From an uncultured Roseburia sp. (GTDB taxonomy: Bacteria > Bacillota_A > Clostridia > Lachnospirales > Lachnospiraceae), in contig CAAEAE010000015.1 in assembly GCA_900753715.1 (NCBI GenBank), positions 1-64,000 on the forward strand: a stretch of DNA of 64,000 nucleotides. Reading direction: 5' to 3'. A program made the translations under genes and the position numbers. Below the pieces are notes generated by a model. It worked only from the letters and a program-made list of their open reading frames with translations, was not told where the DNA came from and did no database searches. Below are positions 1 to 64,000 of this stretch, in pieces (position 1 is the stretch's first letter; every line of letters starts with the position of its first letter).

Positions 1-1
1 A

Positions 2-406
2 AGAGTGATTGACAACATCACATACAACGGGGTGCGTTTTGCAACCTATTATGATGAATATGATGTTATCCAGGTAAACGGGGACCGTGTTGTTATCGGT
101 ATCGGCAACACCGTGACGGCAGCAGTAAACGCCGCCAACATTGCAAAGGATGAAGAGATTGCAGAAGCCCCGGCGGATGCAGAAGTACCAACCGACATTC
201 CGACCCAGGAAGAAACGGAGAACGCCCACGGTTTCAAGGTAGGGCAGAAAGTAAAGGTTATCAATGCTTACGATTACTACGGTAATATGTTTAAGTGTTG
301 GTACAGTAAATATGATGTTATCGAGGTTAAGAATGACAGAATTGTTATTGGTATCGGTAACACCGTGACGGCAGCAGTAAACGCCGCCAATTTAGCAGCA
401 GCATAA
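2..406 (+). CDS. C-terminal part of a repeat-bearing protein, possibly a phage lysin (5' end outside window)
   Basis: The frame is already open at the window edge, so the start and any N-terminal domain are missing; about 134 residues remain. They contain two copies of one unit, each ending YDVI-x-V, a short charged step, then VIGIGNTVTAAVNAAN. The second copy begins FKVGQKVKVINAYDYYGN, a VGQ-type opening that resembles SH3-like wall-binding repeats at the C terminus of phage endolysins. A spacer rich in Glu, Ala, Pro and Thr joins the copies. The last ~40 bases encoding each copy are nearly identical, so the duplication is recent or under homogenisation. No catalytic domain is visible, so lysin is an inference from the repeats and the phage-like surroundings. 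Confidence 0.6.
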   Translation, partial: RVIDNITYNGVRFATYYDEYDVIQVNGDRVVIGIGNTVTAAVNAANIAKDEEIAEAPADAEVPTDIPTQEETENAHGFKVGQKVKVINAYDYYGNMFKCWYSKYDVIEVKNDRIVIGIGNTVTAAVNAANLAAA

Positions 407-470
407 GCAACGCCGCCTTTAGGAATTTGGCTACCAAAAGAGCAAGGAAATAATGTATATCACGGAACTA

Positions 471-499
471 AAAGCACACCTTTAAAAAGTGTGCTTTTT
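471..499 (+). terminator. Rho-independent terminator after the lysin-like gene
   Basis: A perfect 9-bp stem (AAAGCACAC with GTGTGCTTT) encloses a 9-base A/T loop and is followed by a short T run. It lies about 65 bases after the stop codon and before the next promoter, so it closes the upstream transcript. Confidence 0.8.
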
Positions 500-522
500 C
501 TTATAAATAAAACTTTTTAAAA

Positions 523-568
523 ATATTGCGTAATATGTATTGACATATTACGCAATATGCAATATAAT
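523..568 (+). promoter_or_regulatory. promoter with perfect palindromic operator
   Basis: A consensus -35 TTGACA (540-545) and -10 TATAAT (563-568) are 17 bases apart. The 15-bp arms ATATTGCGTAATATG (523-537) and CATATTACGCAATAT (544-558) are perfect inverted repeats centred on the -35 box. A dimeric repressor bound there would block RNA polymerase. A second copy of this arrangement lies at 1475-1520. It drives the 53-residue gene at 613 and perhaps the genes after it. The ribbon-helix-helix protein at 1825 is a candidate ligand, by proximity only. Confidence 0.85.
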
Positions 569-612
569 AAAGACAGTTAAGAGAGGAACACAAAGAAAGA
601 GAGGAAAAGAAA

Positions 613-774
613 ATGTGGGAAGTAGTAAAAACAGTAAAAGGATATGATATAACAAGAATGGTTGGAAGCCGTGGTGCTTACCATGTATCAGTAAGAGAGG
701 GGAAAGGCTTTAGAGAGTTCCACACATTCAAAACTATAAAGGCAGCGGTTGAGTTTATCGAAACTGCATTATAA
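613..774 (+). CDS. small hypothetical protein (53 aa)
   Basis: The gene encodes 53 residues, starting MWEVVKTVKGYDITRM and ending FIETAL. It begins 45 bases after the palindromic promoter and has a GAGAGGAAAAGAAA ribosome-binding region just upstream. The pattern of short beta strands followed by a final helix (TIKAAVEFIETAL) resembles small phage proteins of the DUF-type accessory class, but I do not recognise a family. A GC-rich hairpin follows its stop codon by eight bases. The reading frame is well supported by position and ribosome binding site; the function is unknown. Confidence 0.6.
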   Translation: MWEVVKTVKGYDITRMVGSRGAYHVSVREGKGFREFHTFKTIKAAVEFIETAL

Positions 775-781
775 GCATTGA

Positions 782-801
782 GCCGGGGCAAAGTCCCCGG
801 C
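782..801 (+). other. intercistronic GC-rich hairpin
   Basis: GCCGGGG pairs perfectly with CCCCGGC around a 6-base loop. There is no T run, so it is not a classical terminator. It sits between the 53-aa and 98-aa genes, 16 bases before the next start codon. Similar hairpins occur after several neighbouring genes. Confidence 0.7.
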
Positions 802-817
802 AGAAAGGAAAAACAAA

Positions 818-1114
818 ATGAGCAAAAAAGACGAATGGACAATAAGATGTAGTGGACACAATTACATAACATTAGAATGGAATGAAAAATTTGTTTTCTG
901 CCTGGATAATGATATGATGTATGCGGAAGAAATGATTTATAAAATTGAAAAAAGAACGGGCGTAGATTTTAGAAATATAAAAATAAAAGGACAAAAAGAA
1001 GATTTTACCGGATTAAGATTTTTTAACGGCGGTTGGAAGCGTGATTTTTGGGGAAATTTTCCAAGCAAAGATGAAATAGAAGCATACATAAAATTAAAAA
1101 ATGGAAAAAGATAA
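818..1114 (+). CDS. hypothetical protein (98 aa)
   Basis: The 98-residue product begins MSKKDEWTIRCSGHNYITLEW and is rich in Lys, Asp, Phe and Trp. AGAAAGGAAAAACAAA upstream of the ATG gives a usable ribosome binding site. It appears to be a soluble alpha/beta protein; no signal peptide, membrane segment or recognised motif is visible. It lies between two GC-rich hairpins and is presumably cotranscribed with the 53-aa gene. I do not recognise the family; its setting suggests a phage or mobile-element accessory protein. Confidence 0.6.
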   Translation: MSKKDEWTIRCSGHNYITLEWNEKFVFCLDNDMMYAEEMIYKIEKRTGVDFRNIKIKGQKEDFTGLRFFNGGWKRDFWGNFPSKDEIEAYIKLKNGKR

Positions 1115-1120
1115 ACAAAA

Positions 1121-1140
1121 CCCCGGCGGCAATGCCGGGG
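1121..1140 (+). other. intercistronic GC-rich hairpin
   Basis: CCCCGGC (1121-1127) pairs with GCCGGGG (1134-1140) around a 6-base loop, seven bases after the 98-aa gene. There is no T run. It has nearly the same stem sequence as the hairpin at 782, with the arms in the opposite order. Confidence 0.7.
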
Positions 1141-1222
1141 CAGCAACTAAAACGGCCACACCGTGAACGGGTGCGAGTGTCCCAAGCCACTATAAACCGT
1201 TGAGGGGTTGCAACAATAGGCG

Positions 1223-1426
1223 TTGCGGTACTGTCTGACAAGTTTTAACCCACGTTTTAATGTGAAACGGGGAAGCAATGAGGTATACACCGGGCAAGGG
1301 TGCATTGCTTATATACACAATCGTTTAGACCAATGCCCGGAAACCCAAAACGCCTATATGATGCAACTATATATTGAAACCCGTTGTTTCTGTGATTTTA
1401 TCAATGGTAAATACACGCACTTTTAA
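1223..1426 (+). CDS. possible small protein (67 aa or shorter), start uncertain
   Basis: The frame is open from a TTG at 1223 to a stop at 1426; a GTG nearer RFNVKRGSNEV is an alternative start. Neither has a strong ribosome binding site. The translation is Cys-, Tyr- and Asn-rich (QGCIAYIHNRLDQC, YIETRCFCDFING), as in some small phage proteins, and a hairpin overlaps its stop like those after the neighbouring genes. These points favour a real gene, but the missing start signal keeps it doubtful. The stretch 1141-1222 before it shows nothing I can name. Confidence 0.35.
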   Translation: MRYCLTSFNPRFNVKRGSNEVYTGQGCIAYIHNRLDQCPETQNAYMMQLYIETRCFCDFINGKYTHF

Positions 1427-1449
1427 GCCTGGCACATTCCGCCGGGCTT
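1425..1449 (+). other. intercistronic hairpin
   Basis: AAGCCTGGC (1425-1433) pairs with GCCGGGCTT (1441-1449), nine pairs including one G-T pair, around a 7-base loop. It overlaps the stop codon of the preceding small frame and precedes the second palindromic promoter, so it may end or protect that transcript. Confidence 0.6.
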
Positions 1450-1474
1450 ATTGCACATAAAAATAAATTTATAA

Positions 1475-1520
1475 ATATTGCGTAATATGTATTGACATAT
1501 TGCGTAATATGATATATAAT
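1475..1520 (+). promoter_or_regulatory. second promoter with TATTGCGTAATA operator repeats
   Basis: TTGACA (1492-1497) and TATAAT (1515-1520) are 17 bases apart, and the first 23 bases match the promoter at 523. Here the flanking 15-mer ATATTGCGTAATATG is present as a direct repeat (1475-1489 and 1497-1511), which still leaves a near-palindrome because the core TATTGCGTAATA is close to its own reverse complement. The two promoters probably answer to one regulator, with affinity differing by the two changed bases. Confidence 0.8.
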
Positions 1521-1585
1521 AAAGACAGTTAAGGGAGATACATAAAACCTAACGAGTACCTGGGCGGCAGAGAAAGGAGAATAAC

Positions 1586-1726
1586 ATGGAAGATATGGAC
1601 AAGAAAGAAATTAAAGAAGTCATTGAGTGGTGTGACGAGAAAGGGCATAGCGAACATGAGATTTTGGATTTAATCAGAAGAATTGTGGATGCGAAGCCAA
1701 GAAATGAAGAAAAGCCTAATGAATAG
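1586..1726 (+). CDS. small acidic hypothetical protein (46 aa)
   Basis: This 46-residue highly charged protein begins MEDMDKKEIKEVIEWC and is likely two helices (KEIKEVIEWCDEKG and HEILDLIRRIVDA). AGAAAGGAGA lies six bases before the ATG, a good ribosome binding site, and the gene follows the second palindromic promoter. No family is recognised. Such short helical proteins in phage early regions are often anti-host or regulatory factors, but nothing in the sequence shows this. Confidence 0.6.
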   Translation: MEDMDKKEIKEVIEWCDEKGHSEHEILDLIRRIVDAKPRNEEKPNE

Positions 1727-1744
1727 GCTTTAGGGATGCAGAAA

Positions 1745-1770
1745 GGGCGGTGGACTTGCCAAAGCCGCCC
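1745..1770 (+). other. intercistronic hairpin
   Basis: GGGCGG (1745-1750) pairs with CCGCCC (1765-1770), with a further inner TGG/CCA pairing. It follows the 46-aa gene by 18 bases and lacks a T run, like the other hairpins in this element. Confidence 0.6.
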
Positions 1771-1824
1771 AAACTGTAAAACCTATTATATACCATAAGG
1801 CAAGAGAAAGGAAGAGGGCAACGG

Positions 1825-2025
1825 ATGCCAAAAACAAAAAAAGAGTTCGACCAAGTGAAATACCAAAATCAGTTTATAAATGAGAAGTATGACCGCATCA
1901 ACTTGACCGTACCAAAGGGAGATAAAGCCGTTATTAAAGAAAGGTCAGCAGCCGCCGGGGAAAGCGTGAACGAATATATTAACCAGGCTATTAAACAGAG
2001 AATGGAGAATACAAGCAATGCCTAA
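1825..2025 (+). CDS. ribbon-helix-helix DNA-binding protein (Arc/antitoxin-like)
   Basis: The 66-residue protein has a basic N-terminal tail, then DRINLTVPKGDKAVIKE and a terminal helix AAGESVNEYINQAIKQRM. The strand INLTVPK followed by two helices, the second of the SVNEYINQAIKQRM type, is the usual ribbon-helix-helix (MetJ/Arc) pattern seen in plasmid, phage and antitoxin repressors. The ATG has GGAAGAGGGCAACGG upstream. Its stop overlaps the start of the next gene by eight bases, so the two are probably translationally coupled. It is a candidate regulator of the palindromic promoters, and the overlapping partner could make this a regulatory or toxin-antitoxin-like pair; neither is shown. 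Confidence 0.75.
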   Translation: MPKTKKEFDQVKYQNQFINEKYDRINLTVPKGDKAVIKERSAAAGESVNEYINQAIKQRMENTSNA

Positions 2026-2185
2026 TGAATACGGAATAACGGCAAAGGAAGCCACAGAAGCATTAACCGCCGCCATGCGATTATTACCACCGCCAGGGAA
2101 AGAGGATATAGAACTTATAAAAAGAAACCCTACTTTAAATTGGTGGCAAAAGTGGAAATTGATACGCCAAATTAAAGGAAGGTAG
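2018..2185 (+). CDS. small protein overlapping the ribbon-helix-helix gene (55 aa)
   Basis: The ATG at 2018 lies inside the last codons of the ribbon-helix-helix gene (eight-base overlap), with GGAGAA about nine bases upstream. The 55-residue product begins MPNEYGITAKEATEALTAAM and ends with a basic, Trp-rich tail (LNWWQKWKLIRQIKGR). The overlap indicates coupled translation and therefore linked function. It does not match a toxin family I know; a small basic partner or accessory protein is the plain description. Confidence 0.6.
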   Translation: MPNEYGITAKEATEALTAAMRLLPPPGKEDIELIKRNPTLNWWQKWKLIRQIKGR

Positions 2186-2210
2186 CACGGAAGAAAGCGA
2201 GGAACACAAC

Positions 2211-2561
2211 ATGGGATTATTTAGCAACCTATTTTCAAAAAAGAACACGGCAGCAGCACAACCGCAGCCCGTACAGATGCCGGAAGAAAAAAAGCCAAGA
2301 TATATTGTAAAAAGTCAACGCTTTATCCTGGATAATGTAAAAGACCACATGGAAGATATTATGGACCTTGTGGAGAAAAACGAGGATTACAAGTTAAAAA
2401 AGAAAGACCTCATAGAAGAAAATAGGGAAGATGAAAACATCTATGAATATGAATTGAACGAAAAAGCCACAATAACCACTATATCTTGTGAGGGGGGGTG
2501 GAGCAACTACAAGTATTTGTATGTAATACCCACATTGGAGATATTAAAAAGGGCGGCATAA
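2211..2561 (+). CDS. hypothetical charged protein (116 aa)
   Basis: The start MGLFSNLFSKKN lies after GCGAGGAACACAAC, a reasonable ribosome binding site. Residues 1-30 form a linker rich in Ala, Gln and Pro, followed by a folded domain RFILDNVKDHMEDIMDLVEK ... IYEYELNEKATITTI. The MGLFSxxF-like N terminus is common in small cytosolic proteins of mobile elements. Its 3' end overlaps another frame that carries a second copy of the same domain pattern. The family is not recognised. Confidence 0.55.
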   Translation: MGLFSNLFSKKNTAAAQPQPVQMPEEKKPRYIVKSQRFILDNVKDHMEDIMDLVEKNEDYKLKKKDLIEENREDENIYEYELNEKATITTISCEGGWSNYKYLYVIPTLEILKRAA

Positions 2562-2740
2562 GCAGAGTAAAGAACCTTTTGAAAAAGGGAAACATAGAAA
2601 ATATATGGTCCGAGGTTTCCGGCGGCAACTATAAACATTTAAGGTATGATGCCGGAAAAGATGTATATTACTATGATGAATTAGAAAAAGAATTTAGTAT
2701 TACCATTGAAATAACCTATAAAGAAGAAATCACAGAATAA
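2498..2740 (+). CDS. overlapping frame with a second copy of the preceding domain (start uncertain)
   Basis: From about residue 22 this frame reads IENIWSEVSGGNYKHLRYDA then VYYYDELEKEFSITIEI. The preceding protein ends its domain NEDYKLKKKD ... IYEYELNEKATITTI, with the same order of charged helix, tyrosine cluster and closing strand. The two therefore look like diverged duplicates. The GTG at 2498 is a nominal start with the purine run GAGGGGGGG just before it; a TTG at 2580 is another. Alternatively the seven-G run at 2491-2497 is a frameshift joining both halves into one two-domain protein. Confidence 0.4.
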   Translation: MEQLQVFVCNTHIGDIKKGGISRVKNLLKKGNIENIWSEVSGGNYKHLRYDAGKDVYYYDELEKEFSITIEITYKEEITE

Positions 2741-2764
2741 ATAAAGGAACATAGGAAACAGACG

Positions 2765-2795
2765 GGGACAACAACGGATTATTCCGGGTTGTCCC
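2765..2795 (+). other. hairpin upstream of the transposase gene
   Basis: GGGACAAC (2765-2772) pairs perfectly with GTTGTCCC (2788-2795), with an inner CGG/CCG pairing around ATTATT. It lies 29 bases before the transposase start. It may end the upstream transcript or limit read-through into the transposase gene, as is usual for elements that keep transposase scarce. It does not match the sequence beyond the 3' end of the transposase, so it is not a terminal repeat. Confidence 0.6.
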
Positions 2796-2823
2796 TATTG
2801 CCGTATCAAGGGGGGTTATTTTT

Positions 2824-3870
2824 ATGGGTAGAAAATACAAACAGTTAAGCCAAAATGATAGAATATCAATGGAAACACTACTTAATAAAGGTCATTCCGT
2901 ACAAGAAGTTGCGGACTATTTACACGTTCACAGAAGCACCATTTACAGAGAAATGAAACGGGGCGAGTATGTACATAGAAATTCAGACTATACGGAAGAG
3001 GTGCGTTATAGTAGTGATAAGGGGCAACAGACCCATGATTGGAACGCCCAGGGCAAAGGCAGAAACATTAAAATAGGCAATGATATTAAATTGGCGGAAT
3101 ACATAGAAAATAAGATTGTGGAAAATAAATATAGCCCGGAAGCAGCATTGGCAGCAGTAGCAACAAGCGGAATAGAATTTAGTACCACTATAAGCGTAAG
3201 AACCCTATACCGCTATATTGACAACGGCATATTCCTTAAACTTACCAACAAACATTTACCCGTTAAGGGCAAGAAGAAAAAGAAAAATAAGAAAGTCCAG
3301 GTGCAGAAGAGAGCAGCGGCCGGGGAGAGCATAGAGAACCGCCCGGATGAAGTGGCAACCCGTGAAACATTCGGACATTGGGAAATGGACACCGTAAAGG
3401 GCAAACAAGGCGTTACAAAATCATGTATGCTTGTATTAACAGAGAGAAAGACCAGGGACGAGATTATATTTAAACTAAAAGACCAAAAGGCGGAAAGCGT
3501 GGTGGATGCCCTGGACCGTTTAGAAAGAAAATGGGGAGATATGTTTTCTAAAGTGTTTAGAAGCATCACGGTAGATAACGGCGTGGAGTTTTCGGATTGT
3601 AAGGGCATGGAGCGTTCGGCGTTGACACCAGGGGAGAAACGCACATATCTATTCTACTGCCACCCATACAGTAGTTATGAGAGAGGGACCAACGAGAACA
3701 CCAACAAACTAATACGCCGCCATATCCCTAAAGGGGAAGATTTTGACGAAAAGCAAGATAGGGACATTGAATTTATAGAAAATTGGATAAACACATACCC
3801 ACGGGGTATTTTTGGTTTTAGAACATCAGAAGAATTATTTAAAGAAGAGTTGGAAAAAATCACGGCATAA
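2824..3870 (+). CDS. IS30-family DDE transposase
   Basis: This 348-residue protein has the full IS30 layout. An N-terminal helix-turn-helix (LSQNDRISMETLLNKGHSVQ then HVHRSTIYREMKRG) binds the element ends. A long linker with a Lys-rich patch follows, then the RNase-H-like DDE core: first Asp in GHWEMDTVKG, second in SITVDNGVEF, and the Glu in YERGTNENTNKLIRR. The length and all three acidic residues are intact, so it should be active. AAGGGGGG lies seven bases before the ATG. An IS would have inverted repeats within about 50 bases on both sides; I find none matching left of the gene, yet the gene ends within about 45 bases of host DNA. That suggests it moves the larger element rather than itself alone. 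Confidence 0.9.
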   Translation: MGRKYKQLSQNDRISMETLLNKGHSVQEVADYLHVHRSTIYREMKRGEYVHRNSDYTEEVRYSSDKGQQTHDWNAQGKGRNIKIGNDIKLAEYIENKIVENKYSPEAALAAVATSGIEFSTTISVRTLYRYIDNGIFLKLTNKHLPVKGKKKKKNKKVQVQKRAAAGESIENRPDEVATRETFGHWEMDTVKGKQGVTKSCMLVLTERKTRDEIIFKLKDQKAESVVDALDRLERKWGDMFSKVFRSITVDNGVEFSDCKGMERSALTPGEKRTYLFYCHPYSSYERGTNENTNKLIRRHIPKGEDFDEKQDRDIEFIENWINTYPRGIFGFRTSEELFKEELEKITA

Positions 3871-3885
3871 TATTTTTTCAAAAAC

Positions 3886-3914
3886 TTGTCGCAAAACTAT
3901 TGACAAAATATAAT
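3886..3914 (+). promoter_or_regulatory. possible outward promoter at the element/host boundary
   Basis: TTGTCG (3886-3891) and TATAAT (3909-3914) are 17 bases apart. It would read out of the element end into the host queT leader, but a terminator lies directly downstream (3921-3960), so its contribution is uncertain. The same segment holds TTGTC...GACAA inverted arms and could instead be part of the element's terminal sequence. Confidence 0.4.
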
Positions 3915-3920
3915 GATGCG

Positions 3921-3960
3921 GCTGACAGCAGAAAGTGCTTGTCAGCTGTATTTTTTTTTG
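3921..3960 (+). terminator. Rho-independent terminator before queT
   Basis: GCTGACA (3921-3927) pairs with TGTCAGC (3940-3946), and a run of nine T follows (3951-3959). It shields the queT riboswitch promoter from upstream transcription. Its 3' arm overlaps the -35 box of that promoter. Confidence 0.75.
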
Positions 3961-3967
3961 CTATAAT
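3939..3967 (+). promoter_or_regulatory. queT promoter
   Basis: TTGTCA (3939-3944) and TATAAT (3962-3967) are 17 bases apart. Transcription would begin near 3973-3975, which is exactly the first base of the riboswitch aptamer, so the mRNA would start with the folded element. Confidence 0.8.
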
Positions 3968-3974
3968 GCGTAAT

Positions 3975-4016
3975 CGAGTGTTCGAGACCTTCCACTCGTA
4001 AAACAAAACTAAAGGA
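3975..4016 (+). promoter_or_regulatory. preQ1-I riboswitch controlling queT
   Basis: The stem CGAGTG/CACTCG (3975-3980, 3993-3998) encloses a 12-base loop ending GACCTTC, followed by the A-rich tail TAAAACAAAACTAAAGG. This is the compact preQ1-I layout: one hairpin plus an A-rich strand folding back as a pseudoknot, in which loop CCTT can pair with AAGG of the tail. That AAGG is part of the queT ribosome binding site (AAAGGAG at 4011-4017). Ligand binding should therefore hide the site and block translation. The downstream gene is a queuosine-precursor transporter, as known for this riboswitch class. Confidence 0.85.
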
Positions 4017-4025
4017 GAACAGAAT

Positions 4026-4541
4026 ATGAGAAACAAAAAGGTGTTATTTATTGTCCAGGCTGCGTTGATTGCAGCTCTTTATGTGGTGCTTACACTTGTA
4101 ATCAACACATTCAATCTTGCTTCCGGTGCCATTCAGGTACGGATTTCGGAAGCCCTTACCATTTTACCGTTTTTTACTCCGGCGGCAATTCCGGGTGTGA
4201 CCATTGGATGCCTGCTAGCGAATCTGATTACCGGAGCAAGTATCTTTGATATCGTGTTCGGAAGCCTTGCAACCTTGCTTGGTGGAATTGGAACCTATCT
4301 GCTGCGCAAACATAAATTTTTATGCACGCTGCCGCCGGTCATTGCAAATGTGTTAATTATTCCGTGGGTACTGCGCTACGCATATGGATTAATCTGGATG
4401 TGGAACGGAAAAGATTTGTCCATTCCATTTTATATGCTGACCGTTGGGGCAGGGGAAGTTATCTGCTGCTGCGTGCTTGGCTCGATTCTTTTAAATGCAC
4501 TTTATCCGGCGCGCAGAGTAATCTTTCGGAACGAAGAATAG
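4026..4541 (+). CDS. queT: QueT-family queuosine precursor transporter (ECF substrate-binding component)
   Basis: The 171-residue protein is almost wholly hydrophobic, with five to six membrane segments, e.g. VLFIVQAALIAALYVVLTLV near the N terminus. The conserved ISEALTILPFFTPAAIPGVT stretch is typical of the QueT family. Such proteins bind preQ1 or related queuosine precursors and work with the shared ECF ATPase/T module, which is not in this window. The preQ1-I riboswitch directly upstream supports the assignment. It is preceded by AAAGGAG and begins MRNKKVLFIV. It stands alone before argS, which has its own promoter. Confidence 0.9.
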   Translation: MRNKKVLFIVQAALIAALYVVLTLVINTFNLASGAIQVRISEALTILPFFTPAAIPGVTIGCLLANLITGASIFDIVFGSLATLLGGIGTYLLRKHKFLCTLPPVIANVLIIPWVLRYAYGLIWMWNGKDLSIPFYMLTVGAGEVICCCVLGSILLNALYPARRVIFRNEE

Positions 4542-4548
4542 AAAACAT

Positions 4549-4577
4549 TTGCAAAAACCATGGGAAAATTATACAAT
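4549..4577 (+). promoter_or_regulatory. argS promoter
   Basis: TTGCAA (4549-4554) and TACAAT (4572-4577) are 17 bases apart, just after queT. The untranslated leader to argS would be about 40 bases, with AGAAAGGAAA near its end as ribosome binding site. Confidence 0.65.
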
Positions 4578-4625
4578 AAGAGATAACAGTATTGTGGGAC
4601 GACCACAGAGAAAGGAAATACAGTT

Positions 4626-6413
4626 ATGAAAAAAATTTTAGAGTTGATTTCGGACGAAGTGACAGCGGCATTTACCGCCTGCGGTTACGATGAAAAATAC
4701 GGAAAAGTAACAGTATCGAATCGTCCGGATCTCTGTGAATATCAGTGTAATGGTGCCATGGCGGCTGCAAAAGAATATAAGAAGGTCCCGTTTATGATTG
4801 CCGATGAAGTTGCGGCAAAGCTTGCAGGAAATCCGCTGTTTTCGATGGTGGAATCCGTAAAGCCTGGATTTTTGAATTTAAAAATCGCAAATGAAGTGCT
4901 TGCACAGTATGTGGCAGGGATGCAGGCAGATGCCGGAAGGTTTGGATGTGAGAAGACGGCAGAGCCAAAGACGATTATGATTGATTACGGCGGACCAAAC
5001 GTGGCAAAGCCGCTCCATGTAGGACATCTTCGTTCTGCAATCATCGGAGAGAGCGTAAAACGTATCGGAAAATTTATGGGGCACAACGTAATCGGCGATG
5101 TGCATTTAGGTGACTGGGGCTTACAGATGGGACTTATCATCACAGAGTTAAAGCTGCGTAAGCCGGAGCTGGTTTACTTTGATGAAAATTATACCGGAGA
5201 ATACCCGTCAGAGCCTCCGTTTACGATTTCAGAGCTTGAGGAAATCTATCCGACAGCCAGTGGCAAATCAAAAGAAGATGCAGCATACAAAGAGGCTGCC
5301 ATGCAGGCGACCTTTGAATTACAGCACGGAAGAAGAGGCTATCAGGCATTGTTATCACATATCTTAAATGTGTCTGTTACCGATTTAAAGAAAAATTATG
5401 AGAATCTGAATGTATCCTTTGAACTCTGGAAGGGTGAGTCGGATGCACAGCCTTATATCCCGGATATGGTACAGAAGATGAAGGACGAGGGATTTGCCTA
5501 TATCAGTGAGGGTGCGCTTGTCGTGGACGTCAAGGAAGAAACCGACACCAAGGAGATTCCGCCTTGTATGATTTTAAAATCTGACGGAGCTTCCCTTTAC
5601 AATACGACAGATCTTGCAACGATTGTATGGCGTATGAAGGATTACAATCCGGATGAACTGATTTATGTAGTAGACAAGCGTCAGGAACTTTACTTTACAC
5701 AGGTGTTCCGCTGTGCAAGAAAGACTGGTCTTGTAAAGCCGGAGACCGAATTAAAATTCTTAGGCTTCGGCACGATGAACGGAAAAGACGGAAAACCGTT
5801 TAAGACCAGAGAGGGCGGCGTAATGCGCTTGGAGCATCTGGTTTCCGGCATCAACGAAGAGATGTTAAAGAAGATTACAGAGAACCAGAAGACGAAAGAA
5901 AATCTGGATATCAGCCCGGAGGAAGCAAAGGAGACTGCCAGGATGGTTGCACTTGCCGCCATCAAATACGGAGACCTTTCCAACCAGGCAAGCAAGGATT
6001 ATATTTTTGATATTGACCGTTTCACTTCCTTTGAGGGAAATACCGGTCCTTATATCCTCTACACCATCGTGCGTATCAAATCTATCCTGAATAAATACCA
6101 CGGTATGGGAAAGAGCGAAGAGGGCACAGTCATTGAGGCAGCACACTCAGACAGTGAAAAGAACCTGATGCTTGCACTTGCAGGCTTTAACGCAATGATG
6201 GAAAATGCGTTTGAGGAGACAGCACCGCATAAGGTATGTGCTTATATTTATGAACTGGCGAATGCTTTTAACAGTTTTTACCATGAAACAAAGATTATGG
6301 CAGAAGAGCGCGAGAATGTACAGAAGTCTTATATCAAACTTCTGATACTGACAAAGGAAGTGCTGGAATGCTGTATCGATGTACTTGGTTTTTCTGCTCC
6401 GGATCGGATGTAG
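4626..6413 (+). CDS. argS: arginyl-tRNA synthetase
   Basis: The 595-residue protein charges tRNA-Arg in the cytoplasm. It has an N-terminal Add-1 domain, then GGPNVAKPLHVGHLRSAII with the HIGH-type signature HVGH of class I synthetases. The Rossmann core includes IGDVHLGDWGLQMG and YVVDKRQELYFTQVF, and the protein ends with a DALR anticodon-binding domain (EGNTGPYILYTIVRIKSIL onward). As in most ArgS there is no canonical KMSKS; FGTMNGKDGKPFKTREGGV occupies that place. Length is normal for the family. It is cotranscribed with the symporter gene that starts 21 bases later. Confidence 0.97.
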   Translation: MKKILELISDEVTAAFTACGYDEKYGKVTVSNRPDLCEYQCNGAMAAAKEYKKVPFMIADEVAAKLAGNPLFSMVESVKPGFLNLKIANEVLAQYVAGMQADAGRFGCEKTAEPKTIMIDYGGPNVAKPLHVGHLRSAIIGESVKRIGKFMGHNVIGDVHLGDWGLQMGLIITELKLRKPELVYFDENYTGEYPSEPPFTISELEEIYPTASGKSKEDAAYKEAAMQATFELQHGRRGYQALLSHILNVSVTDLKKNYENLNVSFELWKGESDAQPYIPDMVQKMKDEGFAYISEGALVVDVKEETDTKEIPPCMILKSDGASLYNTTDLATIVWRMKDYNPDELIYVVDKRQELYFTQVFRCARKTGLVKPETELKFLGFGTMNGKDGKPFKTREGGVMRLEHLVSGINEEMLKKITENQKTKENLDISPEEAKETARMVALAAIKYGDLSNQASKDYIFDIDRFTSFEGNTGPYILYTIVRIKSILNKYHGMGKSEEGTVIEAAHSDSEKNLMLALAGFNAMMENAFEETAPHKVCAYIYELANAFNSFYHETKIMAEERENVQKSYIKLLILTKEVLECCIDVLGFSAPDRM

Positions 6414-6434
6414 ACACGGTGAAAGAGAGAGGTT

Positions 6435-7823
6435 ATGTTAAAAGCGATTGATAATTTTGTCTGGGGAGTTCCACTCATTGTTCTGATTCTTTCGGTTGGA
6501 ATCTTCCTTACCATCCGCCTTCGGGCATTGCAGATTACAAAGCTTCCGCTTGCAATCCGGCATATCGCGGCAAATGAAAAAGACGGAAAGCACGGGGAAG
6601 TCTCAAGTTTTGGCGCGCTGTGTACGGCGCTGTCCGCCACAATCGGCACCGGAAATATTGTCGGTGTAGCGACAGCGTTAGTTGCCGGCGGACCGGGAGC
6701 ACTGTTCTGGATGTGGATTGCAGCGCTGTTTGGTACGGCAACAAAATATTCCGAGTGCCTTCTGGCAGTCAAATTCCGTGTTGTGGAATCGGACGGGCAC
6801 ATCGTCGGTGGTCCTTTTTACTACATCGAAAAAGGGATGGGGAAAAAATGGCGCTGGCTCGGTCAGATATTTGCCTTTTTCGGCGTTGGCGTCGGACTGC
6901 TTGGAATCGGAACGTTTACACAGATTAACGGAATTACAAGTGCTGTAAACAGCTTCTTTGACCCGGCAAATGCCTGGACAGTAGAGCTGTTTGGCAATAC
7001 ATATTCCTGGAGCGTCGTGATTTCGGGTCTGCTTTTAACGCTGTGCGTTGCGCTTGTAATCATCGGAGGAATCAAGCGTATTTCTTCCGTGGCACAGGTG
7101 GTGGTTCCGTTTATGGCGATTTTGTATCTGGTAACCGTGCTCATCATTCTTTTAACGCATCTGACTGCGATTCCGGCAGCACTCGCAGAAATCGTACAGA
7201 GTGCGTTTGGACTGCGCGCTGTATCAGGTGGAGCGGTTGGAGCGATTGTGGTTGCGATGCAGAAGGGAATCGCAAGAGGAATTTTTTCCAACGAGGCAGG
7301 ACTTGGAAGTGCACCGATTGCGGCTGCGACTGCGAAAACAGACGAGCCGGTTGCACAGGGACTTGTTTCCATGATGGGAACCATGATTGACACGATTATT
7401 ATCTGTACCATGACAGGATTATCTATCGTAATTACGGATACCTGGAACATCGGGCTTGACGGTGTGGATGTCACAACGAAGGCATTTCAGATTGGACTGC
7501 CGTTTCCAGAACAGGTGTCCTCCTTCTTGCTGATGGTTTGTCTGGTGTTCTTTGCGTTCACCACGATACTCGGCTGGAACTATTATAGTGAGAAATGTCT
7601 GGAATATCTGGTCGGCAATAAGCCGGGCGTATTAAAAGGATACCGCTGGCTTTATATCATCGCTGTATTTATTGGTCCGTTTATGACGGTGTCCGCAGTC
7701 TGGACGATTGCAGATATTTTTAATGGACTGATGGCACTGCCAAACCTGGTGGCACTTGTGGCACTAAACGGTGTGGTGGTTGCAGAGACAAAGAAATATT
7801 TTGAGAAAAGAAAAGATTCATAG
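6435..7823 (+). CDS. sodium:alanine/glycine symporter family (AGCS) protein
   Basis: The 462-residue membrane protein has about ten transmembrane segments and the AGCS signature region (FGALCTALSATIGTGNIVGV then GGPGALFWMWIAALFGTATK). Family members import alanine or glycine with sodium. The later segments KGIARGIFSNEAGLGSAPIA and ILGWNYYSEKCLEYL also match the family. Length is normal. GAGAGAGG precedes the ATG, and the gene follows argS by 21 bases, so it is probably in the same transcript. A strong terminator follows. Exact substrate is not shown by sequence. Confidence 0.92.
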   Translation: MLKAIDNFVWGVPLIVLILSVGIFLTIRLRALQITKLPLAIRHIAANEKDGKHGEVSSFGALCTALSATIGTGNIVGVATALVAGGPGALFWMWIAALFGTATKYSECLLAVKFRVVESDGHIVGGPFYYIEKGMGKKWRWLGQIFAFFGVGVGLLGIGTFTQINGITSAVNSFFDPANAWTVELFGNTYSWSVVISGLLLTLCVALVIIGGIKRISSVAQVVVPFMAILYLVTVLIILLTHLTAIPAALAEIVQSAFGLRAVSGGAVGAIVVAMQKGIARGIFSNEAGLGSAPIAAATAKTDEPVAQGLVSMMGTMIDTIIICTMTGLSIVITDTWNIGLDGVDVTTKAFQIGLPFPEQVSSFLLMVCLVFFAFTTILGWNYYSEKCLEYLVGNKPGVLKGYRWLYIIAVFIGPFMTVSAVWTIADIFNGLMALPNLVALVALNGVVVAETKKYFEKRKDS

Positions 7824-7829
7824 AATTGA

Positions 7830-7870
7830 GAAAACACCGGCAGCAGAGTTTTTGTGATGTCGGTGTTTTC
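7830..7870 (+). terminator. terminator after the alanine symporter gene
   Basis: A 10-bp stem GAAAACACCG (7830-7839) with CGGTGTTTTC (7861-7870) encloses a 21-base loop. The arms are A- and T-rich at their base, so it can work in both directions between the symporter gene and the convergent LUD-domain gene. Confidence 0.7.
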
Positions 7871-7916
7871 TTGTCGAAGTTTTTGGAATATTGAAATTTT
7901 TGAGCCGGAGATTTTT

Positions 7917-8555
7917 TTAGTATCCCAGCTCTTCCCCGATTAATATGACATGGATTCTGCCGGGGATGGCACTTCTTCTGGTAAAGACAACCTGATTACA
8001 AATGCAGTCCGGTGAAAGACAGTCTGCGCAGACGCCGGTGACGGCGCAGGGCGTTTTTTTGTCAAGACGCTTGCAGTTCATCGGGGTGGCGGTATGATGG
8101 ACGCGGCTCAATGCCTCTTCGGCGGAAGGAACAACCTTATTCATGCCGGCAAGAATCAGAACTTTGGAAGGTCCATAGATCAATGCGGCGACGCGGTTTC
8201 CGGTGCCGTCGATGTTTACAAGCGTTCCGTCTGCGGCGATGGCGTTGGTGCTCATCAGATAGAGGTCGCAGGAGAGTGCAGCGTGGTACATCTGCGCGGT
8301 TTCCTCTGGCGTTTTTGCTTTTGCACGGTCAATCAGATGGATGGAGTCATCCTGTCTTAAAAGGTCTAAGACACCGCTTTCTTCAAGTGTCATGGAACCA
8401 CCGAAGGAGACGCTTGTGTCAATTGAGAGAAAGGATGCGACTTCCTTCCTTGCATCCTCGCTGGTGGCGCAGTAGCAGCCTGTGATGTTTCGCTTTTCGA
8501 GATTTTTTAAAACGGTTTTTGCAAGTGTTTCATAATGTGCCTGTTTTGGATTCAT
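7917..8555 (-). CDS. LUD-domain (LutC-like) protein
   Basis: The 212-residue protein is a single LUD domain (formerly DUF162), related to LutC of the lactate-oxidation complex. The order TLEESGVLDLLRQDD, LSCDLYLMSTNAIAADGTLV and GNRVAALIYGPSKVLILAG is typical. The C terminus has a cysteine cluster, CAVTGVCADCLSPDCICNQV, seen in stand-alone clostridial members and of unknown use, perhaps metal binding. No lutA or lutB genes are nearby, so a role in lactate use is not implied. It is a lone gene read away from the ABC transporter gene. Confidence 0.85.
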   Translation of the reverse strand: MNPKQAHYETLAKTVLKNLEKRNITGCYCATSEDARKEVASFLSIDTSVSFGGSMTLEESGVLDLLRQDDSIHLIDRAKAKTPEETAQMYHAALSCDLYLMSTNAIAADGTLVNIDGTGNRVAALIYGPSKVLILAGMNKVVPSAEEALSRVHHTATPMNCKRLDKKTPCAVTGVCADCLSPDCICNQVVFTRRSAIPGRIHVILIGEELGY

Positions 8556-8627
8556 CGTTCCCTCATTTCCGCACCGGTTGTGTGCCCGCGGTGCAAGTTT
8601 TTCTGCTTAAAGTATAGCATATCCGGC

Positions 8628-8655
8628 TTGACTTTTCACCGGAAACAGATAAAAT
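8628..8655 (+). promoter_or_regulatory. promoter of the ABC exporter gene
   Basis: TTGACT (8628-8633) and TAAAAT (8650-8655) are 16 bases apart, in the divergent space between the LUD-domain gene and the exporter. The leader to the ATG at 8694 is short. Confidence 0.6.
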
Positions 8656-8693
8656 AGGGGAAGTGTTTGAAAAAAGAGGAGGAGACAGGGAAA

Positions 8694-10430
8694 ATGCGTA
8701 AGAATCTAAAGAAAATGATTTCTTATTATAAACCATATCGCGGCATCTTCTGGGCGGATATGTTTTTTGCAACGCTGTGCGCTGCGGTGGCGTTAATTCT
8801 GCCGTTAATCGTGCGTTTTGTGACCAATACGTTAGTGTATCTGACGGCGGAGGAGATATTTGGAAAGATCGGCGTCCTTGCGGTCTTGCTTGCGGTCTTG
8901 CTTGCGATAGACTGCTACAGCCGGTATTTTATCTCCAATTACGGACACGTCATGGGTGCAAAGATGGAATATGATATGAGAGCGGAAATCTTCGGACATT
9001 ATCAGAAGCTTTCCTTTTCGTTCTATGATAACCAGAAGGTCGGACAGCTCATGTCGCGTATTACGACGGATTTGTTTGATATTTCGGAACTTTTGCATCA
9101 CGGACCGGAAAATATTATTTTGTCCGTGGTCAAAATCTTAGGGGTACTTGTCATCTTAGTCAACATTAATCCGCTGTTAGCGCTTGCCGCATTTGCAGTG
9201 CTCCCAGTGATGTTTCTGTTTGCGTATTTTCTGAATGGAAAGATGCGTCGTGCATTCCGGCAGAACCGGGTCAAAATTGCAGAAATCAATGCGCAGATTG
9301 AGGACAATCTCTCCGGAATCCGTGTTGTAAAGTCGTTTGCAAATGAGGAAATTGAAAACGCAAAGTTCCGGCAGGGAAACGAAGGATTCTTAGAGGCAAA
9401 GAAGAACAGTTACCATTATATGGGAAGCTTTTCCGCAGGGCTTGCGACGTTTACGACCTTAATTCAGGTGAACGTCATTTTAGCGGGTGCCATTTTGATT
9501 GCGAAAGGAAGCGTTACGATACCGGACCTTGTGACCTTTTTGCTTTACATTGGCGTATTTACAGAGCCGGTGCGCACGCTGATTGATTTTATGGAGCAGT
9601 TTCAGAACGGATATTCCGGGTTTGAACGTTTCCGTGAGATTATGGACATAGAGCCGGACATTGTCGACAAAGAGAACGCAGTGGAACTTTCCGATGTAAA
9701 GGGAAATATTACATTTGAGGATGTTTCCTTCCGCTACGAGGAGAATTCTGAAAAGGTATTAAGCCACGTCAATATGGAGGTGGATGCGGGCGCTTACATG
9801 GCGCTTGTGGGACCTTCCGGGGCAGGAAAAAGTACGCTGTGCTCCCTGATTCCAAGATTTTATGACGTGAGTGAAGGTGCGGTGCGCATCGACGGAATGG
9901 ATGTCCGGGATGTAACGTTAAAGAGCTTAAGAGACCATATCGGAATCGTACAGCAGGATGTCTATCTTTTTGTGGGAACGGTGTATGACAATATTCTCTA
10001 CGGCAGACCGGATGCCACCCGGGAAGAGGTGATAGAGGCGGCAAAAAATGCCAATGCACACGAGTTTATTATGTCACTGCCAAATGGCTATGAAACCGAT
10101 ATTGGACAGCGTGGAATCAAGCTCTCAGGAGGACAGAAGCAGCGGATTTCCATTGCAAGAGTCTTTTTGAAAAACCCGCCGATTCTGATTTTTGATGAGG
10201 CAACTTCTGCACTTGACAATGAGAGCGAGAAGGTCGTACAGGATTCTTTAGAGCGGCTTGCAAAGAATAGAACCACATTTGTAATTGCGCACCGCCTTTC
10301 TACAATTAAGAATGCTGAAAAGATTCTGGTGCTGACCGAGGATGGGATTGCGGAAGAGGGAACACATGAAGAACTGTTACGCCAGGGCGGCGTTTATGAA
10401 AAACTTTACAATATGCAGTTTCACAAATAG
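8694..10430 (+). CDS. ABC exporter with fused membrane and ATPase domains (MsbA/YwjA type)
   Basis: The 578-residue half-transporter has a six-helix membrane domain (to about residue 310) and a C-terminal ATPase with Walker A GPSGAGKST, Q-loop IVQQDVYLF, signature LSGGQKQR, Walker B ILIFDEATSALD and the H-loop IAHRLST. It should act as a homodimer exporting a lipid, peptide or drug. An upstream TTG would add nine residues, but the ATG at 8694 is preferred because the AGGAGG lies within that extension. It resembles YwjA of Bacillus in size and order. It is a lone gene with no partner exporter, so substrate cannot be inferred. Confidence 0.92.
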   Translation: MRKNLKKMISYYKPYRGIFWADMFFATLCAAVALILPLIVRFVTNTLVYLTAEEIFGKIGVLAVLLAVLLAIDCYSRYFISNYGHVMGAKMEYDMRAEIFGHYQKLSFSFYDNQKVGQLMSRITTDLFDISELLHHGPENIILSVVKILGVLVILVNINPLLALAAFAVLPVMFLFAYFLNGKMRRAFRQNRVKIAEINAQIEDNLSGIRVVKSFANEEIENAKFRQGNEGFLEAKKNSYHYMGSFSAGLATFTTLIQVNVILAGAILIAKGSVTIPDLVTFLLYIGVFTEPVRTLIDFMEQFQNGYSGFERFREIMDIEPDIVDKENAVELSDVKGNITFEDVSFRYEENSEKVLSHVNMEVDAGAYMALVGPSGAGKSTLCSLIPRFYDVSEGAVRIDGMDVRDVTLKSLRDHIGIVQQDVYLFVGTVYDNILYGRPDATREEVIEAAKNANAHEFIMSLPNGYETDIGQRGIKLSGGQKQRISIARVFLKNPPILIFDEATSALDNESEKVVQDSLERLAKNRTTFVIAHRLSTIKNAEKILVLTEDGIAEEGTHEELLRQGGVYEKLYNMQFHK

Positions 10431-10469
10431 AAAATAAACTGAAATTTTTATGAAATTTGCCGGTATTAT

Positions 10470-10498
10470 TTGCAAATCATGGAAAAACAGAGTAGAAT
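10470..10498 (+). promoter_or_regulatory. promoter of the CobW-family operon
   Basis: TTGCAA (10470-10475) and TAGAAT (10493-10498) are 17 bases apart, about 85 bases before the first GTPase gene. I see no clear Zur-type palindrome in the leader. Confidence 0.55.
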
Positions 10499-10584
10499 AG
10501 ACGTGATTTGGGCACATAACAATAGAACCATGTCCAGGAAACTTTTTCGGGCAGGGGCGTTTATAAATGGAAGGAGTAAGAATC

Positions 10585-11724
10585 ATGACAAAGATTGACA
10601 TTATTTCCGGGTTCCTTGGAGCAGGAAAGACAACATTCATTAAAAAGATGATTGATGAGGTATTTGCAGGAGAGCAGATTGTACTCATTGAGAACGAGTT
10701 CGGAGAGGTTGGTATCGATGGTGGATTCTTAAAGGATGCAGGAATCCAGATTACAGAGATGAATTCCGGCTGTATCTGCTGTTCCTTAGTCGGAGATTTC
10801 GGCAGGAACCTTCATGAGGTCATCGACAAATATCATCCGGACCGTATCTTAATCGAGCCGTCCGGTGTCGGAAAACTTTCCGATGTCATGAAGTCTGTCA
10901 TTGACATTGAAAAAGAAGAAGATGTGAAATTAAACGGATTAATTACAGTTGTAAATGCATTGAAAGCAAGCAAGCAGATGAAGGCATTTGGTGAGTTTTT
11001 CAACAACCAGATTGAATATGCAACAACTGTTGTGTTGAGCAGAACCCAGAATGCAACACCGGAGCAGCTTGAATTCTGTGTAAAACAGATTCAGGAATTA
11101 AATCCGAAGGCAGCCGTGATTACGACTCCGTGGGATTCCATCAAGGGAGAGCAGATTCTCAAAGTAGTAGAGGGACAGGACTCCTTGGAGATGAAGGTTT
11201 TGGCAGAGGAACAGCACAGACGTGACGAGGAAGAGCATGAGCATCATCACGAGCATGAGCATGAGGAGCACGAGCATCATCACGACCATGACCATGAGCA
11301 TGAGGAGCACGGGCATCATCACGACCATGACCATGAAGACCACGACCATGAGCATGAGGAGCACGAGCATCATCACGAGCATGGAGAGGGCTGCACCTGT
11401 GGCTGCCATGACCACGAACACGAACATCATCATCACCATCATGCAGATGAAGTGTTTACAAGCTGGGGCAAGGAGACACCGCACAAGTACACCAGAGAGA
11501 AAGTGGAAGATATCTTAAAGACATTGTGCGAGACCGATGATTACGGTACGGTTCTGCGTGCAAAGGGCATGGTAGAGGATGTAAACGGTTCCTGGATTTA
11601 TTTTGATATGGTTCCGGGCGAGTATGAGCTCAGAGACGGAGAGCCGGATTATACCGGAAGACTCTGCGTAATCGGAACGGATATCGACGAGCACCGTTTG
11701 GAAGAATTATTTGAAATTGCTTAA
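10585..11724 (+). CDS. CobW/COG0523-family GTPase with a large histidine-rich loop
   Basis: The 379-residue G3E GTPase has Walker A GFLGAGKTTF (residues 9-18), the metal-binding CICC motif (63-66) in MNSGCICCSL, and the EPSG motif. In place of the usual NKxD it has LSRTQ near residue 152. Residues ~211-286 are a striking run of His, Asp and Glu, with a CTCGC motif embedded, followed by the CobW C-terminal domain. The family delivers zinc or other metals to client proteins; the His-rich loop is a plausible zinc or nickel store. The second ATG is taken as start, because the first (10567) contains the AAGGAG itself. A second family member follows. Confidence 0.92.
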   Translation: MTKIDIISGFLGAGKTTFIKKMIDEVFAGEQIVLIENEFGEVGIDGGFLKDAGIQITEMNSGCICCSLVGDFGRNLHEVIDKYHPDRILIEPSGVGKLSDVMKSVIDIEKEEDVKLNGLITVVNALKASKQMKAFGEFFNNQIEYATTVVLSRTQNATPEQLEFCVKQIQELNPKAAVITTPWDSIKGEQILKVVEGQDSLEMKVLAEEQHRRDEEEHEHHHEHEHEEHEHHHDHDHEHEEHGHHHDHDHEDHDHEHEEHEHHHEHGEGCTCGCHDHEHEHHHHHHADEVFTSWGKETPHKYTREKVEDILKTLCETDDYGTVLRAKGMVEDVNGSWIYFDMVPGEYELRDGEPDYTGRLCVIGTDIDEHRLEELFEIA

Positions 11725-11750
11725 TGGATATAGAAAGGATCTGACAGACA

Positions 11751-12692
11751 ATGCAGGAAATACCAGTATATTTATTTACCGGTTTTATGGACAGCGGTAA
11801 GACGACCCTGATTAAGGAGACCCTTGTAGAGAACGGATTTGCTGAGCAGGGCAAGAGCCTTATCATCTGCTGCGAGGACGGCGACGTCGAGTACGATGCA
11901 GCAGAGTTGGATAAGATAAAAACAAAGGTTGTGATGGTAGAAAAGGAAGAGGATTTTACCGCAGAATTTTTAAACAATCTCAATCTTTCTTATCTGCCGG
12001 ATCAGGTATTTATTGAATACAATGGAACCTGGGGAATGGATGTCCTCATGGAGATGGATTTGCCGAAGGGCTGGGTGATTGTCCAGTCCCTCGCAACGGT
12101 GGATGCGACTACATTTGAAATGTATTTGCAGAATATGCGCGCCATGATTATGGAGCAGCTGTTCCAGGCAGACGTTGTCATCTTTAACCGGTGCGACGAC
12201 AGCACGGACAAGGGCAAGTTCCGCCGGAATGTAAAGGCGTTAAACCGCAAGGCACAGCTTGTCTATGAGCGTACAGACGGAACCCTTGACGAGAGAGAGG
12301 AGGAGCTTCCGTTTGACATTACGGCGGATGAACTCGATATCTCCGATGCGGATTACGCCATCTGGTACATGGATTGCATGGACAATCCAAAGAAGTACGA
12401 GGGAAAGAAAGTGAAATTCCTTGCGCTTGTATACAATCCGGATAAGTTAAAGAAGGGCGTATTTGTACCGGGACGCTTTGCGATGACCTGCTGCGTTGAG
12501 GACGTGACATTCATCGGCTTTAAGTGCAAATATCCGGATGAGGATAAGATTCCGCACAAATCCTGGATTACAATTACCGCAGAAGTTCACATTGAATTTG
12601 CAAAAGAGTACAAAGGAAAGGGACCGGTACTTTATCCGGTTTCCATCGAGCCGGCAGAAAAACCGGAAGATGAGCTTGTATATTTCTCATAA
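11751..12692 (+). CDS. CobW-like GTPase fused to a DUF1980-like C-terminal domain
   Basis: The 313-residue protein has an N-terminal P-loop TGFMDSGKTTL and a G4-like NRCD in VIFNRCDDS, so it is a G3E-type GTPase, but it lacks the CxCC metal motif (it has IICCEDGD). From about residue 205 it continues with YEGKKVKFLALVYNPDK, PGRFAMTCCVED and a closing WITITAEVHI strand. This resembles the C-terminal domain of the TIGR03943/DUF1980 family, normally the partner of a YraQ-type permease. It follows the His-rich GTPase by 26 bases in the same operon. A joint metal-handling role is inferred; the permease is not here. Confidence 0.8.
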   Translation: MQEIPVYLFTGFMDSGKTTLIKETLVENGFAEQGKSLIICCEDGDVEYDAAELDKIKTKVVMVEKEEDFTAEFLNNLNLSYLPDQVFIEYNGTWGMDVLMEMDLPKGWVIVQSLATVDATTFEMYLQNMRAMIMEQLFQADVVIFNRCDDSTDKGKFRRNVKALNRKAQLVYERTDGTLDEREEELPFDITADELDISDADYAIWYMDCMDNPKKYEGKKVKFLALVYNPDKLKKGVFVPGRFAMTCCVEDVTFIGFKCKYPDEDKIPHKSWITITAEVHIEFAKEYKGKGPVLYPVSIEPAEKPEDELVYFS

Positions 12693-12723
12693 AAAAGAAT
12701 ACCGTTTTAGGGACTTTCACAGC

Positions 12724-12754
12724 AAAAGCCGCGCAGGAAAATGCGCGGCTTTTT
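12724..12754 (+). terminator. terminator between the GTPase operon and the hemerythrin gene
   Basis: AAAAGCCGCGC (12724-12734) pairs with GCGCGGCTTTT (12743-12753), followed by a further T. The symmetric A and T runs let it end both convergent transcripts. Confidence 0.85.
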
Positions 12755-12768
12755 GGATTTATAGGAAG

Positions 12769-13590
12769 TTACTGCTGCTTGAAAGCGGCAATCTGCAAGT
12801 CTGATTTTAAGATGTGGTTTGAAAGCCAGTCCAAAAGATAGTTAATCAGCTCAGACAGGTAGGCATCCTGGTTGTCATCGATAAAATCAAGCTCGGATAA
12901 GTCGATGCCGACAAGCTTTTCCACGAAAGCGGAGTGTGCGCGGCGCTGTGCGTCTAAGCCCGGATATCCGATGGATTCCATATATTCTTCCTCGTCATGG
13001 AAGTGTTCTTCCGTGTAGTTGCGAAGCCCGGCAAGAAGACGCATGATTTCATCGTACTTGTCGTGGAGCGTGTCGTTATGGATAACATCGTTGACATCGC
13101 GAATCAGTTCAAAAAGCTTCGCGTGCTCGGTATCAATGAGCGTGATGCCGGTCAGATACTTATCGGTGAATGCAAATGGGTCTGACGCTGCCTCTGCGTC
13201 AGAATCCGGAGCAATCTGCCCAATCATCATGTCGCTTCCGAGAATGTGATGATACAGCCAGCGGGTTAAAAACTCTAACAAATCGCGCAGAGTCTGCTCG
13301 GAAGTATCGGAAGAAAGCTCGATATTGTTAATTTTTGCGACAAACGCAGCGTGCTCTTTTTTCTGAAGAGAAAGCTCAGGATCCTTTATCTGCTCCATAT
13401 ATGCCTCTTCATGTGTAAAATGGGTTGCAGCATAGTTTTTCAATGCCGGAATCAGATTTTTGATGATAATTGTAGTGTTTGACGGGTCGCCTAAAAGGGA
13501 AAATGCCTCGTTAAGCATCTGAAATAACTGGCGGTGTTCCTCGTCAATCTCCGGAACGCCAATCAGACAATCCTGCGTAAATTCGTACAT
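12769..13590 (-). CDS. two-domain bacteriohemerythrin
   Basis: The 273-residue protein consists of two hemerythrin domains (about residues 8-125 and 145-268), each expected to hold a non-haem di-iron site that binds oxygen. Domain 1 ligands visible are H19, H57, E61, H80, H115 and D120; domain 2 has H156, H196, E200, H219, H259 and D264. The first His of the usual HxxxH pair is Gln in both (Q76 and Q215). In anaerobes such proteins buffer or sense oxygen. AAAGGAGG lies nine bases before the ATG on this strand. It is a lone gene convergent with the GTPase operon. Confidence 0.92.
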   Translation of the reverse strand: MYEFTQDCLIGVPEIDEEHRQLFQMLNEAFSLLGDPSNTTIIIKNLIPALKNYAATHFTHEEAYMEQIKDPELSLQKKEHAAFVAKINNIELSSDTSEQTLRDLLEFLTRWLYHHILGSDMMIGQIAPDSDAEAASDPFAFTDKYLTGITLIDTEHAKLFELIRDVNDVIHNDTLHDKYDEIMRLLAGLRNYTEEHFHDEEEYMESIGYPGLDAQRRAHSAFVEKLVGIDLSELDFIDDNQDAYLSELINYLLDWLSNHILKSDLQIAAFKQQ

Positions 13591-13716
13591 TGGGAATTCC
13601 TCCTTTAACTGTAAAAATATTACAAATTCCTGTTTGATTATAACATAAAATCAGCCCTTATACAGGAGAAAGATGAAAATTCATGCAGGAAATAGCGAAA
13701 AATGTGGGAAAAGACA

Positions 13717-13745
13717 TTGAAATTTTCGGATGGATGCTTTATTAT
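13717..13745 (+). promoter_or_regulatory. nfnAB promoter
   Basis: TTGAAA (13717-13722) and TATTAT (13740-13745) are 17 bases apart, giving a leader of about 95 bases before nfnA. Confidence 0.6.
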
Positions 13746-13846
13746 GATAAAGTGTATGTTTTATGACACGGTGTGGAAACAGGATGCTGTCTGCATGCGG
13801 CACCCAAAAAACCGTGATAACAGGGATTAGAAACAGGAGGAAAATG

Positions 13847-14728
13847 ATGTATCCAATTGTAAGAAAAGAGAAGCTGGCGGATAAGATTTACCTTATGGAT
13901 GTCAAAGCTCCCCGTGTTGCACAGTACTGTGAACCGGGACAGTTTGTAATTGTTAAAATAGATGAAGAGGGAGAGCGTATTCCGCTTACTATCTGTGATT
14001 ACGACAGAGAAGCAGGAACGATTACCATCGTATTCCAGAGTGTCGGTGCCTCCACAGAGCGTATGACAGAGCTTGAGGCAGGAGATGCTTTTAAAGATTT
14101 TGTAGGACCGCTTGGCTGTGAATCCGAACTGGTACATGAAGATATTGAAGAATTAAAAAAGAAAAAGATTCTGTTTGTTGCGGGTGGAGTCGGAACAGCT
14201 CCGGTATATCCGCAGGTAAAATGGCTGCATGAGCACGGGGTAGCCTGTGATGTCATCATGGGCTCTAAGACCAAAGATTTACTGATTCTGGTGGAAGAGA
14301 TGCGCAAAGTTGCCGGCAATCTGTATGTAACGACAGATGACGGTTCCTATGGTTTTCACGGAATGGGAACTAACCAGCTTCAGGCACTTTACGATGAGGG
14401 TAAGCGCTATGACCATTGCGTTGCAATCGGACCGATGATTATGATGAAATTTGTCTGCAAACTGACAAAAGAACTTGGAATCCCGACCGTTGTATCCATG
14501 AACCCGATTATGGTGGATGGAACCGGAATGTGCGGAGCCTGCCGTCTGGTAGTCGGCGACCAGGTAAAATTTGCCTGCGTGGACGGACCGGAATTTGACG
14601 GACATCTGGTAGACTTTGACCAGGCGATGAAACGTCAGCAGCAGTATAAGACCGAAGAGGGACGTGCACTGTTAAAACTTAAAGAGGGCGCCACCCATCA
14701 CGGCGGCTGTGGTAACTGCAACGCATAG
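13847..14728 (+). CDS. nfnA: NfnA-like FAD/[2Fe-2S] subunit (ferredoxin-NADP reductase / sulfide dehydrogenase type)
   Basis: The 293-residue protein is a ferredoxin reductase-type subunit. It has an FAD domain (EPGQFVIVKIDEEGERIPLT), an NAD(P) domain (FVAGGVGTAPVYPQVKWLHE) and a C-terminal [2Fe-2S] site (GTGMCGACRLVVG then FACVDGPEFDGH). With the next gene it would form NfnAB, which couples NADH and reduced ferredoxin to NADP reduction by flavin bifurcation in the cytoplasm. The second of two adjacent ATGs is chosen because AGGAGG is six bases before it. Related pairs were named sulfide dehydrogenase or glutamate synthase; the pairing favours NfnAB. Confidence 0.88.
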   Translation: MYPIVRKEKLADKIYLMDVKAPRVAQYCEPGQFVIVKIDEEGERIPLTICDYDREAGTITIVFQSVGASTERMTELEAGDAFKDFVGPLGCESELVHEDIEELKKKKILFVAGGVGTAPVYPQVKWLHEHGVACDVIMGSKTKDLLILVEEMRKVAGNLYVTTDDGSYGFHGMGTNQLQALYDEGKRYDHCVAIGPMIMMKFVCKLTKELGIPTVVSMNPIMVDGTGMCGACRLVVGDQVKFACVDGPEFDGHLVDFDQAMKRQQQYKTEEGRALLKLKEGATHHGGCGNCNA

Positions 14729-14778
14729 GAGCAACGGTAAAAACAGAGAATTGAATTTCAGAAAGGTTTGGATAGAAC

Positions 14779-16161
14779 ATGGACGTGATGACAAGAGTAC
14801 CGGTTCGTGAGCAGGACCCGCAGGTGCGTGCTGCGAACTTTGAAGAAGTTTGTTTTGGATATAATGAAGAAGAGGCAAAGGCAGAAGCTGCCCGCTGCTT
14901 AAATTGTAAAAATGCCCAGTGTATGAAGGGCTGTCCGGTTTCAATCAACATTCCGGCATTTATTGCACAGGTAAAGGAAGGCAATTTTGAGGCCGCATAT
15001 CAGGTTATCAGCGAGTCTTCCGCACTTCCGGCGGTATGTGGACGTGTCTGCCCACAGGAGAGCCAGTGTGAGGGAAAATGTATCCGCGGAATCAAAGGTG
15101 AGCCGGTTGCAATCGGAAAGCTTGAGCGTTTTGTGGCAGACTGGGCAAGAGAGCACGGAATCAAGCCAAAGGCAGCCGAGAAGAAGAATGGACACAAGGT
15201 AGCCGTAATCGGTTCCGGTCCGGCAGGACTTACCTGTGCCGGTGATCTGGCAAAGCTTGGCTATGATGTAACTATTTTTGAGGCACTGCATGAGGCAGGC
15301 GGTGTATTAATTTACGGTATTCCGGAGTTCCGTCTCCCGAAACAGAAGGTTGTTGCTGCCGAGGTGGAGAATGTAAAGTCACTCGGTGTCAAGATTGAGA
15401 CGAACGTAGTAATTGGAAAATCCGTCACCATTGACGAGCTGATGGAAGAGGAAGGTTTTGAGGCAGTCTTTATCGGTTCCGGTGCAGGACTTCCAAGATT
15501 TATGGGAATTCCGGGCGAACAGGCAATGGGCGTTTTCTCTGCCAATGAGTTTTTAACCAGAAATAACCTGATGAAGGCATTCTTAGAGGATTATGACACC
15601 CCGATTCACGCAGGAAAGAAAGTGATCGTAGTCGGCGGTGGAAATGTGGCAATGGATGCCGCAAGAACTGCAAAGCGTCTCGGAGCGGAGGTACATATCG
15701 TATACCGCCGTGGTGAGGAGGAGCTTCCGGCAAGAAAAGAAGAAGTGCATCATGCAAAAGAAGAGGGCATTATCTTTGACTTATTGCAGAATCCGGTAGA
15801 ACTGCTCGTGGATGAGAACGGCTGTGTCAAGGGTGCTAAGATTATCAAGATGGAGCTTGGCGAGCCGGATGCGTCCGGAAGAAGAAGTCCGGTTGAGATT
15901 CCTGGCTCCGAGTACGAGATGGAGGCAGATACCGTTATCATGTCACTTGGAACCTCTCCGAACCCACTCATTTCCTCAACAACGAAGGGACTTGAGATTA
16001 ACCGCAGAAAATGTATCGTGGCGGAGGAGGCAAACGGTGCAACCTCCAAGGCTGGCGTGTTTGCAGGCGGTGACGCAGTAACCGGTGCCGCAACGGTTAT
16101 TCTTGCGATGGGTGCAGGAAAGGCAGCTGCAAAGGGAATTGATGAATATTTGAGCAAATAA
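14779..16161 (+). CDS. nfnB: NfnB-like flavin/iron-sulfur subunit (GltA family)
   Basis: The 460-residue protein has an N-terminal iron-sulfur domain (CLNCKNAQCMKGCPVSINIP, then CGRVCPQESQCEGKC) and two nucleotide-binding folds, GSGPAGLTCAGDLAKLGYDV and VVGGGNVAMDAARTAKRLGA. This is the layout of the small subunit of glutamate synthase and of NfnB. It starts 50 bases after nfnA. Annotation pipelines often call it NADPH-dependent glutamate synthase GltA; the adjacent NfnA-type subunit and lack of a large glutamate synthase subunit make NfnB the better reading. It would bind NADPH and the bifurcating FAD. Confidence 0.9.
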   Translation: MDVMTRVPVREQDPQVRAANFEEVCFGYNEEEAKAEAARCLNCKNAQCMKGCPVSINIPAFIAQVKEGNFEAAYQVISESSALPAVCGRVCPQESQCEGKCIRGIKGEPVAIGKLERFVADWAREHGIKPKAAEKKNGHKVAVIGSGPAGLTCAGDLAKLGYDVTIFEALHEAGGVLIYGIPEFRLPKQKVVAAEVENVKSLGVKIETNVVIGKSVTIDELMEEEGFEAVFIGSGAGLPRFMGIPGEQAMGVFSANEFLTRNNLMKAFLEDYDTPIHAGKKVIVVGGGNVAMDAARTAKRLGAEVHIVYRRGEEELPARKEEVHHAKEEGIIFDLLQNPVELLVDENGCVKGAKIIKMELGEPDASGRRSPVEIPGSEYEMEADTVIMSLGTSPNPLISSTTKGLEINRRKCIVAEEANGATSKAGVFAGGDAVTGAATVILAMGAGKAAAKGIDEYLSK

Positions 16162-16188
16162 ATCGTATCATTCGATAAGAAAAGATGC

Positions 16189-16224
16189 AAAGGGGCAGAA
16201 TCTTTAAAGGGGGTTCTGTCCTTT
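16189..16224 (+). terminator. terminator after nfnB
   Basis: AAAGGGGCAGAA (16189-16200) pairs with TTCTGTCCTTT (16214-16224) with one bulge or wobble, ending in a T run. It lies just before the asnB promoter. Confidence 0.65.
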
Positions 16225-16247
16225 TGACGATTTAATAGAAAATTTTA

Positions 16248-16277
16248 TTGTCATAACCATCGGAAATGTTATATAAT
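16248..16277 (+). promoter_or_regulatory. asnB promoter
   Basis: TTGTCA (16248-16253) and TATAAT (16272-16277) are 18 bases apart, about 48 bases before the asnB start codon. Confidence 0.75.
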
Positions 16278-16325
16278 GTCCACGTTGGCATAACAAAATG
16301 GAAAGAAAAGATTGGAAGATAGAAT

Positions 16326-18149
16326 ATGTGTGGATTTGCAGGATTTGTAGATAGAAATGAAAATAAACAGGCGATTTTAAAAGCGATGCTACAGACCATC
16401 GTACACCGTGGACCGGACAGCGAGGGAACATACATTGATGAGGATGCGGCACTTGGATTCAGACGATTGAGCATTATTGACCTTGCAGACGGCAGTCAGC
16501 CGTTATACAACGAGGACAGAAGCCTGGTATTGTTATTTAATGGAGAAATTTATAATTATCAGGGACTGCGCGAGGAGCTGATTGCAGACGGTCACGTTTT
16601 TACGACTCATACGGACAGCGAAGTACTGATTCACGGATATGAGAAGTACGGAGAGCAGCTTTTAGACAAGTTGAGAGGAATGTTCGCATTCTGTATCTGG
16701 GATGTAAAGAAAAAGAAGCTGTTTATCGCAAGAGATTTCTTTGGAATCAAGCCGATGTATTATGCGAAAATGGGCGATACCTTCCTGTTTGGCTCAGAGA
16801 CCAAGGCATTTTTGGAACATCCGGGCTTTCACAAGGAATTGAATGAGGAAATGCTTGAGCATTATCTTTCCTTCCAGTTCGTACCGGGAAGCAGCACGTT
16901 TTTCAAGGATGTCTATGCACTTCCGCCGGCACATTTCCTTACTTATGAGAATGGCAAGGTAGAGGTAAAGCGTTACTGGCAGCCGGAATTTAAGCCGGAT
17001 GAGAGCAAGACCTACGAGCAGTGTGTAGAAGAAATTACAAAAGTAATGGAAGAGTCCGTTTCCTTCCATAAGATTGCAGATGTAGAGGTTGGTTCTTACC
17101 TCTCCAGTGGTGTGGATTCCAGCTTCCTTGCCTGCATGTCCAAGGTAGACAAGACCTTTACCGTTGGATTTGACAACAACGGTTATAATGAGATTTCCTA
17201 TGCGAAGGAGCTTTCCGAGGAGATTGGAATCACCAACCACAGCAAGGTGATTACGCCGGAGGAGTACTGGGATGCGTTTGGAACCATCCAGTATCACATG
17301 GATATGCCCGTGGCAGATCCGTCCATCGTACCGCTTTACTTCCTGGCAAAGGAAGCATCCAAATATGTGAAGGTTGTATTTTCCGGAGAGGGAGCAGACG
17401 AGCTGTTCGGCGGTTACAACATTTATCGTGAGCCGCTTGAGTATACCGGATTTAACCGTGTACCGCTCTGGATTCGAAAGGGGCTTGCAAAAGTGGCAGA
17501 GCATTTCCCGGATGTAAAGGGCGCAAACTTCTTGATTCGTCACTCCAAGAGCTTAGAAGAGCGTTATATCGGTAACGCCAATATTTTTGCAGAGCGTGAG
17601 AAAAAGAAGGTGTTAAAGGCACCGGTGATATCTTCTGCAATGGAGCTTACTGCACCGTACTATGCACAGGTGAAGGACAAAGACCCGGTAAACAAGATGC
17701 AGTTTATCGACTTAAACTTCTGGTTAGTCGGAGATATCTTACAGAAAGCGGATAAGATGGGAATGGCAAATTCTCTGGAAATCCGTGTACCGTATCTCGA
17801 TAAAGAGGTCATGAAGGTGGCAGCATCCCTTCCGCTTGAGGCAAGAGTGAGCGGGGAGACCACAAAGCGTGCTTTTCGTGAGGCAGCACTTAAGGTATTG
17901 CCGGAGCGCACCGCAAAGAAAAAGAAATTGGGCTTCCCAACCCCGATTAAGGTATGGCTGACCGAGGATAAGTATTACAATATCGTAAAAGAGCAGTTCC
18001 ACTCAGAGGCGGCAAAGAAGTATTTTAAGACCGATTACCTTGACAAAATCTTAGAGAAGGCACACAAAAATCAGGGAAATTATTCCAGAAGAGTATGGAC
18101 GGTCTATACCTTCCTGGTATGGTATGAGGAATATTTTGTAAAGCGCTAA
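16326..18149 (+). CDS. asnB: glutamine-hydrolysing asparagine synthetase
   Basis: The 607-residue enzyme makes asparagine from aspartate, glutamine and ATP. Its N terminus MCGFAGFVDRN gives the catalytic Cys2 of the class II glutaminase domain; LFNGEIYNYQGLREEL and HTDSEVLIHGYE belong to the same domain. The synthetase domain has the ATP loop SYLSSGVDSSFLA (SGGxDS type) and FSGEGADELFGGYNIYREP. The length and both active sites are complete. The start is fixed because Cys2 must be exposed after Met removal. It has its own promoter and terminator, so it is monocistronic. Confidence 0.96.
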   Translation: MCGFAGFVDRNENKQAILKAMLQTIVHRGPDSEGTYIDEDAALGFRRLSIIDLADGSQPLYNEDRSLVLLFNGEIYNYQGLREELIADGHVFTTHTDSEVLIHGYEKYGEQLLDKLRGMFAFCIWDVKKKKLFIARDFFGIKPMYYAKMGDTFLFGSETKAFLEHPGFHKELNEEMLEHYLSFQFVPGSSTFFKDVYALPPAHFLTYENGKVEVKRYWQPEFKPDESKTYEQCVEEITKVMEESVSFHKIADVEVGSYLSSGVDSSFLACMSKVDKTFTVGFDNNGYNEISYAKELSEEIGITNHSKVITPEEYWDAFGTIQYHMDMPVADPSIVPLYFLAKEASKYVKVVFSGEGADELFGGYNIYREPLEYTGFNRVPLWIRKGLAKVAEHFPDVKGANFLIRHSKSLEERYIGNANIFAEREKKKVLKAPVISSAMELTAPYYAQVKDKDPVNKMQFIDLNFWLVGDILQKADKMGMANSLEIRVPYLDKEVMKVAASLPLEARVSGETTKRAFREAALKVLPERTAKKKKLGFPTPIKVWLTEDKYYNIVKEQFHSEAAKKYFKTDYLDKILEKAHKNQGNYSRRVWTVYTFLVWYEEYFVKR

Positions 18150-18180
18150 AGCCTTTGGGTGCGCTTTAATACAAGACAGA

Positions 18181-18214
18181 AAAAAGGAATCTTCCGTGTG
18201 GAGGATTCCTTTTT
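18181..18214 (+). terminator. terminator between asnB and the histidine kinase gene
   Basis: AAAAAGGAATCTTCC pairs with GGAGGATTCCTTTTT around GTGT, a 15-bp stem with one G-T pair. The A and T flanks make it effective on both strands for these convergent genes. Confidence 0.9.
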
Positions 18215-18239
18215 ATATGCACAGATGTGTAAGTGGGTT

Positions 18240-19406
18240 TTATACAGCGAGCGGCAGACAGACCTCAAAGACGGTGCCGTTTTCGGAACTTTCGGTAATC
18301 TGTACGGTTCCGCCGTGCAGGGTAGTGATTTCATGCACAAGGGCGAGACCGAGTCCGACGCCGCCGAGAGAGCGGCTGCGGGATTTGTCTACGCGGAAGA
18401 ATGGTTCAAAGACACTTTCACGAAATTCCTCACTGATGCCGGGACCGGTGTCGGAAACTGTGATGACGGCATCTTTTCCACGCTTTGCGGCAGTGATGGT
18501 TACGCTGCCGTTTTCGCAGTTATAGCGCACGGCATTTTCGGTCAGGTTAAATACGACCTGATAGATTAAAATATCACTTCCACAGATGGTGATATCCGGC
18601 TCTGCGGGCTGAAGCAGGGTGATGCCCCGTTTTTCTGCCAGCGGAGATAGGTCTGCCAATACTTCCTCGATTAACGGAGATAGTGCAATCCGGTCGGTTC
18701 TTGGAATCGTTTCAAGCTCGCTCATCTCAAGTAAGATTTTTACCAGACGGGACAGGCGCTCGGTCTGTGTCTGCATCATGGCGAGTGTCTCAACCGTCCC
18801 GGGGTCATCTGTGGGGTGAGTGCTGTTTGCATACAGGTCAAGCTTTGCCTGCATCAGTGCGAGTGGGGTACGGAACTCGTGTGCGGCATTTCCGGTAAAC
18901 TGCCGCTGTCTCTCGAAGGCGTTGGAGAGACGTTTTAACATCTGGTTAAAGGAACGGCGGAGCTGTTCAAATTCCGGAATATTGTGTCCTGTGATTTCAC
19001 ATTCGGTCAGATTCTGTGCCTGTATCTTTTCTACCTGGGCAGAAAAGTCATGTAGCGGTTTTAGGGCACGACCGCTGATAAAATAGGTAATCATACCACT
19101 GATAACCGTAACGATTGCCGTGATGAGCCAGCCGTTGATGCCATAGCCATGCTTGGTGTCTACGAGCTGGATGGAAAAATCGGAGACAAAATCCTCCCAG
19201 TTTTCAGGTGAAATATTGATATAGAGTTTCTGTACCGCATCCCCGGAGTCGGACGTATTGTCCACGGAACTAAGAACGGAATCTGTCAGGGAATCCATAT
19301 AAAAAATTCCATTGTGGTAGAGCAGGACATTTAAAATAATACAGGTGGCGGCGATGAGCAGGGAAGTCATCAGTGTGAGCCGCCATTGCAGGGAAATTTT
19401 TTTCAT
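18240..19406 (-). CDS. sensor histidine kinase
   Basis: The 388-residue kinase has two membrane segments (about residues 10-29 and 92-112) flanking a ~60-residue extracellular region, then HAMP, the H-box NAAHEFRTPLALMQ, N-box NLTENAVRYN, DTGPGIS and GVGLGLALVHEI. It would phosphorylate the regulator encoded upstream; the two genes overlap by four bases (ATGA). The short sensor loop gives no clue to the signal. The pair is read away from the CXXC/ferredoxin/thioredoxin operon, so control of that redox operon is a reasonable inference. Confidence 0.93.
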   Translation of the reverse strand: MKKISLQWRLTLMTSLLIAATCIILNVLLYHNGIFYMDSLTDSVLSSVDNTSDSGDAVQKLYINISPENWEDFVSDFSIQLVDTKHGYGINGWLITAIVTVISGMITYFISGRALKPLHDFSAQVEKIQAQNLTECEITGHNIPEFEQLRRSFNQMLKRLSNAFERQRQFTGNAAHEFRTPLALMQAKLDLYANSTHPTDDPGTVETLAMMQTQTERLSRLVKILLEMSELETIPRTDRIALSPLIEEVLADLSPLAEKRGITLLQPAEPDITICGSDILIYQVVFNLTENAVRYNCENGSVTITAAKRGKDAVITVSDTGPGISEEFRESVFEPFFRVDKSRSRSLGGVGLGLALVHEITTLHGGTVQITESSENGTVFEVCLPLAV

Positions 19407-20080
19407 AGGGCAGTACCTCCAATCTGGTACCCCTCCCCGATTTTGTTGCGGATGGGATCATAACCCAGTGCCGCCTTTAGTTTTTTGCGCAGGGAGGAGA
19501 TATGTACGCGGATGGAATTGCTGAACGCGTCGACACTGCTGTCCCAGACATGTTCGATAAGCTCTTCCTGGCTGACAGGGCGTCCCTGGTGCAGAAGCAG
19601 ATATTCCAAAATTCCGTTCTCCTTGCGGGTTAAAGAAACCGGTGTGTCATGCACGCTTGCCACACGGGAGCGTGTGTCAAACCGGATGTCTCCACAAGTA
19701 AGGCAAATGTCGTTCTGAATGAAACTGCGGCGTGTTAAGCTCCGGACTCTTGCCGCAAGCTCCTGCAAATGAAACGGTTTTTCAAGGTAATCGTTTGCCC
19801 CGGCGTCAAGCCCCTCTACCTTGTCCGCAATCTGACTCCGTGCGGATAAAATGAGAACTTTCGTCTCTTCATCTTCCCTGCGAAGTGTTTTTAAAATGGT
19901 CATGCCGTCTGCACCCGGGAGATTCAAATCAAGAATCACAAGGTCATAGCGCTCACTGCTAAGAATGGACAGTGCCTCTTCCCCGTCATAACAGGTGTCT
20001 GTCTCATAGCCGCTCTGGTGCAGGCTTTTGGCAATCGTGTCGCAGAGTTCTTTTTCGTCTTCTATAATCAACAGTCTCAT
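19403..20080 (-). CDS. OmpR/PhoB-family response regulator
   Basis: The 225-residue regulator has a receiver domain (acidic pair in IIEDEKELC, phosphoacceptor D51 in VILDLNLPGADG, K101 in LEKPFHL) and an OmpR-type winged helix with LTRKENGILEYLLLHQGRPV. The ATG at 20080 is chosen over an upstream in-frame start because MRLLIIEDE is the normal beginning and GAAAGGAAG precedes it. It is the first gene of a two-gene operon with the kinase. An extended -10 (TGTTATACT) lies on this strand in the divergent space at about 20115. Confidence 0.94.
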   Translation of the reverse strand: MRLLIIEDEKELCDTIAKSLHQSGYETDTCYDGEEALSILSSERYDLVILDLNLPGADGMTILKTLRREDEETKVLILSARSQIADKVEGLDAGANDYLEKPFHLQELAARVRSLTRRSFIQNDICLTCGDIRFDTRSRVASVHDTPVSLTRKENGILEYLLLHQGRPVSQEELIEHVWDSSVDAFSNSIRVHISSLRKKLKAALGYDPIRNKIGEGYQIGGTAL

Positions 20081-20220
20081 ACAAAGAAACTTCCTTTCTA
20101 AAAGTGTTTTTCTGTAGTATAACATATCCGGATAAATTTTGTGTAAAAATGGAAATCTTAACAGAGATTTTATCTCCTATGCGGTAGAATGGGTCTATCG
20201 AAAGGAAAGGAAGGTACGTT

Positions 20221-20376
20221 TTGAAGAAAATCATATTAAATCGAAAGGCTGTCATACAGATGATTCTGTTAGCAGCAGGCGTTGTGATGATTGGAGTGGG
20301 TGCGCAGCGGGGCGAGGTTGCAACGGTCTTCACAAAGGCAGTCAGAATTTGTCTGGAGTGTATTGGAATTGGATAA
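20221..20376 (+). CDS. small CXXC membrane protein (CD1871A-like)
   Basis: This 51-residue protein, starting at a TTG with GGAAGG before it, has a basic start, one membrane helix (VIQMILLAAGVVMIGVGA), the step QRGEVATVFTKAV and the end RICLECIGIG. The terminal CxxCIGIG after a single helix matches the small CD1871A family known from clostridia. Its stop overlaps the start of the next gene, which encodes a membrane iron-sulfur protein, and a thioredoxin lipoprotein follows. The CXXC pair could take part in electron or disulfide transfer across the membrane with those partners; this is inference from context. Confidence 0.85.
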   Translation: MKKIILNRKAVIQMILLAAGVVMIGVGAQRGEVATVFTKAVRICLECIGIG

Positions 20377-21262
20377 GAAACATACGTTCTCTCACCTGTT
20401 AGCCCGCTGCAGGGGATGGATACAGGCAGTGGCAACCCTGCTTACGAACATCCATCTGCCTAATTTTATGAAAGGTGAGATTTATCGCGGAAAAGGAAAA
20501 AATGTCTGTGTTCCGGGGTTAAACTGCTATTCCTGTCCGGGTGCGGCAGGATCGTGCCCGATTGGAGCCTTTCAGGCAGTCGTCGGTTCCTCAAAGTTTA
20601 AATTTTCCTATTATATTACGGGATTTTTAATTCTGCTTGGGGTGCTGCTCGGACGGTTTATCTGCGGCTTCTTATGTCCGTTTGGATGGTTTCAGGAGCT
20701 GTTACATAAAATACCGGGCAAGAAATTTTCGACGGAAAAGCTAAAACCACTCCGGTATTTAAAATACGTTGTGCTTGTGGTAATGGTCGTGCTGCTTCCA
20801 ATCCTTGTGACAAACGCACTTGGAATGGGAGACCCGTTCTATTGTAAATATCTCTGTCCGCAGGGAGTTTTAGAGGGTGCAATTCCACTCGCTCTCTCAA
20901 GTGCAGGAATCCGCGCGGCACTTGGAAAATTGTTTTCCTGGAAACTGTGTATTCTGATTGTAGTCATTGTGTTAAGCATTTTATTTTACCGTCCGTTCTG
21001 TAAGTGGCTGTGTCCGCTTGGGGCATTTTACGGATTATGCAACCATGTGTCCTTATTGCAGATGAAGGTTGACAGGGAAAAATGTGTTTCCTGCGGGAAA
21101 TGTAAAAGGGCTTGTAAGATGGATGTGGATGTAACCAAAACACCAAACCATTCGGAATGTATCCGCTGTGGAAAATGTGTCGGGGCGTGCCCGACAAATG
21201 CCGTCTGCTATCACTATGGATTTGGCAGCGGTCAGAAAGAAACGAAAAAAGACAAAAATTAA
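20369..21262 (+). CDS. polytopic membrane 4Fe-4S protein (NapH/NosR-like)
   Basis: Starting at the TTG that overlaps the previous stop (TTGGATAA), the 297-residue protein has Cys clusters CVPGLNCYSCPGAAGSCPIG, CGFLCPFGW, CKYLCPQG and CKWLCPLG alternating with four or five membrane helices. Two ferredoxin-type sites end it (CVSCGKCKRACKMDVD, CIRCGKCVGACPTNA). This is the NapH/NosR/CcoG-like architecture that passes electrons through the membrane. An upstream in-frame start is possible but would overlap the small CXXC gene throughout. With the neighbours it likely reduces the extracytoplasmic thioredoxin lipoprotein. Confidence 0.85.
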   Translation: MDKKHTFSHLLARCRGWIQAVATLLTNIHLPNFMKGEIYRGKGKNVCVPGLNCYSCPGAAGSCPIGAFQAVVGSSKFKFSYYITGFLILLGVLLGRFICGFLCPFGWFQELLHKIPGKKFSTEKLKPLRYLKYVVLVVMVVLLPILVTNALGMGDPFYCKYLCPQGVLEGAIPLALSSAGIRAALGKLFSWKLCILIVVIVLSILFYRPFCKWLCPLGAFYGLCNHVSLLQMKVDREKCVSCGKCKRACKMDVDVTKTPNHSECIRCGKCVGACPTNAVCYHYGFGSGQKETKKDKN

Positions 21263-21282
21263 GAGAAAAAGGAGAAACTATC

Positions 21283-22194
21283 ATGAAAAAATTAACCGTA
21301 CTTATTTTAATCGCAGCAATGTCTTTAAACATCGCAGCATGCGGCAATACACCAAAGGAAGAGAAGAAGGCTCAGACAGAGACAGCTGCAACAGAAACAG
21401 CGGGCACAGAAGTGACTGGAGATTCCGCAGATACAGAGAACCGTCTGAACGAACTCTGGGAAGAAGAAAGTGCCATTATGGAAGAGAACATGGAACTCTG
21501 GGAAAAAGTCATTAATAATATGGACAAGGACAAGGCAATGTCTGATGAAAATTATAATTATGTGGATGCGCTGATTGAGACGATTGAAAGCATGAAAGAT
21601 GAGGTTACCGATGAGGAATACAATACGTTAATGACAGGTGCAGAGAGAATTAAAGAGATTGAAACAGAAATGGCAAAATTGCAGGGGCAGATGAATGATG
21701 AGACCGTGACGGAAGCAGAAGAGACTGGTTCAGAGAAGTTTCCGGCATTTAACGGAAAAGATTTTGACGGAAATGATGTGGATGAGAGCATTTTTTCACA
21801 GTATGCGGTTACTGTTGTAAACTTCTGGTTTAACGGCTGTGCACCCTGTGTTGCAGAGCTTCCGGAATTAAACAGCTTAAATGAGTCCTTAGCAGAAAAA
21901 GGCGGTACGGTCATAGGAATCAATTCGGAGACGCTTGATGGAGATGCAGATATCATTGCGCAGGCAAAGGAGATTATGAGTGAGCAGGGAGCTTCCTATC
22001 GCAACATTTATTTTGATTCTTCAAGTGAGGCTGGTAAAATTGCATCTGATATCGTGGCATTTCCAACCACAATGTTAGTTGATAGAAACGGAAATATCAT
22101 CGGAGAGCCGATTGTCGGAGGAATTAACAGTGAAGAGGCAATGAATGAATTGCAACAGAGAATTGATAAAATTCTTGCGGATGATAAGCAATAA
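21283..22194 (+). CDS. TlpA/ResA-type thioredoxin-fold lipoprotein
   Basis: The 303-residue precursor has a lipoprotein signal peptide (MKKLTVLILIAAMSLNIAAC, Cys20 lipidated). A Thr/Glu-rich linker and a long acidic helical region follow (about residues 50-145), then a thioredoxin domain with WFNGCAPCVAELPELN (redox CAPC) and the cis-Pro region VAFPTTMLVDRNGNI. It would act outside the membrane as a thiol-disulfide reductant. The helical insert is not usual in TlpA. ATG 21283 has AAAAAGGAGAAA upstream. It closes the three-gene redox operon. Confidence 0.92.
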   Translation: MKKLTVLILIAAMSLNIAACGNTPKEEKKAQTETAATETAGTEVTGDSADTENRLNELWEEESAIMEENMELWEKVINNMDKDKAMSDENYNYVDALIETIESMKDEVTDEEYNTLMTGAERIKEIETEMAKLQGQMNDETVTEAEETGSEKFPAFNGKDFDGNDVDESIFSQYAVTVVNFWFNGCAPCVAELPELNSLNESLAEKGGTVIGINSETLDGDADIIAQAKEIMSEQGASYRNIYFDSSSEAGKIASDIVAFPTTMLVDRNGNIIGEPIVGGINSEEAMNELQQRIDKILADDKQ

Positions 22195-22277
22195 AAAGAT
22201 ATTCATTACACCAAATGCGCATTTCGTTACAAAAATTAAAAAAAACATTTTTTTAGCCGATATATATAGAAGCTAAG

Positions 22278-22335
22278 GATGGCGTCAGATTTCAGGGAGT
22301 TGAAAAACACAAGGGAGACTGACGCCATCTTTTTG
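22278..22335 (+). terminator. terminator after the redox operon
   Basis: GATGGCGTCAG (22278-22288) pairs perfectly with CTGACGCCATC (22319-22329), followed by TTTTT. The loop is 30 bases, longer than usual. The preceding stretch from 22195 has AT-rich sequence and no gene. Confidence 0.8.
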
Positions 22336-22387
22336 TCTATAGGAAGAAAAAGCCGCGATGGGAAATGCGGTTCGGGGAGGAAAATGA

Positions 22388-23074
22388 GTGTTGCAGGTTG
22401 CAATTTGTGAAGAAGATACAGTTCTTGGGAAAAAACTGACAAAACTGGTAGAGAGAACACTGACAGAGCGCGTGGAGCTGTATTCTTCGGAAATGGAACT
22501 TTTAAAGAGTGCGAAAAAACCGGAAATTCTGATATTAGACCTCGACTTTCGGGAGGCTGACGGAATGGAGCGTGCACGTAAAATAAGAAATCATTCGGAT
22601 GCAGCGATTATTCTTCTATCTGCGGGACAGGAGCATGTGCTCGATGCATTTGACGTGGAGGCGTTCTATTATCTGCTAAAACCGATTGACGAGCAGAAAT
22701 TTGAGGAGGTGTTAAGGCGGGCAGCGCAGGAACGGCAGGCGGAAAAGGACAAAGAACCGTTAATTATCCGGGTGAACCGTACCTGTCATAAGATTGAAAA
22801 AAAGCGGATTTTGTATGCAGAAAATATGGCGCGCAAGATTGTGCTGCACCAGAAGGAAGGGGAGATTTCTTACTATGCCAGAATGGAAGAATTAGAGCAG
22901 GAGCTTGGAACGCAATTTTTCCGGTGTCACAGAGGGTATCTGGTGAATCTGGCAGCAGTCAAAAATTTTGATGCTGGATCGATTACGTTAAAAAACAATG
23001 AGGTGATTTTGCTGTCAAAGCAGAAATACAATGATTTTGCGGCAGCGTATCTTGCTTTTTTGAAAAAACGTTAG
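22388..23074 (+). CDS. LytTR-family response regulator (AgrA/VirR type)
   Basis: The 228-residue protein has a receiver domain (ILILDLDFREADGME with the phosphoacceptor Asp; YLLKPIDEQKF with the conserved Lys) and a LytTR DNA-binding domain from about residue 125 (FFRCHRGYLVNLAAVKNFD and ending ILLSKQKYNDF). Start is GTG 22388 with GGGGAGG upstream; TTG 22391 is possible. There is no partner kinase next to it. It precedes a FliD-like gene and an unknown gene with short gaps, so it may regulate or be cotranscribed with them. Confidence 0.92.
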   Translation: MLQVAICEEDTVLGKKLTKLVERTLTERVELYSSEMELLKSAKKPEILILDLDFREADGMERARKIRNHSDAAIILLSAGQEHVLDAFDVEAFYYLLKPIDEQKFEEVLRRAAQERQAEKDKEPLIIRVNRTCHKIEKKRILYAENMARKIVLHQKEGEISYYARMEELEQELGTQFFRCHRGYLVNLAAVKNFDAGSITLKNNEVILLSKQKYNDFAAAYLAFLKKR

Positions 23075-23092
23075 AAACAGGGGGAAATGAGT

Positions 23093-23824
23093 ATGAAAAT
23101 TGCAAACAGAAACAGCATGGTATTAGTACGTGCCAGAAATGCAAGGCTGGCAAAGATAAGAGCTTACACACACAATATCCAGAAGTATAAAAAGACAACA
23201 AGCAGCAGTAGCAGTTCCAAGTACGGAAATCTTTTTCAGACGTTAAGCGCGATAAGACAGCAGAGCACAGATTCGTCAAAGGTACAGCAGATTGCGTCTG
23301 CCACGAAATTATCTTACGGCTATACGGTGATGGAGGACGCCGCTGAACGGCTTGATACACAGCTTACAAAGCTTCTCTCCAAGGAGAACGAATCCCTTTT
23401 TGAAGGGGATGGGACAGAGGCGCAGAAGGAAGTGAGCCGTTTTGTAAATAATTACAATATTGTGATGGGACGCTTAAATGATGCCTGGACGACTGCCGAT
23501 AAAAATTATGCGAAGAAACTGCAAAACGAGTTTAGTGCGTATAGCAGTGACCTGAAAAAAATCGGAATTACGCAGGGCAAAAACGGAACGCTGTCTGTTG
23601 ATGAGACTGCCTTAAAAAATGCAAAGGCGGAGGATATCAAGACAGTATTTGGGGCGGATGCTGTCTTTGCACAGAAGACGCAGGCCACCCTAAAGCAGAT
23701 TACGACATATGCAAAGGGGAAGATTCAGACCCTGGAGAAGCAGATCTATTCTGCCAGTGCAAACTATAACCGTTATGGAATGACGACCGAAAGCTCTGCA
23801 AGCATCTATAACAGACGAGGATAA
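23093..23824 (+). CDS. FliD C-terminal-like protein, possibly flagellum- or surface-related
   Basis: The 243-residue protein has a basic N terminus, a Ser run (about residues 35-42), a helical region, then LKKIGITQGKNGTLSVDETALKNAKAEDIKTVFG and a final helix TLEKQIYSASANYN. The GxLxxDxxxLxxAxxxDxxxVFG pattern is characteristic of the C-terminal part of FliD, the flagellar cap protein. It lacks the usual FliD N-terminal domain. ATG 23093 is preferred, because AGGGGG lies eight bases before it and too close to the ATG at 23087. Its role apart from the main flagellar operon is unknown. Confidence 0.6.
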   Translation: MKIANRNSMVLVRARNARLAKIRAYTHNIQKYKKTTSSSSSSKYGNLFQTLSAIRQQSTDSSKVQQIASATKLSYGYTVMEDAAERLDTQLTKLLSKENESLFEGDGTEAQKEVSRFVNNYNIVMGRLNDAWTTADKNYAKKLQNEFSAYSSDLKKIGITQGKNGTLSVDETALKNAKAEDIKTVFGADAVFAQKTQATLKQITTYAKGKIQTLEKQIYSASANYNRYGMTTESSASIYNRRG

Positions 23825-23830
23825 AAAAGC

Positions 23831-25021
23831 ATGAAAGAGACGCTGGAATTACAGGCGGCCGCAGAAATCCAGAGCGTGCGGGAGAAAGGGCAAAAGCTTG
23901 AGGAAAAGAGACGGCAGAAGCGAAAAATCGAAGGAGCAATTTTTCTGGAAATCATTCTGCAAAAAATCTGGGAATACGAGCAGGGAGAACTGTTTGACGG
24001 CACAATAAGCCGTCAGATGGCGCTTTTGGAAGCGGATATGACACAGGAGAACAAAACTGCCCAAAAATCAGACGAAGACTGTCTCTGCTTCTGGGAGGAA
24101 GGGCGTCTCTGGGAGCGGATGGTTCCGACGGGAGACATTTTAGAAATCAGTATTCCAAGACTAAGACAGGCAGTGGAGGAGTCCTACGACGAACTGATGC
24201 ATATGATTGCCGTGGTACAGCAGATTTGTGAAAATCCATGTTATGCGGTTTCCTCCGGGATTCTGGAGCGTTTTTTTAACGGAGAATGTAAAGAAGGAGA
24301 AGTTACAGAAAGATTCCGGGACTACTGTATCCGAAGATGGGAGCACGGGGAAGCGGATTTTATTCTTGCCTATGAGTATTTTTCCCATGCAAATGCCTGG
24401 TGGGCAGTGAAAGCAAATAACAGAGAAGGAGAAGCATTGGTACAGGGGTGCGGTCTGAACTGGACCGGAACCTCTTATTATAATGCTCTTTATTACTACA
24501 AATGGAAAAATATGCAGCAGAAAATCGAGGATGTTGCAGAAAAGGTGGCGGAATTTTTGGGATACGAGCCATTGAAATGTCAGGAAATACGGGCGAAAAG
24601 CCGGTTTCTCTGCGGGGGTGGACTTGACTTTCATGGTGTGTGGCAGTATGAGCAGCGGGCAAATAATTACCCGGAAAATCAGTACGGATTGCTGCGGGAG
24701 GAAGAAGAGCCGCCGGAGCACTATGCGTTTCTTTACCGGAACTCTTATGACGAGACGGACAAAGAGCGCTTAAGAGAGCTTCTTTGTGCGATGAAAGAAA
24801 AGCAGGAAGCAGTTTCCTGCCGCTTAGAAGCCATCGGCGTAAAGGAGCGCGCTTATCACAACGGAATGAGCTACCTGCTGCATTTCTGCCCGCAGGTTGG
24901 CATTGGAGAGGTGAAAAAAAGCACCTATGAACAGGCAATGAAGTTTACGGAAAACTTCCGCCTGTTCCGGGTGCATGGCTGTCTGGAGTGCCTATTTATC
25001 GCGGAGCAGACAAGCGAGTAA
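23831..25021 (+). CDS. unrecognised protein (396 aa)
   Basis: This 396-residue soluble, charged protein starts six bases after the FliD-like gene and is clearly in the same operon. It is mostly helical: residues 5-35 are a Glu/Lys/Arg-rich helix, followed by acidic and aromatic segments. Cys residues are scattered (YCIRRW, CGLNWTG, CGGGLDFHG, FCPQVGIG, HGCLECLFIA). No signal peptide, membrane segment or known motif is seen. The 3' end overlaps the convergent aminotransferase gene by 30 bases. I do not recognise the family. Confidence 0.75.
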   Translation: MKETLELQAAAEIQSVREKGQKLEEKRRQKRKIEGAIFLEIILQKIWEYEQGELFDGTISRQMALLEADMTQENKTAQKSDEDCLCFWEEGRLWERMVPTGDILEISIPRLRQAVEESYDELMHMIAVVQQICENPCYAVSSGILERFFNGECKEGEVTERFRDYCIRRWEHGEADFILAYEYFSHANAWWAVKANNREGEALVQGCGLNWTGTSYYNALYYYKWKNMQQKIEDVAEKVAEFLGYEPLKCQEIRAKSRFLCGGGLDFHGVWQYEQRANNYPENQYGLLREEEEPPEHYAFLYRNSYDETDKERLRELLCAMKEKQEAVSCRLEAIGVKERAYHNGMSYLLHFCPQVGIGEVKKSTYEQAMKFTENFRLFRVHGCLECLFIAEQTSE

Positions 25022-26086
25022 ACGGTCATTGTCTGCCGGGTTCATGATACAGAAGCGGATATATTTGTTGTCGAGAAACGGGAAGGTGGAACAGTCCCGA
25101 ATCATCATCTTCTCACGGATGGCGCGGTCAAATAAATCCTGTGAGGTCACATCATCCCGAAGAATGCGTGCTAAAATAAAGTTTCCACTCGGCGGATAAA
25201 CGCGGTAATCATTGGAGGCAGCAAGTGTGTCATACATTCTTGTCCTCTCTGATGTAATGAGCGTGCGTGTCTGATTGATATAATCGGTATCCCGGAACAT
25301 GGTCTCTCCGGCAACAACGGCAAGAGAGTTAATGGTCCAGGGATTTTTTCTGGTATTGATGGCCTTGATAAGGTCGCGGTTTCCGGTCACAGCGTAGCCG
25401 AGACGGAGCCCCGGTGCAGCGAAGAACTTGGAGGTTCCGCGCAGGATGACGATGTTGTTGTAATAATTGGTCAGCGGAATCGCAGAAATTTCGTCGGCAT
25501 TATTTGCAAATTCCACATAAGTCTCATCCACCATCACATAGATGTCATACTGTTTGCAGGCATCTAAGATGTGGCGCATTTCGTTCCGGGCGATGCAGGA
25601 AGAGGTCGGATTGTTTGGGTTACAGATGACGAGTAAATCGATGCTTTCACTGAGATGTGCGATAAAATCGTCTACATCAAGCCGGAAGCCGTCTTTTTCT
25701 TTTAACGGATAATAGAGGGTTGTCCCACCGCCGAGTGAAATTTCGCGCTCATATTCGGAATAAGTCGGACCGATAATCATCGCTTTTTTCGGATGTTCAA
25801 TCTGGATGAACAGGGAAATCAGTTCCGTGGAGCCGTTTCCGACAATGACATTTTCGTATTCCGTACCGCAATAACCTGCGATACATTTGCGCAGGGAAGT
25901 ATATTCTCTGTCCGGATAGGTGGTGATGGCGTCAATCTGCTCGGAGAGTGCAGTGCGAAGCAGAGGGGAGACGCCCAGGGGATTCACATTTGCGGAAAAA
26001 CTGACAATTTCTTCTTTACGGATGCCGTAGATTTCTTCTATTTTTTCCAAATCACTTCCGTGAAAATGGTCTTTGTGTTTTATCAT
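24992..26086 (-). CDS. class I/II PLP aminotransferase of the CobD/HisC group
   Basis: The 364-residue enzyme has FSANVNPLG, GNGSTELISLF, CNPNNPTSSCIARNEM, VDETYVEF and the PLP lysine in RGTSKFFAAPGLRLGYA. The opening HGSDLEKIEEIYGI resembles threonine-phosphate decarboxylase CobD, whose members begin with HGG, more than histidinol-phosphate aminotransferase. No cobalamin or histidine genes are near, so it may be an orphan with another substrate. GGAGGAG precedes its ATG on this strand. Its promoter region overlaps the start of the DUF5717 operon's promoter on the other strand. Confidence 0.85.
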   Translation of the reverse strand: MIKHKDHFHGSDLEKIEEIYGIRKEEIVSFSANVNPLGVSPLLRTALSEQIDAITTYPDREYTSLRKCIAGYCGTEYENVIVGNGSTELISLFIQIEHPKKAMIIGPTYSEYEREISLGGGTTLYYPLKEKDGFRLDVDDFIAHLSESIDLLVICNPNNPTSSCIARNEMRHILDACKQYDIYVMVDETYVEFANNADEISAIPLTNYYNNIVILRGTSKFFAAPGLRLGYAVTGNRDLIKAINTRKNPWTINSLAVVAGETMFRDTDYINQTRTLITSERTRMYDTLAASNDYRVYPPSGNFILARILRDDVTSQDLFDRAIREKMMIRDCSTFPFLDNKYIRFCIMNPADNDRLLACLLRDK

Positions 26087-26114
26087 TGATTACTCCTCCA
26101 AATTAGTTTATAAT
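26086..26114 (+). promoter_or_regulatory. promoter of the DUF5717 operon
   Basis: TTGATT (26086-26091) and TATAAT (26109-26114) are 17 bases apart. The -35 box overlaps the first base of the divergent aminotransferase start codon. Confidence 0.6.
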
Positions 26115-26116
26115 CT

Positions 26117-26144
26117 ATTATAGCCATTGCTTGGAAAAAAGCAA
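26117..26144 (-). promoter_or_regulatory. promoter of the aminotransferase gene
   Basis: On the minus strand TTGCTT (26139-26144) and TATAAT (26117-26122) are 16 bases apart. The two divergent promoters lie back to back, so one bound regulator could affect both. Confidence 0.55.
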
Positions 26145-26163
26145 ATAAAAAGTAAAAGCAGGT

Positions 26164-29100
26164 GTGGATTTGCGGAAACGGATACAACAACTGGCAAGGG
26201 GGAAATTTGAATATGCCAGACCGCTTCTTGAACTTTCAACGGATAAGATTGAGATTGAGGTTCTTGAGGGGAAGGACTACACGGGAGACTTTATCATTAC
26301 CAGTGCAAATCACGTGCCGATGCGGGGAACGGTTGAAACGTCTGACCAGCGCATGGAGTGTCTTACCCCACAGTTTGAGGGCGAGGAAGTCAGGATTCGA
26401 TATCAATTTCATACAGAGGGTTTACTTGAGGGTGATGTTCTGACGGGGAAATTTTTTCTTATCTGCAATCAGGGGGAATATGACCTTTCTTTTGTTGTGT
26501 CCGTATCCAGATTATATGCAGATTCTTCCATCGGGAAAATCCGCACATTAGGAGAGTTTGCAAAATTAGCAGAGGTGAGTGAGACGGAGGCGGTTCGTCT
26601 GTTTGAGTCTCCCAATTTCAAGAATATTTTAAAGGAAGAGGAAACAAAGGAGCGTCTGTTGTATGAGGGGCTTTGTAAGAGTAGTTTTCCGGGGCGTGCA
26701 CTCGAAGAGTTCCTGTTAGGGTGCAAAAGAAAGCAGCCCGTGAAGTTTTCACTGGGGAAGACAGAAGCATTTTTTGCGGAAGTAACACAGACAAGAAAAG
26801 AGCGTGTGGAACTTTATAAGGATACGTGGGGATGCGTGGATGCAAAAATTTCATCTGATGCAGAGTTCCTACGCCCGGCGCAGGCCAATTTGACAGGGGA
26901 TTCATTTATCGGAAACACCTGTCTATTAGAATATTATATCGATGCGGAAAAATTACATGGTGGAAGAAATTATGGCACAATACGGATTCACCTGCCGGGA
27001 CAGGAACTGGAGTTTGCGGTCTGTGCAAGGGGCGACAGAGAGCCGGAAGAACAGAAAGAGCGCATTCACACGGAGAGGGAGCGGCTGTCCGCAGAACTTG
27101 TGAACTGTTATATTGAGTATCGTCTGAAACGGCTTGTCACAGGAGTGTGGGCGAATCAGACGATAGAGCGGCTTAATCACCTTGCGGCGATGGATGCAAC
27201 AGAACTGATGTATGATTTGCTGAAAGCGCAGGCATTTATCATAAACAGACAGCGGCAGGAGGCCGTCTGGATTTTAGAAGACTTTAAACGGCAGTGGAAA
27301 GATACCGATGCCCCCATCTGGGGATATTATCTGTATCTGACGACGCTGTTGGAACGGGAACCTTCTTACGTAGACCGTGTGGGAAATGAAGTGGAGCAAT
27401 TATACCTCAGGCATTCCGAGAGCGGTCTGCTGTTTTGGATTTTACTCTTTTTAAAGGAAGAGTACTGCATGGATGGGGCGAAACGCTTCAAGGCGATTGA
27501 ACAGTTTATGAGAGCAGATGGGGAGCGAAGCGGAAAAAACAGCCCATATCTGTATCTGGAAGCCTATTATTTAATCTGGCAGGATCCATATCTTCTGACA
27601 AGGCTGACGCCTTTTACAGTCGGGCTTTTGAACTGGGCGGTACGGCATGAGGCGCTCACGAAAGAAATTGCCGTACAGGCAATAAGCCTCTTAGATAGCA
27701 GAAAGGAATTTGACCCATGTCTCTACCGGGTGTTAAATGCCTGCTGCAAGGTGGATGAGAGTGAGGAGACGATTACTGCGGTGTGTGCTTATCTGATTCG
27801 GAGTCAGTGTTATGAAAGACGCTATCACGTCTGGTATGCAAAGGCGATTGAACAGGAAATCCGGCTGACCGGATTGTATGAGGCATATCTTCTGACGATG
27901 GATGCCCATGCAGTGTCGGAGGTGCCACGTGTATTGCAGATGTATTTTCAGTACAACAGTGCGTTATCCTACCGTCAGAAGGCAGTGCTTTATGTCAATA
28001 TCATTGCGGGAAAAGAAAAACAGCCGGAAGTCTACCGTAAATATACAAGAAGCATGGAACAGTTTGCTTTAGAACAGCTTGAGGCGGGGCATATGGATGA
28101 CAACCTCGCAGTTCTTTACCGGGAATTGTTAGGACATGATATCTTAAATAAAGAAATTGCGTCCCATCTGGCGGGTGTCCTTTTCATGCACAAGTTTGTC
28201 TGCCTTGACAGCCGGGCGGCGCGTGTGATTGTGTGGGAGTATGCACTGAAAGAAGCGCGTGTGGTGACATTAAATGGGGGAGAGGCATATTTCCCGATTT
28301 ATACAGAAGATTTTTGTATTCTGGTGGAGGATGTTTACGGAAGAAGATTTACGGAAAGCAGTATTTCCTGGCAGTTAGAGCCGCTTATGAATCCGGGAGA
28401 ATGCATCGACCGCTGTATGGAACTTGCACCGGAGGAACTGCCGTTTTTGTTGTATCATTTTCGTAAAAAGAAGTCCTGGGAACAATTTGATGAAAACGAA
28501 AAGGCGGAATTGTCAAAACTGCTGGAAAATCCACAGGTAAGCGACCGGTTAAAAGCCTCCTGGTGTCTTTTAATCTTGCAGTTTTATAAGAACGACACCG
28601 GGGAAGAACATATGTTTTCTGTGGAGCCATATCTGAAAGAAGCGGAGTTTGAGATTCTGCCGGAGCAGACAAGAAGGTATCTGTTGAACCTGCTGGTGGA
28701 GATAAGACTTTATGAGAAGGCATATCAGATGGTGCGTTTATATGGCTATGAGAAGCTGGATTTATCCTGCCGGGTGGCGTTGTGCGGCTATGAGATTACA
28801 GCGGCAGGGTATGAGGAGGATGATTTCCTGCTCGGCTTTGTGCAGAGCACATTTCTCCTTGGAAAATACAGCGATGTGATGCTTGTCTACCTTTGTAAGT
28901 ATTATAACGGACCGACCAAACGGATGGAAAAACTCTGGCATGCAGCAGGGGAGTTTGACATTGATACGTTTGACCTGGAGGAACGCATCCTGACACAGAT
29001 GCTTTACACGACGGATTTTATCGGAGATGCGGGAGCAATCTACGACAGTTATTGTGCCGGCGGTGGAAGGGAACTTGTGTGTATGGCGTATCTGTCCTAC

Positions 29101-29736
29101 TTTGCAAACTGTTATCTTACGCGTGATATGGTGATTCCGGACAATGTATTTTTGCAGATAGAGCAGCTTTTACAGAAGAATGCAGAACTAAACGCGGCAT
29201 GCCGGATTGGATTTTTAAAGTATCTTTCTGCCGGAAAAGAATGGTCAGATACAAGACTTCAAATTGCAGAGCGGATTCTTGCGGACTGTATTGGAAAAAA
29301 TATTTCATTTTCCTTTTTTAAACAGCTTGATGCGCGGCTTGTAAACCAGTATCAGCTCAGGGATAAATTTTTTGTTGAATATCATGCAGATGCCGGGACA
29401 CAGGTGCGAATCCGCTATTCCTTAGAAGGCGGCGAGTTCCGTGAGGAAGAGTTAAGTGAAGTATATGAGGGGATTTTTGTGAAACAGTTTGTTTTGTTTT
29501 TCGGAGAAACTCTGCAGTATTATATCCTGGAGGGCGAAGGCATTAAGGAGCAGGTGACAAAAAGCGGAACGGTCGAAAATCATGATGTTCCGGGCAAGCA
29601 GGCACAGGGAAGATATGAGATGCTAAATGAAATGCTCATGTCTGTGACCTTACAGGATGAGGCGGCAATGACGCGGCTTATGAAAAAGTATTACGGTTAT
29701 TGCCATGCAGCAGAAGTGGTATTTAAGCCTTTATAG
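26164..29736 (+). CDS. DUF5717-family very large protein (1190 aa)
   Basis: The first gene of a four-gene operon encodes 1190 residues. Residues ~20-120 look like a beta-sandwich (IEIEVLEGKDYTGDF, MRGTVETSD, LSFVVSVSRLY). Residues ~290-1040 are a long helical solenoid with recurrent Leu/Tyr-rich helix pairs, and ~1070-1130 again read as beta strands (VRIRYSLEGGEF). There is no signal peptide or clear membrane helix, so it is probably cytoplasmic. I recognise it as DUF5717, a family known mainly from Lachnospiraceae with no assigned function. The start is GTG 26164, or TTG 26170, which has AGGTG nearer. Its partners suggest a scaffold in a membrane-attached complex. Confidence 0.85.
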   Translation: MDLRKRIQQLARGKFEYARPLLELSTDKIEIEVLEGKDYTGDFIITSANHVPMRGTVETSDQRMECLTPQFEGEEVRIRYQFHTEGLLEGDVLTGKFFLICNQGEYDLSFVVSVSRLYADSSIGKIRTLGEFAKLAEVSETEAVRLFESPNFKNILKEEETKERLLYEGLCKSSFPGRALEEFLLGCKRKQPVKFSLGKTEAFFAEVTQTRKERVELYKDTWGCVDAKISSDAEFLRPAQANLTGDSFIGNTCLLEYYIDAEKLHGGRNYGTIRIHLPGQELEFAVCARGDREPEEQKERIHTERERLSAELVNCYIEYRLKRLVTGVWANQTIERLNHLAAMDATELMYDLLKAQAFIINRQRQEAVWILEDFKRQWKDTDAPIWGYYLYLTTLLEREPSYVDRVGNEVEQLYLRHSESGLLFWILLFLKEEYCMDGAKRFKAIEQFMRADGERSGKNSPYLYLEAYYLIWQDPYLLTRLTPFTVGLLNWAVRHEALTKEIAVQAISLLDSRKEFDPCLYRVLNACCKVDESEETITAVCAYLIRSQCYERRYHVWYAKAIEQEIRLTGLYEAYLLTMDAHAVSEVPRVLQMYFQYNSALSYRQKAVLYVNIIAGKEKQPEVYRKYTRSMEQFALEQLEAGHMDDNLAVLYRELLGHDILNKEIASHLAGVLFMHKFVCLDSRAARVIVWEYALKEARVVTLNGGEAYFPIYTEDFCILVEDVYGRRFTESSISWQLEPLMNPGECIDRCMELAPEELPFLLYHFRKKKSWEQFDENEKAELSKLLENPQVSDRLKASWCLLILQFYKNDTGEEHMFSVEPYLKEAEFEILPEQTRRYLLNLLVEIRLYEKAYQMVRLYGYEKLDLSCRVALCGYEITAAGYEEDDFLLGFVQSTFLLGKYSDVMLVYLCKYYNGPTKRMEKLWHAAGEFDIDTFDLEERILTQMLYTTDFIGDAGAIYDSYCAGGGRELVCMAYLSYFANCYLTRDMVIPDNVFLQIEQLLQKNAELNAACRIGFLKYLSAGKEWSDTRLQIAERILADCIGKNISFSFFKQLDARLVNQYQLRDKFFVEYHADAGTQVRIRYSLEGGEFREEELSEVYEGIFVKQFVLFFGETLQYYILEGEGIKEQVTKSGTVENHDVPGKQAQGRYEMLNEMLMSVTLQDEAAMTRLMKKYYGYCHAAEVVFKPL

Positions 29737-29760
29737 AAAATTCCATTGCAGAGGAGAATT

Positions 29761-31011
29761 ATGGAAAGTCGGTATTATCTTGGAATTGATCTTGATGATT
29801 CCAATGCGGTCATCAGTTATTATACAACAGAAAAAAAGGAGCCGGAGACGGTAAGTCCCATTGCGGGAAGTGAACTGTTCCAGATACCGGCAGTGCTGAC
29901 CAAAAAGCGTGGAATCGGGCAATGGTTTATCGGGGAGGATGCCAAAAAGTTAGCGGCACTGCAGGGAAACGAGTGCTGTGAAAATCTGCTCACAAAAGCC
30001 ATAAACCGGGAAAAAGTCTTAGTGGAAGAAATGTGTTATGAGGCGGAGGAACTGCTGGCGCTGTTTTTAAAAAAATTACTGCTTCTGCCGGGGCGCCTTG
30101 GCGGAGGAAGACGGGCAGATAAGCTTGCGATTACGTTGGAGAGCCTGTCGGAGAGAGCAGTAGAGCTGTTTTTGAATGTGACGGCGCAGCTTGGATTTTC
30201 ACCGGAGCAGCTGATGCTGCTTGACCGCAGGGAAAGCTTTTATTATTTTTCATACAGCCAGAAGGAAGAACTCTGGCTGCATGACATCTGTCTGCTTGAC
30301 TGCCGTGGCGAAAAAGTGCACTGCGCATTGGTGGAGCGCAACCAGAGGACGGTTCCGCAGATGATTACGCTCACCGAAAAAGAAGGGGTGCTATCCACAG
30401 AGGATAAGGACGGTTCGTTTCTGGCTTTTTTGCAGGAAGTGTTTGCGGGGCGTGTGATATCGGGTGTCTATCTGACCGGAGACGGTTTTGAGGGGGATTG
30501 GATGAAACGCTCCCTGGCATTTATGTGCAGAGGGCGCAGGGCATTTATCGGGAAAAATCTTTATTCCAAGGGAGCCTGTCATGCGGCATTTGCCAGAGAA
30601 CATCCCGATTTGTGGCAGTTTGTATACATGGGGGAAAATGAGCTGAAGCTCAATGTGAGCCTGAAAGTGGAAAATCACGGGCATACGGAGCTTTTTTCCC
30701 TGCTGGATGCGGGGACAAGCTGGTATGAGGCACAGGGGGAGTGCGAGGTGATTCTTGCGGAGGAGCCGGAGATTGATTTCTGGCTTCAGCTTCCCGGAAG
30801 CAGGGAGGCAAAGGTAGAGAAGCTAAACCTCGTTGATTTGCCGGAGCGTCCGAAACGGGCAAGCCGGGTGCGGATTACGGCAAAACCGGTGTCCGACAGC
30901 GCTGTGCGGATACAGATAAAAGACCTTGGATTTGGCGAATTTTTTAAAAGCTCGGATAAGGTGTGGGAATACGTGATGTCGATTGAAGGAGGAGCCGGAT
31001 GGGAAAATTAA
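29761..31011 (+). CDS. DUF5716-family protein with Hsp70-like fold
   Basis: The 416-residue protein begins MESRYYLGIDLDDSNAVISY, a phosphate-1-like motif of the actin/Hsp70 fold. FQIPAVLTKKRGIGQWFIGE follows, matching the DnaK region that reads P-S-V-V and V-G-x-x-A. Further ASKHA-like segments are LLDRRESFYYFSYSQKEELW and VISGVYLTGDGF. Residues after ~300 form a beta-rich domain (ELKLNVSLKVENHGHTELFS). It is an Hsp70-like ATPase candidate, shorter than DnaK and without the lid. ATG 29761 has GAGGAGA upstream. It lies 24 bases after the DUF5717 gene and overlaps the next by 13 bases. Confidence 0.82.
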   Translation: MESRYYLGIDLDDSNAVISYYTTEKKEPETVSPIAGSELFQIPAVLTKKRGIGQWFIGEDAKKLAALQGNECCENLLTKAINREKVLVEEMCYEAEELLALFLKKLLLLPGRLGGGRRADKLAITLESLSERAVELFLNVTAQLGFSPEQLMLLDRRESFYYFSYSQKEELWLHDICLLDCRGEKVHCALVERNQRTVPQMITLTEKEGVLSTEDKDGSFLAFLQEVFAGRVISGVYLTGDGFEGDWMKRSLAFMCRGRRAFIGKNLYSKGACHAAFAREHPDLWQFVYMGENELKLNVSLKVENHGHTELFSLLDAGTSWYEAQGECEVILAEEPEIDFWLQLPGSREAKVEKLNLVDLPERPKRASRVRITAKPVSDSAVRIQIKDLGFGEFFKSSDKVWEYVMSIEGGAGWEN

Positions 31012-31817
31012 TCTTATGCGAAAAGCCTCTGGCAGCACTGCCTTATTATATTGAGAATCTTTCTTTGAATATTTATTCGGCAGAGGAATTGTGCTATTAT
31101 ATAGAAAATAATGTTTATCTGTTAGAACAGGACTTTATGGACGATGAGCTGATAGAGTGGATTGGAAAGGAACTGCACGAGCGGAAGTTAGCAGAAAAAC
31201 TTCTGGATATCAGGAAGAATAACGGGACATTGTCTTCGTTTGTAACCTGTATCCTCAGCAAAATCGGTTATACACCGCCAAACCGCATTGCAGAGATTGC
31301 ACAGATTTTAAAGGAGATGGACGGCAAGTCTGCATTTGCCTGTGCAAAGATTCGTGCCGACCGCTACTTGCAGAGAGGGCGGTATCTAAATGCACTCTCC
31401 ACCTATCAGGCACTTTTAGCATCTGAGGATGCTGCAAAAGAAGATGCTGTACTGCGCGGCAGCCTGCTTCACAATATGGGCTGTGCGTATGCAAATCTGT
31501 TCCTGTTTGTACAGGCGGCGCAGGCTTTTGAAAAAGCATACCAGGTGACAGGAACAAAAGAGTCACTTGAACAGTGTCTGGCGGCGTTTCGGTTCGCACA
31601 TGACGAAAATGGGTTTTACGAAACTGCAAACCGTTACGGAGTCAGTGCAGAAGAACAGGAATGCATCAGCGGATATCTCACGAAACTTAGCAGAGATGAG
31701 GATATTACAGCATTTGAAAAAGAATTGGATGATGCAAAGCAGAACGGCCAGACAGCAAAAAGGTTAGAACTTTTAGAACAGTGGAAACAGGAATACCGCA
31801 GAAATTGCAGGTTATGA
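30999..31817 (+). CDS. TPR-type helical repeat protein
   Basis: The 272-residue protein has an N-terminal alpha region with YYIENLSLNIYSAEELCYYI. TPR-like pairs follow around residues 118-200 (ADRYLQRGRYLNALSTYQAL; LLHNMGCAYANLFLFVQAAQ; AFEKAYQVTGTKESLEQC), then a coiled-coil C terminus. Alternating small and aromatic positions in the Gly-Cys-Ala-Tyr-Ala block are typical of TPRs. It overlaps the Hsp70-like gene by 13 bases, implying coupled synthesis. TPR proteins often dock on chaperones, which fits its partner. No membrane segment is seen. Confidence 0.82.
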   Translation: MGKLILCEKPLAALPYYIENLSLNIYSAEELCYYIENNVYLLEQDFMDDELIEWIGKELHERKLAEKLLDIRKNNGTLSSFVTCILSKIGYTPPNRIAEIAQILKEMDGKSAFACAKIRADRYLQRGRYLNALSTYQALLASEDAAKEDAVLRGSLLHNMGCAYANLFLFVQAAQAFEKAYQVTGTKESLEQCLAAFRFAHDENGFYETANRYGVSAEEQECISGYLTKLSRDEDITAFEKELDDAKQNGQTAKRLELLEQWKQEYRRNCRL

Positions 31818-31827
31818 GGAAAACAGA

Positions 31828-32997
31828 ATGCTTTTTTTCAAGAAAAAACAAAAAGAAAAGAACTTTGAGAAAAAAATGGAAGAACTGAATGTATCGGTTC
31901 TTTCGGATAAGGATTTAAAAAAATCAAAGCGGATTGAGCAGCATGTAATTGAATGTTTAGAGCAGATTATAGATATTTCCAAGGTGCGTGAGGAAGAACT
32001 TGAGGAATATCAGGTTGTAAATTCCTATCTCGAAGACATTCAGATTCTCGAAGATATGCCGGAAGAGGAACGGGGAAAGATTAATGATGTTGCTTCAAAT
32101 GTAGTGCAACTGAATGCGGCACGGACGGAATTTTTAAATTCAGCTAAGAAAATTTCAGACGCCCAGTTTGCACTGTTAGAGCAGAAAGAGAAGGAGGTCC
32201 CGGCAGCCATCAAAAGACTTTCGGCAAATGAAAAATATCAGGAAACCATCAAGCGGGATATGAAATACTTAGAGAGGGAAAAATCAGAATGGAAGTTTCA
32301 AAAGGAATATCTGTCCCATCAGAAAAAACGTCTGACCAATCTGCTTTATGTGTTCGTCGGACTCGCAGTGACGGCAGCAGTTCTTCTTTTGATTTTACAG
32401 TTTGGATTTCAGGTGAAACTCGAGTATGTGTGGATGGGATATGTACTTGTGACGGTGGCAGCCATTTCATTCCTATACCTTAAGATGATGAAGGATTCAT
32501 CGGATATTGCAGTGGCAGAGCGCAACGCAAACCGTGCGATTCAGCTGCAGAACAAAGTGAAGCTGCGCTATGTCGGAATTACAAATGCAATCGATTATGC
32601 CTGCGAGGTGTATCATGTAAAAAGTTCCAAGGAATTAAACCAGGATTGGGAATATTATATGGATGCAGTGCGGGAGAGAGAACGTTATCAGCGCACCAAT
32701 GAAGATTTGGAATACTTTAACGGGCGTCTGGTGCGGATGCTTACAAAGTATAAGATGTATGATACCCAGATATGGGTGGTACAGGCGCAGGCACTTATAG
32801 AGCCAAAAGAAATGGTTGAAATTAAGCATGCGTTAATCACAAGACGTCAGAAGCTGCGTGGAACCATGCAAGACCAGATGACAGAAATGCGGTCTTTGCG
32901 CGGGGAAGTGGAACAGCTTCGTGGCAGAATCGGAACGATGAAAGATAAGATTGAGGATATTATTCTGGCAGTAGACCAGCTTATGGAAGCAGAATAA
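31828..32997 (+). CDS. membrane coiled-coil protein of the DUF5717 operon
   Basis: The 389-residue protein starts MLFFKKKQKEKNFEKKMEEL. It has a helical region to about residue 165, two adjacent membrane helices (NLLYVFVGLAVTAAVLLLIL and YVWMGYVLVTVAAISFLYL) and a second long coiled coil from about residue 225 to the end (EMRSLRGEVEQLRGRIGTM). Both ends should be cytoplasmic. It is the last gene of the operon, 10 bases after the TPR gene, and a strong terminator follows. It could anchor the other three proteins to the membrane. I know no characterised relative. Confidence 0.82.
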   Translation: MLFFKKKQKEKNFEKKMEELNVSVLSDKDLKKSKRIEQHVIECLEQIIDISKVREEELEEYQVVNSYLEDIQILEDMPEEERGKINDVASNVVQLNAARTEFLNSAKKISDAQFALLEQKEKEVPAAIKRLSANEKYQETIKRDMKYLEREKSEWKFQKEYLSHQKKRLTNLLYVFVGLAVTAAVLLLILQFGFQVKLEYVWMGYVLVTVAAISFLYLKMMKDSSDIAVAERNANRAIQLQNKVKLRYVGITNAIDYACEVYHVKSSKELNQDWEYYMDAVRERERYQRTNEDLEYFNGRLVRMLTKYKMYDTQIWVVQAQALIEPKEMVEIKHALITRRQKLRGTMQDQMTEMRSLRGEVEQLRGRIGTMKDKIEDIILAVDQLMEAE

Positions 32998-33011
32998 CAG
33001 GATTCGAAAAG

Positions 33012-33043
33012 AGCAGCCGTCTTCAGGGGAAGACGGCTGCTTT
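33012..33043 (+). terminator. terminator of the DUF5717 operon
   Basis: AGCAGCCGTCTTC (33012-33024) pairs perfectly with GAAGACGGCTGCT (33029-33041) around a 4-base loop, ending TTT. Confidence 0.88.
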
Positions 33044-33911
33044 AAAAGTGCCTCAAATTTGGCAGCGGGAAGCGGGCGGTAATAAAGAAAACCCTGCGCG
33101 CTCGTACAGCCGTAGGATAGAAGAAAATCCTGCTGGGAGACATCTTCCACACCTTCAGCGATGATTTGGAAGTTTAAATCATGAAGCATATCGAGTGTGT
33201 GGGAGAGAACACTTCTTGTTTTTGGGTTATCGAGGTCCGTGATGAAACTTCGGTCAAGTTTAATCTCGTCAACCGGCTGGTCTTTTAACATGGTAATGGT
33301 AGAATATCCGGTACCGAAATCATCCATGGAAAGCAGGAAGCCATGCTGTTTTAAGTATTTCATATGGTCGTACATCGTATCGGCATCCTCTAAAAAACCG
33401 CTTTCTGTAAGTTCTAACGGGACATATTCCAGCGGACTAAGGCTTCACCTCCAATTCTGATGCTGTTCCAAGGCATCTGCAATATCATTTTCAATCAGCT
33501 TATCAAGCATCATTCGATGACGCATTTCCTCATCAAAAAAAGCATAGGTGGCATAAAATTTTCCTTTGATGGTGTTAAGCGCCATAGTCGCGTAATCACG
33601 CATCAGACTAATCGACATCATAGGAGAGTCCGCAATGCAGATTCCAAATGCCGGAAGTGTCCGGCAGGCAATCTTATGGGCACGGATGCGGCTGTTTAAC
33701 TGCACTACAATGTCAACCAGGTCTTTTTTGGTCAGGAAAGGGGTTAAAAGTCCGAAAATATCTGCATGGAAATGGGACAGTACGGTATGTTCGCCCATCA
33801 ATTCGCACATGGCGTCTGCCACACATTTTACAGATACAGCTCAAAATCCCCGGGAGCCATATCTTTTTGAATTTGTTTGGCACTGACAGCTGTGTTAAAC
33901 TTCTGTTCCAT
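33012..33911 (-). pseudogene. decayed GGDEF/EAL-type cyclic-di-GMP gene
   Basis: Three same-strand pieces belong to one ancestral gene. A 27-residue start MEQKFNTAVSAKQI (from 33911) is stopped at 33828. A degenerate GGDEF-like piece with FHADIFGLLTPF and RTLPAFGICIAD (33822 to about 33450) is stopped by TGA inside NWR-stop. The C-terminal part of an EAL domain (33443 onward) has LEYVPLELTES, FLLSMDDFGTGYST, EIKLDRSF and QIIAEGVED, and runs into the terminator. About 100 residues of the EAL domain, including the EAL motif itself, are missing at the junction near 33445. With stops and a deletion it cannot make an active phosphodiesterase. Confidence 0.8.
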
Positions 33912-34074
33912 ATGTGTGTGCTCCCTTATCTTCAGAATAAAAGTTCATATTCAAAGTATAGCATAATATTCCATAGATAGCCAGAAATCCGCATGAAAAA
34001 TTTCGACAATTTTTGCATCACACATTTTTTTTTCAGACATAAGATAAAGGGTAAAAGAGCAGGAGGTAAATGGC

Positions 34075-34341
34075 ATGAGAAATTATGGAATGTCCGGCAT
34101 GGCAGACAGAGACTGCGGCAGGCGGCAGGAAATGCAGCACTCTGCAAAAGGCAGAACGGCGGACTGCGACAGCCGCGAAGGCGAGTCCTGCCTGCGGGAG
34201 CCGGAATTTGCAGTTGCCATGGCATATGTTCCGTGGCAATATTTCAAGGAAACCTACGAGCTGGATAAAGCGTTGGAAATCGGAACGATTTTCCCGGAAT
34301 TAGACCGTCCGTTTATGGGCAGAAGGGGGATGGTTCGATGA
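34075..34341 (+). CDS. cotJA: spore coat-associated protein CotJA
   Basis: The 88-residue protein ends with the CotJA core: FAVAMAYVPWQYFKETYELD, ALEIGTIFPELDRPFMG. An N-terminal stretch of about 40 residues is Cys-, Arg- and Gly-rich and variable. GAGCAGGAGG lies before the ATG. It overlaps cotJB by four bases. Proteins of this operon assemble on the developing spore in the mother cell. A CATAAGAT at 34038 resembles a SigE-type -10 box, but I could not place a convincing -35. Confidence 0.9.
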   Translation: MRNYGMSGMADRDCGRRQEMQHSAKGRTADCDSREGESCLREPEFAVAMAYVPWQYFKETYELDKALEIGTIFPELDRPFMGRRGMVR

Positions 34342-34601
34342 TGGGGCAGATGAATCAGGCACAGTTATTACACTGGATTAATATGGTAAGCTTCGCCGTT
34401 GTGGATATTTCCCTCTATCTGGATACACATCCGGAGGATGAGGAAGCATTAAAATATTTTAATCACTATATCAATCTGAGACGGGAGGCAATGGAGGCAT
34501 ATGCAAAGCAGTTCGGACCGCTTGTAATTGATTTGGCAGGCGGGCGATGTGACTGGGATTGGGCAGATATGCCGCTGCCGTGGGAAGGAGGATCCTGTTA
34601 A
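34338..34601 (+). CDS. cotJB: spore coat protein CotJB
   Basis: The 87-residue helical protein has LLHWINMVSFAVVDISLYLD, then HPEDEEALKYFNHYINLRRE and the Trp-rich end CDWDWADMPLPWEGGSC, all typical of CotJB. Its start codon overlaps the cotJA stop (ATGA), and its stop touches cotJC. Within the CotJ complex it probably links CotJA and CotJC; this is known only in outline for the family. Confidence 0.92.
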   Translation: MMGQMNQAQLLHWINMVSFAVVDISLYLDTHPEDEEALKYFNHYINLRREAMEAYAKQFGPLVIDLAGGRCDWDWADMPLPWEGGSC

Positions 34602-35213
34602 ATGTGGAATTATGAGAGAAGACTCGAATACCCGGTCAATATCACAAGACCGAATGCAAAGATTGCACAGATTATCATAAGCCAGTATGGTGGTCCCGAC
34701 GGCGAAGCAGCTGCGTCTTTCCGTTACCTGTCACAGCGCTATTCCATGCCCTACCGGAAGGTGGCAGGATTACTGACGGATATTGGCACGGAGGAGCTGG
34801 CCCATCTTGAAATGGTCGCAGCAATTGTACGGCAGCTCACAAAGGGCTTAAGTGCAGAAGAACTGGAGACTGCCGGATTTGCACCTTATTATGTGGATCA
34901 CACGGCCGGAATCTGGCCGCAGGCAGCGGGCGGAATCCCGTTCAATGCCTGTGAATTCCAGTCAAAGGGAGATGCCATCACAGATTTGTTTGAAGACCTT
35001 GCAGCAGAGCAGAAGGCACGCACAACTTATGACAATATCTTACGCCTGGTAAAAGATCCGGAGGTATGCGACCCAATCCGCTTCTTAAGGGCACGGGAAG
35101 TTGTGCATTTCCAGCGCTTTGGAGAGGGACTCCGAATGGTACAGGAAGAACTTGACAGCAAAAATTTCTATATCTGTAATCCGGAATTTGATCCTGGATG
35201 CGGAAATAGCTGA
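34602..35213 (+). CDS. cotJC: spore coat protein CotJC (manganese catalase family)
   Basis: The 203-residue protein is a member of the manganese catalase family, with four-helix di-metal ligands visible in GGPDGEAAASFRYLSQRYSM, TDIGTEELAHLEMVAA, DLAAEQKARTTYDNIL and FLRAREVVHFQRFGEG. It begins MWNYERRLEYPVNITRPN, typical of CotJC. The gene starts directly after the cotJB stop with GGAAGGAGG before it. In the spore coat it may break down peroxide; its presence supports a sporulating host. Confidence 0.94.
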   Translation: MWNYERRLEYPVNITRPNAKIAQIIISQYGGPDGEAAASFRYLSQRYSMPYRKVAGLLTDIGTEELAHLEMVAAIVRQLTKGLSAEELETAGFAPYYVDHTAGIWPQAAGGIPFNACEFQSKGDAITDLFEDLAAEQKARTTYDNILRLVKDPEVCDPIRFLRAREVVHFQRFGEGLRMVQEELDSKNFYICNPEFDPGCGNS

Positions 35214-35222
35214 AAAATGGGG

Positions 35223-35254
35223 GATGCACATGAAAAAGTGCATCTCTCTTTCTT
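35223..35254 (+). terminator. terminator after cotJC
   Basis: GATGCAC (35223-35229) pairs with GTGCATC (35238-35244) around an 8-base loop, followed by a pyrimidine run TCTCTTTCTTT. Confidence 0.75.
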
Positions 35255-35261
35255 TATATAG

Positions 35262-35290
35262 TTGCTTTTTGGGGGGATTACGGTTAGAAT
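35262..35290 (+). promoter_or_regulatory. promoter of the solute-binding protein/chemoreceptor pair
   Basis: TTGCTT (35262-35267) and TAGAAT (35285-35290) are 17 bases apart, about 35 bases before the lipoprotein gene. No flagellar sigma-D (SigD/FliA) box is evident. Confidence 0.5.
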
Positions 35291-35324
35291 GGAATAGAAA
35301 TTTAGGAAAAAAGAGGAAGATGCA

Positions 35325-36608
35325 ATGAGAAAAAAATTTTTTTTTCAGAAAGCAGGTCTGTTTGTAGCAGCGACGATGTTACTAGGAGGCTGTGGCCAGA
35401 CACAGGGGACAGAAGATGTAATGTCTGATTCTACGGAAGCTGGTAATCTATCCGGTGAACTTTCAGGCGGAAAGGTTCCACTTACCGTGTGGGGGGCAGA
35501 AGAAGATGAGGCACTTCTTTCAGAGATGATAGAGAGTTTTAAGGCAAATTATGCAGAAATGGCAGATTTTGATATTACATTTGTAGCACAGAGCGAATCC
35601 ACCTGCAAGGATACGCTGCTTGGGGATCCGGAGGCGGGAGCCGATGTATTCGCATTTGCAGATGACCAGTTGATGGTAATGGTGGCAGCAGGTGTTTTGG
35701 AAGAAGTGCCGGATGCAGACAACATAAAAGCCGCTAACGTGGAAGGTGCGGTATCTGCCGCTTCCGTTGGGGACACGTTGTATGCCTATCCGATGACGGC
35801 GGATAACGGATACTTTCTTTATTATAATAAGGCATATTTTTCAGAGGAAGATGTAAAGACGCTTGATGCGATGCTGGAGGTCGCAGCTGCTAATGAGAAG
35901 AAAATAGTAATGGATTTTTCTTCCGGCTGGTATCTGTATTCCTTTTTCGGAAATACCGGAATGGAAGTGGGATTAAATGAGGACGGAATCTCTAATTATT
36001 GTACCTGGAATGCAACAGACGGTGACATCAAGGGAACGGATGTTGCGGAGGCAATGCTCGCAATCGCGGAAAATCCGGGATTTGCCAGCATGGAAGATGG
36101 TGATTTTGTGGCAGGTGTCAAAGACGGTTCTGTGATTGCGGGAGTCAGTGGTGTCTGGAATGCGACTGCGCTTGAAGAAGCCTGGGGAAAAAATTATGGT
36201 GCGGTAAAACTTCCGACTTATACCTGTGCAGGAGAACAGGTGCAGATGGCATCTTTTGCAGGATATAAAATGTTAGGAGTGAATGCATATTCTGCAAACA
36301 AAGAATGGGCAGAAAAATTTGCTGAGTGGATTACAAACGAAGAAAATCAGACACTTCGTTTTGAAAAGCGTGGACAGGGACCTTCCAATACGAAGGCAGG
36401 CGCATCGGAGGAGGTCAGCAAGTCTCCGGCAATTCAGGCATTAATCAGCCAGTCACAGTACGCAAGTTTACAGCGGATAGGTGCTGCTTACTGGGATCCT
36501 GTGTCAGAATTCGGAAAGACGATGGCTGCCGGTAACCCAGACCAAAGAGATTTTCAGGAGTTGTTAGATACCATGGTGGAGGCTGTAACGGCATCCAACG
36601 CACTATAA
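35325..36608 (+). CDS. sugar-type extracellular solute-binding lipoprotein
   Basis: The 427-residue precursor has a lipoprotein signal ([16 protein letters not shown]) and an SBP family-1 fold of the maltose-binding type: [59 protein letters not shown] and [15 protein letters not shown]. No ABC permease or ATPase genes lie nearby. Instead a chemoreceptor gene follows 22 bases later. It may deliver ligand to that receptor rather than, or as well as, to a distant transporter. Maltodextrin-like ligands are suggested by the fold only. Confidence 0.9.
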
Positions 36609-36630
36609 GGGGATAAAGGAGGGCTTGGGA

Positions 36631-38364
36631 ATGAGTAAGAAGAAAAAGAGCAGCGTTCGGATTGCAATTCTGCTCCCGGTTATGGTACTCGGTGTGGTTT
36701 CCATTCTGTCAAACCTCATGGCTATTACCAACATTCGTAAAGTAAATAAAAATGCCGAAGAGATTACCACTACCTATATGGTGGAATTGCAGGAACTTGC
36801 AGAAATTCAGAGGGAAGCACAGGATATCCATAAACAGGCGCTTTCCCATATCATTGCGACAGATTTTGACACGATGCGTCAGATTATCGAAAATATCAAG
36901 GAGCGTGAGACGGCGTTAGACAACCGGCTGAACACTTATACGCAGTACCTTGATGCAGACAGTAAGGGCACTTATGAAGAGCTGTTAGAAAATTATGCTA
37001 ATTTCAAGCATGCAATCGTAAAAATGGCGGCAGCGAGTGCGAACGGCCAGACGGCTGTTGCATATTCGTATGCCAATGGAGATATCGCAACATATGGACA
37101 GGCGATTGAAGATAATATCACTGTGTTAAACGAGTCCGTGACCATTGCGTCCGATGCGGCAAAAAAACAGCTTGAGACGGCTTACGCTTCATCGGTATCA
37201 ACAGGAAATATTACGATTGTAATCAGTGTTCTGTCACTTTTGGTTGCCATTTTCAGTGTGATGAAGCGTGTTGTAAAACCACTGACGGCAGCAGAACGCG
37301 AGCTTACCGATATTATAAAGGGAATTGATGAGAGAGATGGTGATCTCACCCGTCGTGTACCGGTTTTATCCAACGATGAAATCGCAGCGCTCGGAAGCGG
37401 TATCAACTCCTTCCTTGGAAAATTACAGCATATCTTTACCATTATCAGTAATGATTCCAGTCGTCTTGAGGATGTGGTAAATGAGGTATTAAACCGTGTG
37501 AGAACATCAAACGAAAGTGTTTCCGATTTGTCCGCAGTGACAGAGGAACTTTCAGCGACGATGCAGGAAGTGGCAAACAATGCATCTGTGATTAATGACA
37601 GAACAGGGGACGTAAACGGTCAGGTGACAGAGATTGCAGAACGCTCAGGTGAAATCAATCAGTACTCTGTGGAAATGAAGGCGCGGGCAGATGAAATGGA
37701 ACAGACAGCCCGCAAGAACAGCGAACTTACCAATGAGAAGGTAGAAGAGATTCTTTCCGTATTAAATCAGGCAATTGAGGACAGCAGAAGTGTTGACCAG
37801 GTCAACACGCTGACAAATGAAATCTTATCGATTTCCAGTCAGACAAATCTTCTCGCATTAAACGCATCTATCGAAGCGGCAAGAGCGGGAGAAGCAGGCA
37901 AGGGCTTTGCAGTGGTAGCGGAGGAAATCAGACAGCTTGCGGATTCTACAAGGGATACGGCAAACCGGATTCAGGATATCAATGCAGTTGTGACAGGAGC
38001 AGTACATAATTTAGCAGAGCACTCCAACAATATGGTAACTTATATGCGGGAAGATATTCTGCCGGAGTTTGAGACGTTTGTGACAACCGGTGGACAGTAT
38101 AAAGAAGATGCCGCCTATATCGAGGGTGTCATGAATGAGTTCGCAGAAAAGACAGACGAGCTTAAAACGGTGATGACTGAGATTACAGGCTCAATTAATT
38201 CCATTACAAATGCAATTGAAGAGGGCGTGAAAGGTGTGACCGGAGCAGCGGAGAGTACACAGGTTTTAGTGGAAGATATGGATCATATTGCAAAACGTAT
38301 GGGTGAAAACTCAGAAATTGCAGGCGATTTGAAAGAAGAGACAGCTATTTTTACAAAATTATAA
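36631..38364 (+). CDS. methyl-accepting chemotaxis protein
   Basis: The 577-residue receptor has an N-terminal membrane helix ([20 protein letters not shown]), a ~150-residue four-helix-type sensor domain and a second helix near residue 195. HAMP follows ([16 protein letters not shown]), then a cytoplasmic coiled coil with the highly conserved tip [20 protein letters not shown] and [21 protein letters not shown] 36631 is chosen because AGGAGGG lies seven bases before it; an upstream TTG is too close to that site. It is cotranscribed with the solute-binding lipoprotein, which is probably its ligand carrier. CheW/CheA genes are not in view. Confidence 0.94.
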
Positions 38365-38415
38365 AAGCATGGAAAAGGGGGAGTGGTTTTAGAACCGGCT
38401 TCCCTTTGTTAATGC

Positions 38416-38444
38416 TTGTCAGAATGCTGAAATTGTTATATAAT
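38416..38444 (+). promoter_or_regulatory. gltX promoter
   Basis: TTGTCA (38416-38421) and TATAAT (38439-38444) are 17 bases apart. The -35 overlaps the end of a hairpin region (38370-38418) that probably terminates the chemoreceptor transcript. Confidence 0.75.
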
Positions 38445-38488
38445 AGCCTTTAGTTTCGATTTAAAAGCAGGAAAGAGGAGAAATAGAT

Positions 38489-39943
38489 ATGAGTAAAATC
38501 AGAACCAGATACGCACCAAGCCCGACAGGAAGAATGCACGTTGGAAACCTTCGTTCAGCGTTGTATGAATTTTTGATTGCAAAGCATGAGGGTGGAGATT
38601 TCATGCTTCGTATCGAGGATACCGACCAGGAGCGTTATGTAGAAGGTGCTGTAGATATCATTTATCATACAATGGAGATGACAGGTTTAAAGCATGATGA
38701 GGGACCGGACAAAGACGGCGGCTATGGTCCGTATGTGCAGAGCGAGCGCATGAAGACCGGAATTTACATGAAATACGCCAAAGAGCTTGTGGAAAAAGGG
38801 GAGGCTTATTACTGCTTCTGCGATAAAGAGCGCCTTGCATCCTTAAAGACAGAGGTAGTGGAAGGAAAGGAGATTACACTCTACGACAAGCACTGCCTGT
38901 CTTTAAGCAAAGAAGAGGTAGAGGCAAACCTTGCAGCAGGAAGGCCGTTTGTAATCCGCCAGAATATTCCAAACGAGGGAACCACCACATTCCACGATGA
39001 GCTGTACGGAGACATTACCGTGGAGAATGCCGAGCTTGACGATATGATTCTGATTAAATCAGACGGATATCCGACCTACAACTTTGCCAATGTTGTAGAT
39101 GATCATACAATGAATATTACACACGTAGTAAGAGGAAATGAATACTTATCTTCCGCACCGAAATATCAGCGTTTATACGATGCGTTCGGATGGAAATCCC
39201 CGGTTTACGTGCATCTGCCACTGATTACAGACGAGAATCACAAGAAGCTTTCAAAGAGAAGCGGACACGCATCCTTTGAGGATTTAATCGAGCAGGGATT
39301 TTTACCGGAGGCAGTGGTAAATTACATTGCGCTGCTTGGCTGGAGCCCGGAGGACAACCGTGAGATTTTCAGCCTTGACGAGTTAATCAAAGAGTTTGAC
39401 TATCACAGAATCAGCAAATCCCCAGCAGTTTTTGACCCGGTAAAACTTCGCTGGATGAACGGCGAATACATCAAAGCAATGGATTTTGACCGCTTCTATG
39501 AACTGGCTGAGCCGTATATCAAAGAAGTTATCCATAAAGACCTCGATTTAAAGAAGATTGCTGCCATGGTAAAGACCCGAATCGAAGTATTCCCGGATAT
39601 CAAAGAGCATATTGATTTCTTCGAGGAGCTGCCGGAGTACGATGTGGCAATGTACACCCACAAGAAGATGAAGACAAATGCCGAAACTTCCTTAGAGGTA
39701 TTAAAAGACGTACTGCCGAGACTTGAGGCACAGGAAGATTTCAGCAACGATGCGCTTTATCAGATGTTACTCGCCTATGTAGAGGAAAAGGGAGTAAAGA
39801 ACGGTTACGTTATGTGGCCAATCCGTACCGCCGTTTCCGGAAAACAGATGACACCGGGCGGTGCAACCGAGTTAATGGAAGTTCTTGGCAAAGAAGAATC
39901 CATTGCCCGTATTAAAAAAGGAATCGAATTACTACAGAAGTAA
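38489..39943 (+). CDS. gltX: glutamyl-tRNA synthetase
   Basis: The 484-residue class I synthetase has [20 protein letters not shown] (HIGH-type motif HVGN) and the KMSKS-type loop [10 protein letters not shown], with the anticodon-binding helical domain after about residue 320. It attaches glutamate to tRNA-Glu and, in Firmicutes, also to tRNA-Gln for later amidation. The length is normal. AAAGAGGAGAAA precedes the ATG. The helicase gene follows 36 bases later without a clear terminator. Confidence 0.96.
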
Positions 39944-39979
39944 GAATTACGTCACACGTAATTTTCTTAGAGGTATTCT

Positions 39980-41818
39980 ATGAGCTTTAACCCATCTCAG
40001 GCAAGGGCCATCCGTCATAAGGATGGTCCGATGCTTGTTTTAGCAGGCCCCGGTTCGGGGAAAACTCTCGTTATTACAGAACGAACAAAATATCTGATTG
40101 AAGAATGTGGTATCTCTCCTTCCAATATCCTTGTCATCACCTTTACCAAGGCGGCGGCGACAGAGATGAAGGAACGCTTTGTGCGCCTGATGGGAGGAAA
40201 AACGTTACCGGTGACGTTTGGAACGTTCCACGCCGTTTACTTTTCCATTTTAAAGGCAGCCTACCACTATTCTGCGGATAATATTATCCGGGAAGAACAA
40301 AAATACCAGTGTATGCGTGAGATTATCACAAAACATCGTCTGGAATATGAAGATGAGAGTGAATTTATCAGCCAGATTTTCGGCGAAATCGGAATGGTGA
40401 AAAACAGCGGTGTTGACCTTGCAAATTATTATGCAAAAAACTGTGCCGAGGATGTGTTCCGGCGTATTTACAGCGAATATCATGAATATCTGTATGCACA
40501 CCGCCTGCTGGATTTTGACGATATGCTGGTTTATACGTATGAACTGTTTCGGGAGCGCAAAGATATTCTTTCTGCCTGGCAGCAGAAGTTTCAGTATATT
40601 CTGATTGACGAGTTTCAGGACATCAATAAAATTCAGTTTGAAATCGTAAAGTTGTTAGCGGGGGAAACGAAAAATCTGTTTGTTGTGGGGGATGATGACC
40701 AGTCTATCTATCGTTTCCGTGGGGCAAAGCCGGAACTGATGCTACGGTTTAAGGACAGCTTCCCGGAGGCATCCCAGGTGCTGCTTGACACCAATTACCG
40801 TTCTAATGCGGAAATTGTAAAGGCATCCTTACATCTGATTGGGCAGAATAAGGAACGGTTTGATAAAAAAATCTGTGCGGCAAGAGAGGCGGGAGAACAG
40901 GTGCAGTATGCGGTTTTTCCAAGCCAGGCAGAAGAAAACAAACGGATTATCTGGGAAATACAGGAGGCGTTAGAGCACGGTGGTGCCTACAGGGATTTTG
41001 CGGTGCTGTTTCGCACAAACACCCAGCCAAGACTTCTGATGGAACAGCTTTTAGAGTACAATATTCCGTTTCGCACGAGGGATAATATTCCGAATCTCTA
41101 TGAGCACTGGATTGCAAAAGATATGTTTGCGTATATCCGCATTGCGCAGGGAAGCAGGACGAGACGCGATTTTTTACAGATTATGAACCGCCCGAAACGC
41201 TATATCAGCCGAGAGTCGATTGATGAGGATACGGTGGCGTTTGACGTGTGGGCATGGTATTTTGAACAGATAGAGCAGCCGTGGGTGGCAGAGCGGATAG
41301 AAAAGCTTGAAGGGGATATTAAGATGTTATCGAGAATGAGCCCCTATGCAGCAATAAACTATATTCGTCATGGAATCGGCTATGACGATTTCTGCGAGGA
41401 GTATGCGGATTACAGGCGCATGAAGGTCGAGGACCTCTATGATGTGCTTGAGGAATTGCAGGAGAGTGCCAGAGGCTTTGAAACTTATGATGCGTGGTTT
41501 GACCATATTGAGGAGTATACAAAGGAACTTGAAGCCATGTATCACAAGCAGAAACAGAACACGGAGAGCGTGGCGCTTGCAACGCTTCACAGTGCGAAGG
41601 GACTTGAATATGAGCACGTCTACATTATCGATGCAAATGAAGGAGTTATGCCCTATAAAAAAGCGGTGTTAGACCCGGATTTAGAGGAAGAGCGCCGGAT
41701 GTTTTACGTCGGAATGACGCGTGCGAAAAAAGATTTGCATATTTTTTCCGTCAAACAGATGAACCAGAAGGACGTGGAAATTTCACGGTTTGTCGCGGAA
41801 GCACAGGGCAAGGCATAG
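39980..41818 (+). CDS. UvrD/Rep-family (PcrA-like) DNA helicase
   Basis: The 612-residue superfamily 1 helicase has Walker A LAGPGSGKTLVI, motif Ia ITFTKAAATEMKER, motif II ILIDEFQDIN, motif III VVGDDDQSIYRFRGA, motif IV-like TNYRSNAEIV, motif V TLHSAKGLEYEHVYI and motif VI RRMFYVGMTRAKKDL. It is about 100 residues shorter than PcrA, with a reduced 2B subdomain and no C-terminal tail. A housekeeping PcrA probably exists elsewhere, so this would be a second, shorter helicase for repair or replication. It lies downstream of gltX on the same strand. Confidence 0.92.
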   Translation: MSFNPSQARAIRHKDGPMLVLAGPGSGKTLVITERTKYLIEECGISPSNILVITFTKAAATEMKERFVRLMGGKTLPVTFGTFHAVYFSILKAAYHYSADNIIREEQKYQCMREIITKHRLEYEDESEFISQIFGEIGMVKNSGVDLANYYAKNCAEDVFRRIYSEYHEYLYAHRLLDFDDMLVYTYELFRERKDILSAWQQKFQYILIDEFQDINKIQFEIVKLLAGETKNLFVVGDDDQSIYRFRGAKPELMLRFKDSFPEASQVLLDTNYRSNAEIVKASLHLIGQNKERFDKKICAAREAGEQVQYAVFPSQAEENKRIIWEIQEALEHGGAYRDFAVLFRTNTQPRLLMEQLLEYNIPFRTRDNIPNLYEHWIAKDMFAYIRIAQGSRTRRDFLQIMNRPKRYISRESIDEDTVAFDVWAWYFEQIEQPWVAERIEKLEGDIKMLSRMSPYAAINYIRHGIGYDDFCEEYADYRRMKVEDLYDVLEELQESARGFETYDAWFDHIEEYTKELEAMYHKQKQNTESVALATLHSAKGLEYEHVYIIDANEGVMPYKKAVLDPDLEEERRMFYVGMTRAKKDLHIFSVKQMNQKDVEISRFVAEAQGKA

Positions 41819-41839
41819 GGAAAACTTTCCCAACAGAGA

Positions 41840-41878
41840 AAAACAGACCGCACTGCCAATCTGGCTCCGGTCTGTTTT
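41840..41878 (+). terminator. bidirectional terminator between helicase and DUF1292 genes
   Basis: AAAACAGACCG (41840-41850) pairs perfectly with CGGTCTGTTTT (41868-41878). A and T flanks serve both convergent genes. Confidence 0.85.
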
Positions 41879-41890
41879 AATGACTGGAAA

Positions 41891-42202
41891 TTAGTCGTCA
41901 AGGTCTTCAAATTCCTCTTCGTCTAACAGTTCATCAAATTTGTCGGCAACGGCTTCGTATTCGTCGTCGTCCTGGATGTTGTCCAAGGTCGGATTGCCGT
42001 CTTCATCCTCAAAGTAGCGGTAGATGAATACTTCGCCGTCCTCGTTTGGCTCACCCTTCTCATTGAGTGGAAGCAGTGCAATATAATCCTGCTCATCTAC
42101 AGTAAAGATGGTCAGAATCTCACATTCTGCCTGGGTTCCGTCATCGAGATCTAAGGTTACTAAGATATCGGTATCTTCGTTATTTGGATTGTTGATTGCC
42201 AT
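41891..42202 (-). CDS. DUF1292 protein
   Basis: The 103-residue very acidic protein has VTLDLDDGTQAECEILTIF, DYIALLPLNEKGEPNEDGEV and FIYRYFED, typical of DUF1292, and ends in a Glu/Asp tail (DELLDEEEFEDLDD). The family is widespread in Firmicutes, often near YrrK or alanyl-tRNA synthetase genes, with no known function. It is a lone gene here, with AGAGAGGTTTTCC before the ATG on this strand. Confidence 0.9.
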   Translation of the reverse strand: MAINNPNNEDTDILVTLDLDDGTQAECEILTIFTVDEQDYIALLPLNEKGEPNEDGEVFIYRYFEDEDGNPTLDNIQDDDEYEAVADKFDELLDEEEFEDLDD

Positions 42203-42358
42203 AGGAAAACCTCTCTTTTAAAATAAATTCAATAGTAACTTTGCTTATTCTATCACACTTTCCTGCGAATGAACAGTGGGGAAAATAAAAACCGATATAC
42301 AAGCAGGAGAAAACCGTGTTATAATCAGCATAGAATGTGAAAAAGGTGGTTTTACAGA

Positions 42359-44230
42359 ATGGAACATCGGTTGACAGAAGGAACTTATGAAAAATTTGGC
42401 GTGCAGATTTCCGGCAATCAGACAATCTTTACTTTTGCCGGAGAAAAGGAAGATACCTGTGCCATTCTTTTTTATGGAAAAGAAGATCAGATAATAGAAC
42501 GCATCGAGGTTCCAGGGGAATACTGCAGGGGCTCTATACGTTCCGTTGCGGTGGAAGGACTTTCCCCGAAGCGGCTGCGCTATAACTACGAAATCAACGG
42601 GGTTGTGCAGACAGACGTGTACGCAGGAAAAATTATCGGGCGGGAACGCTTTGCTGATTTGGAACGGAAATCACAGAGGTTTGCAGTATGTGGTGGAATT
42701 GCAGACAGCACCTTTGACTGGGAAGGGGATGTGGCACCGGAAGTCCCTAGAAGTCAGATGGTGATGTATAAGCTCCATGTGCGTGGGTTTTCAATGGATG
42801 CGGGAGTACGCGGAAAGAAACGCGGAACATTTGCGGCAGTGCAGGAAAAAATATCATATCTGAAAAATATTGGAATTACAACCGTAGAATTCATGCCGGT
42901 GTATGAGTTTGAGGAGCTTGTGTTAAAACAGCCGGCGCAGATGCCGGATTATGTACAGTGGGAACAGAAAGAAACAGACTGTTACCAGCCGCAGGAGACA
43001 ACGGTGGAACGCATCAATTACTGGGGATATGCGCCTGGTAATTATTTTGCAGTCAAAGCGTCCTACAGCAGTACGGAGAATGCGGCGGCAGAGTGGAAAA
43101 CATTGATAAAGGAACTGCACAAAAACGGAATGGAATGTGTGATGGAACTGTATTTTGGCGCACATATGAACCAGAATGTGATTTTGGATGTTTTACGGTA
43201 CTGGGTAAGCGAGTTTCATGTGGATGGCTTCCATCTTCTGGGACAATCCCTTCCAGTGACAGCAATTGCGCAGGATCTTCTTTTGAGCCGCACTAAGATA
43301 TTTTACAGCGGATTTGAGCAGTTTTTGCTCGAACAGAAAAGCCGATATCCGCATTTATACGCATATAATGATGAGTATTATTATCCGATTCGCAAAATGC
43401 TCAACCAGATGGGCGGAAGAATGACGGAATTTACCGACCAGCAGCGCAGACAGAATGAGCAGCTTGGATTCGTCAATTTTATTGCCAATAACAACGGATT
43501 TACGCTGGCGGATTTATTTTCCTATGCACAAAAGCATAATGAGGACAATGGAGAGGACAACGCAGACGGAAATGACTGGAACTATAGCTGTAATTGCGGC
43601 GCAGAAGGGAGAACCTTAAAACATGGTATTCTGGAACTTCGGGAACGGAAACTGTTAAATGCGTTTGCAATTCTGTTTGCGGCGCAGGGGGTACCACTTT
43701 TTTATTCGGGGGATGAGTTTGGTAATTCACAGCAGGGAAATAATAACGCATACTGTCAGGACAACCGTATTGGCTGGCTGAACTGGAAGCGGCAGGAAAA
43801 ATATAGCTGGCTCACGGAATTTGTGAGAAAATTAGCGGCTTTCCGCAGAGAACACCCGGTACTGTCAAAGGATGTCCCGATGACATTGACGGATGCTGGT
43901 CACAAAGGCGTCCCGGATTTGTCCTATCATGGGGAAAAGGCATGGATGGGAGGAGTTGCACCGGAGCGGCAGGCAATCGGTATGCTTTACTGCGGCGCAT
44001 ATGCAAAAAAAGCAGATGGCAGTGAGGATGATTTCCTCTATATCGGCTACAATTTTGGAAACGGAGTCTGCGAGTTAGCTCTCCCAAAATTGCCGGAGAA
44101 GAAAAAATGGTATCAGGTGATGAATACAGCACGCGGCAGAGATGCATTCCTGGAGGATAGCATATGCGCAGGAGAACAAAACAGACTTCAGACGGCGCCG
44201 CAGTCGGTGGTATATCTGATTGGAAAGTAA
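42359..44230 (+). CDS. glycogen-debranching-like GH13 protein lacking catalytic residues
   Basis: The 623-residue protein has an N-terminal carbohydrate-binding-like beta domain and a GH13 barrel closest to GlgX/isoamylase: MYKLHVRGFSMD, YLKNIGITTVEFMPVYEFEE, YWGYAPGNYFAVKASY and GFTLADLFSYAQKHNEDNGE. The four catalytic regions have all changed. VDGFHLLG replaces DGFRFD, so the nucleophile Asp is Leu294. FYSGFE replaces the AEPWD region, so the acid Glu is Ser317. NNNGF replaces HDGF, and YFGAH replaces the VxNH region. It is probably a binding or regulatory pseudoenzyme. An extended -10, TGTTATAAT, lies at 42317. Confidence 0.85.
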   Translation: MEHRLTEGTYEKFGVQISGNQTIFTFAGEKEDTCAILFYGKEDQIIERIEVPGEYCRGSIRSVAVEGLSPKRLRYNYEINGVVQTDVYAGKIIGRERFADLERKSQRFAVCGGIADSTFDWEGDVAPEVPRSQMVMYKLHVRGFSMDAGVRGKKRGTFAAVQEKISYLKNIGITTVEFMPVYEFEELVLKQPAQMPDYVQWEQKETDCYQPQETTVERINYWGYAPGNYFAVKASYSSTENAAAEWKTLIKELHKNGMECVMELYFGAHMNQNVILDVLRYWVSEFHVDGFHLLGQSLPVTAIAQDLLLSRTKIFYSGFEQFLLEQKSRYPHLYAYNDEYYYPIRKMLNQMGGRMTEFTDQQRRQNEQLGFVNFIANNNGFTLADLFSYAQKHNEDNGEDNADGNDWNYSCNCGAEGRTLKHGILELRERKLLNAFAILFAAQGVPLFYSGDEFGNSQQGNNNAYCQDNRIGWLNWKRQEKYSWLTEFVRKLAAFRREHPVLSKDVPMTLTDAGHKGVPDLSYHGEKAWMGGVAPERQAIGMLYCGAYAKKADGSEDDFLYIGYNFGNGVCELALPKLPEKKKWYQVMNTARGRDAFLEDSICAGEQNRLQTAPQSVVYLIGK

Positions 44231-44249
44231 GAAAACAGAGGTTACCAAA

Positions 44250-44873
44250 ATGGGAAATGCGTGGAACCACTTTTGTACAATTACAAGTCATAAGATACTT
44301 GTGATGAAGGGGTGTTTTAAGGTTGGATTATATCGTCAGGGGCTGCTTCATGATTTGTCGAAGTATTCCCCGACAGAATTTCTGGTGGGCTGTAAATATT
44401 ATCAGGGAGACAAAAGCCCAAACGGAATAGAACGGGAGAAACTTGGCTATTCATCTGCCTGGCTGCATCACAAGGGAAGAAATAAGCATCATTTAGAGTA
44501 CTGGCTTGATTATGGGATGAATAAGACGTCGGGCGGTGCAAGGGAACATGGTGGCATCTGTGGGATGAAGATGCCGGTCAATTATGTGGTGGAAATGTAT
44601 ATCGACCGTGTCTGCGCTTCCAAAAATTATTTAAAGGAGCGCTATACATCAGACTGCCCATTACAGTATTACAGTACAGGAAAAGAATTTTATATTATGC
44701 ATGAAGATACCAGAGCACTGCTTGAACTGCTGCTTGTCATGCTGTCACTGCGTGGGGAAGACGTGGTCAATGATTTTATCCGAAAGGGCATTCTTACGGG
44801 AATTGTGCCGTATGAAAAGAAAAAACTGGATGATATGCAGGAGGAACTCTGGGAGTATCCGAGAGAAAAATAA
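44250..44873 (+). CDS. DUF5662-family protein
   Basis: The 207-residue protein begins GNAWNHFCTITSHKILVMKG. It has a His/Asp-rich core: LLHDLSKYSPTEF, then LHHKGRNKHHLEYWLDYG and MPVNYVVEMYIDR. The HDLSK and HHxxNxHHxEYW patterns recall HD-type metal hydrolases, and the family is DUF5662, of unknown function. ATG 44250 is preferred; an upstream start would overlap the GH13-like gene. It follows that gene by 19 bases, so the two may be cotranscribed. Confidence 0.82.
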   Translation: MGNAWNHFCTITSHKILVMKGCFKVGLYRQGLLHDLSKYSPTEFLVGCKYYQGDKSPNGIEREKLGYSSAWLHHKGRNKHHLEYWLDYGMNKTSGGAREHGGICGMKMPVNYVVEMYIDRVCASKNYLKERYTSDCPLQYYSTGKEFYIMHEDTRALLELLLVMLSLRGEDVVNDFIRKGILTGIVPYEKKKLDDMQEELWEYPREK

Positions 44874-44938
44874 GGGGGAAAAGCACGCAGAACCTGGCCT
44901 ATTCATAGAATGTATCAACAAAGCTTTTAAGGTGCATT

Positions 44939-45562
44939 TTGAAAACTTTTTTATCTCCCCTAACACCGGAACAGGAAAGCGACTGCCTTGCAAGAGTAAA
45001 AAATGGCGACCTTGAGGCAAAAAAAGAACTGATACTGCATAATATGCGTCTGGTGGCGCACGTTGCAAAAAAATATCAGAATTCAGAGGAAGATATGGAA
45101 GATTTGATTTCCATTGGCACGATTGGGTTAATGAAAGCGATAGCTACGTATCGGGAGGATTATGGGAGCAGGCTGGCGACGTACGCGGCACGTTGCATTG
45201 ACAATGAGCTTTTGATGCACTTTCGGGCAAAAAAGAAGAGCGCAAAAGATGTGTCGCTTTATGAGCCGATTGGCACGGATAAAGAGGGAAATCAGATTCA
45301 TCTGCTCGATGTAGTGGAAAGCGTGGAACCGGATATTGTAGAGCAGATGGAAAAAGAGCGATTGATTACACGGATGCTTGCACTCATCCCGGAAGTGCTG
45401 TCACACCGGGAATACGAAATTGTCTGTATGCGGTATGGATTGTTCGGGGTCAAGGCAATGACGCAGCGGGAGATTGCATCCGGGATTGGAATATCGCGCT
45501 CCTATGTATCCAGAATCGAAAAACGCGCTATCGAAAAATTACGAAAAAATATGATGGAATAA
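44939..45562 (+). CDS. sigK: SigK-type sporulation sigma factor without a pro-sequence
   Basis: The 207-residue sigma-70 family protein has region 2 (HNMRLVAHVAKKYQNSEED, DLISIGTIGLMKAI, RLATYAARCIDNELLMHFR) and region 4 (MTQREIASGIGISRSYVSRI). SVSLYEPIGTDKEGN-like text (DVSLYEPIGTDKEGNQIHLL) is typical of SigK. The start is TTG 44939 with AAGG about ten bases upstream. The protein begins where mature SigK of Bacillus begins, and the frame is closed upstream, so there is no pro-peptide. The gene is also not split by a skin element. It directs late mother-cell transcription. Confidence 0.88.
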   Translation: MKTFLSPLTPEQESDCLARVKNGDLEAKKELILHNMRLVAHVAKKYQNSEEDMEDLISIGTIGLMKAIATYREDYGSRLATYAARCIDNELLMHFRAKKKSAKDVSLYEPIGTDKEGNQIHLLDVVESVEPDIVEQMEKERLITRMLALIPEVLSHREYEIVCMRYGLFGVKAMTQREIASGIGISRSYVSRIEKRAIEKLRKNMME

Positions 45563-45582
45563 AAAACTTTTCTTTTCGGAGG

Positions 45583-45639
45583 CAAAGTGGTATAATAAAT
45601 CCGCAAGGCGGGTTCTTACCGCTTTGACTCTCTTTTTTT
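45583..45639 (+). terminator. hairpin and T run after sigK
   Basis: CAAAGTGGTA (45583-45592) pairs with TACCGCTTTG (45617-45626), nine to ten pairs with one wobble, followed after six bases by seven T. A TATAAT inside (45591-45596) could instead serve as -10 for comM, so the region may be a promoter plus attenuator. Confidence 0.5.
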
Positions 45640-45695
45640 ATGGCGTGTCTGCCAGATAATTTCCAATTGAAAAAAGCATAAAAAGGAGTGAGACG

Positions 45696-47240
45696 TTGTA
45701 TAGTATTGTATCAACAGCAATGATACATGGGATACAGAGTGTTTCTGTTTCTGTGGAAGCAGATGTAAATGACGGTATGCCCATGTTTGAAATGGTGGGA
45801 TTTTTAGCGTCTGAAGTTCGGGAATCCAAAGAACGGGTGCGGACGGCACTGAAGAACCTTGGCTATGCACTTCCGCCGAAGCGCATTACGGTAAATCTGA
45901 CACCGGCAAATATCAGAAAATCCGGTTCGGGGTTTGACCTTCCGATTGCACTGGCAGTTCTGGCAGCAACAGGGATAATAGACGCAGAAAAATTAAAGGA
46001 CTGTTTTGTGATAGGTGAAATCGGGTTAAATGGGAAGGTGCAGCCGGTGCGGGGAATCCTGCCGATGATAGCGGATGCAAGAGAACGTGGAATAAAAAAA
46101 CTGATTCTGCCTTTGGAAAACGAAGCAGAGGCAGCATTGATTCCTGGAATGAAGCAGTATGGAATTGCTCATATTGGACAGGCAGTGGAAGTGCTGAATG
46201 GAACTTATAAGGAACTGTCACAGAAACCATATAATATAGAAGAAACAGCTTCAGAAATAAAAAAACTGGACTTTGCGGACATTCATGGGCAAAAATTTGT
46301 AAAACGTGCGTGTGAAACGGCTGTTTCCGGAATGCATAATTTGCTGATGATAGGACCGCCCGGTGCAGGGAAAACCATGACCGCGATGCGGATTCCGGGA
46401 ATCCTTCCACCGATGGATGAGGCAGAACAGATGGAAATTTCACGAATTTACAGCGTCAGCGGGTTGTTTGAAGAACGTGCGGGGCTGATGCGGGAACGAC
46501 CGTTTCGAAATCCTCATCATACCATTACCATGCAGGGACTCGCAGGAGGCGGTGTGATTCCAAGACCAGGCGAAATCTCGCTGGCGCATAAAGGTGTACT
46601 TTTTTTAGATGAGCTGCCGGAATTTCAAAAGGCAACACTCGAAATTTTAAGGCAGCCGATGGAGGAGAAAAAAATCCGTCTGGGGAGACTTGCAGGGGAA
46701 TATGAGTTTCCGGCAGATTTTATGTTGGTGGCGGCAATGAACCCCTGCAAATGTGGGTATTACCCAGATATGCAGAAGTGTCGTTGCAGTGCGGGCGCGA
46801 TTGAACGCTATATCAGCAAAATCAGCCAGCCGTTATTAGACCGGATTGATATCTGCGTTGAGACGCCGCAGATTCAGTTTGACGACCTTTTGATGGAACA
46901 GAAGGAGGAGAGTTCTGCACAAATCAGGGAGCGGGTGATGCAGGCACACGAGAGACAGAAATTCCGCTACAGGGGTGAAGCTTTTTGTTTTAACAGCCAG
47001 ATTCCGGCATCGCGGATAGCAGAGTATTGCGCGATTGACAAAAAACAGCAAGTGTATATGAAGGCTGTTTATAACCGGTTGAATCTGACGGCGCGCTCTT
47101 ATCACAAGCTGCTCAAGGTGGCACGGACGCTAGCGGATATGGAGGGCTGTGAAAAGATAGCAGACCGCCATTTGAATGAAGCAGTCTGTTACCGCAGCAT
47201 CGACCGGAAATTCTGGGATATAGATAAAGGGGGATGGTAA
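45696..47240 (+). CDS. comM: YifB/ComM-family AAA+ ATPase
   Basis: The 514-residue protein has an N-terminal LonC-like domain (VEADVNDGMPMFEMVGFLAS, RITVNLTPANIRKSGSGFDL) and a Mg-chelatase-type AAA+ domain with Walker A MIGPPGAGKTMTAMRIPGI, Walker B GVLFLDELPEF and a zinc-like CKCGYYPDMQKCRC. ComM helps branch migration during recombination of incoming DNA. Start is TTG 45696 with AAAAAGGAG eleven bases before it. It is followed after four bases by dprA, another natural-transformation gene. Confidence 0.93.
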   Translation: MYSIVSTAMIHGIQSVSVSVEADVNDGMPMFEMVGFLASEVRESKERVRTALKNLGYALPPKRITVNLTPANIRKSGSGFDLPIALAVLAATGIIDAEKLKDCFVIGEIGLNGKVQPVRGILPMIADARERGIKKLILPLENEAEAALIPGMKQYGIAHIGQAVEVLNGTYKELSQKPYNIEETASEIKKLDFADIHGQKFVKRACETAVSGMHNLLMIGPPGAGKTMTAMRIPGILPPMDEAEQMEISRIYSVSGLFEERAGLMRERPFRNPHHTITMQGLAGGGVIPRPGEISLAHKGVLFLDELPEFQKATLEILRQPMEEKKIRLGRLAGEYEFPADFMLVAAMNPCKCGYYPDMQKCRCSAGAIERYISKISQPLLDRIDICVETPQIQFDDLLMEQKEESSAQIRERVMQAHERQKFRYRGEAFCFNSQIPASRIAEYCAIDKKQQVYMKAVYNRLNLTARSYHKLLKVARTLADMEGCEKIADRHLNEAVCYRSIDRKFWDIDKGGW

Positions 47241-47244
47241 CAGG

Positions 47245-48333
47245 ATGAAAGAGGCATACTGGCTTTCGAATATTCCGGGAATTGGAAACAGACTTAGAAA
47301 CAGACTTTTAGAGTACACAGGGAGTGCAGGGGAGGTCTATAAGCTGACAAGGTGTCAGCTTGAGAAGATACCCGGAATCGGAGAAAAAGAGATTGCGGCA
47401 ATCGAGAAAAGCCGCAGTGTGGACTGGGAGAGGGCATACGAGCGGATAATGGCAGGAGGTGTGCATTTTATCTCGACAGAAGATAAAGAATTTCCGGATA
47501 AGTTAAAAAACATTCCGGATGCACCCTACAGTATTTATTATAAAGGAAATTTGCCGGATGCAGACAGAAGAAGCGTTGCCATCGTAGGAGCGAGGATGTG
47601 TTCCCCCTATGGGCAGGCAGCGGCGCGAAAAATTGGGGAAACGCTTGCTAAGGCGGGAATTCAGGTAATCAGCGGAATGGCAAAAGGAATTGATTCAGCC
47701 GGACATGTAGGAGCCATTTCGGGAGGAGGAGCAACATTTGCGGTGCTGGGGTGCGGAGTGGAAGTCTGCTATCCGGCATCAAACAGAAGCCTGTATGAAC
47801 AGATGATACAGACAGGAGGAATTCTGTCCGAATATCCTCCACACAGGGAGGCACGCGCCGGGCAGTTTCCGATGAGAAACCGCCTGATTTCTGCATTCAG
47901 TGATGCAGTGATTGTCGTGGAAGCAAAGGTACGAAGTGGTTCTTTGATTACGGCAGACTGCGCACTTGAACAGGGAAAAGATGTATATGCAGTACCGGGA
48001 AGGCTGTTTGACCCGTTAAGTGAGGGGACAAATGCGCTGATTGCGCAGGGTGCAGGGATTATTTCGGATATGGAAGAACTGGTGCGGGAGCTAGGCGGGA
48101 CATGGAAAGAGAAAACGTCAGGTGTAAAAGAAAATAATCAATTATTACTTGAAAAAGATGAGAGCATGGTGTATAGTTGTTTAAGTTTACAGCCGAAAAG
48201 CATGAGTGAACTGATGGAACAGACAGGTTTGGACGCGGCAGTGCTTGCGGATAAGCTGATAAATCTGTGCAAACGGGGACTTGTGAAAGAATATTTTAAA
48301 AATTACTATATCAGGAATGACGGAAGTGCTTGA
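47245..48333 (+). CDS. dprA: DNA-processing protein DprA
   Basis: The 362-residue protein has an N-terminal helix-hairpin-helix region (WLSNIPGIGNRLRN, CQLEKIPGIGEKEI). The Rossmann core with VAIVGARMCSPYGQAAARKI, VISGMAKGIDSAGHVGAI and MRNRLISAFSDAVIVVEAK matches DprA, and a small winged-helix end (CLSLQPKSMSELMEQTGLD) closes it. DprA loads RecA on single strands entering during transformation and also occurs widely without known competence. It begins four bases after comM and ends 24 bases before topA. Confidence 0.94.
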   Translation: MKEAYWLSNIPGIGNRLRNRLLEYTGSAGEVYKLTRCQLEKIPGIGEKEIAAIEKSRSVDWERAYERIMAGGVHFISTEDKEFPDKLKNIPDAPYSIYYKGNLPDADRRSVAIVGARMCSPYGQAAARKIGETLAKAGIQVISGMAKGIDSAGHVGAISGGGATFAVLGCGVEVCYPASNRSLYEQMIQTGGILSEYPPHREARAGQFPMRNRLISAFSDAVIVVEAKVRSGSLITADCALEQGKDVYAVPGRLFDPLSEGTNALIAQGAGIISDMEELVRELGGTWKEKTSGVKENNQLLLEKDESMVYSCLSLQPKSMSELMEQTGLDAAVLADKLINLCKRGLVKEYFKNYYIRNDGSA

Positions 48334-48356
48334 TACATGGAAAAGGAGCAGGACGG

Positions 48357-50426
48357 ATGGCAAAAAACCTTGTAATTGTGGAATCACCCGCGAAAGTAAA
48401 GACAATCAAGAAATTCCTTGGCAAAAACTATGAAGTGGTTGCGTCAAACGGACACGTTCGCGATATGCCGAAAAGTCAGTTGGGAATTGACATAGAACAT
48501 GATTTTGAACCAAAGTATATTACAATCCGCGGAAAGGGAGAAATCCTTGCAAAACTCCGCAAAGAAGTAAAAAAAGCAGATAAAATTTATCTCGCAACCG
48601 ACCCTGACCGTGAGGGAGAGGCAATTTCCTGGCACTTAAGCCAGGCGCTAAAGTTAGACGATAAGGATGTTGCACGAATCAGTTTTAATGAGATTACACA
48701 GAATGCGGTAAAGGCATCTTTAAAGCAGCCGAGAGAAATTGATATGGATTTGGTGAATGCGCAGCAGACCAGACGAATCTTAGACCGCATGGTGGGCTAT
48801 GAAATCAGCCCGCTTCTGTGGGCAAAAGTAAAACGTGGCTTAAGTGCCGGACGTGTACAGTCCGTTGCATTGCGTATCATCTGTGAAAGAGAGGATGAAA
48901 TCAATGCGTTCATTCCGGAAGAATACTGGACGCTTGATGCTGCATTTTCAATTCCGGGCGAAAAACGACCGCTGCTTGCAAAGTTCTATGGGAATGAGAA
49001 AGGAAAGCTTTCTGTTTCTTCCAAGGAAGAGATGGATAAGATTATGGAGACTGTCCGTAAGGAAAACGCTGAGGTGTTAGAGGTAAAAAGAGGGGAGCGC
49101 GTCAAAAAGGCGCCGCTTCCTTTTACCACAAGCACGCTTCAGCAGGAAGCTTCCAAGGCGTTAAACTTCCCGATTTCCAAGACGATGCGGATTGCCCAGC
49201 AGCTTTATGAAGGTGTCGACGTCAAAGGACAGGGAACGGTCGGGCTGATTACCTATCTGCGTACGGACTCCACCCGTATCTCTGAGGAAGCAGATGCGCA
49301 GGCGAGAACCTACATTGCAGAAAAATATGGAGAAAAGTTTGTGGCAACACAGCAGGCGACAAAGAAAAACGGCGCCAAGATTCAGGATGCACACGAGGCA
49401 ATCCGTCCTTCGGATATCGAGCGTACTCCTGCCATGGTAAAGGACTCTCTTTCCAGAGACCAGTTCCGGTTGTACCAGTTAATCTGGAAACGCTTTGCAG
49501 CAAGCCGTATGGCATCAGCAGTATATGAAACCACAAATGTAAAGATTGGAACAGGTGAGTATCGCTTTACTGTATCCGCATCTAAGATTTCGTTTGAGGG
49601 ATTTATGTCTGTCTATACCGACGAGGACGATGAGAAGGAAGAAAACAATGTTCTGCTCGGTTCCATAGACCAGAATACAAAACTGACACTCAAAGATTTG
49701 GAAGAAAAACAGCATTTTACACAGCCACCGGCACATTATACGGAGGCATCTCTTGTCAAAATGCTTGAGGAATTAGGAATTGGACGTCCAAGTACCTATT
49801 CGCCGACGATTACAACTCTTCTCGGACGCCGTTATATTGTAAAAGAGGCAAAAAATCTTTACGTGACAGAACTTGGAGAAGTTGTCAATCAGATTATGAA
49901 GGAATTTTTCCCGACCATCGTGGATGAGCATTTTACTGCAAATATGGAAACACTGCTCGACAGTGTGGGTGAGGGAAAGGTCAACTGGAAAACCGTGGTG
50001 CGAAACTTCTACCCAGATTTGGAGGAAGCAGTCAAACAGGCACAGATTGGACTGGAAAAAGTAGAAATCAAAGAAGAAGTTTCAGATGTTATCTGTGACA
50101 ACTGTGGACGCAACATGGTGATTAAATATGGCCCTTATGGGAAATTTCTGGCATGCCCCGGATTTCCGGAGTGTCACAATACAAAACCGTATTTTGAAAA
50201 AATTGGTGTTGCCTGTCCGAAGTGTGGAAAAGAAATTGTGCTCAAGAAAACCAAAAAAGGAAGAAAATATTACGGTTGTGAGAACAATCCGGAATGCGAT
50301 TTTATGAGCTGGGCACGTCCCGTGGCAGAAAAATGTCCGAAATGTGGCGGCTATATGGTAATCAAGGGAAATAAGATTGCCTGCGCAGATGAACAGTGCG
50401 GTTATACGAAAGCAAATGAACAGTAA
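48357..50426 (+). CDS. topA: DNA topoisomerase I
   Basis: The 689-residue type IA topoisomerase starts with the Toprim domain (LVIVESPAKVKTIKKFLG, YLATDPDREGEAISWHL). The catalytic tyrosine is in GLITYLRTDSTRISEE. Three C-terminal zinc fingers follow (CDNCGRN...CPGFPEC, CPKCGKE...CENNPEC, CPKCGGY...CADEQC). It relaxes negative supercoils. ATG 48357 with AAAAGGAGCAGGACGG upstream is chosen over a TTG at 48330 that would overlap dprA. The gene order dprA-topA-codY is common in Firmicutes. Confidence 0.96.
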   Translation: MAKNLVIVESPAKVKTIKKFLGKNYEVVASNGHVRDMPKSQLGIDIEHDFEPKYITIRGKGEILAKLRKEVKKADKIYLATDPDREGEAISWHLSQALKLDDKDVARISFNEITQNAVKASLKQPREIDMDLVNAQQTRRILDRMVGYEISPLLWAKVKRGLSAGRVQSVALRIICEREDEINAFIPEEYWTLDAAFSIPGEKRPLLAKFYGNEKGKLSVSSKEEMDKIMETVRKENAEVLEVKRGERVKKAPLPFTTSTLQQEASKALNFPISKTMRIAQQLYEGVDVKGQGTVGLITYLRTDSTRISEEADAQARTYIAEKYGEKFVATQQATKKNGAKIQDAHEAIRPSDIERTPAMVKDSLSRDQFRLYQLIWKRFAASRMASAVYETTNVKIGTGEYRFTVSASKISFEGFMSVYTDEDDEKEENNVLLGSIDQNTKLTLKDLEEKQHFTQPPAHYTEASLVKMLEELGIGRPSTYSPTITTLLGRRYIVKEAKNLYVTELGEVVNQIMKEFFPTIVDEHFTANMETLLDSVGEGKVNWKTVVRNFYPDLEEAVKQAQIGLEKVEIKEEVSDVICDNCGRNMVIKYGPYGKFLACPGFPECHNTKPYFEKIGVACPKCGKEIVLKKTKKGRKYYGCENNPECDFMSWARPVAEKCPKCGGYMVIKGNKIACADEQCGYTKANEQ

Positions 50427-50450
50427 AAGTGTGCAAATTTATTGAAAATA

Positions 50451-50479
50451 TTGAATTTTCTGAAATAAAGTAGTAATAT
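50451..50479 (+). promoter_or_regulatory. codY promoter with overlapping CodY-box-like site
   Basis: TTGAAT (50451-50456) and TAATAT (50474-50479) are 17 bases apart. The sequence AATTTTCTGAAATAA (50454-50468) matches 12 of 15 positions of the known CodY box AATTTTCWGAAAATT and covers the -35 and spacer. CodY may repress its own gene here. Confidence 0.65.
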
Positions 50480-50525
50480 ATCCTATAGAAAGAAAATTTA
50501 CAGTGGTTACACAGGAGGCATCCAT

Positions 50526-51308
50526 ATGAGTGTTCAACTATTGGACAAAACACGTAAAATTAATAAACTTCTTCATAACAACAGTTCCTCGAAAGTTGTA
50601 TTTAATGACATCTGCGATGTGTTAAAGGAGATACTTGAGTCCAATATTCTTGTAATCAGCAAGAAAGGAAAAGTATTAGGAACCGGAACCCGTGCGGGGG
50701 TGGAAGAAATCGGAGAACTGATTGTGGATGAAGTGGGTGGATTTATTGACCCACTGTTAAACGAAAGACTGCTTGGCATCCTCTCAACCAAGGAGAACGT
50801 GAATCTTGAGACACTTGGATTTGTGGATGATGTAAAGCGCTATACTGCCATTATTACACCGATTGACATAGCCGGAGAACGGCTGGGAACGCTGTTTGTA
50901 TACCGCGAACAACAGGCATATGACATTGATGATATCATTTTATGTGAGTATGGAACAACAGTGGTAGGCCTTGAAATGATGCGCTCTGTGAATGAGGAAA
51001 ACGCAGAAGAGACCAGAAAAGTGCAGATTGTAAAGTCGGCAATCAGTACATTGTCATTTTCGGAACTGGAAGCAATTACACATATTTTTGATGAGTTGGA
51101 CGGTAAAGAGGGAATCCTTGTTGCAAGCAAAATTGCAGACCGTGTGGGAATTACCCGCTCTGTGATTGTGAATGCCCTGCGCAAATTCGAGAGTGCTGGA
51201 GTTATAGAATCACGTTCTTCCGGAATGAAAGGAACCTACATCAAGGTACTCAATGATGTTGTTTTTGATGAACTGGACAAAATTAAAAAACAGAACATGA
51301 CAAAATAA
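50526..51308 (+). CDS. codY: GTP- and branched-chain-amino-acid-sensing transcriptional regulator CodY
   Basis: The 260-residue protein has an N-terminal GAF domain that binds isoleucine-type amino acids (LLDKTRKINKLLHNNSSSKV onward). A C-terminal winged helix includes EGILVASKIADRVGITRSVI and RKFESAGVIESRSSGMKGTY, matching CodY closely. It represses stationary-phase, amino-acid and often motility genes when nutrients are plentiful. ACAGGAGGCATCCAT precedes the ATG. It lies just upstream of the flagellar operon, but a terminator and a separate promoter divide them. Confidence 0.95.
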   Translation: MSVQLLDKTRKINKLLHNNSSSKVVFNDICDVLKEILESNILVISKKGKVLGTGTRAGVEEIGELIVDEVGGFIDPLLNERLLGILSTKENVNLETLGFVDDVKRYTAIITPIDIAGERLGTLFVYREQQAYDIDDIILCEYGTTVVGLEMMRSVNEENAEETRKVQIVKSAISTLSFSELEAITHIFDELDGKEGILVASKIADRVGITRSVIVNALRKFESAGVIESRSSGMKGTYIKVLNDVVFDELDKIKKQNMTK

Positions 51309-51326
51309 AAAAATTGTATGAAATCG

Positions 51327-51359
51327 AAAGGACTTGCGGATTGTTGCAGGTTCTTTTTT
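51327..51359 (+). terminator. terminator after codY
   Basis: AAAGGACTTGC (51327-51337) pairs with GCAGGTTCTTT (51346-51356) with two G-T pairs, followed by TTT. Between here and flgB (51614) there is no gene; the space holds AT-rich DNA and the flagellar promoter region. Confidence 0.65.
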
Positions 51360-51528
51360 GTTTGTGTAAAATAAAAACGCAGAAAAAATAAAAGAAAAAT
51401 CGTCATAATGCACAAAAAATTATGACTGGGACGAATTTCCTATCAACAAGATAAACCAATTTTTGACATTCCGGTGGGAAGATGTAGTACTTTGTTTGAC
51501 AAAAATGCACAATATCATGTTTGATGCA

Positions 51529-51567
51529 ACCAAAAACACTTGTGTTTTTGGTAATATATTTTATAAT
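51529..51567 (+). promoter_or_regulatory. flagellar operon promoter with 11-bp perfect inverted repeat
   Basis: ACCAAAAACAC (51529-51539) and GTGTTTTTGGT (51542-51552) form a perfect inverted repeat with a 2-base centre. TTGTGT (51540-51545) and TATAAT (51562-51567) are 16 bases apart, so the repeat covers the -35 box. A repressor or activator site is likely. With a T run in its 3' arm, the repeat could also end transcription coming from codY. Confidence 0.65.
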
Positions 51568-51613
51568 AGAGATAGAATTTTGTAGAATGATAGGAGTGGA
51601 AGGAGACGCAGAA

Positions 51614-52009
51614 ATGATAACCACAAATGCATTTGATTATATTAATGTCATGGATAAGGCTGCGGATGCAAGCTGGCTGCGTGAGACGGTAATTACAAAT
51701 AACCTTGCCAATGTAGATACACCTGGTTATAAGAGACAGGATGTTGACTTTGAAAGTGTACTGACAAGGGAGCTTGGCCGCTTCAAATATGTTTCTCTGG
51801 ATCACAAAATCAGAGGATTGAATACAGATTTAAGTGGACTGGATGTTTCTAGTTATACGGATTCTGCAAACTATTCTTATCGCCTGGATGAGAATAATGT
51901 GGATGTGGATACAGAGAACACGGAACTGGCGTCAGAACAGCTCAGATACGAGATGCTTACTACGTCAATCAACGAAGAATTTAAGCGGATGCAGGCCGTA
52001 ATTAGGTAG
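51614..52009 (+). CDS. flgB: flagellar basal-body rod protein FlgB
   Basis: The 131-residue protein has the N-terminal rod motif LRETVITNNLANVDTPGYKR, which forms the coiled-coil of axial proteins, and a closing helix with LRYEMLTTSINEEFKRMQAV. It builds the proximal rod of the flagellum and is exported through the type III apparatus. ATG 51614 (MITTNAFDY) with AAGGAGACGCAG upstream is preferred over earlier in-frame starts. It is the first gene of the operon. Confidence 0.93.
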   Translation: MITTNAFDYINVMDKAADASWLRETVITNNLANVDTPGYKRQDVDFESVLTRELGRFKYVSLDHKIRGLNTDLSGLDVSSYTDSANYSYRLDENNVDVDTENTELASEQLRYEMLTTSINEEFKRMQAVIR

Positions 52010-52019
52010 GAGGCAGAAG

Positions 52020-52460
52020 ATGGGATTATTTCAGGCATTTAATATCAGCGCAAGCGGAATGACAGCGGAACGCTTCCGTATGGATACCATTGCACAGAAT
52101 ATTGCAAATATCAACACCACCAGAACGGAAGATGGTACGCCGTACCGCAGAAAGGTTGTGACGTTTGCAGAGAAGACGGTAACACCTTTTACACAATATT
52201 ACCAGTCGGCAAGAGCAAGAGCCGTTGGAAACGGTGTAAAGGTAACTTCCGTACATGAGGATACCGACACAGATTTTATCATGGAGTATGACCCGTCTCA
52301 TCCGGATGCAGATGAGAATGGATATGTTTCCTATCCGAATGTCAACACTGTGACAGAAATGACGAACCTCATTGATGCGTCAAGAGCATATGAGGCAAAT
52401 ACCACTGCGTTCAATGCAAGCAAGAGTATGGTGCAGGCGGCATTGAAGATTGGACAGTAA
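52020..52460 (+). CDS. flgC: flagellar basal-body rod protein FlgC
   Basis: The 146-residue protein starts MGLFQAFNISASGMTAERFR and has IAQNIANINTTRTEDGTPYR, then YVSYPNVNTVTEMTNLIDAS and RAYEANTTAFNASKSMVQAA, all hallmarks of FlgC. It forms part of the proximal rod together with FlgB and FlgF. The gene lies 10 bases after flgB with TAGGAGGCAGAAG before the ATG. Confidence 0.95.
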   Translation: MGLFQAFNISASGMTAERFRMDTIAQNIANINTTRTEDGTPYRRKVVTFAEKTVTPFTQYYQSARARAVGNGVKVTSVHEDTDTDFIMEYDPSHPDADENGYVSYPNVNTVTEMTNLIDASRAYEANTTAFNASKSMVQAALKIGQ

Positions 52461-52492
52461 AGTAAGATAGAGAGAAAAGCGGGGGCAATAAT

Positions 52493-52807
52493 ATGGATAT
52501 TGCATCAATGAATGGAATTACAGCAGAATATTTAAACCAGGTAAACCGGTTTGACAATATGGCACAGAAGGTGGACGATACCAGTTTCCAGTCCGTACTT
52601 TCCGCGGCAATGGATATGGTGAATGAAACCAATGATTTGCAGAATGATGCCCAGTCAGAAAAAATCAAATTTGCACTCGGACAGGCAGATAATCCTCACG
52701 ATATGCAGATTGCAGCATACAAGGCGCTTACCGCATTACAGTATACGGTTGCCGTGAAAGACAAGATGCTTGATGCATACAAAGAGATTATGAATATGCA
52801 GATTTAA
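52493..52807 (+). CDS. fliE: flagellar hook-basal body complex protein FliE
   Basis: The 104-residue protein has the FliE-type order: a variable N terminus, SFQSVLSAAMDMVNETNDLQ, and the C-terminal helices DNPHDMQIAAYKALTALQYT and VKDKMLDAYKEIMNMQI. FliE joins the MS ring to the rod and is an early export substrate. It is placed between flgC and fliF, the normal order. A weak ribosome binding site (AAGCGGGGG) precedes the ATG. Confidence 0.93.
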   Translation: MDIASMNGITAEYLNQVNRFDNMAQKVDDTSFQSVLSAAMDMVNETNDLQNDAQSEKIKFALGQADNPHDMQIAAYKALTALQYTVAVKDKMLDAYKEIMNMQI

Positions 52808-52825
52808 TGAATGGAGTAAGAAAAA

Positions 52826-54433
52826 ATGCCGGAACAGATACAAAAAATATTAGATCGGGTTTTGGAATGGTGGAAAAAGTTTAACACAAAGCAGAAAGCA
52901 TTGTTAATCAGCAGCGTAGCTGTAGTGATTGTGGCACTTGTTATTTTAGCAGCTGTGATGAACCAGCCGAATATGGTGACATTAATCACGTGCGAAAGCA
53001 CCAAACAGGCAGCGGAGGTAAAAGACCTGCTGAGCGGCGAAAATATTAATTATGAAGTATCACAGGATGCACTGACATTTTCTGTAGATGCAAAGGATTA
53101 CGCAAATGCGGAGATGCTGCTTGGAACAAACAGCATTCCGACAGAAGGATTCAGCATCACGAATGTAACGGACGGTGGATTCAGTTCCACGGAATCTGAT
53201 AAGACCAAGTTGTACAAACTATACTTAGAGGAGCGGTTTGCTGAACAGCTGAAACTGCTCTCGAATGTCGAAAGCGCATCTGTTATCTTAAGTATCCCAC
53301 CGGATGACGGAACAATTCTTGCCAGAGACCAGGAAACATCAGCAGCAGTTGTTCTTACCCTTTCCGAAGAAATGACAGAGGAACAGGCAGCGGCAGTTGC
53401 ACAGTATATTGCAACCCAGGTGGGCAATGATACAACTGATAAGATCAAGATTCTTGATTCAAATGCAAATGCACTGTTTATCGGTGGTGATACACAGACC
53501 TCCATGGGAACTGCCAGCAGTCAGCTTTCCTTAAAGAACAAAGTGGAAAACACCATCAAGAGCGAAATCCGTGATGTTATGGTTGATTCTTCCCTGTTTG
53601 GGAACGTGGAAATTGCCATGAATCTGGACATGAATTTTGATGAGAAAACAGTGGCAACTCATGAGTATTATGCACCGGATGGACAGACCGATGGTATGAA
53701 GTCGAGTGAGAGCAATTACGAATCTGAATCAGAGGGCGGAACTGCGGCTGAGCCGGGAACAGATTCTAATGGTGATAATACGGATTATATGTTACAGGAT
53801 AATGACTATACACATTCGACTGTAACTGACAGCACAATCAATTATCAGAATAATGAAAGAATTACAAACGAAAAGGATGGAGTGGGAAATATCAATTATG
53901 ACGGCTCGTCCATTACGGTTGTAGCAACACATTATGTGGTATATAAAGAGGATACACTCAGGGCATCCGGGGCTCTTGACAATATGACATTTGATGAATA
54001 TATAGCAGCAAACAGCACTCCGGTAAAAGAGACAAATATAGACCAGGATTATTATACCATGATTGCAAATGCAACCGGTTTTCCGGAAGCAAATATTCAT
54101 ATCAGCGTGGTAGATGAACCGATTTTCCAGTATTCTACAGGCGGACGGAGTCTGGCAGATTATATGCAGATTGTTCTTGCGGTACTGGTATTACTTCTGC
54201 TTGGATTTGTAGTATTCAGAGGTACCAGAAAAGAGAAAGAACCGGAGCTGGAGGAGGAGCTTTCTGTGGAGAGCCTGCTTGAGTCCACAAAAGAGAATCA
54301 GGAAGAGAGCCTTGAAAATATTGGATATAATGAAAAATCAGAAGTTCGTGTTCTGATTGAAAAGTTTGTGGAAGAAAATCCGGAAGCTGCAGCATCCTTG
54401 CTGCGCAACTGGTTGAATGAAGAATGGGAGTAA
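52826..54433 (+). CDS. fliF: flagellar MS-ring protein FliF
   Basis: The 535-residue protein has an N-terminal membrane helix (LLISSVAVVIVALVILAAVM), the YscJ-like ring-building domain (TLITCESTKQAAEVKDLLSG, LYLEERFAEQLKLLSNVESA, VILSIPPDD), an acidic variable loop and a second helix (IVLAVLVLLLLGFVVF). A cytoplasmic tail ends with LRNWLNEEWE, the FliG-binding site. It forms the membrane ring on which the motor assembles. Length is normal. Confidence 0.95.
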   Translation: MPEQIQKILDRVLEWWKKFNTKQKALLISSVAVVIVALVILAAVMNQPNMVTLITCESTKQAAEVKDLLSGENINYEVSQDALTFSVDAKDYANAEMLLGTNSIPTEGFSITNVTDGGFSSTESDKTKLYKLYLEERFAEQLKLLSNVESASVILSIPPDDGTILARDQETSAAVVLTLSEEMTEEQAAAVAQYIATQVGNDTTDKIKILDSNANALFIGGDTQTSMGTASSQLSLKNKVENTIKSEIRDVMVDSSLFGNVEIAMNLDMNFDEKTVATHEYYAPDGQTDGMKSSESNYESESEGGTAAEPGTDSNGDNTDYMLQDNDYTHSTVTDSTINYQNNERITNEKDGVGNINYDGSSITVVATHYVVYKEDTLRASGALDNMTFDEYIAANSTPVKETNIDQDYYTMIANATGFPEANIHISVVDEPIFQYSTGGRSLADYMQIVLAVLVLLLLGFVVFRGTRKEKEPELEEELSVESLLESTKENQEESLENIGYNEKSEVRVLIEKFVEENPEAAASLLRNWLNEEWE

Positions 54434-54440
54434 CTTACAT

Positions 54441-55454
54441 ATGGCAACGACAACGGAGGAACTTAGTGGGGTACAAAAGGCAGCAATTCTGCTGATTGCC
54501 CTTGGACCGGAACGGTCTGCAGATGTATTTAAACATTTAAAGGAAGACGAGATTGAGGAACTGACACTCGAAATTGCCAATACCAGAAGCGTATCACCAC
54601 AGGTGAAGGAAGACGTTTTAAATGAGTTTTATCAGATTTGTCTGGCACAGAAATACATTGCAGAGGGTGGTATCGGATACGCAAAAGAGCTGCTTGATAA
54701 GGCATTGGGTAATGAAAAAGCACAGGAGGTTATCTCCAGACTTACCGCGTCCTTACAGGTACGCCCGTTTGAGTTCGTACGAAAGACGGATCCGAGCCAG
54801 TTATTAAACTTTATTCAGGATGAACATCCGCAGACAATTGCAATGATTTTATCTTACCTTTCTTCTGCACAGGCGGCAGTTGTATTAGGCGCACTGCCTC
54901 CGGAAAAACAGGCAGATGTTGCAAAACGTATTGCGATGATGGATCGTACTTCGCCGGATGTTATCAAGGAGGTGGAACGCGTGCTGGAACGCAAGCTGTC
55001 TTCACTGGTCAACCAGGATTACACAATTGTGGGTGGTGTCGACGCCGTAGTGAATATCTTAAATACGGTAGACCGCTCGACAGAAAAACATATTATGGAA
55101 TCTCTCGAAATCGAAGAACCAGAGTTGGCAGACGAAATCCGCAAGAAGATGTTCGTATTCGAAGATATCCTGCTGCTTGATGACCGTGCAATCCAGCGAG
55201 TTCTTCGTGATGTTGATAATGCGGACCTTGGAATGGCACTGAAATCTGCAAATGAAGAAGTACAGAATGTTATCTTTAAGAACCTGTCCAAACGTCTGGC
55301 AGCCATGATTAAGGAAGATATGGAATTCATGGGTCCGGTACGTATGAAGGATGTTGAGGAAGCACAGCAGAAGATTGTAAGTGTAATACGTAAACTTGAG
55401 GATGCTGGAGAGATTGTAATCTCCAGAGGCGGAGGTGACGAGATCGTTGTCTAA
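54441..55454 (+). CDS. fliG: flagellar motor switch protein FliG
   Basis: The 337-residue protein has the N-terminal FliF-binding domain (LSGVQKAAILLIALGPERSA). The middle domain has EHPQTIAMILSYLSSAQAAV, and the C-terminal torque domain has FEDILLLDDRAIQRVLRDVD and charged residues facing MotA. ATG 54441 is chosen (normal FliG length); an ATG at 54417 would overlap fliF by 17 bases. It transmits torque and helps set rotation direction. Confidence 0.95.
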   Translation: MATTTEELSGVQKAAILLIALGPERSADVFKHLKEDEIEELTLEIANTRSVSPQVKEDVLNEFYQICLAQKYIAEGGIGYAKELLDKALGNEKAQEVISRLTASLQVRPFEFVRKTDPSQLLNFIQDEHPQTIAMILSYLSSAQAAVVLGALPPEKQADVAKRIAMMDRTSPDVIKEVERVLERKLSSLVNQDYTIVGGVDAVVNILNTVDRSTEKHIMESLEIEEPELADEIRKKMFVFEDILLLDDRAIQRVLRDVDNADLGMALKSANEEVQNVIFKNLSKRLAAMIKEDMEFMGPVRMKDVEEAQQKIVSVIRKLEDAGEIVISRGGGDEIVV

Positions 55455-56274
55455 TCTTTTTAAACCATGGTCTGTTAAACCCTGCACGACAACGGAAGCG
55501 AGAGTCATCGATTCCAATGCAATTTTAGCAGAACATATGCAGAAAGTTAACCGTCCGGTGCCGGTGCGCGAGGGCACCGGAGAAACACCGGGCGGTTTTG
55601 TAGAAGGAATTACAGCGCAGGAGCAGCTGTCAGCTGTGGAAGAGGAATCGGCTGTAAATGCGGAAGTTGCAAACGGGTACATAGAGAAGGCGAAAGAAGA
55701 AGCAGAAACCATTCTAAAGCAGGCAAAAGAGCATGCCGATGAAGTTGTGGCGCAGGCAGAAAATGAAGCAGAACAGATTCGCCTGGATGCCAGACGAGAG
55801 GGCTATGAGCTTGGTGCTAGAAGCCGGGAAGAGGAGCTTGAAAAACTAAAGGTTTCACTTGAGGCAGAACATGACAGCCGGATGCAGAAACTGGAACAGA
55901 GTTATAGCGAAAAACGCGATAATATGGAAAAAGAGCTGGTGGATGTGATTCTGCCGGTGTTTGAAAAAGTATTTCGAGTTGAGTTTTCCGGACAAAAAGA
56001 AATTCTGCTTCATCTGATTCAGAATACAATTTTACACATTGACGGAGAGAAACATTTCCGCATTAAAGTGGCAGAAAAAAATGTTTCCTATCTCGAGGAG
56101 CATAAAGCAGATATTTTAGACCGTGTGGGACATGATGTGGAACTTGAAATTGCAGTAGACCCGTCCATGGGAGACGATGACTGCATGATTGAAACAGATT
56201 CTGGAATCTTTGAGTGCGGTCAGGGAATACAACTTGAAAATCTGATAAAGAAAATTCGCATGTTGTGTTCTTAA
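55447..56274 (+). CDS. fliH: flagellar export ATPase regulator FliH
   Basis: The 275-residue protein has a long Glu/Ala/Lys coiled coil (about residues 75-160) and a C-terminal domain KELVDVILPVFEKVFRVEFS resembling FliH/YscL, ending with the beta-rich ELEIAVDPSMGDDDCMIETD. FliH binds and restrains the ATPase FliI, encoded next. TTG 55447 (reading MSNLFKPW) is chosen, with GGAGGT ten bases upstream; GTG 55435 is an alternative. Either start lies inside fliG. Confidence 0.88.
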   Translation: MSNLFKPWSVKPCTTTEARVIDSNAILAEHMQKVNRPVPVREGTGETPGGFVEGITAQEQLSAVEEESAVNAEVANGYIEKAKEEAETILKQAKEHADEVVAQAENEAEQIRLDARREGYELGARSREEELEKLKVSLEAEHDSRMQKLEQSYSEKRDNMEKELVDVILPVFEKVFRVEFSGQKEILLHLIQNTILHIDGEKHFRIKVAEKNVSYLEEHKADILDRVGHDVELEIAVDPSMGDDDCMIETDSGIFECGQGIQLENLIKKIRMLCS

Positions 56275-56295
56275 AAACGGATTTGGTGAGAAAAG

Positions 56296-57606
56296 ATGGC
56301 ATATGAATTTGAAAAGTATCTGCAGCTTACGGATGAAACGTATTTTAATCATCTCGGAAAAGTTGTAAAGATTGTAGGACTGACAATTGAATCGGTGGGA
56401 CCGAGCGCCAAGTTAGGAGACCTTTGCCAGATTATGATAGATCGGGCAAAGGGGATTACGGCAATGGCAGAGGTGGTAGGATTCCGGGATAAGCGTCTGT
56501 TGCTGATGCCGTTTGAAAATGTAGAAGGAATTGGTGTGGGCTGTCTGGTTGAGAACACAGGACACCCACTTACAATTGCGGTTGGAGAACAACTGTTAGG
56601 ACATACCTTGGACGGAATCGGAAGACCGACTGATGGTGGTACGCCGGTTTTGCAACAGCAGTATCCGGTAGACGCACCACCACCGGACCCTATGGCACGT
56701 AAAATTATTTCAGAGGTATTGCCGTTAGGCGTAAAGGCAGTAGATGGTTTGATTACAGTTGGAAAAGGACAGCGAATCGGTATTTTTGCCGGTTCCGGTG
56801 TTGGAAAGAGTACGTTGCTTGGTATGTTTGCAAGAAACACGAAAGCAGACATTAACGTGATTGCATTGATTGGTGAGCGGGGACGTGAAGTACGCGAGTT
56901 TGTAGAACGTGACTTGGGCGAAGAAGGAATGAAACGCTCGATTGTTGTGGTCGCAACGTCTGATAAACCGGCGTTAATCCGGCGGACGGCAGCAAAGACA
57001 GCAACTGCAATCGCAGAGTATTTCAGAGACCAGGGAAAAGATGTGTTGCTTATGATGGACTCTCTGACCCGTTTCTCCATGGCACAGCGCGAGATTGGTC
57101 TTGCGTCCGGGGAACCTCCGGTAACAAGAGGTTATCCGCCGAGTGTTTATTCGGAAATGCCGAAACTCTTAGAGCGTGCGGGAACGGCGGCATCAGGTTC
57201 TATTACAGGTCTTTATACCGTTTTAGTAGACGGCGATGACTTTAATGAGCCGATTACCGATACAGCAAGAAGTATTCTTGACGGACATATTATGTTAGAC
57301 CGAAAACTTGGGCATAAGAATCACTATCCGGCAATTGACATTTTACAGAGTATCTCCCGTGTTATGAGTGCGATTGCAACCAGCGAACACAAAGAGCTTG
57401 CCGGCAAATTAAAAAATGTTCTCGCAACGTATCATGAGGCAGAGGATTTGATAAATATCGGAGCTTATAAAAAAGGCTCTAACCGTGAAATCGATTATGC
57501 AATCCAGAAAATAGATGCAGTAAATGCGTATCTGATGCAGAAAACAGATGAGAAGTTTGATTTTAATGAAGAAATTGATTTGCTTCGGAATCTGTTTACC
57601 GATTAG
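56296..57606 (+). CDS. fliI: flagellum-specific ATPase FliI
   Basis: The 436-residue ATPase resembles F1 beta: Walker A IGIFAGSGVGKSTLLGMF, IGERGREVREFVERDLG, Walker B VLLMMDSLTRFSMAQREIGL and GYPPSVYSEMPKLLERAGTA. It energises the start of export through the flagellar type III apparatus as a hexamer with FliH and FliJ. Length is normal. It starts 21 bases after fliH. Confidence 0.96.
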   Translation: MAYEFEKYLQLTDETYFNHLGKVVKIVGLTIESVGPSAKLGDLCQIMIDRAKGITAMAEVVGFRDKRLLLMPFENVEGIGVGCLVENTGHPLTIAVGEQLLGHTLDGIGRPTDGGTPVLQQQYPVDAPPPDPMARKIISEVLPLGVKAVDGLITVGKGQRIGIFAGSGVGKSTLLGMFARNTKADINVIALIGERGREVREFVERDLGEEGMKRSIVVVATSDKPALIRRTAAKTATAIAEYFRDQGKDVLLMMDSLTRFSMAQREIGLASGEPPVTRGYPPSVYSEMPKLLERAGTAASGSITGLYTVLVDGDDFNEPITDTARSILDGHIMLDRKLGHKNHYPAIDILQSISRVMSAIATSEHKELAGKLKNVLATYHEAEDLINIGAYKKGSNREIDYAIQKIDAVNAYLMQKTDEKFDFNEEIDLLRNLFTD

Positions 57607-57624
57607 CGATAAGGCGGTGATAAA

Positions 57625-58074
57625 ATGGCAAAATTTGTTTATCGGATGCAGAGCATTTTAGATATTAAACTAAAAATGGAAAATCAGGCAAAGATTGCCT
57701 ATGGACTTGCGAATGCAAAACTTGCGGAAGAACAGAAAAAGTTACAGGATATTATCATCCGCAGGGCGGGATATGAGAAAAAAGCGAGAGAACTCGTCAG
57801 TGGAACCATCTGCGTACAGGATATCAAAGAATGTAAACGCGCGATTGACACAATGAAAAGCCTTCAGAGAAATCAGATGATGAACGTGCACGCTGCGGAG
57901 AAAAATGTGGAAGCGGCACGAATCCGGCTCAATGAAGTGATGGTAGAGCGGAAGACACATGAAAAACTGCGTGAGAAAGCATTTGAAGAATTTAAACAGG
58001 GACTTGCGTATGCAGAGGGCAAGGAAATTGATGAACTGGTAAGTTATACTTACCGGGACAATAACCAGAAGTAA
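57625..58074 (+). CDS. fliJ: flagellar export protein FliJ
   Basis: The 149-residue protein is a single long two-helix coiled coil: KFVYRMQSILDIKLKMENQA at the start, ENVEAARIRLNEV-like central region (KNVEAARIRLNEVMVERKTH) and FKQGLAYAEGKEIDELVSYT at the end. This matches FliJ, the stalk that links the FliI ring to the export gate and carries chaperones. GATAAGGCGGTGATAAA precedes the ATG. It has the expected place after fliI. Confidence 0.92.
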   Translation: MAKFVYRMQSILDIKLKMENQAKIAYGLANAKLAEEQKKLQDIIIRRAGYEKKARELVSGTICVQDIKECKRAIDTMKSLQRNQMMNVHAAEKNVEAARIRLNEVMVERKTHEKLREKAFEEFKQGLAYAEGKEIDELVSYTYRDNNQK

Positions 58075-58099
58075 CACAGCAGAGGAGGACGGTGAAACA

Positions 58100-58936
58100 A
58101 TGGCAGAAGAAAACAACGAAGAAGTTTTAGACAAAAAAGCCGCTAAGGCAAAAGCAAAGATGGAGAAAAAAGCTGCAAAAGCAGAAAAAAAGAAAAAATC
58201 AGGGGACGCGGATGACCTAGATACGGAAGAAGAAACCACCGGAAGCAAAATAGCAGTCTTTTTTGTAACATTAATCATCATTATCATCTGGCTGGCGATT
58301 ATTGCACTTTTGATTAAGTGGGATGTGGGTGGATTTGGTTCTACGGTATTACGTCCATTGCTCAAAGACGTTCCATATATCAATAAGATTTTGCCGGATG
58401 CACCGGAGGATGAGCTTTCTACAGAGGAAAGTCCATATTCTTCCCTGGATGATGCCATACAGCAGATTAAGTCTCTGGAGCTGAAATTAGCGGAAGCACA
58501 GAATGCAGCAAATGAAAATTCTGATTATATTACCGAGTTAGAGGCACAGGCGGAAGAATTACAGAAATACAAGCAGAACGAGGCAGATTTCGAGGCAATG
58601 AGAGAACAATTTTATGAAGAGGTTGTTTTTTCTGACGAGGCGCCCGATATACAAGAATATCAGAAGTATTATGAAAGCATCGACCCTGCCAATGCAGAAA
58701 TCCTTTACAAACAGGTGGTGGAGCAGAGACAGGACGAAGAAGAAATTGAAGACTATGTAAAAACATATTCTTCCATGAAACCGAAGGAGGCAGCTGCCAT
58801 TTTTGATACGATGACAAGCGACCTCAAACTTGTGGCACGTATCCTCAAAAATATGGATGCGCAGTCAAGAGCAGATATTCTTGGCAAAATGAATTCCGAT
58901 ATAGCAGCAAAAGTCACGGAAATCATGGAGCCTTAG
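58100..58936 (+). CDS. MotE-like flagellar protein
   Basis: The 278-residue protein has a Lys/Ala-rich N-terminal tail, one membrane helix at about residues 51-73 (VFFVTLIIIIIWLAIIALLI), a coiled coil (EAQNAANENSDYITELEAQA) and a C-terminal MgtE-N-like helical domain (YSSMKPKEAAAIFDTMTSDL, MDAQSRADILGKMNSDIAAK). This is the layout of MotE/FlbB, an extracytoplasmic chaperone of MotC or a motor assembly factor in other bacteria. Its position between fliJ and fliK is usual in clostridial operons. Confidence 0.85.
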   Translation: MAEENNEEVLDKKAAKAKAKMEKKAAKAEKKKKSGDADDLDTEEETTGSKIAVFFVTLIIIIIWLAIIALLIKWDVGGFGSTVLRPLLKDVPYINKILPDAPEDELSTEESPYSSLDDAIQQIKSLELKLAEAQNAANENSDYITELEAQAEELQKYKQNEADFEAMREQFYEEVVFSDEAPDIQEYQKYYESIDPANAEILYKQVVEQRQDEEEIEDYVKTYSSMKPKEAAAIFDTMTSDLKLVARILKNMDAQSRADILGKMNSDIAAKVTEIMEP

Positions 58937-58972
58937 AATATAGATTTATTATGAAAGAAAGGAGGAAAAAGA

Positions 58973-60514
58973 GTGGGAAGCACAGAAATCTCCAGTATTG
59001 GAAAGATTTTTGCATCACAGAGTAATGCAGGAAAAAACATTTCCGGTGCGCAGGATGAAGATTTAAAGATTCAGTTCGCTGATTTGATGAATCAGATGAC
59101 GGCACAGGCAGGCAGTGAGCTTTTTTCACAAGGCAACAGCAGCCGGTTTGAACTGCAGACAAAGGCAAAGGATGGAAATGACTTTGCAGCGTATTCTTAT
59201 AAAGAGACGAATATCGCAGACAGAAAGCAGGATACCCCGGCAGTAGATACTGCGAAAACCGTGGAAAGACTTGATTCTTACGAGAAGGATGTAAAAGACG
59301 TCCTGAAAGAAGAGTTAGGAGTTACGGATGAACAGATTACTGAGGCAATGGAAACACTTGGGCTGACAACGGTTGACCTGATGAATCCAAACCAGCTTGC
59401 TGCACTTGTAGCAGAACTGACTGGTCAGGAAGTGAGTGATTTGCTTTGCAACAGTGAGTTTATGAATGTCATGCAGGAAGTAAATCTTCTGAATACACAG
59501 TTATTAGAAGAACTTGGAATTACCAAGGAACAGCTGAGACAGATTTGTGAAGAACTGACGGCAGGGTTTGACGAGACACTAGAAGGAATGACGGATGAGA
59601 ATCAGAACACTGACGTAACCGGAGCAGCACAGCAGGTAGAACAGACACAGGAATCAGAAACGCTGGTTCAGACACCGGAAACATTGTCAGAGGCAGAAAA
59701 TGCGCAGACTACCGGAACAGAGACAGTACAGACCACTTCAAAACAGACGGAAGTGGAAAATGGTTCCAAACCGCTGGAAGAAAAGCCTGAGGTGGCAGAA
59801 AAACTTCCGACAGAGGAAGTGAAGAAAACCGAAGATACCGATACGTTACAGACAGATGAAACGGTATTAGAGGAGCCGGAAATCAACGAACCGGAGACTG
59901 CAAAGGAGCAGAATACCGGAAAGGAAAACCGTCAGAGCCAGAATCAGCAGGGACAGACACATTCACAGGCGGTAAGTGCAAATGCCCAGACGGACAGCAG
60001 CGTGGCAGTACCGCAGAGTACCGCAACGAACGGATTTTCCAGTCAGCTTGATGTACAAAATATCATGCGCCAGATTGTGGAATATTCCAGAGTGACATTA
60101 GGTGCAAACCAGACAACCATGGAAATGGAGTTAAATCCGGCAAACCTCGGCAAACTTTTTGTTGAGATTACCAGCAAAAACGGTGTGGTGTCTGCGCATA
60201 TCGAAGCACAGAATGCGGTTGTGAAAGAAGCCTTAGAAGCTCAGGTGGCAGAACTGAGACAGAACATGAATCAGGCAGGCGTGAAGGTTGATGCAGTGGA
60301 AGTAACGGTTGGCAATCACGAGTTTGAAAGAAATCTCGAGCAGAATGCCAAACAGGAACAGCAGATGGCAGAACAGCAGGAAAAAGCTGCAAAAAGAACA
60401 AGAAGCATCAATCTGGGTGAACTTGATGAACTGACCGGCTTAATGTCGGAGGAAGAAAGTCTGGTAGCACAGATGATGGCAGAACAGGGAAATACCGTAG
60501 ATTTTACGGCATAA
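58973..60514 (+). CDS. fliK: flagellar hook-length control protein FliK
   Basis: The 513-residue protein is mostly an unstructured Gln/Glu/Thr-rich ruler (about residues 200-350). The C-terminal Flg_hook domain includes TTMEMELNPANLGKLFVEIT, NGVVSAHIEAQNAVVKEAL and QAGVKVDAVEVTVG. It measures hook length and switches export to filament proteins. GTG 58973 is used, with AAAGGAGGAAAAAGA before it. Its last base overlaps the region before flgD. The low-complexity ruler has many EAQ/TET-type repeats. Confidence 0.92.
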   Translation: MGSTEISSIGKIFASQSNAGKNISGAQDEDLKIQFADLMNQMTAQAGSELFSQGNSSRFELQTKAKDGNDFAAYSYKETNIADRKQDTPAVDTAKTVERLDSYEKDVKDVLKEELGVTDEQITEAMETLGLTTVDLMNPNQLAALVAELTGQEVSDLLCNSEFMNVMQEVNLLNTQLLEELGITKEQLRQICEELTAGFDETLEGMTDENQNTDVTGAAQQVEQTQESETLVQTPETLSEAENAQTTGTETVQTTSKQTEVENGSKPLEEKPEVAEKLPTEEVKKTEDTDTLQTDETVLEEPEINEPETAKEQNTGKENRQSQNQQGQTHSQAVSANAQTDSSVAVPQSTATNGFSSQLDVQNIMRQIVEYSRVTLGANQTTMEMELNPANLGKLFVEITSKNGVVSAHIEAQNAVVKEALEAQVAELRQNMNQAGVKVDAVEVTVGNHEFERNLEQNAKQEQQMAEQQEKAAKRTRSINLGELDELTGLMSEEESLVAQMMAEQGNTVDFTA

Positions 60515-60549
60515 TGATTCTTCTTACAGAAGAAAGAAAGGAGCGAAAA

Positions 60550-61275
60550 ATGGCTTTAATTACACCAATTGAAGATGGAAAAGTGGTAGAAACCACAACA
60601 GAAGATACCACTGCGAGCAATAATGACCTTGGTTATGACCAGTTTTTACAGTTGCTCTGTGCAGAGATGCAGTACCAGGATCCGTTAGAGCCTACCAGTA
60701 ATACTGAATATGTGGCACAGCTTGCAACATTCTCTCAGATGGAAGCAACTTTAAGTATGCAGAATACGCTTGAGAGCAGCAATGCAAATTCTCTTGTAGG
60801 ACAGTATGTAATCGTAAAATCAACTTCCAGCACAACCGGAGAGACAACTGCAGTAGCAGGGTTTGTAGATTACATCCAGTATGAGAATGGAACCCCTTAT
60901 TTAAGTATCAATGGAAGCCTTTATAAGGCATCAGATGTGTATGAGGTTGCAGATGTGGATTATATAGAGGCAGTGACACTGGCACAGTCCTTCATAGATG
61001 CAGTTGCACAGCTTCCGGCAGTAAGCAAACTCACGACTGCATGGCAGAAAGACGTGGAGAATCTTTCTACGGTATATAACAGTCTGACATCTTACCAGAA
61101 GTCATTCATTGACAGTGATACACTTACGACATTTAATGAACTGGTTGCAAAGATGAAAGAACTGGTTGCAGCGGCGAGCAGTACTGATAGTACAACAGAC
61201 AGTTCTGACAGTACGACAGACAGCTCTGACAGCACGACAAACAGTACAACAGATAGTACAGACAGCGACTCATAA
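60550..61275 (+). CDS. flgD: flagellar hook capping protein FlgD
   Basis: The 241-residue protein begins with the FlgD signature: LGYDQFLQLLCAEMQYQDPL and EPTSNTEYVAQLATFSQMEA. LVGQYVIVKSTSSTTGETTA and YENGTPYLSINGSLYKASDV follow. The usual Ig-like tail is replaced by a helical stretch (LTSYQKSFIDSDTLTTFNEL) and a low-complexity Ser/Thr/Asp tail of about 30 residues. ATG 60550 has AAAGGAGCGAAAA upstream and is preferred over an earlier start at 60514. FlgD caps the growing hook. Confidence 0.9.
   Translation: MALITPIEDGKVVETTTEDTTASNNDLGYDQFLQLLCAEMQYQDPLEPTSNTEYVAQLATFSQMEATLSMQNTLESSNANSLVGQYVIVKSTSSTTGETTAVAGFVDYIQYENGTPYLSINGSLYKASDVYEVADVDYIEAVTLAQSFIDAVAQLPAVSKLTTAWQKDVENLSTVYNSLTSYQKSFIDSDTLTTFNELVAKMKELVAAASSTDSTTDSSDSTTDSSDSTTNSTTDSTDSDS
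61184..61272 (+). repeat. microrepeat encoding the Ser/Thr/Asp tail of FlgD
   Basis: About nine imperfect copies of a 9- to 12-base unit built on AGTACnACAGACAG/AGTTCTGACAG run to the flgD stop. Such repeats can change length by slippage, so tail length may differ between strains. Confidence 0.65.
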
Positions 61276-61292
61276 GAAAGGAAGATGGGTTT

Positions 61293-61688
61293 ATGAATAA
61301 GATCGGGAACCGGTTTGCTTCGATAGAGCAGGTAACTGACCAGTATCTGAACCAGAAAAGCACGGATGCGGTAAAATCTTCCGGCGTCTCTTTTGAGGAA
61401 ATCCTAAAACAAAAGCAGGAGACTACTGGCGGTTTTGAACTGAAGTTCTCCAAACACGCAGCGATGCGCCTGTCAGATCGGAATATCAGTCTTTCCGATG
61501 AACAGAACGAGCGACTTCAGAACGGGGTTTATAAAGCAAATGAAAAAGGAATCAGGGAATCACTGGTTCTGATGGATTCGCTGGCATTTATTGTCAATGT
61601 TCCAAATAAAACAGTGGTGACAGCAATGAATCAGGCAGAATCTGAAGAAAATATTTTTACAAATATTGATGGCGCAGTCATTGTATAG
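61293..61688 (+). CDS. conserved flagellar operon protein (TIGR02530 type)
   Basis: The 131-residue protein has FKLSKHAAMRLSDRNI-type text (LKFSKHAAMRLSDRNISLSD) and ESLVLMDSLAFIVNVPNKTV, the hallmarks of the small protein that lies between flgD and flgE in many Firmicutes operons. The region with HAxxRLxxR is conserved; the biochemical role is unknown to me, possibly in hook assembly. AAGAAAGGAAG precedes the ATG. Confidence 0.9.
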   Translation: MNKIGNRFASIEQVTDQYLNQKSTDAVKSSGVSFEEILKQKQETTGGFELKFSKHAAMRLSDRNISLSDEQNERLQNGVYKANEKGIRESLVLMDSLAFIVNVPNKTVVTAMNQAESEENIFTNIDGAVIV

Positions 61689-61767
61689 CCGGACCTTAAG
61701 GAGGCAGAAATCCCCGACTGACAGAAGGGATTAAGACAGCGCACAGATTTAGGAGGTCAATTTAACT

Positions 61768-63450
61768 ATGATGAGATCAATGTACTCTGCTGTGTCAGGT
61801 TTAAAGACACATCAGACAAAGATGGACGTTATTGGTAACAATATTGCGAATGTAAATACGGTGGCATTTAAGTCATCTTCTGTAACGTTCAGTGATTTAT
61901 TATACCAGACCACATCCAACGCATCCGGTGCAAATGCAACAACCGGTGTCGGTGGTGTGAATGCTAAACAGATTGGTCTTGGTGCTACTACTGCATCTAC
62001 CAAAGTAAATATTACTTCTTCCGGTGCAGCGGAGACCACAGGTGACGGTCTGGATATTCGTTTATCTGATGCAAACACAACAAATTTCTTTATCGTAAAT
62101 AACGGTTCGGAGAACCTGTTTACAAGATCAGGTTCCTTCTATATTGATGGTTCCGGAAACCTTTGTATGACATCTACCGGTTATAACGTAATGGGATGGC
62201 AGGTAGATCCGACAACTGGCGAGATTCAGAAGGATACTGTATCGGCACTTCGTGTTATGAAGCAGGAGAACCTGACTTCTGCACCGGAGGCAACCACAAA
62301 CGGAACCGTATCCGGAATCCTTGATAAGAATGATTCCGATGTAACCAGTGAAGCGGGAAAAATTATGACACTGAACTTCTATGATGACCTTGGTTATCAG
62401 TATACTGCAAAATTCGCAATCCGTGCAGTGGACAAAGACCAGTGCGAATATACCGTTGAGCTGGCAAGCCTTTTGGATTCTAACGGAACAGATATCATTG
62501 CAGGTTTCACAGATGCCCAGAAAGCAAGCTTGTTCGGAAATCAGACAACAAGCAACAGCACATATACATTGCCGACATCTGCAACCGGATTGTCCAGCGG
62601 AGATTGTTATTATGATACAGGTACGTCAACCTATAATATCGTTCTTTCAAATGGAACGACAGCAGCATTGACACCGGATAATGCAACTAATCCGACCTCT
62701 TTCACTTACACAGATGAGAACGGTGCACAGCAGACGGTTACTCCTCAGGATGTTTTCGGCTTCACTGCACTTGAGTGGCAGAACATTCAGAACAATGCAA
62801 CCACAAACGTAACTGGTACGATGAACGGAGCAACCTACACAATTGCAAGCCCGACTGTCAACTATACCTTAAAGTTCAACACGGCAGACGGTACCTTTGA
62901 TTATATCAATATGTCAGGACAGGGAAAGGCTACTTTAAATCTTTCTTCTTCCGGATTATTTACAAACGGAAACTTCAAGGATATTTCCATTGACTTTACG
63001 ACCTGCTTAAACCAGAACAACGGTGGAAAATCTACAATCGGGGCTGATTCAGGAGATCTTGACGGAACAACCGGAAAAGGTAAAAAGTTAGGTGCCATGA
63101 TTGGTCTTTCAGTTGATACCAGCGGAAAGATTTACGGAACATACGATAATGGAAATACCACTCTGTTAGGACAGATTGCAACTGCACAGTTTGCAAACGC
63201 TTCTGGTCTTGAGAAAGTGGGAGATAACTGCTATACGACAACCTTGAACTCTGGTGATTTCGATGGAATCGGTGTGGATATTTCTGCAGATGGAAGCAAA
63301 ATGACAACCGGAGAGTTGGAAATGTCAAACGTAGATTTATCTACAGAGTTTACACAGATGATTATTACACAGCGTGGTTTCCAGGCAAACTCCCGTGTTA
63401 TTACTACTTCAGATACACTGCTTGAGGAACTTGTAAATCTGAAGAGATAG
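61768..63450 (+). CDS. flgE: flagellar hook protein FlgE
   Basis: The 560-residue protein starts MMRSMYSAVSGLKTHQTKMD and has VIGNNIANVNTVAFKSSSVT, the axial-protein N terminus. The hook domains have LFTRSGSFYIDGSGNLCMTS and YNVMGWQVDPTTGEIQ. The C-terminal helix includes SNVDLSTEFTQMIITQRGFQ and ANSRVITTSDTLLEELVNLK. It is longer than the 400-450 residues typical of many FlgE, with a Thr/Asn-rich variable insert (about residues 250-390). TAGGAGGTCAATTTAACT precedes the ATG; the second ATG (61771) is also possible. Confidence 0.94.
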   Translation: MMRSMYSAVSGLKTHQTKMDVIGNNIANVNTVAFKSSSVTFSDLLYQTTSNASGANATTGVGGVNAKQIGLGATTASTKVNITSSGAAETTGDGLDIRLSDANTTNFFIVNNGSENLFTRSGSFYIDGSGNLCMTSTGYNVMGWQVDPTTGEIQKDTVSALRVMKQENLTSAPEATTNGTVSGILDKNDSDVTSEAGKIMTLNFYDDLGYQYTAKFAIRAVDKDQCEYTVELASLLDSNGTDIIAGFTDAQKASLFGNQTTSNSTYTLPTSATGLSSGDCYYDTGTSTYNIVLSNGTTAALTPDNATNPTSFTYTDENGAQQTVTPQDVFGFTALEWQNIQNNATTNVTGTMNGATYTIASPTVNYTLKFNTADGTFDYINMSGQGKATLNLSSSGLFTNGNFKDISIDFTTCLNQNNGGKSTIGADSGDLDGTTGKGKKLGAMIGLSVDTSGKIYGTYDNGNTTLLGQIATAQFANASGLEKVGDNCYTTTLNSGDFDGIGVDISADGSKMTTGELEMSNVDLSTEFTQMIITQRGFQANSRVITTSDTLLEELVNLKR

Positions 63451-63480
63451 TATTGCTGATAGGGTAAAAAATTAAAATAT

Positions 63481-63524
63481 ATCTGGTAAAAGGTATTCAC
63501 ACCCGCTACCAGATGTGGTATACT
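63481..63524 (+). promoter_or_regulatory. internal promoter with inverted repeat between flgE and motA
   Basis: TTCACA (63496-63501) and TATACT (63519-63524) are 17 bases apart. ATCTGGTA (63481-63488) and TACCAGAT (63507-63514) form a perfect 8-bp inverted repeat spanning the -35 and spacer. It may give motA and later genes separate expression. Confidence 0.5.
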
Positions 63525-63564
63525 TTCCGTAAAGTTTAGTCCTTTGGTACAGGCTTTGGGCTAG

Positions 63565-63735
63565 ATTTTACGGATTAGCCATTGTGCATTCCGACATAAG
63601 GCGGAAGAAAATGCAAAAGAAAGTAGACAAGAAGTCGAAAGTTTAGTAAAATTAGGTACAAAAGAGAAAATAATGCATATTTTCACGGATGAAAAACCAG
63701 AAATAATCTGGAAACCAAAAATTCAGGGACGGTAG
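63565..63735 (+). pseudogene. open frame without a start codon between flgE and motA
   Basis: The frame is open for 56 codons after a TAG and ends at a TAG touching motA. It encodes a coherent Glu/Lys-rich sequence (HKAEENAKESRQEVESLVKL, then MHIFTDEKPEIIWKPKIQGR). There is no ATG, GTG or TTG before the ATG at 63673, which would leave 20 residues. It reads like the 3' remnant of a foreign gene. Upstream (63527-63606) two possible stems exist, CCGTAAA with TTTACGG and TTCCG with CGGAA. I do not recognise the sequence; it is not FlbD. Confidence 0.4.
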
Positions 63736-63744
63736 GTGGACAAA

Positions 63745-64000
63745 TTGGATATAGCTTCTTTATTGGGTCTTGTACTCGGCGGCGTAATGTTCATATTCGG
63801 TGTTATCTCAAACAGTGGTGTGGCTGGATTACATAGTATGTGGGATTATTCGTCTGCAATCATTACAATTGGTGGTTCAATTTCAGGTACGTTGGCATCA
63901 TTTAAGTTAAAGGATTTTCTTAATGGTTTAAAGTGTTTCACATTAACCATGAAAGAGAAAACGATGGATCCGGCAGTTACAATCAAAAATGTCCTGGATC
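63745..64000 (+). CDS. motA: flagellar motor stator protein MotA (3' end outside window)
   Basis: Eighty-five residues are visible before the window ends. They begin MDIASLLGLVLGGVMFIFGV, the first MotA membrane helix, followed by AGLHSMWDYSSAIITIGGSI, the second, and FKLKDFLNGLKCFTLTMKEK, the start of the cytoplasmic loop that contacts FliG. TTG 63745 is preferred, with GGTAGGTGG just before it; GTG 63736 in the same frame is possible. MotA forms the proton or sodium channel stator with MotB, expected next. Confidence 0.9.
   Translation, partial: MDIASLLGLVLGGVMFIFGVISNSGVAGLHSMWDYSSAIITIGGSISGTLASFKLKDFLNGLKCFTLTMKEKTMDPAVTIKNVLD

Follow-up and report, generated by a model that had tools for sequence, protein, structure and literature searches.

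Ssz1 of the yeast ribosome-associated complex (RAC) is described as a lid-less Hsp70 that does not hydrolyze ATP and acts through its SBDbeta in a permanent complex (PMC7083937); the same source reports that it binds ATP. A combination of ASH domains with a TPR solenoid is described for the TRAPPII subunits TRAPPC8-11 (PMC4094338), and the Hsp70-like StkA of Myxococcus is reported to regulate exopolysaccharide (PMC4319316).

The locus studied here lies in a stretch of 64,000 nucleotides from an uncultured Roseburia sp. (contig CAAEAE010000015.1; hereafter the window) and encodes a giant DUF5717 protein (P1), a DUF5716 protein (P2), a TPR protein (P3), and a membrane protein (P4). Its family, the Lachnospiraceae, is among the most abundant in the gut bacteria of humans and animals. 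From the results described below, we infer a family-wide, uncharacterized complex built around a degenerate Hsp70, and the fold guessed for P2 in an earlier note on this DNA appears to have been right.

Architecture of the Locus

The ORF coordinates (Table 1) confirm that the four genes are co-directional and tightly linked, as the earlier note had claimed, and its gaps of 24, -13, and 10 bases are reproduced when P2 is taken to start at ATG 29761. Of the span given there for the operon, 26086..32997, the end coincides with that of P4, whereas at the first position it is the divergent aminotransferase gene that begins, not the operon. Most likely, translation of P1 begins at TTG 26170, which is invariant in 12/12 aligned sequences, while GTG 26164 varies. 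The aminotransferase gene and P1 have one intergenic region in common, in which the TATAAT upstream of P1 is likewise kept in 12/12 aligned sequences and the first hexamer varies; promoter-like sites are no more frequent in the region than in its shuffles. The strong terminator that had been proposed behind P4 proved to be a very strong hairpin, the 3' side of which ends in three U only, followed by AAAA, and which is absent from the output of a simple terminator scan; it is thus terminator-like rather than a textbook terminator.

Table 1. Features of the operon and its immediate surroundings (window positions).
Feature	Positions	Strand	Remarks
PLP aminotransferase, divergent	24992..26086	-	Aminotran_1_2 match; not part of the operon
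Promoter-like site TTGATT-17-TATAAT	26086..26114	+	upstream of P1; 10/12 consensus matches
P1, DUF5717	26164..29736	+	1190 aa; start probably at TTG 26170
P1 residues 18-118, beta-sandwich 1	26215..26517	+	PapD/ASH/MSP-like
P1 residues 193-292, second beta-sandwich	26740..27039	+	similar type
P1 residues 296-669, alpha-solenoid	27049..28170	+	helix pattern; TPR/HAT-type solenoids weakly matched in the fold search
P1 residues 675-740, third beta domain	28186..28383	+	predicted secondary structure alone
P1 residues 748-1062, second helical solenoid	28405..29349	+	predicted secondary structure
P1 residues 1068-1138, C-terminal beta domain	29365..29577	+	predicted secondary structure alone
P2, DUF5716 pseudo-Hsp70	29746..31011	+	421 aa from TTG; ATG at 29761
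P2 residues 10-287, Hsp70 NBD-like	29773..30606	+	IIB missing; phosphate-2 loop degenerate
P2 residues 303-412, SBDbeta-like domain	30652..30981	+	no lid after it
P3, TPR protein	30999..31817	+	272 aa; unassigned N-terminal domain, then TPR at family-profile positions ~123-194
P4, accessory membrane protein	31828..32997	+	389 aa; two-TM hairpin between long helical parts
P4 transmembrane hairpin	32341..32484	+	residues ~172-190 and ~200-219
Closing hairpin	33010..33043	+	15 pairs, -28.6 kcal/mol, z -5.0; 3' of P4

The flanking genes vary among loci. The aminotransferase family is the commonest upstream neighbor (divergent at position -1 in 65/152 loci), all others being far rarer; these include, named by eye from their sequences, purine genes (purF, purB), valS, metK, an amino-acid ABC transporter, and CotJ. 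In the window, the spore-coat genes cotJA-cotJB-cotJC (34075-35213, +; CotJC recognized by a manganese-catalase match and its position) adjoin the operon. Between P4 and cotJ lies the remnant of an EAL-domain gene (32833-33822, -) that resembles a broken c-di-GMP gene: one ORF carries the C-terminal portion of EAL (profile 137-236), and a second ORF, lying upstream, matches no Pfam family at E 0.01. On the other side, an ORF with a FliD_C match (23087-23821, +; flagellar, E 2.8e-8 in two stretches) stands directly downstream of a LytTR response regulator.

Distribution and Conservation of Gene Order

Genomes of the family and of the class were sampled around a Roseburia faecis locus (G001). 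P2 was detected in 155/160 genomes of the R. faecis family and in 0/14 control genomes; of the five family genomes lacking it, three have P1 and two have neither (G423 and G484; 2/160). P1 is present in 38/40 genomes (39 of them from the family sample) and missing from G423 and from G416, where P2 occurs without it. Nearly all genomes have one copy of P2, and two matches per genome are listed only for G521 and G529. The class sample gave a P2 match in 17/391 genomes, 16 of them over the cut-off; 6 of these belong to the family sample and 2 more to the same family, membership thus being established for 8 of the 16.

Around the P2 matches, 80 regions were fetched, one of which (L126, below cut-off and without the operon) was dropped. 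Among the remaining 79, P1 occurs in 78, P3 in 77, and P4 in 35, and P1, P2, and P3 are all present in the same order in 77. These counts exclude a second set of 77 loci from public contigs, chosen by P1, which are included in the spacing and neighbor counts. In this second set, in which several contigs end early, P2 was found in 72, P3 in 69, and P4 in 62 loci; P4 is more frequent in it (62/77) than in the family, and some species may be common to this set and the 80 regions. The loci are mostly named Roseburia, Agathobacter, or Lachnospiraceae, with few or single Blautia, Eubacterium, Lachnobacterium, and Clostridiales records; the one labeled Muribaculaceae (L025) has gene lengths identical to those of the Blautia-labeled L024, and the two are an apparent near-duplicate pair. 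In one draft genome (Roseburia inulinivorans DSM 16841, L056), the frames of P1, P2, and P4 are split or shortened, by either sequencing error or decay.

Distances of at most 50 bp, overlaps included, separate 141/150 P1-P2, 133/141 P2-P3, and 90/96 P3-P4 pairs (156 loci). Chance is excluded, as the same gene arrangement is seen even in relatives whose P1 is only 26-30 % identical. Co-occurrence of all four genes, which had been named as a check of the unit, thus holds tightly for P1, P2, and P3 and fails for P4. That the trio is kept so widely in the sampled Lachnospiraceae suggests a probably important, so far undescribed job.

P2, a Predicted Hsp70 Fold without the Hallmarks of an ATPase

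Both Pfam names that had been given from the sequence were verified: P1 matches the DUF5717 families PF18984 (E 8.8e-264) and PF18983 (5.7e-101), and P2 matches PF18980 (DUF5716_C, E 7.1e-102), the DUF5717/DUF5716 scores of 877.9, 338.2, and 340.8 bits standing far above the curated cut-offs of 25, 25, and 34.7. For P2, structure prediction yielded the ASKHA fold on which the earlier reading had been made to depend, and predicted structure and fold search agree on an Hsp70-like protein without a lid. As in Hsp70, an actin/ASKHA-fold NBD is followed by an SBDbeta, in which a very weak profile stretch (0.3 bits) is in register with the SBDbeta of DnaK. As the chain stops at residue 421, shortly after the final SBDbeta strand (406-412), an SBDalpha lid is missing. 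Subdomain IIB is absent as well in the 109 P2 proteins inspected, with 59-78 residues between the motifs as compared to 135-143 in five Hsp70 ORFs, and only 255-277 residues of ~380 are aligned in those fold matches that cover the NBD alone. At E 0.01, 0/96 P2 proteins match the Pfam HSP70 family (PF00012).

The ATPase activity proposed for P2 was not supported by inspection of the 109 P2 proteins, in which the nucleotide site is degenerate and the set of phosphate-1, phosphate-2, and adenosine motifs is no longer complete. The phosphate-1 Thr position is acidic in 81/109; the first two phosphate-2 Gly occur together in 0/109, the loop being unconserved; and the second adenosine Gly is found in 0/109. 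With IIB, the phosphate-2 loop, and the lid lost, P2 probably works without an ATP cycle and would not hydrolyze ATP. The P2-DnaK alignment is of low identity, and residues taken as equivalent may in truth lie a few positions apart; moreover, the loss of motifs is no proof of absent nucleotide binding.

Phosphate-1 has kept its Gly in 109/109 and its Asp in 100/109 proteins, the cleft carries a conserved motif YLxG[DE]GF, and, among the stretches compared, conservation is highest in the region of the former adenosine motif and in the helix that follows (mean majority frequencies of 0.69 and 0.75, respectively, versus 0.51 overall). Something may therefore still bind in P2, and ligand binding at the former nucleotide site may persist. 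One could take the retained Gly and Asp, the cleft motif, and the Hsp70 fold itself as signs of a working ATP-driven machine of the Hsp70 type, in which P2 hydrolyzes ATP via atypical residues, P3 serves as a TPR co-chaperone, and P1 provides a client platform. We consider this unlikely in view of the missing IIB, the unconserved phosphate-2 loop, and the replacement, in most proteins, of the phosphate-1 Thr by an acidic residue; in addition, reading the starts of the commonest neighbor families by eye revealed no J-domain or GrpE-like protein. The strong conservation of cleft-side motifs despite the lost ATP motifs could alternatively point to a sensor or adaptor, whose cleft binds another ligand (a small molecule or peptide) and thereby switches an assembly with P1 and P3. 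The same conservation may, however, serve only to keep both lobes shut or to shape the interface with P1 or P3, and we regard such a switch as rather doubtful.

P1, a Giant Scaffold-Like Protein

The combination of beta-sandwich and helical solenoid that had been claimed for P1 is supported by predicted folds and secondary structure. The fold search, which is a good test for residues 16-290 only, places the N-terminus in the PapD-like beta-sandwich fold (ASH/PapD-like, MSP superfamily). Matches of the solenoids to NatA, Ski, and Paf1-type subunits came with large rmsd or weak E-values and were not taken as evidence. The P1 profile has no sequence match among solved proteins at E 1, and fold and profile searches gave no clear overall structural relative. 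In one lineage (L125), P1 lacks both N-terminal sandwiches and keeps the solenoid parts.

In one clade of 8 (L139, L140, L143, L153, L195, L196, L203, and L206), ~85 residues of P1 are lost from the second solenoid (759-844; 754-836 in L195), and the clade also lacks P4; the deleted segment could be a P4 contact. Short P1 variants number 12 among 43 P4-negative regions versus one among 35 P4-positive regions, the latter being a P1 split into two ORFs (L149). As 8/12 short variants stem from a single deletion event, this pairing was not counted as independent evidence.

P3 and its Fusion to P2

The TPR assignment of P3 was upheld: the direct Pfam match is weak and below the curated cut-off, and a profile of the P3 family clearly finds TPR proteins. 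In four genomes of one clade (L168-L171), P2 and P3 are fused into a single ORF (698-723 aa). The window P2 aligns to the fused protein of L168 up to residue 421 and the window P3 from 434, and two fused proteins tested by Pfam show DUF5716_C followed by weak TPR matches. On a FastTree P1 tree, the fusion requires one change, i. e., it is one evolutionary event. Overlapping Hsp70 and TPR genes also occur separately from the operon (L160), far away from it in the same genome (G440).

Conceivably, P1, P2, and P3 are merely co-transcribed and act separately. The P2-P3 fusion argues against this, as does the fact that gene order and close spacing have stayed constant across deep divergence with changing flanks, and we deem it very improbable.

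P4, an Optional Membrane Protein

P4 was correctly recognized as a two-helix membrane protein, two hydrophobic segments being present in 95/95 orthologues of >350 aa; in the window, the first TM segment was located by hydrophobicity computation and the second by reading the sequence. Its helical parts are probably coiled coil, judging from the appearance of the sequence and from weak matches to keratin, the only solved protein found by sequence (E 0.5-0.9). P4 occurs in 70/160 family genomes (73 at E 0.001, of which three marginal ones with E 5e-4 to 8e-4 were dropped), a lower bound because of contig breaks. Together with the 35/79 regions given above, over half of the sample thus lacks P4, and the four-gene unit of the earlier note gives way to three core genes plus an optional anchor. 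The presence of P4 needs at least ten changes on the FastTree P1 tree, which characterizes it as an accessory that is repeatedly lost or gained.

Candidate Processes

The adjoining cotJABC genes, together with CotJC- and CotJB-containing families in the vicinity of the P1-selected loci (27 and 25 of 77, respectively), suggest a machine dedicated to one envelope process such as the sporulation coat, motility, secretion, or exopolysaccharide; P4 as a membrane protein and the exopolysaccharide regulation reported for StkA (PMC4319316) would fit. P2 is nevertheless as common in genomes without SpoIVA over the cut-off (49/51) as in those with it (106/109), in a cross-table compiled by hand in which incomplete genomes may inflate the 51. 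P2 is hence not restricted to spore formers, the sporulation link was rejected, and sporulation is unlikely to be the operon's sole role. As flanking genes vary and P4 is dispensable, dedication to any one envelope process seems improbable.

A mobile-element origin was discarded, P2 having no match in the plasmid collection. Relatives of P2 occur in five unannotated 'Bacteriophage sp.' records from human fecal samples (MT835719.1 and four others), possibly bacterial DNA in viral preparations. A defense system seems unlikely, the sole PADLOC match being a weak one of P4 residues 64-175 to the candidate model PDC-M14B (E 3.1e-6), which possibly reflects a shared helical or coiled-coil pattern; P1-P3 match no PADLOC defense model at E 1. 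NCBIfam and PHROGs profiles gave nothing useful for the operon proteins, and no paper on the operon's function was found in the literature searched, which omits most subscription journals. The near-universality of the trio in the sample, its mostly single P2, the absence of plasmid matches, and the few matches in the class sample speak for a function that defines the lineage and is probably important.

Proposed Assembly

On balance, we lean towards a cytosolic assembly of three proteins, P1, P2, and P3, that contains a pseudo-Hsp70 without an ATP cycle and has P4 as an optional tether. A cytosolic complex is supported by the constant gene order, the near-universality, the P2-P3 fusion, and the scarcity of hydrophobic segments (none in 138/157 P1, 133/149 P2, and 140/141 P3 ORFs). 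In this assembly, P1 would be a very large scaffold with two PapD/ASH-like domains, two helical solenoids, and further beta domains. P2, which appears to keep the NBD core and SBDbeta and to have lost the adenine-clamping IIB, the phosphate-2 loop, and the lid, would probably act as a fixed docking or peptide-holding module, as Ssz1 does in RAC. P3 would be a TPR adaptor, probably directly on P2, and the membrane hairpin of P4, where present, would probably tether the assembly to the membrane. If P2 works like Ssz1, its lid-less SBDbeta might be completed by P3 or P1. The chaperone or assembly machine outlined in the earlier note remains a putative role.

A more far-reaching version, which we offer as a tentative speculation, is a (near-)essential cytoplasmic complex of an undescribed kind, in which a giant ASH/solenoid scaffold surrounds a TPR adaptor and a pseudo-Hsp70 that has neither nucleotide nor IIB. 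Such a complex would correspond, as a bacterial analogue, to eukaryotic ASH-TPR trafficking or chaperone-relay scaffolds and might pass clients from the ribosome or DnaK to membrane-bound or large assemblies. If P2 is read correctly, it represents a natural test of what an Hsp70 is capable of without an ATP cycle, with SBDbeta kept and IIB and lid removed.

Comparison with Known Systems

No counterpart of the trio's function was found. P2 shares the fold of both domains and a remote profile similarity with DnaK and the canonical Hsp70s (PF00012) but lacks their IIB, lid, and phosphate-2 Gly-Gly motif. The bacterial short Hsp70 of L160, which we take to be HscC-like, resembles the P2-P3 arrangement in that its gene overlaps a TPR gene in a Lachnospiraceae genome; unlike P2, it has the canonical GIDLGTTNS motif and a near-normal motif spacing of 135. 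P1, like the TRAPPII subunits, joins ASH/PapD-like domains to a solenoid, an analogy only; the ASH domains of the eukaryotic TRAPP proteins are described as C-terminal, whereas the sandwiches of P1 are N-terminal. Domains of HYDIN and CEP192, ASH proteins of the central apparatus and centrosome, respectively, and both eukaryotic, are also among the fold matches of P1. The closest model for the working of P2 would be Ssz1, the non-canonical Hsp70 of the eukaryotic ribosome-associated complex, whose structure (4gni_A, solved with ATP and magnesium) is among the fold matches. Ssz1 binds ATP, whereas the site of P2 is degenerate, and where the eukaryotic protein is partnered by a J-protein, P2 has a TPR protein and a giant scaffold as its neighbors.
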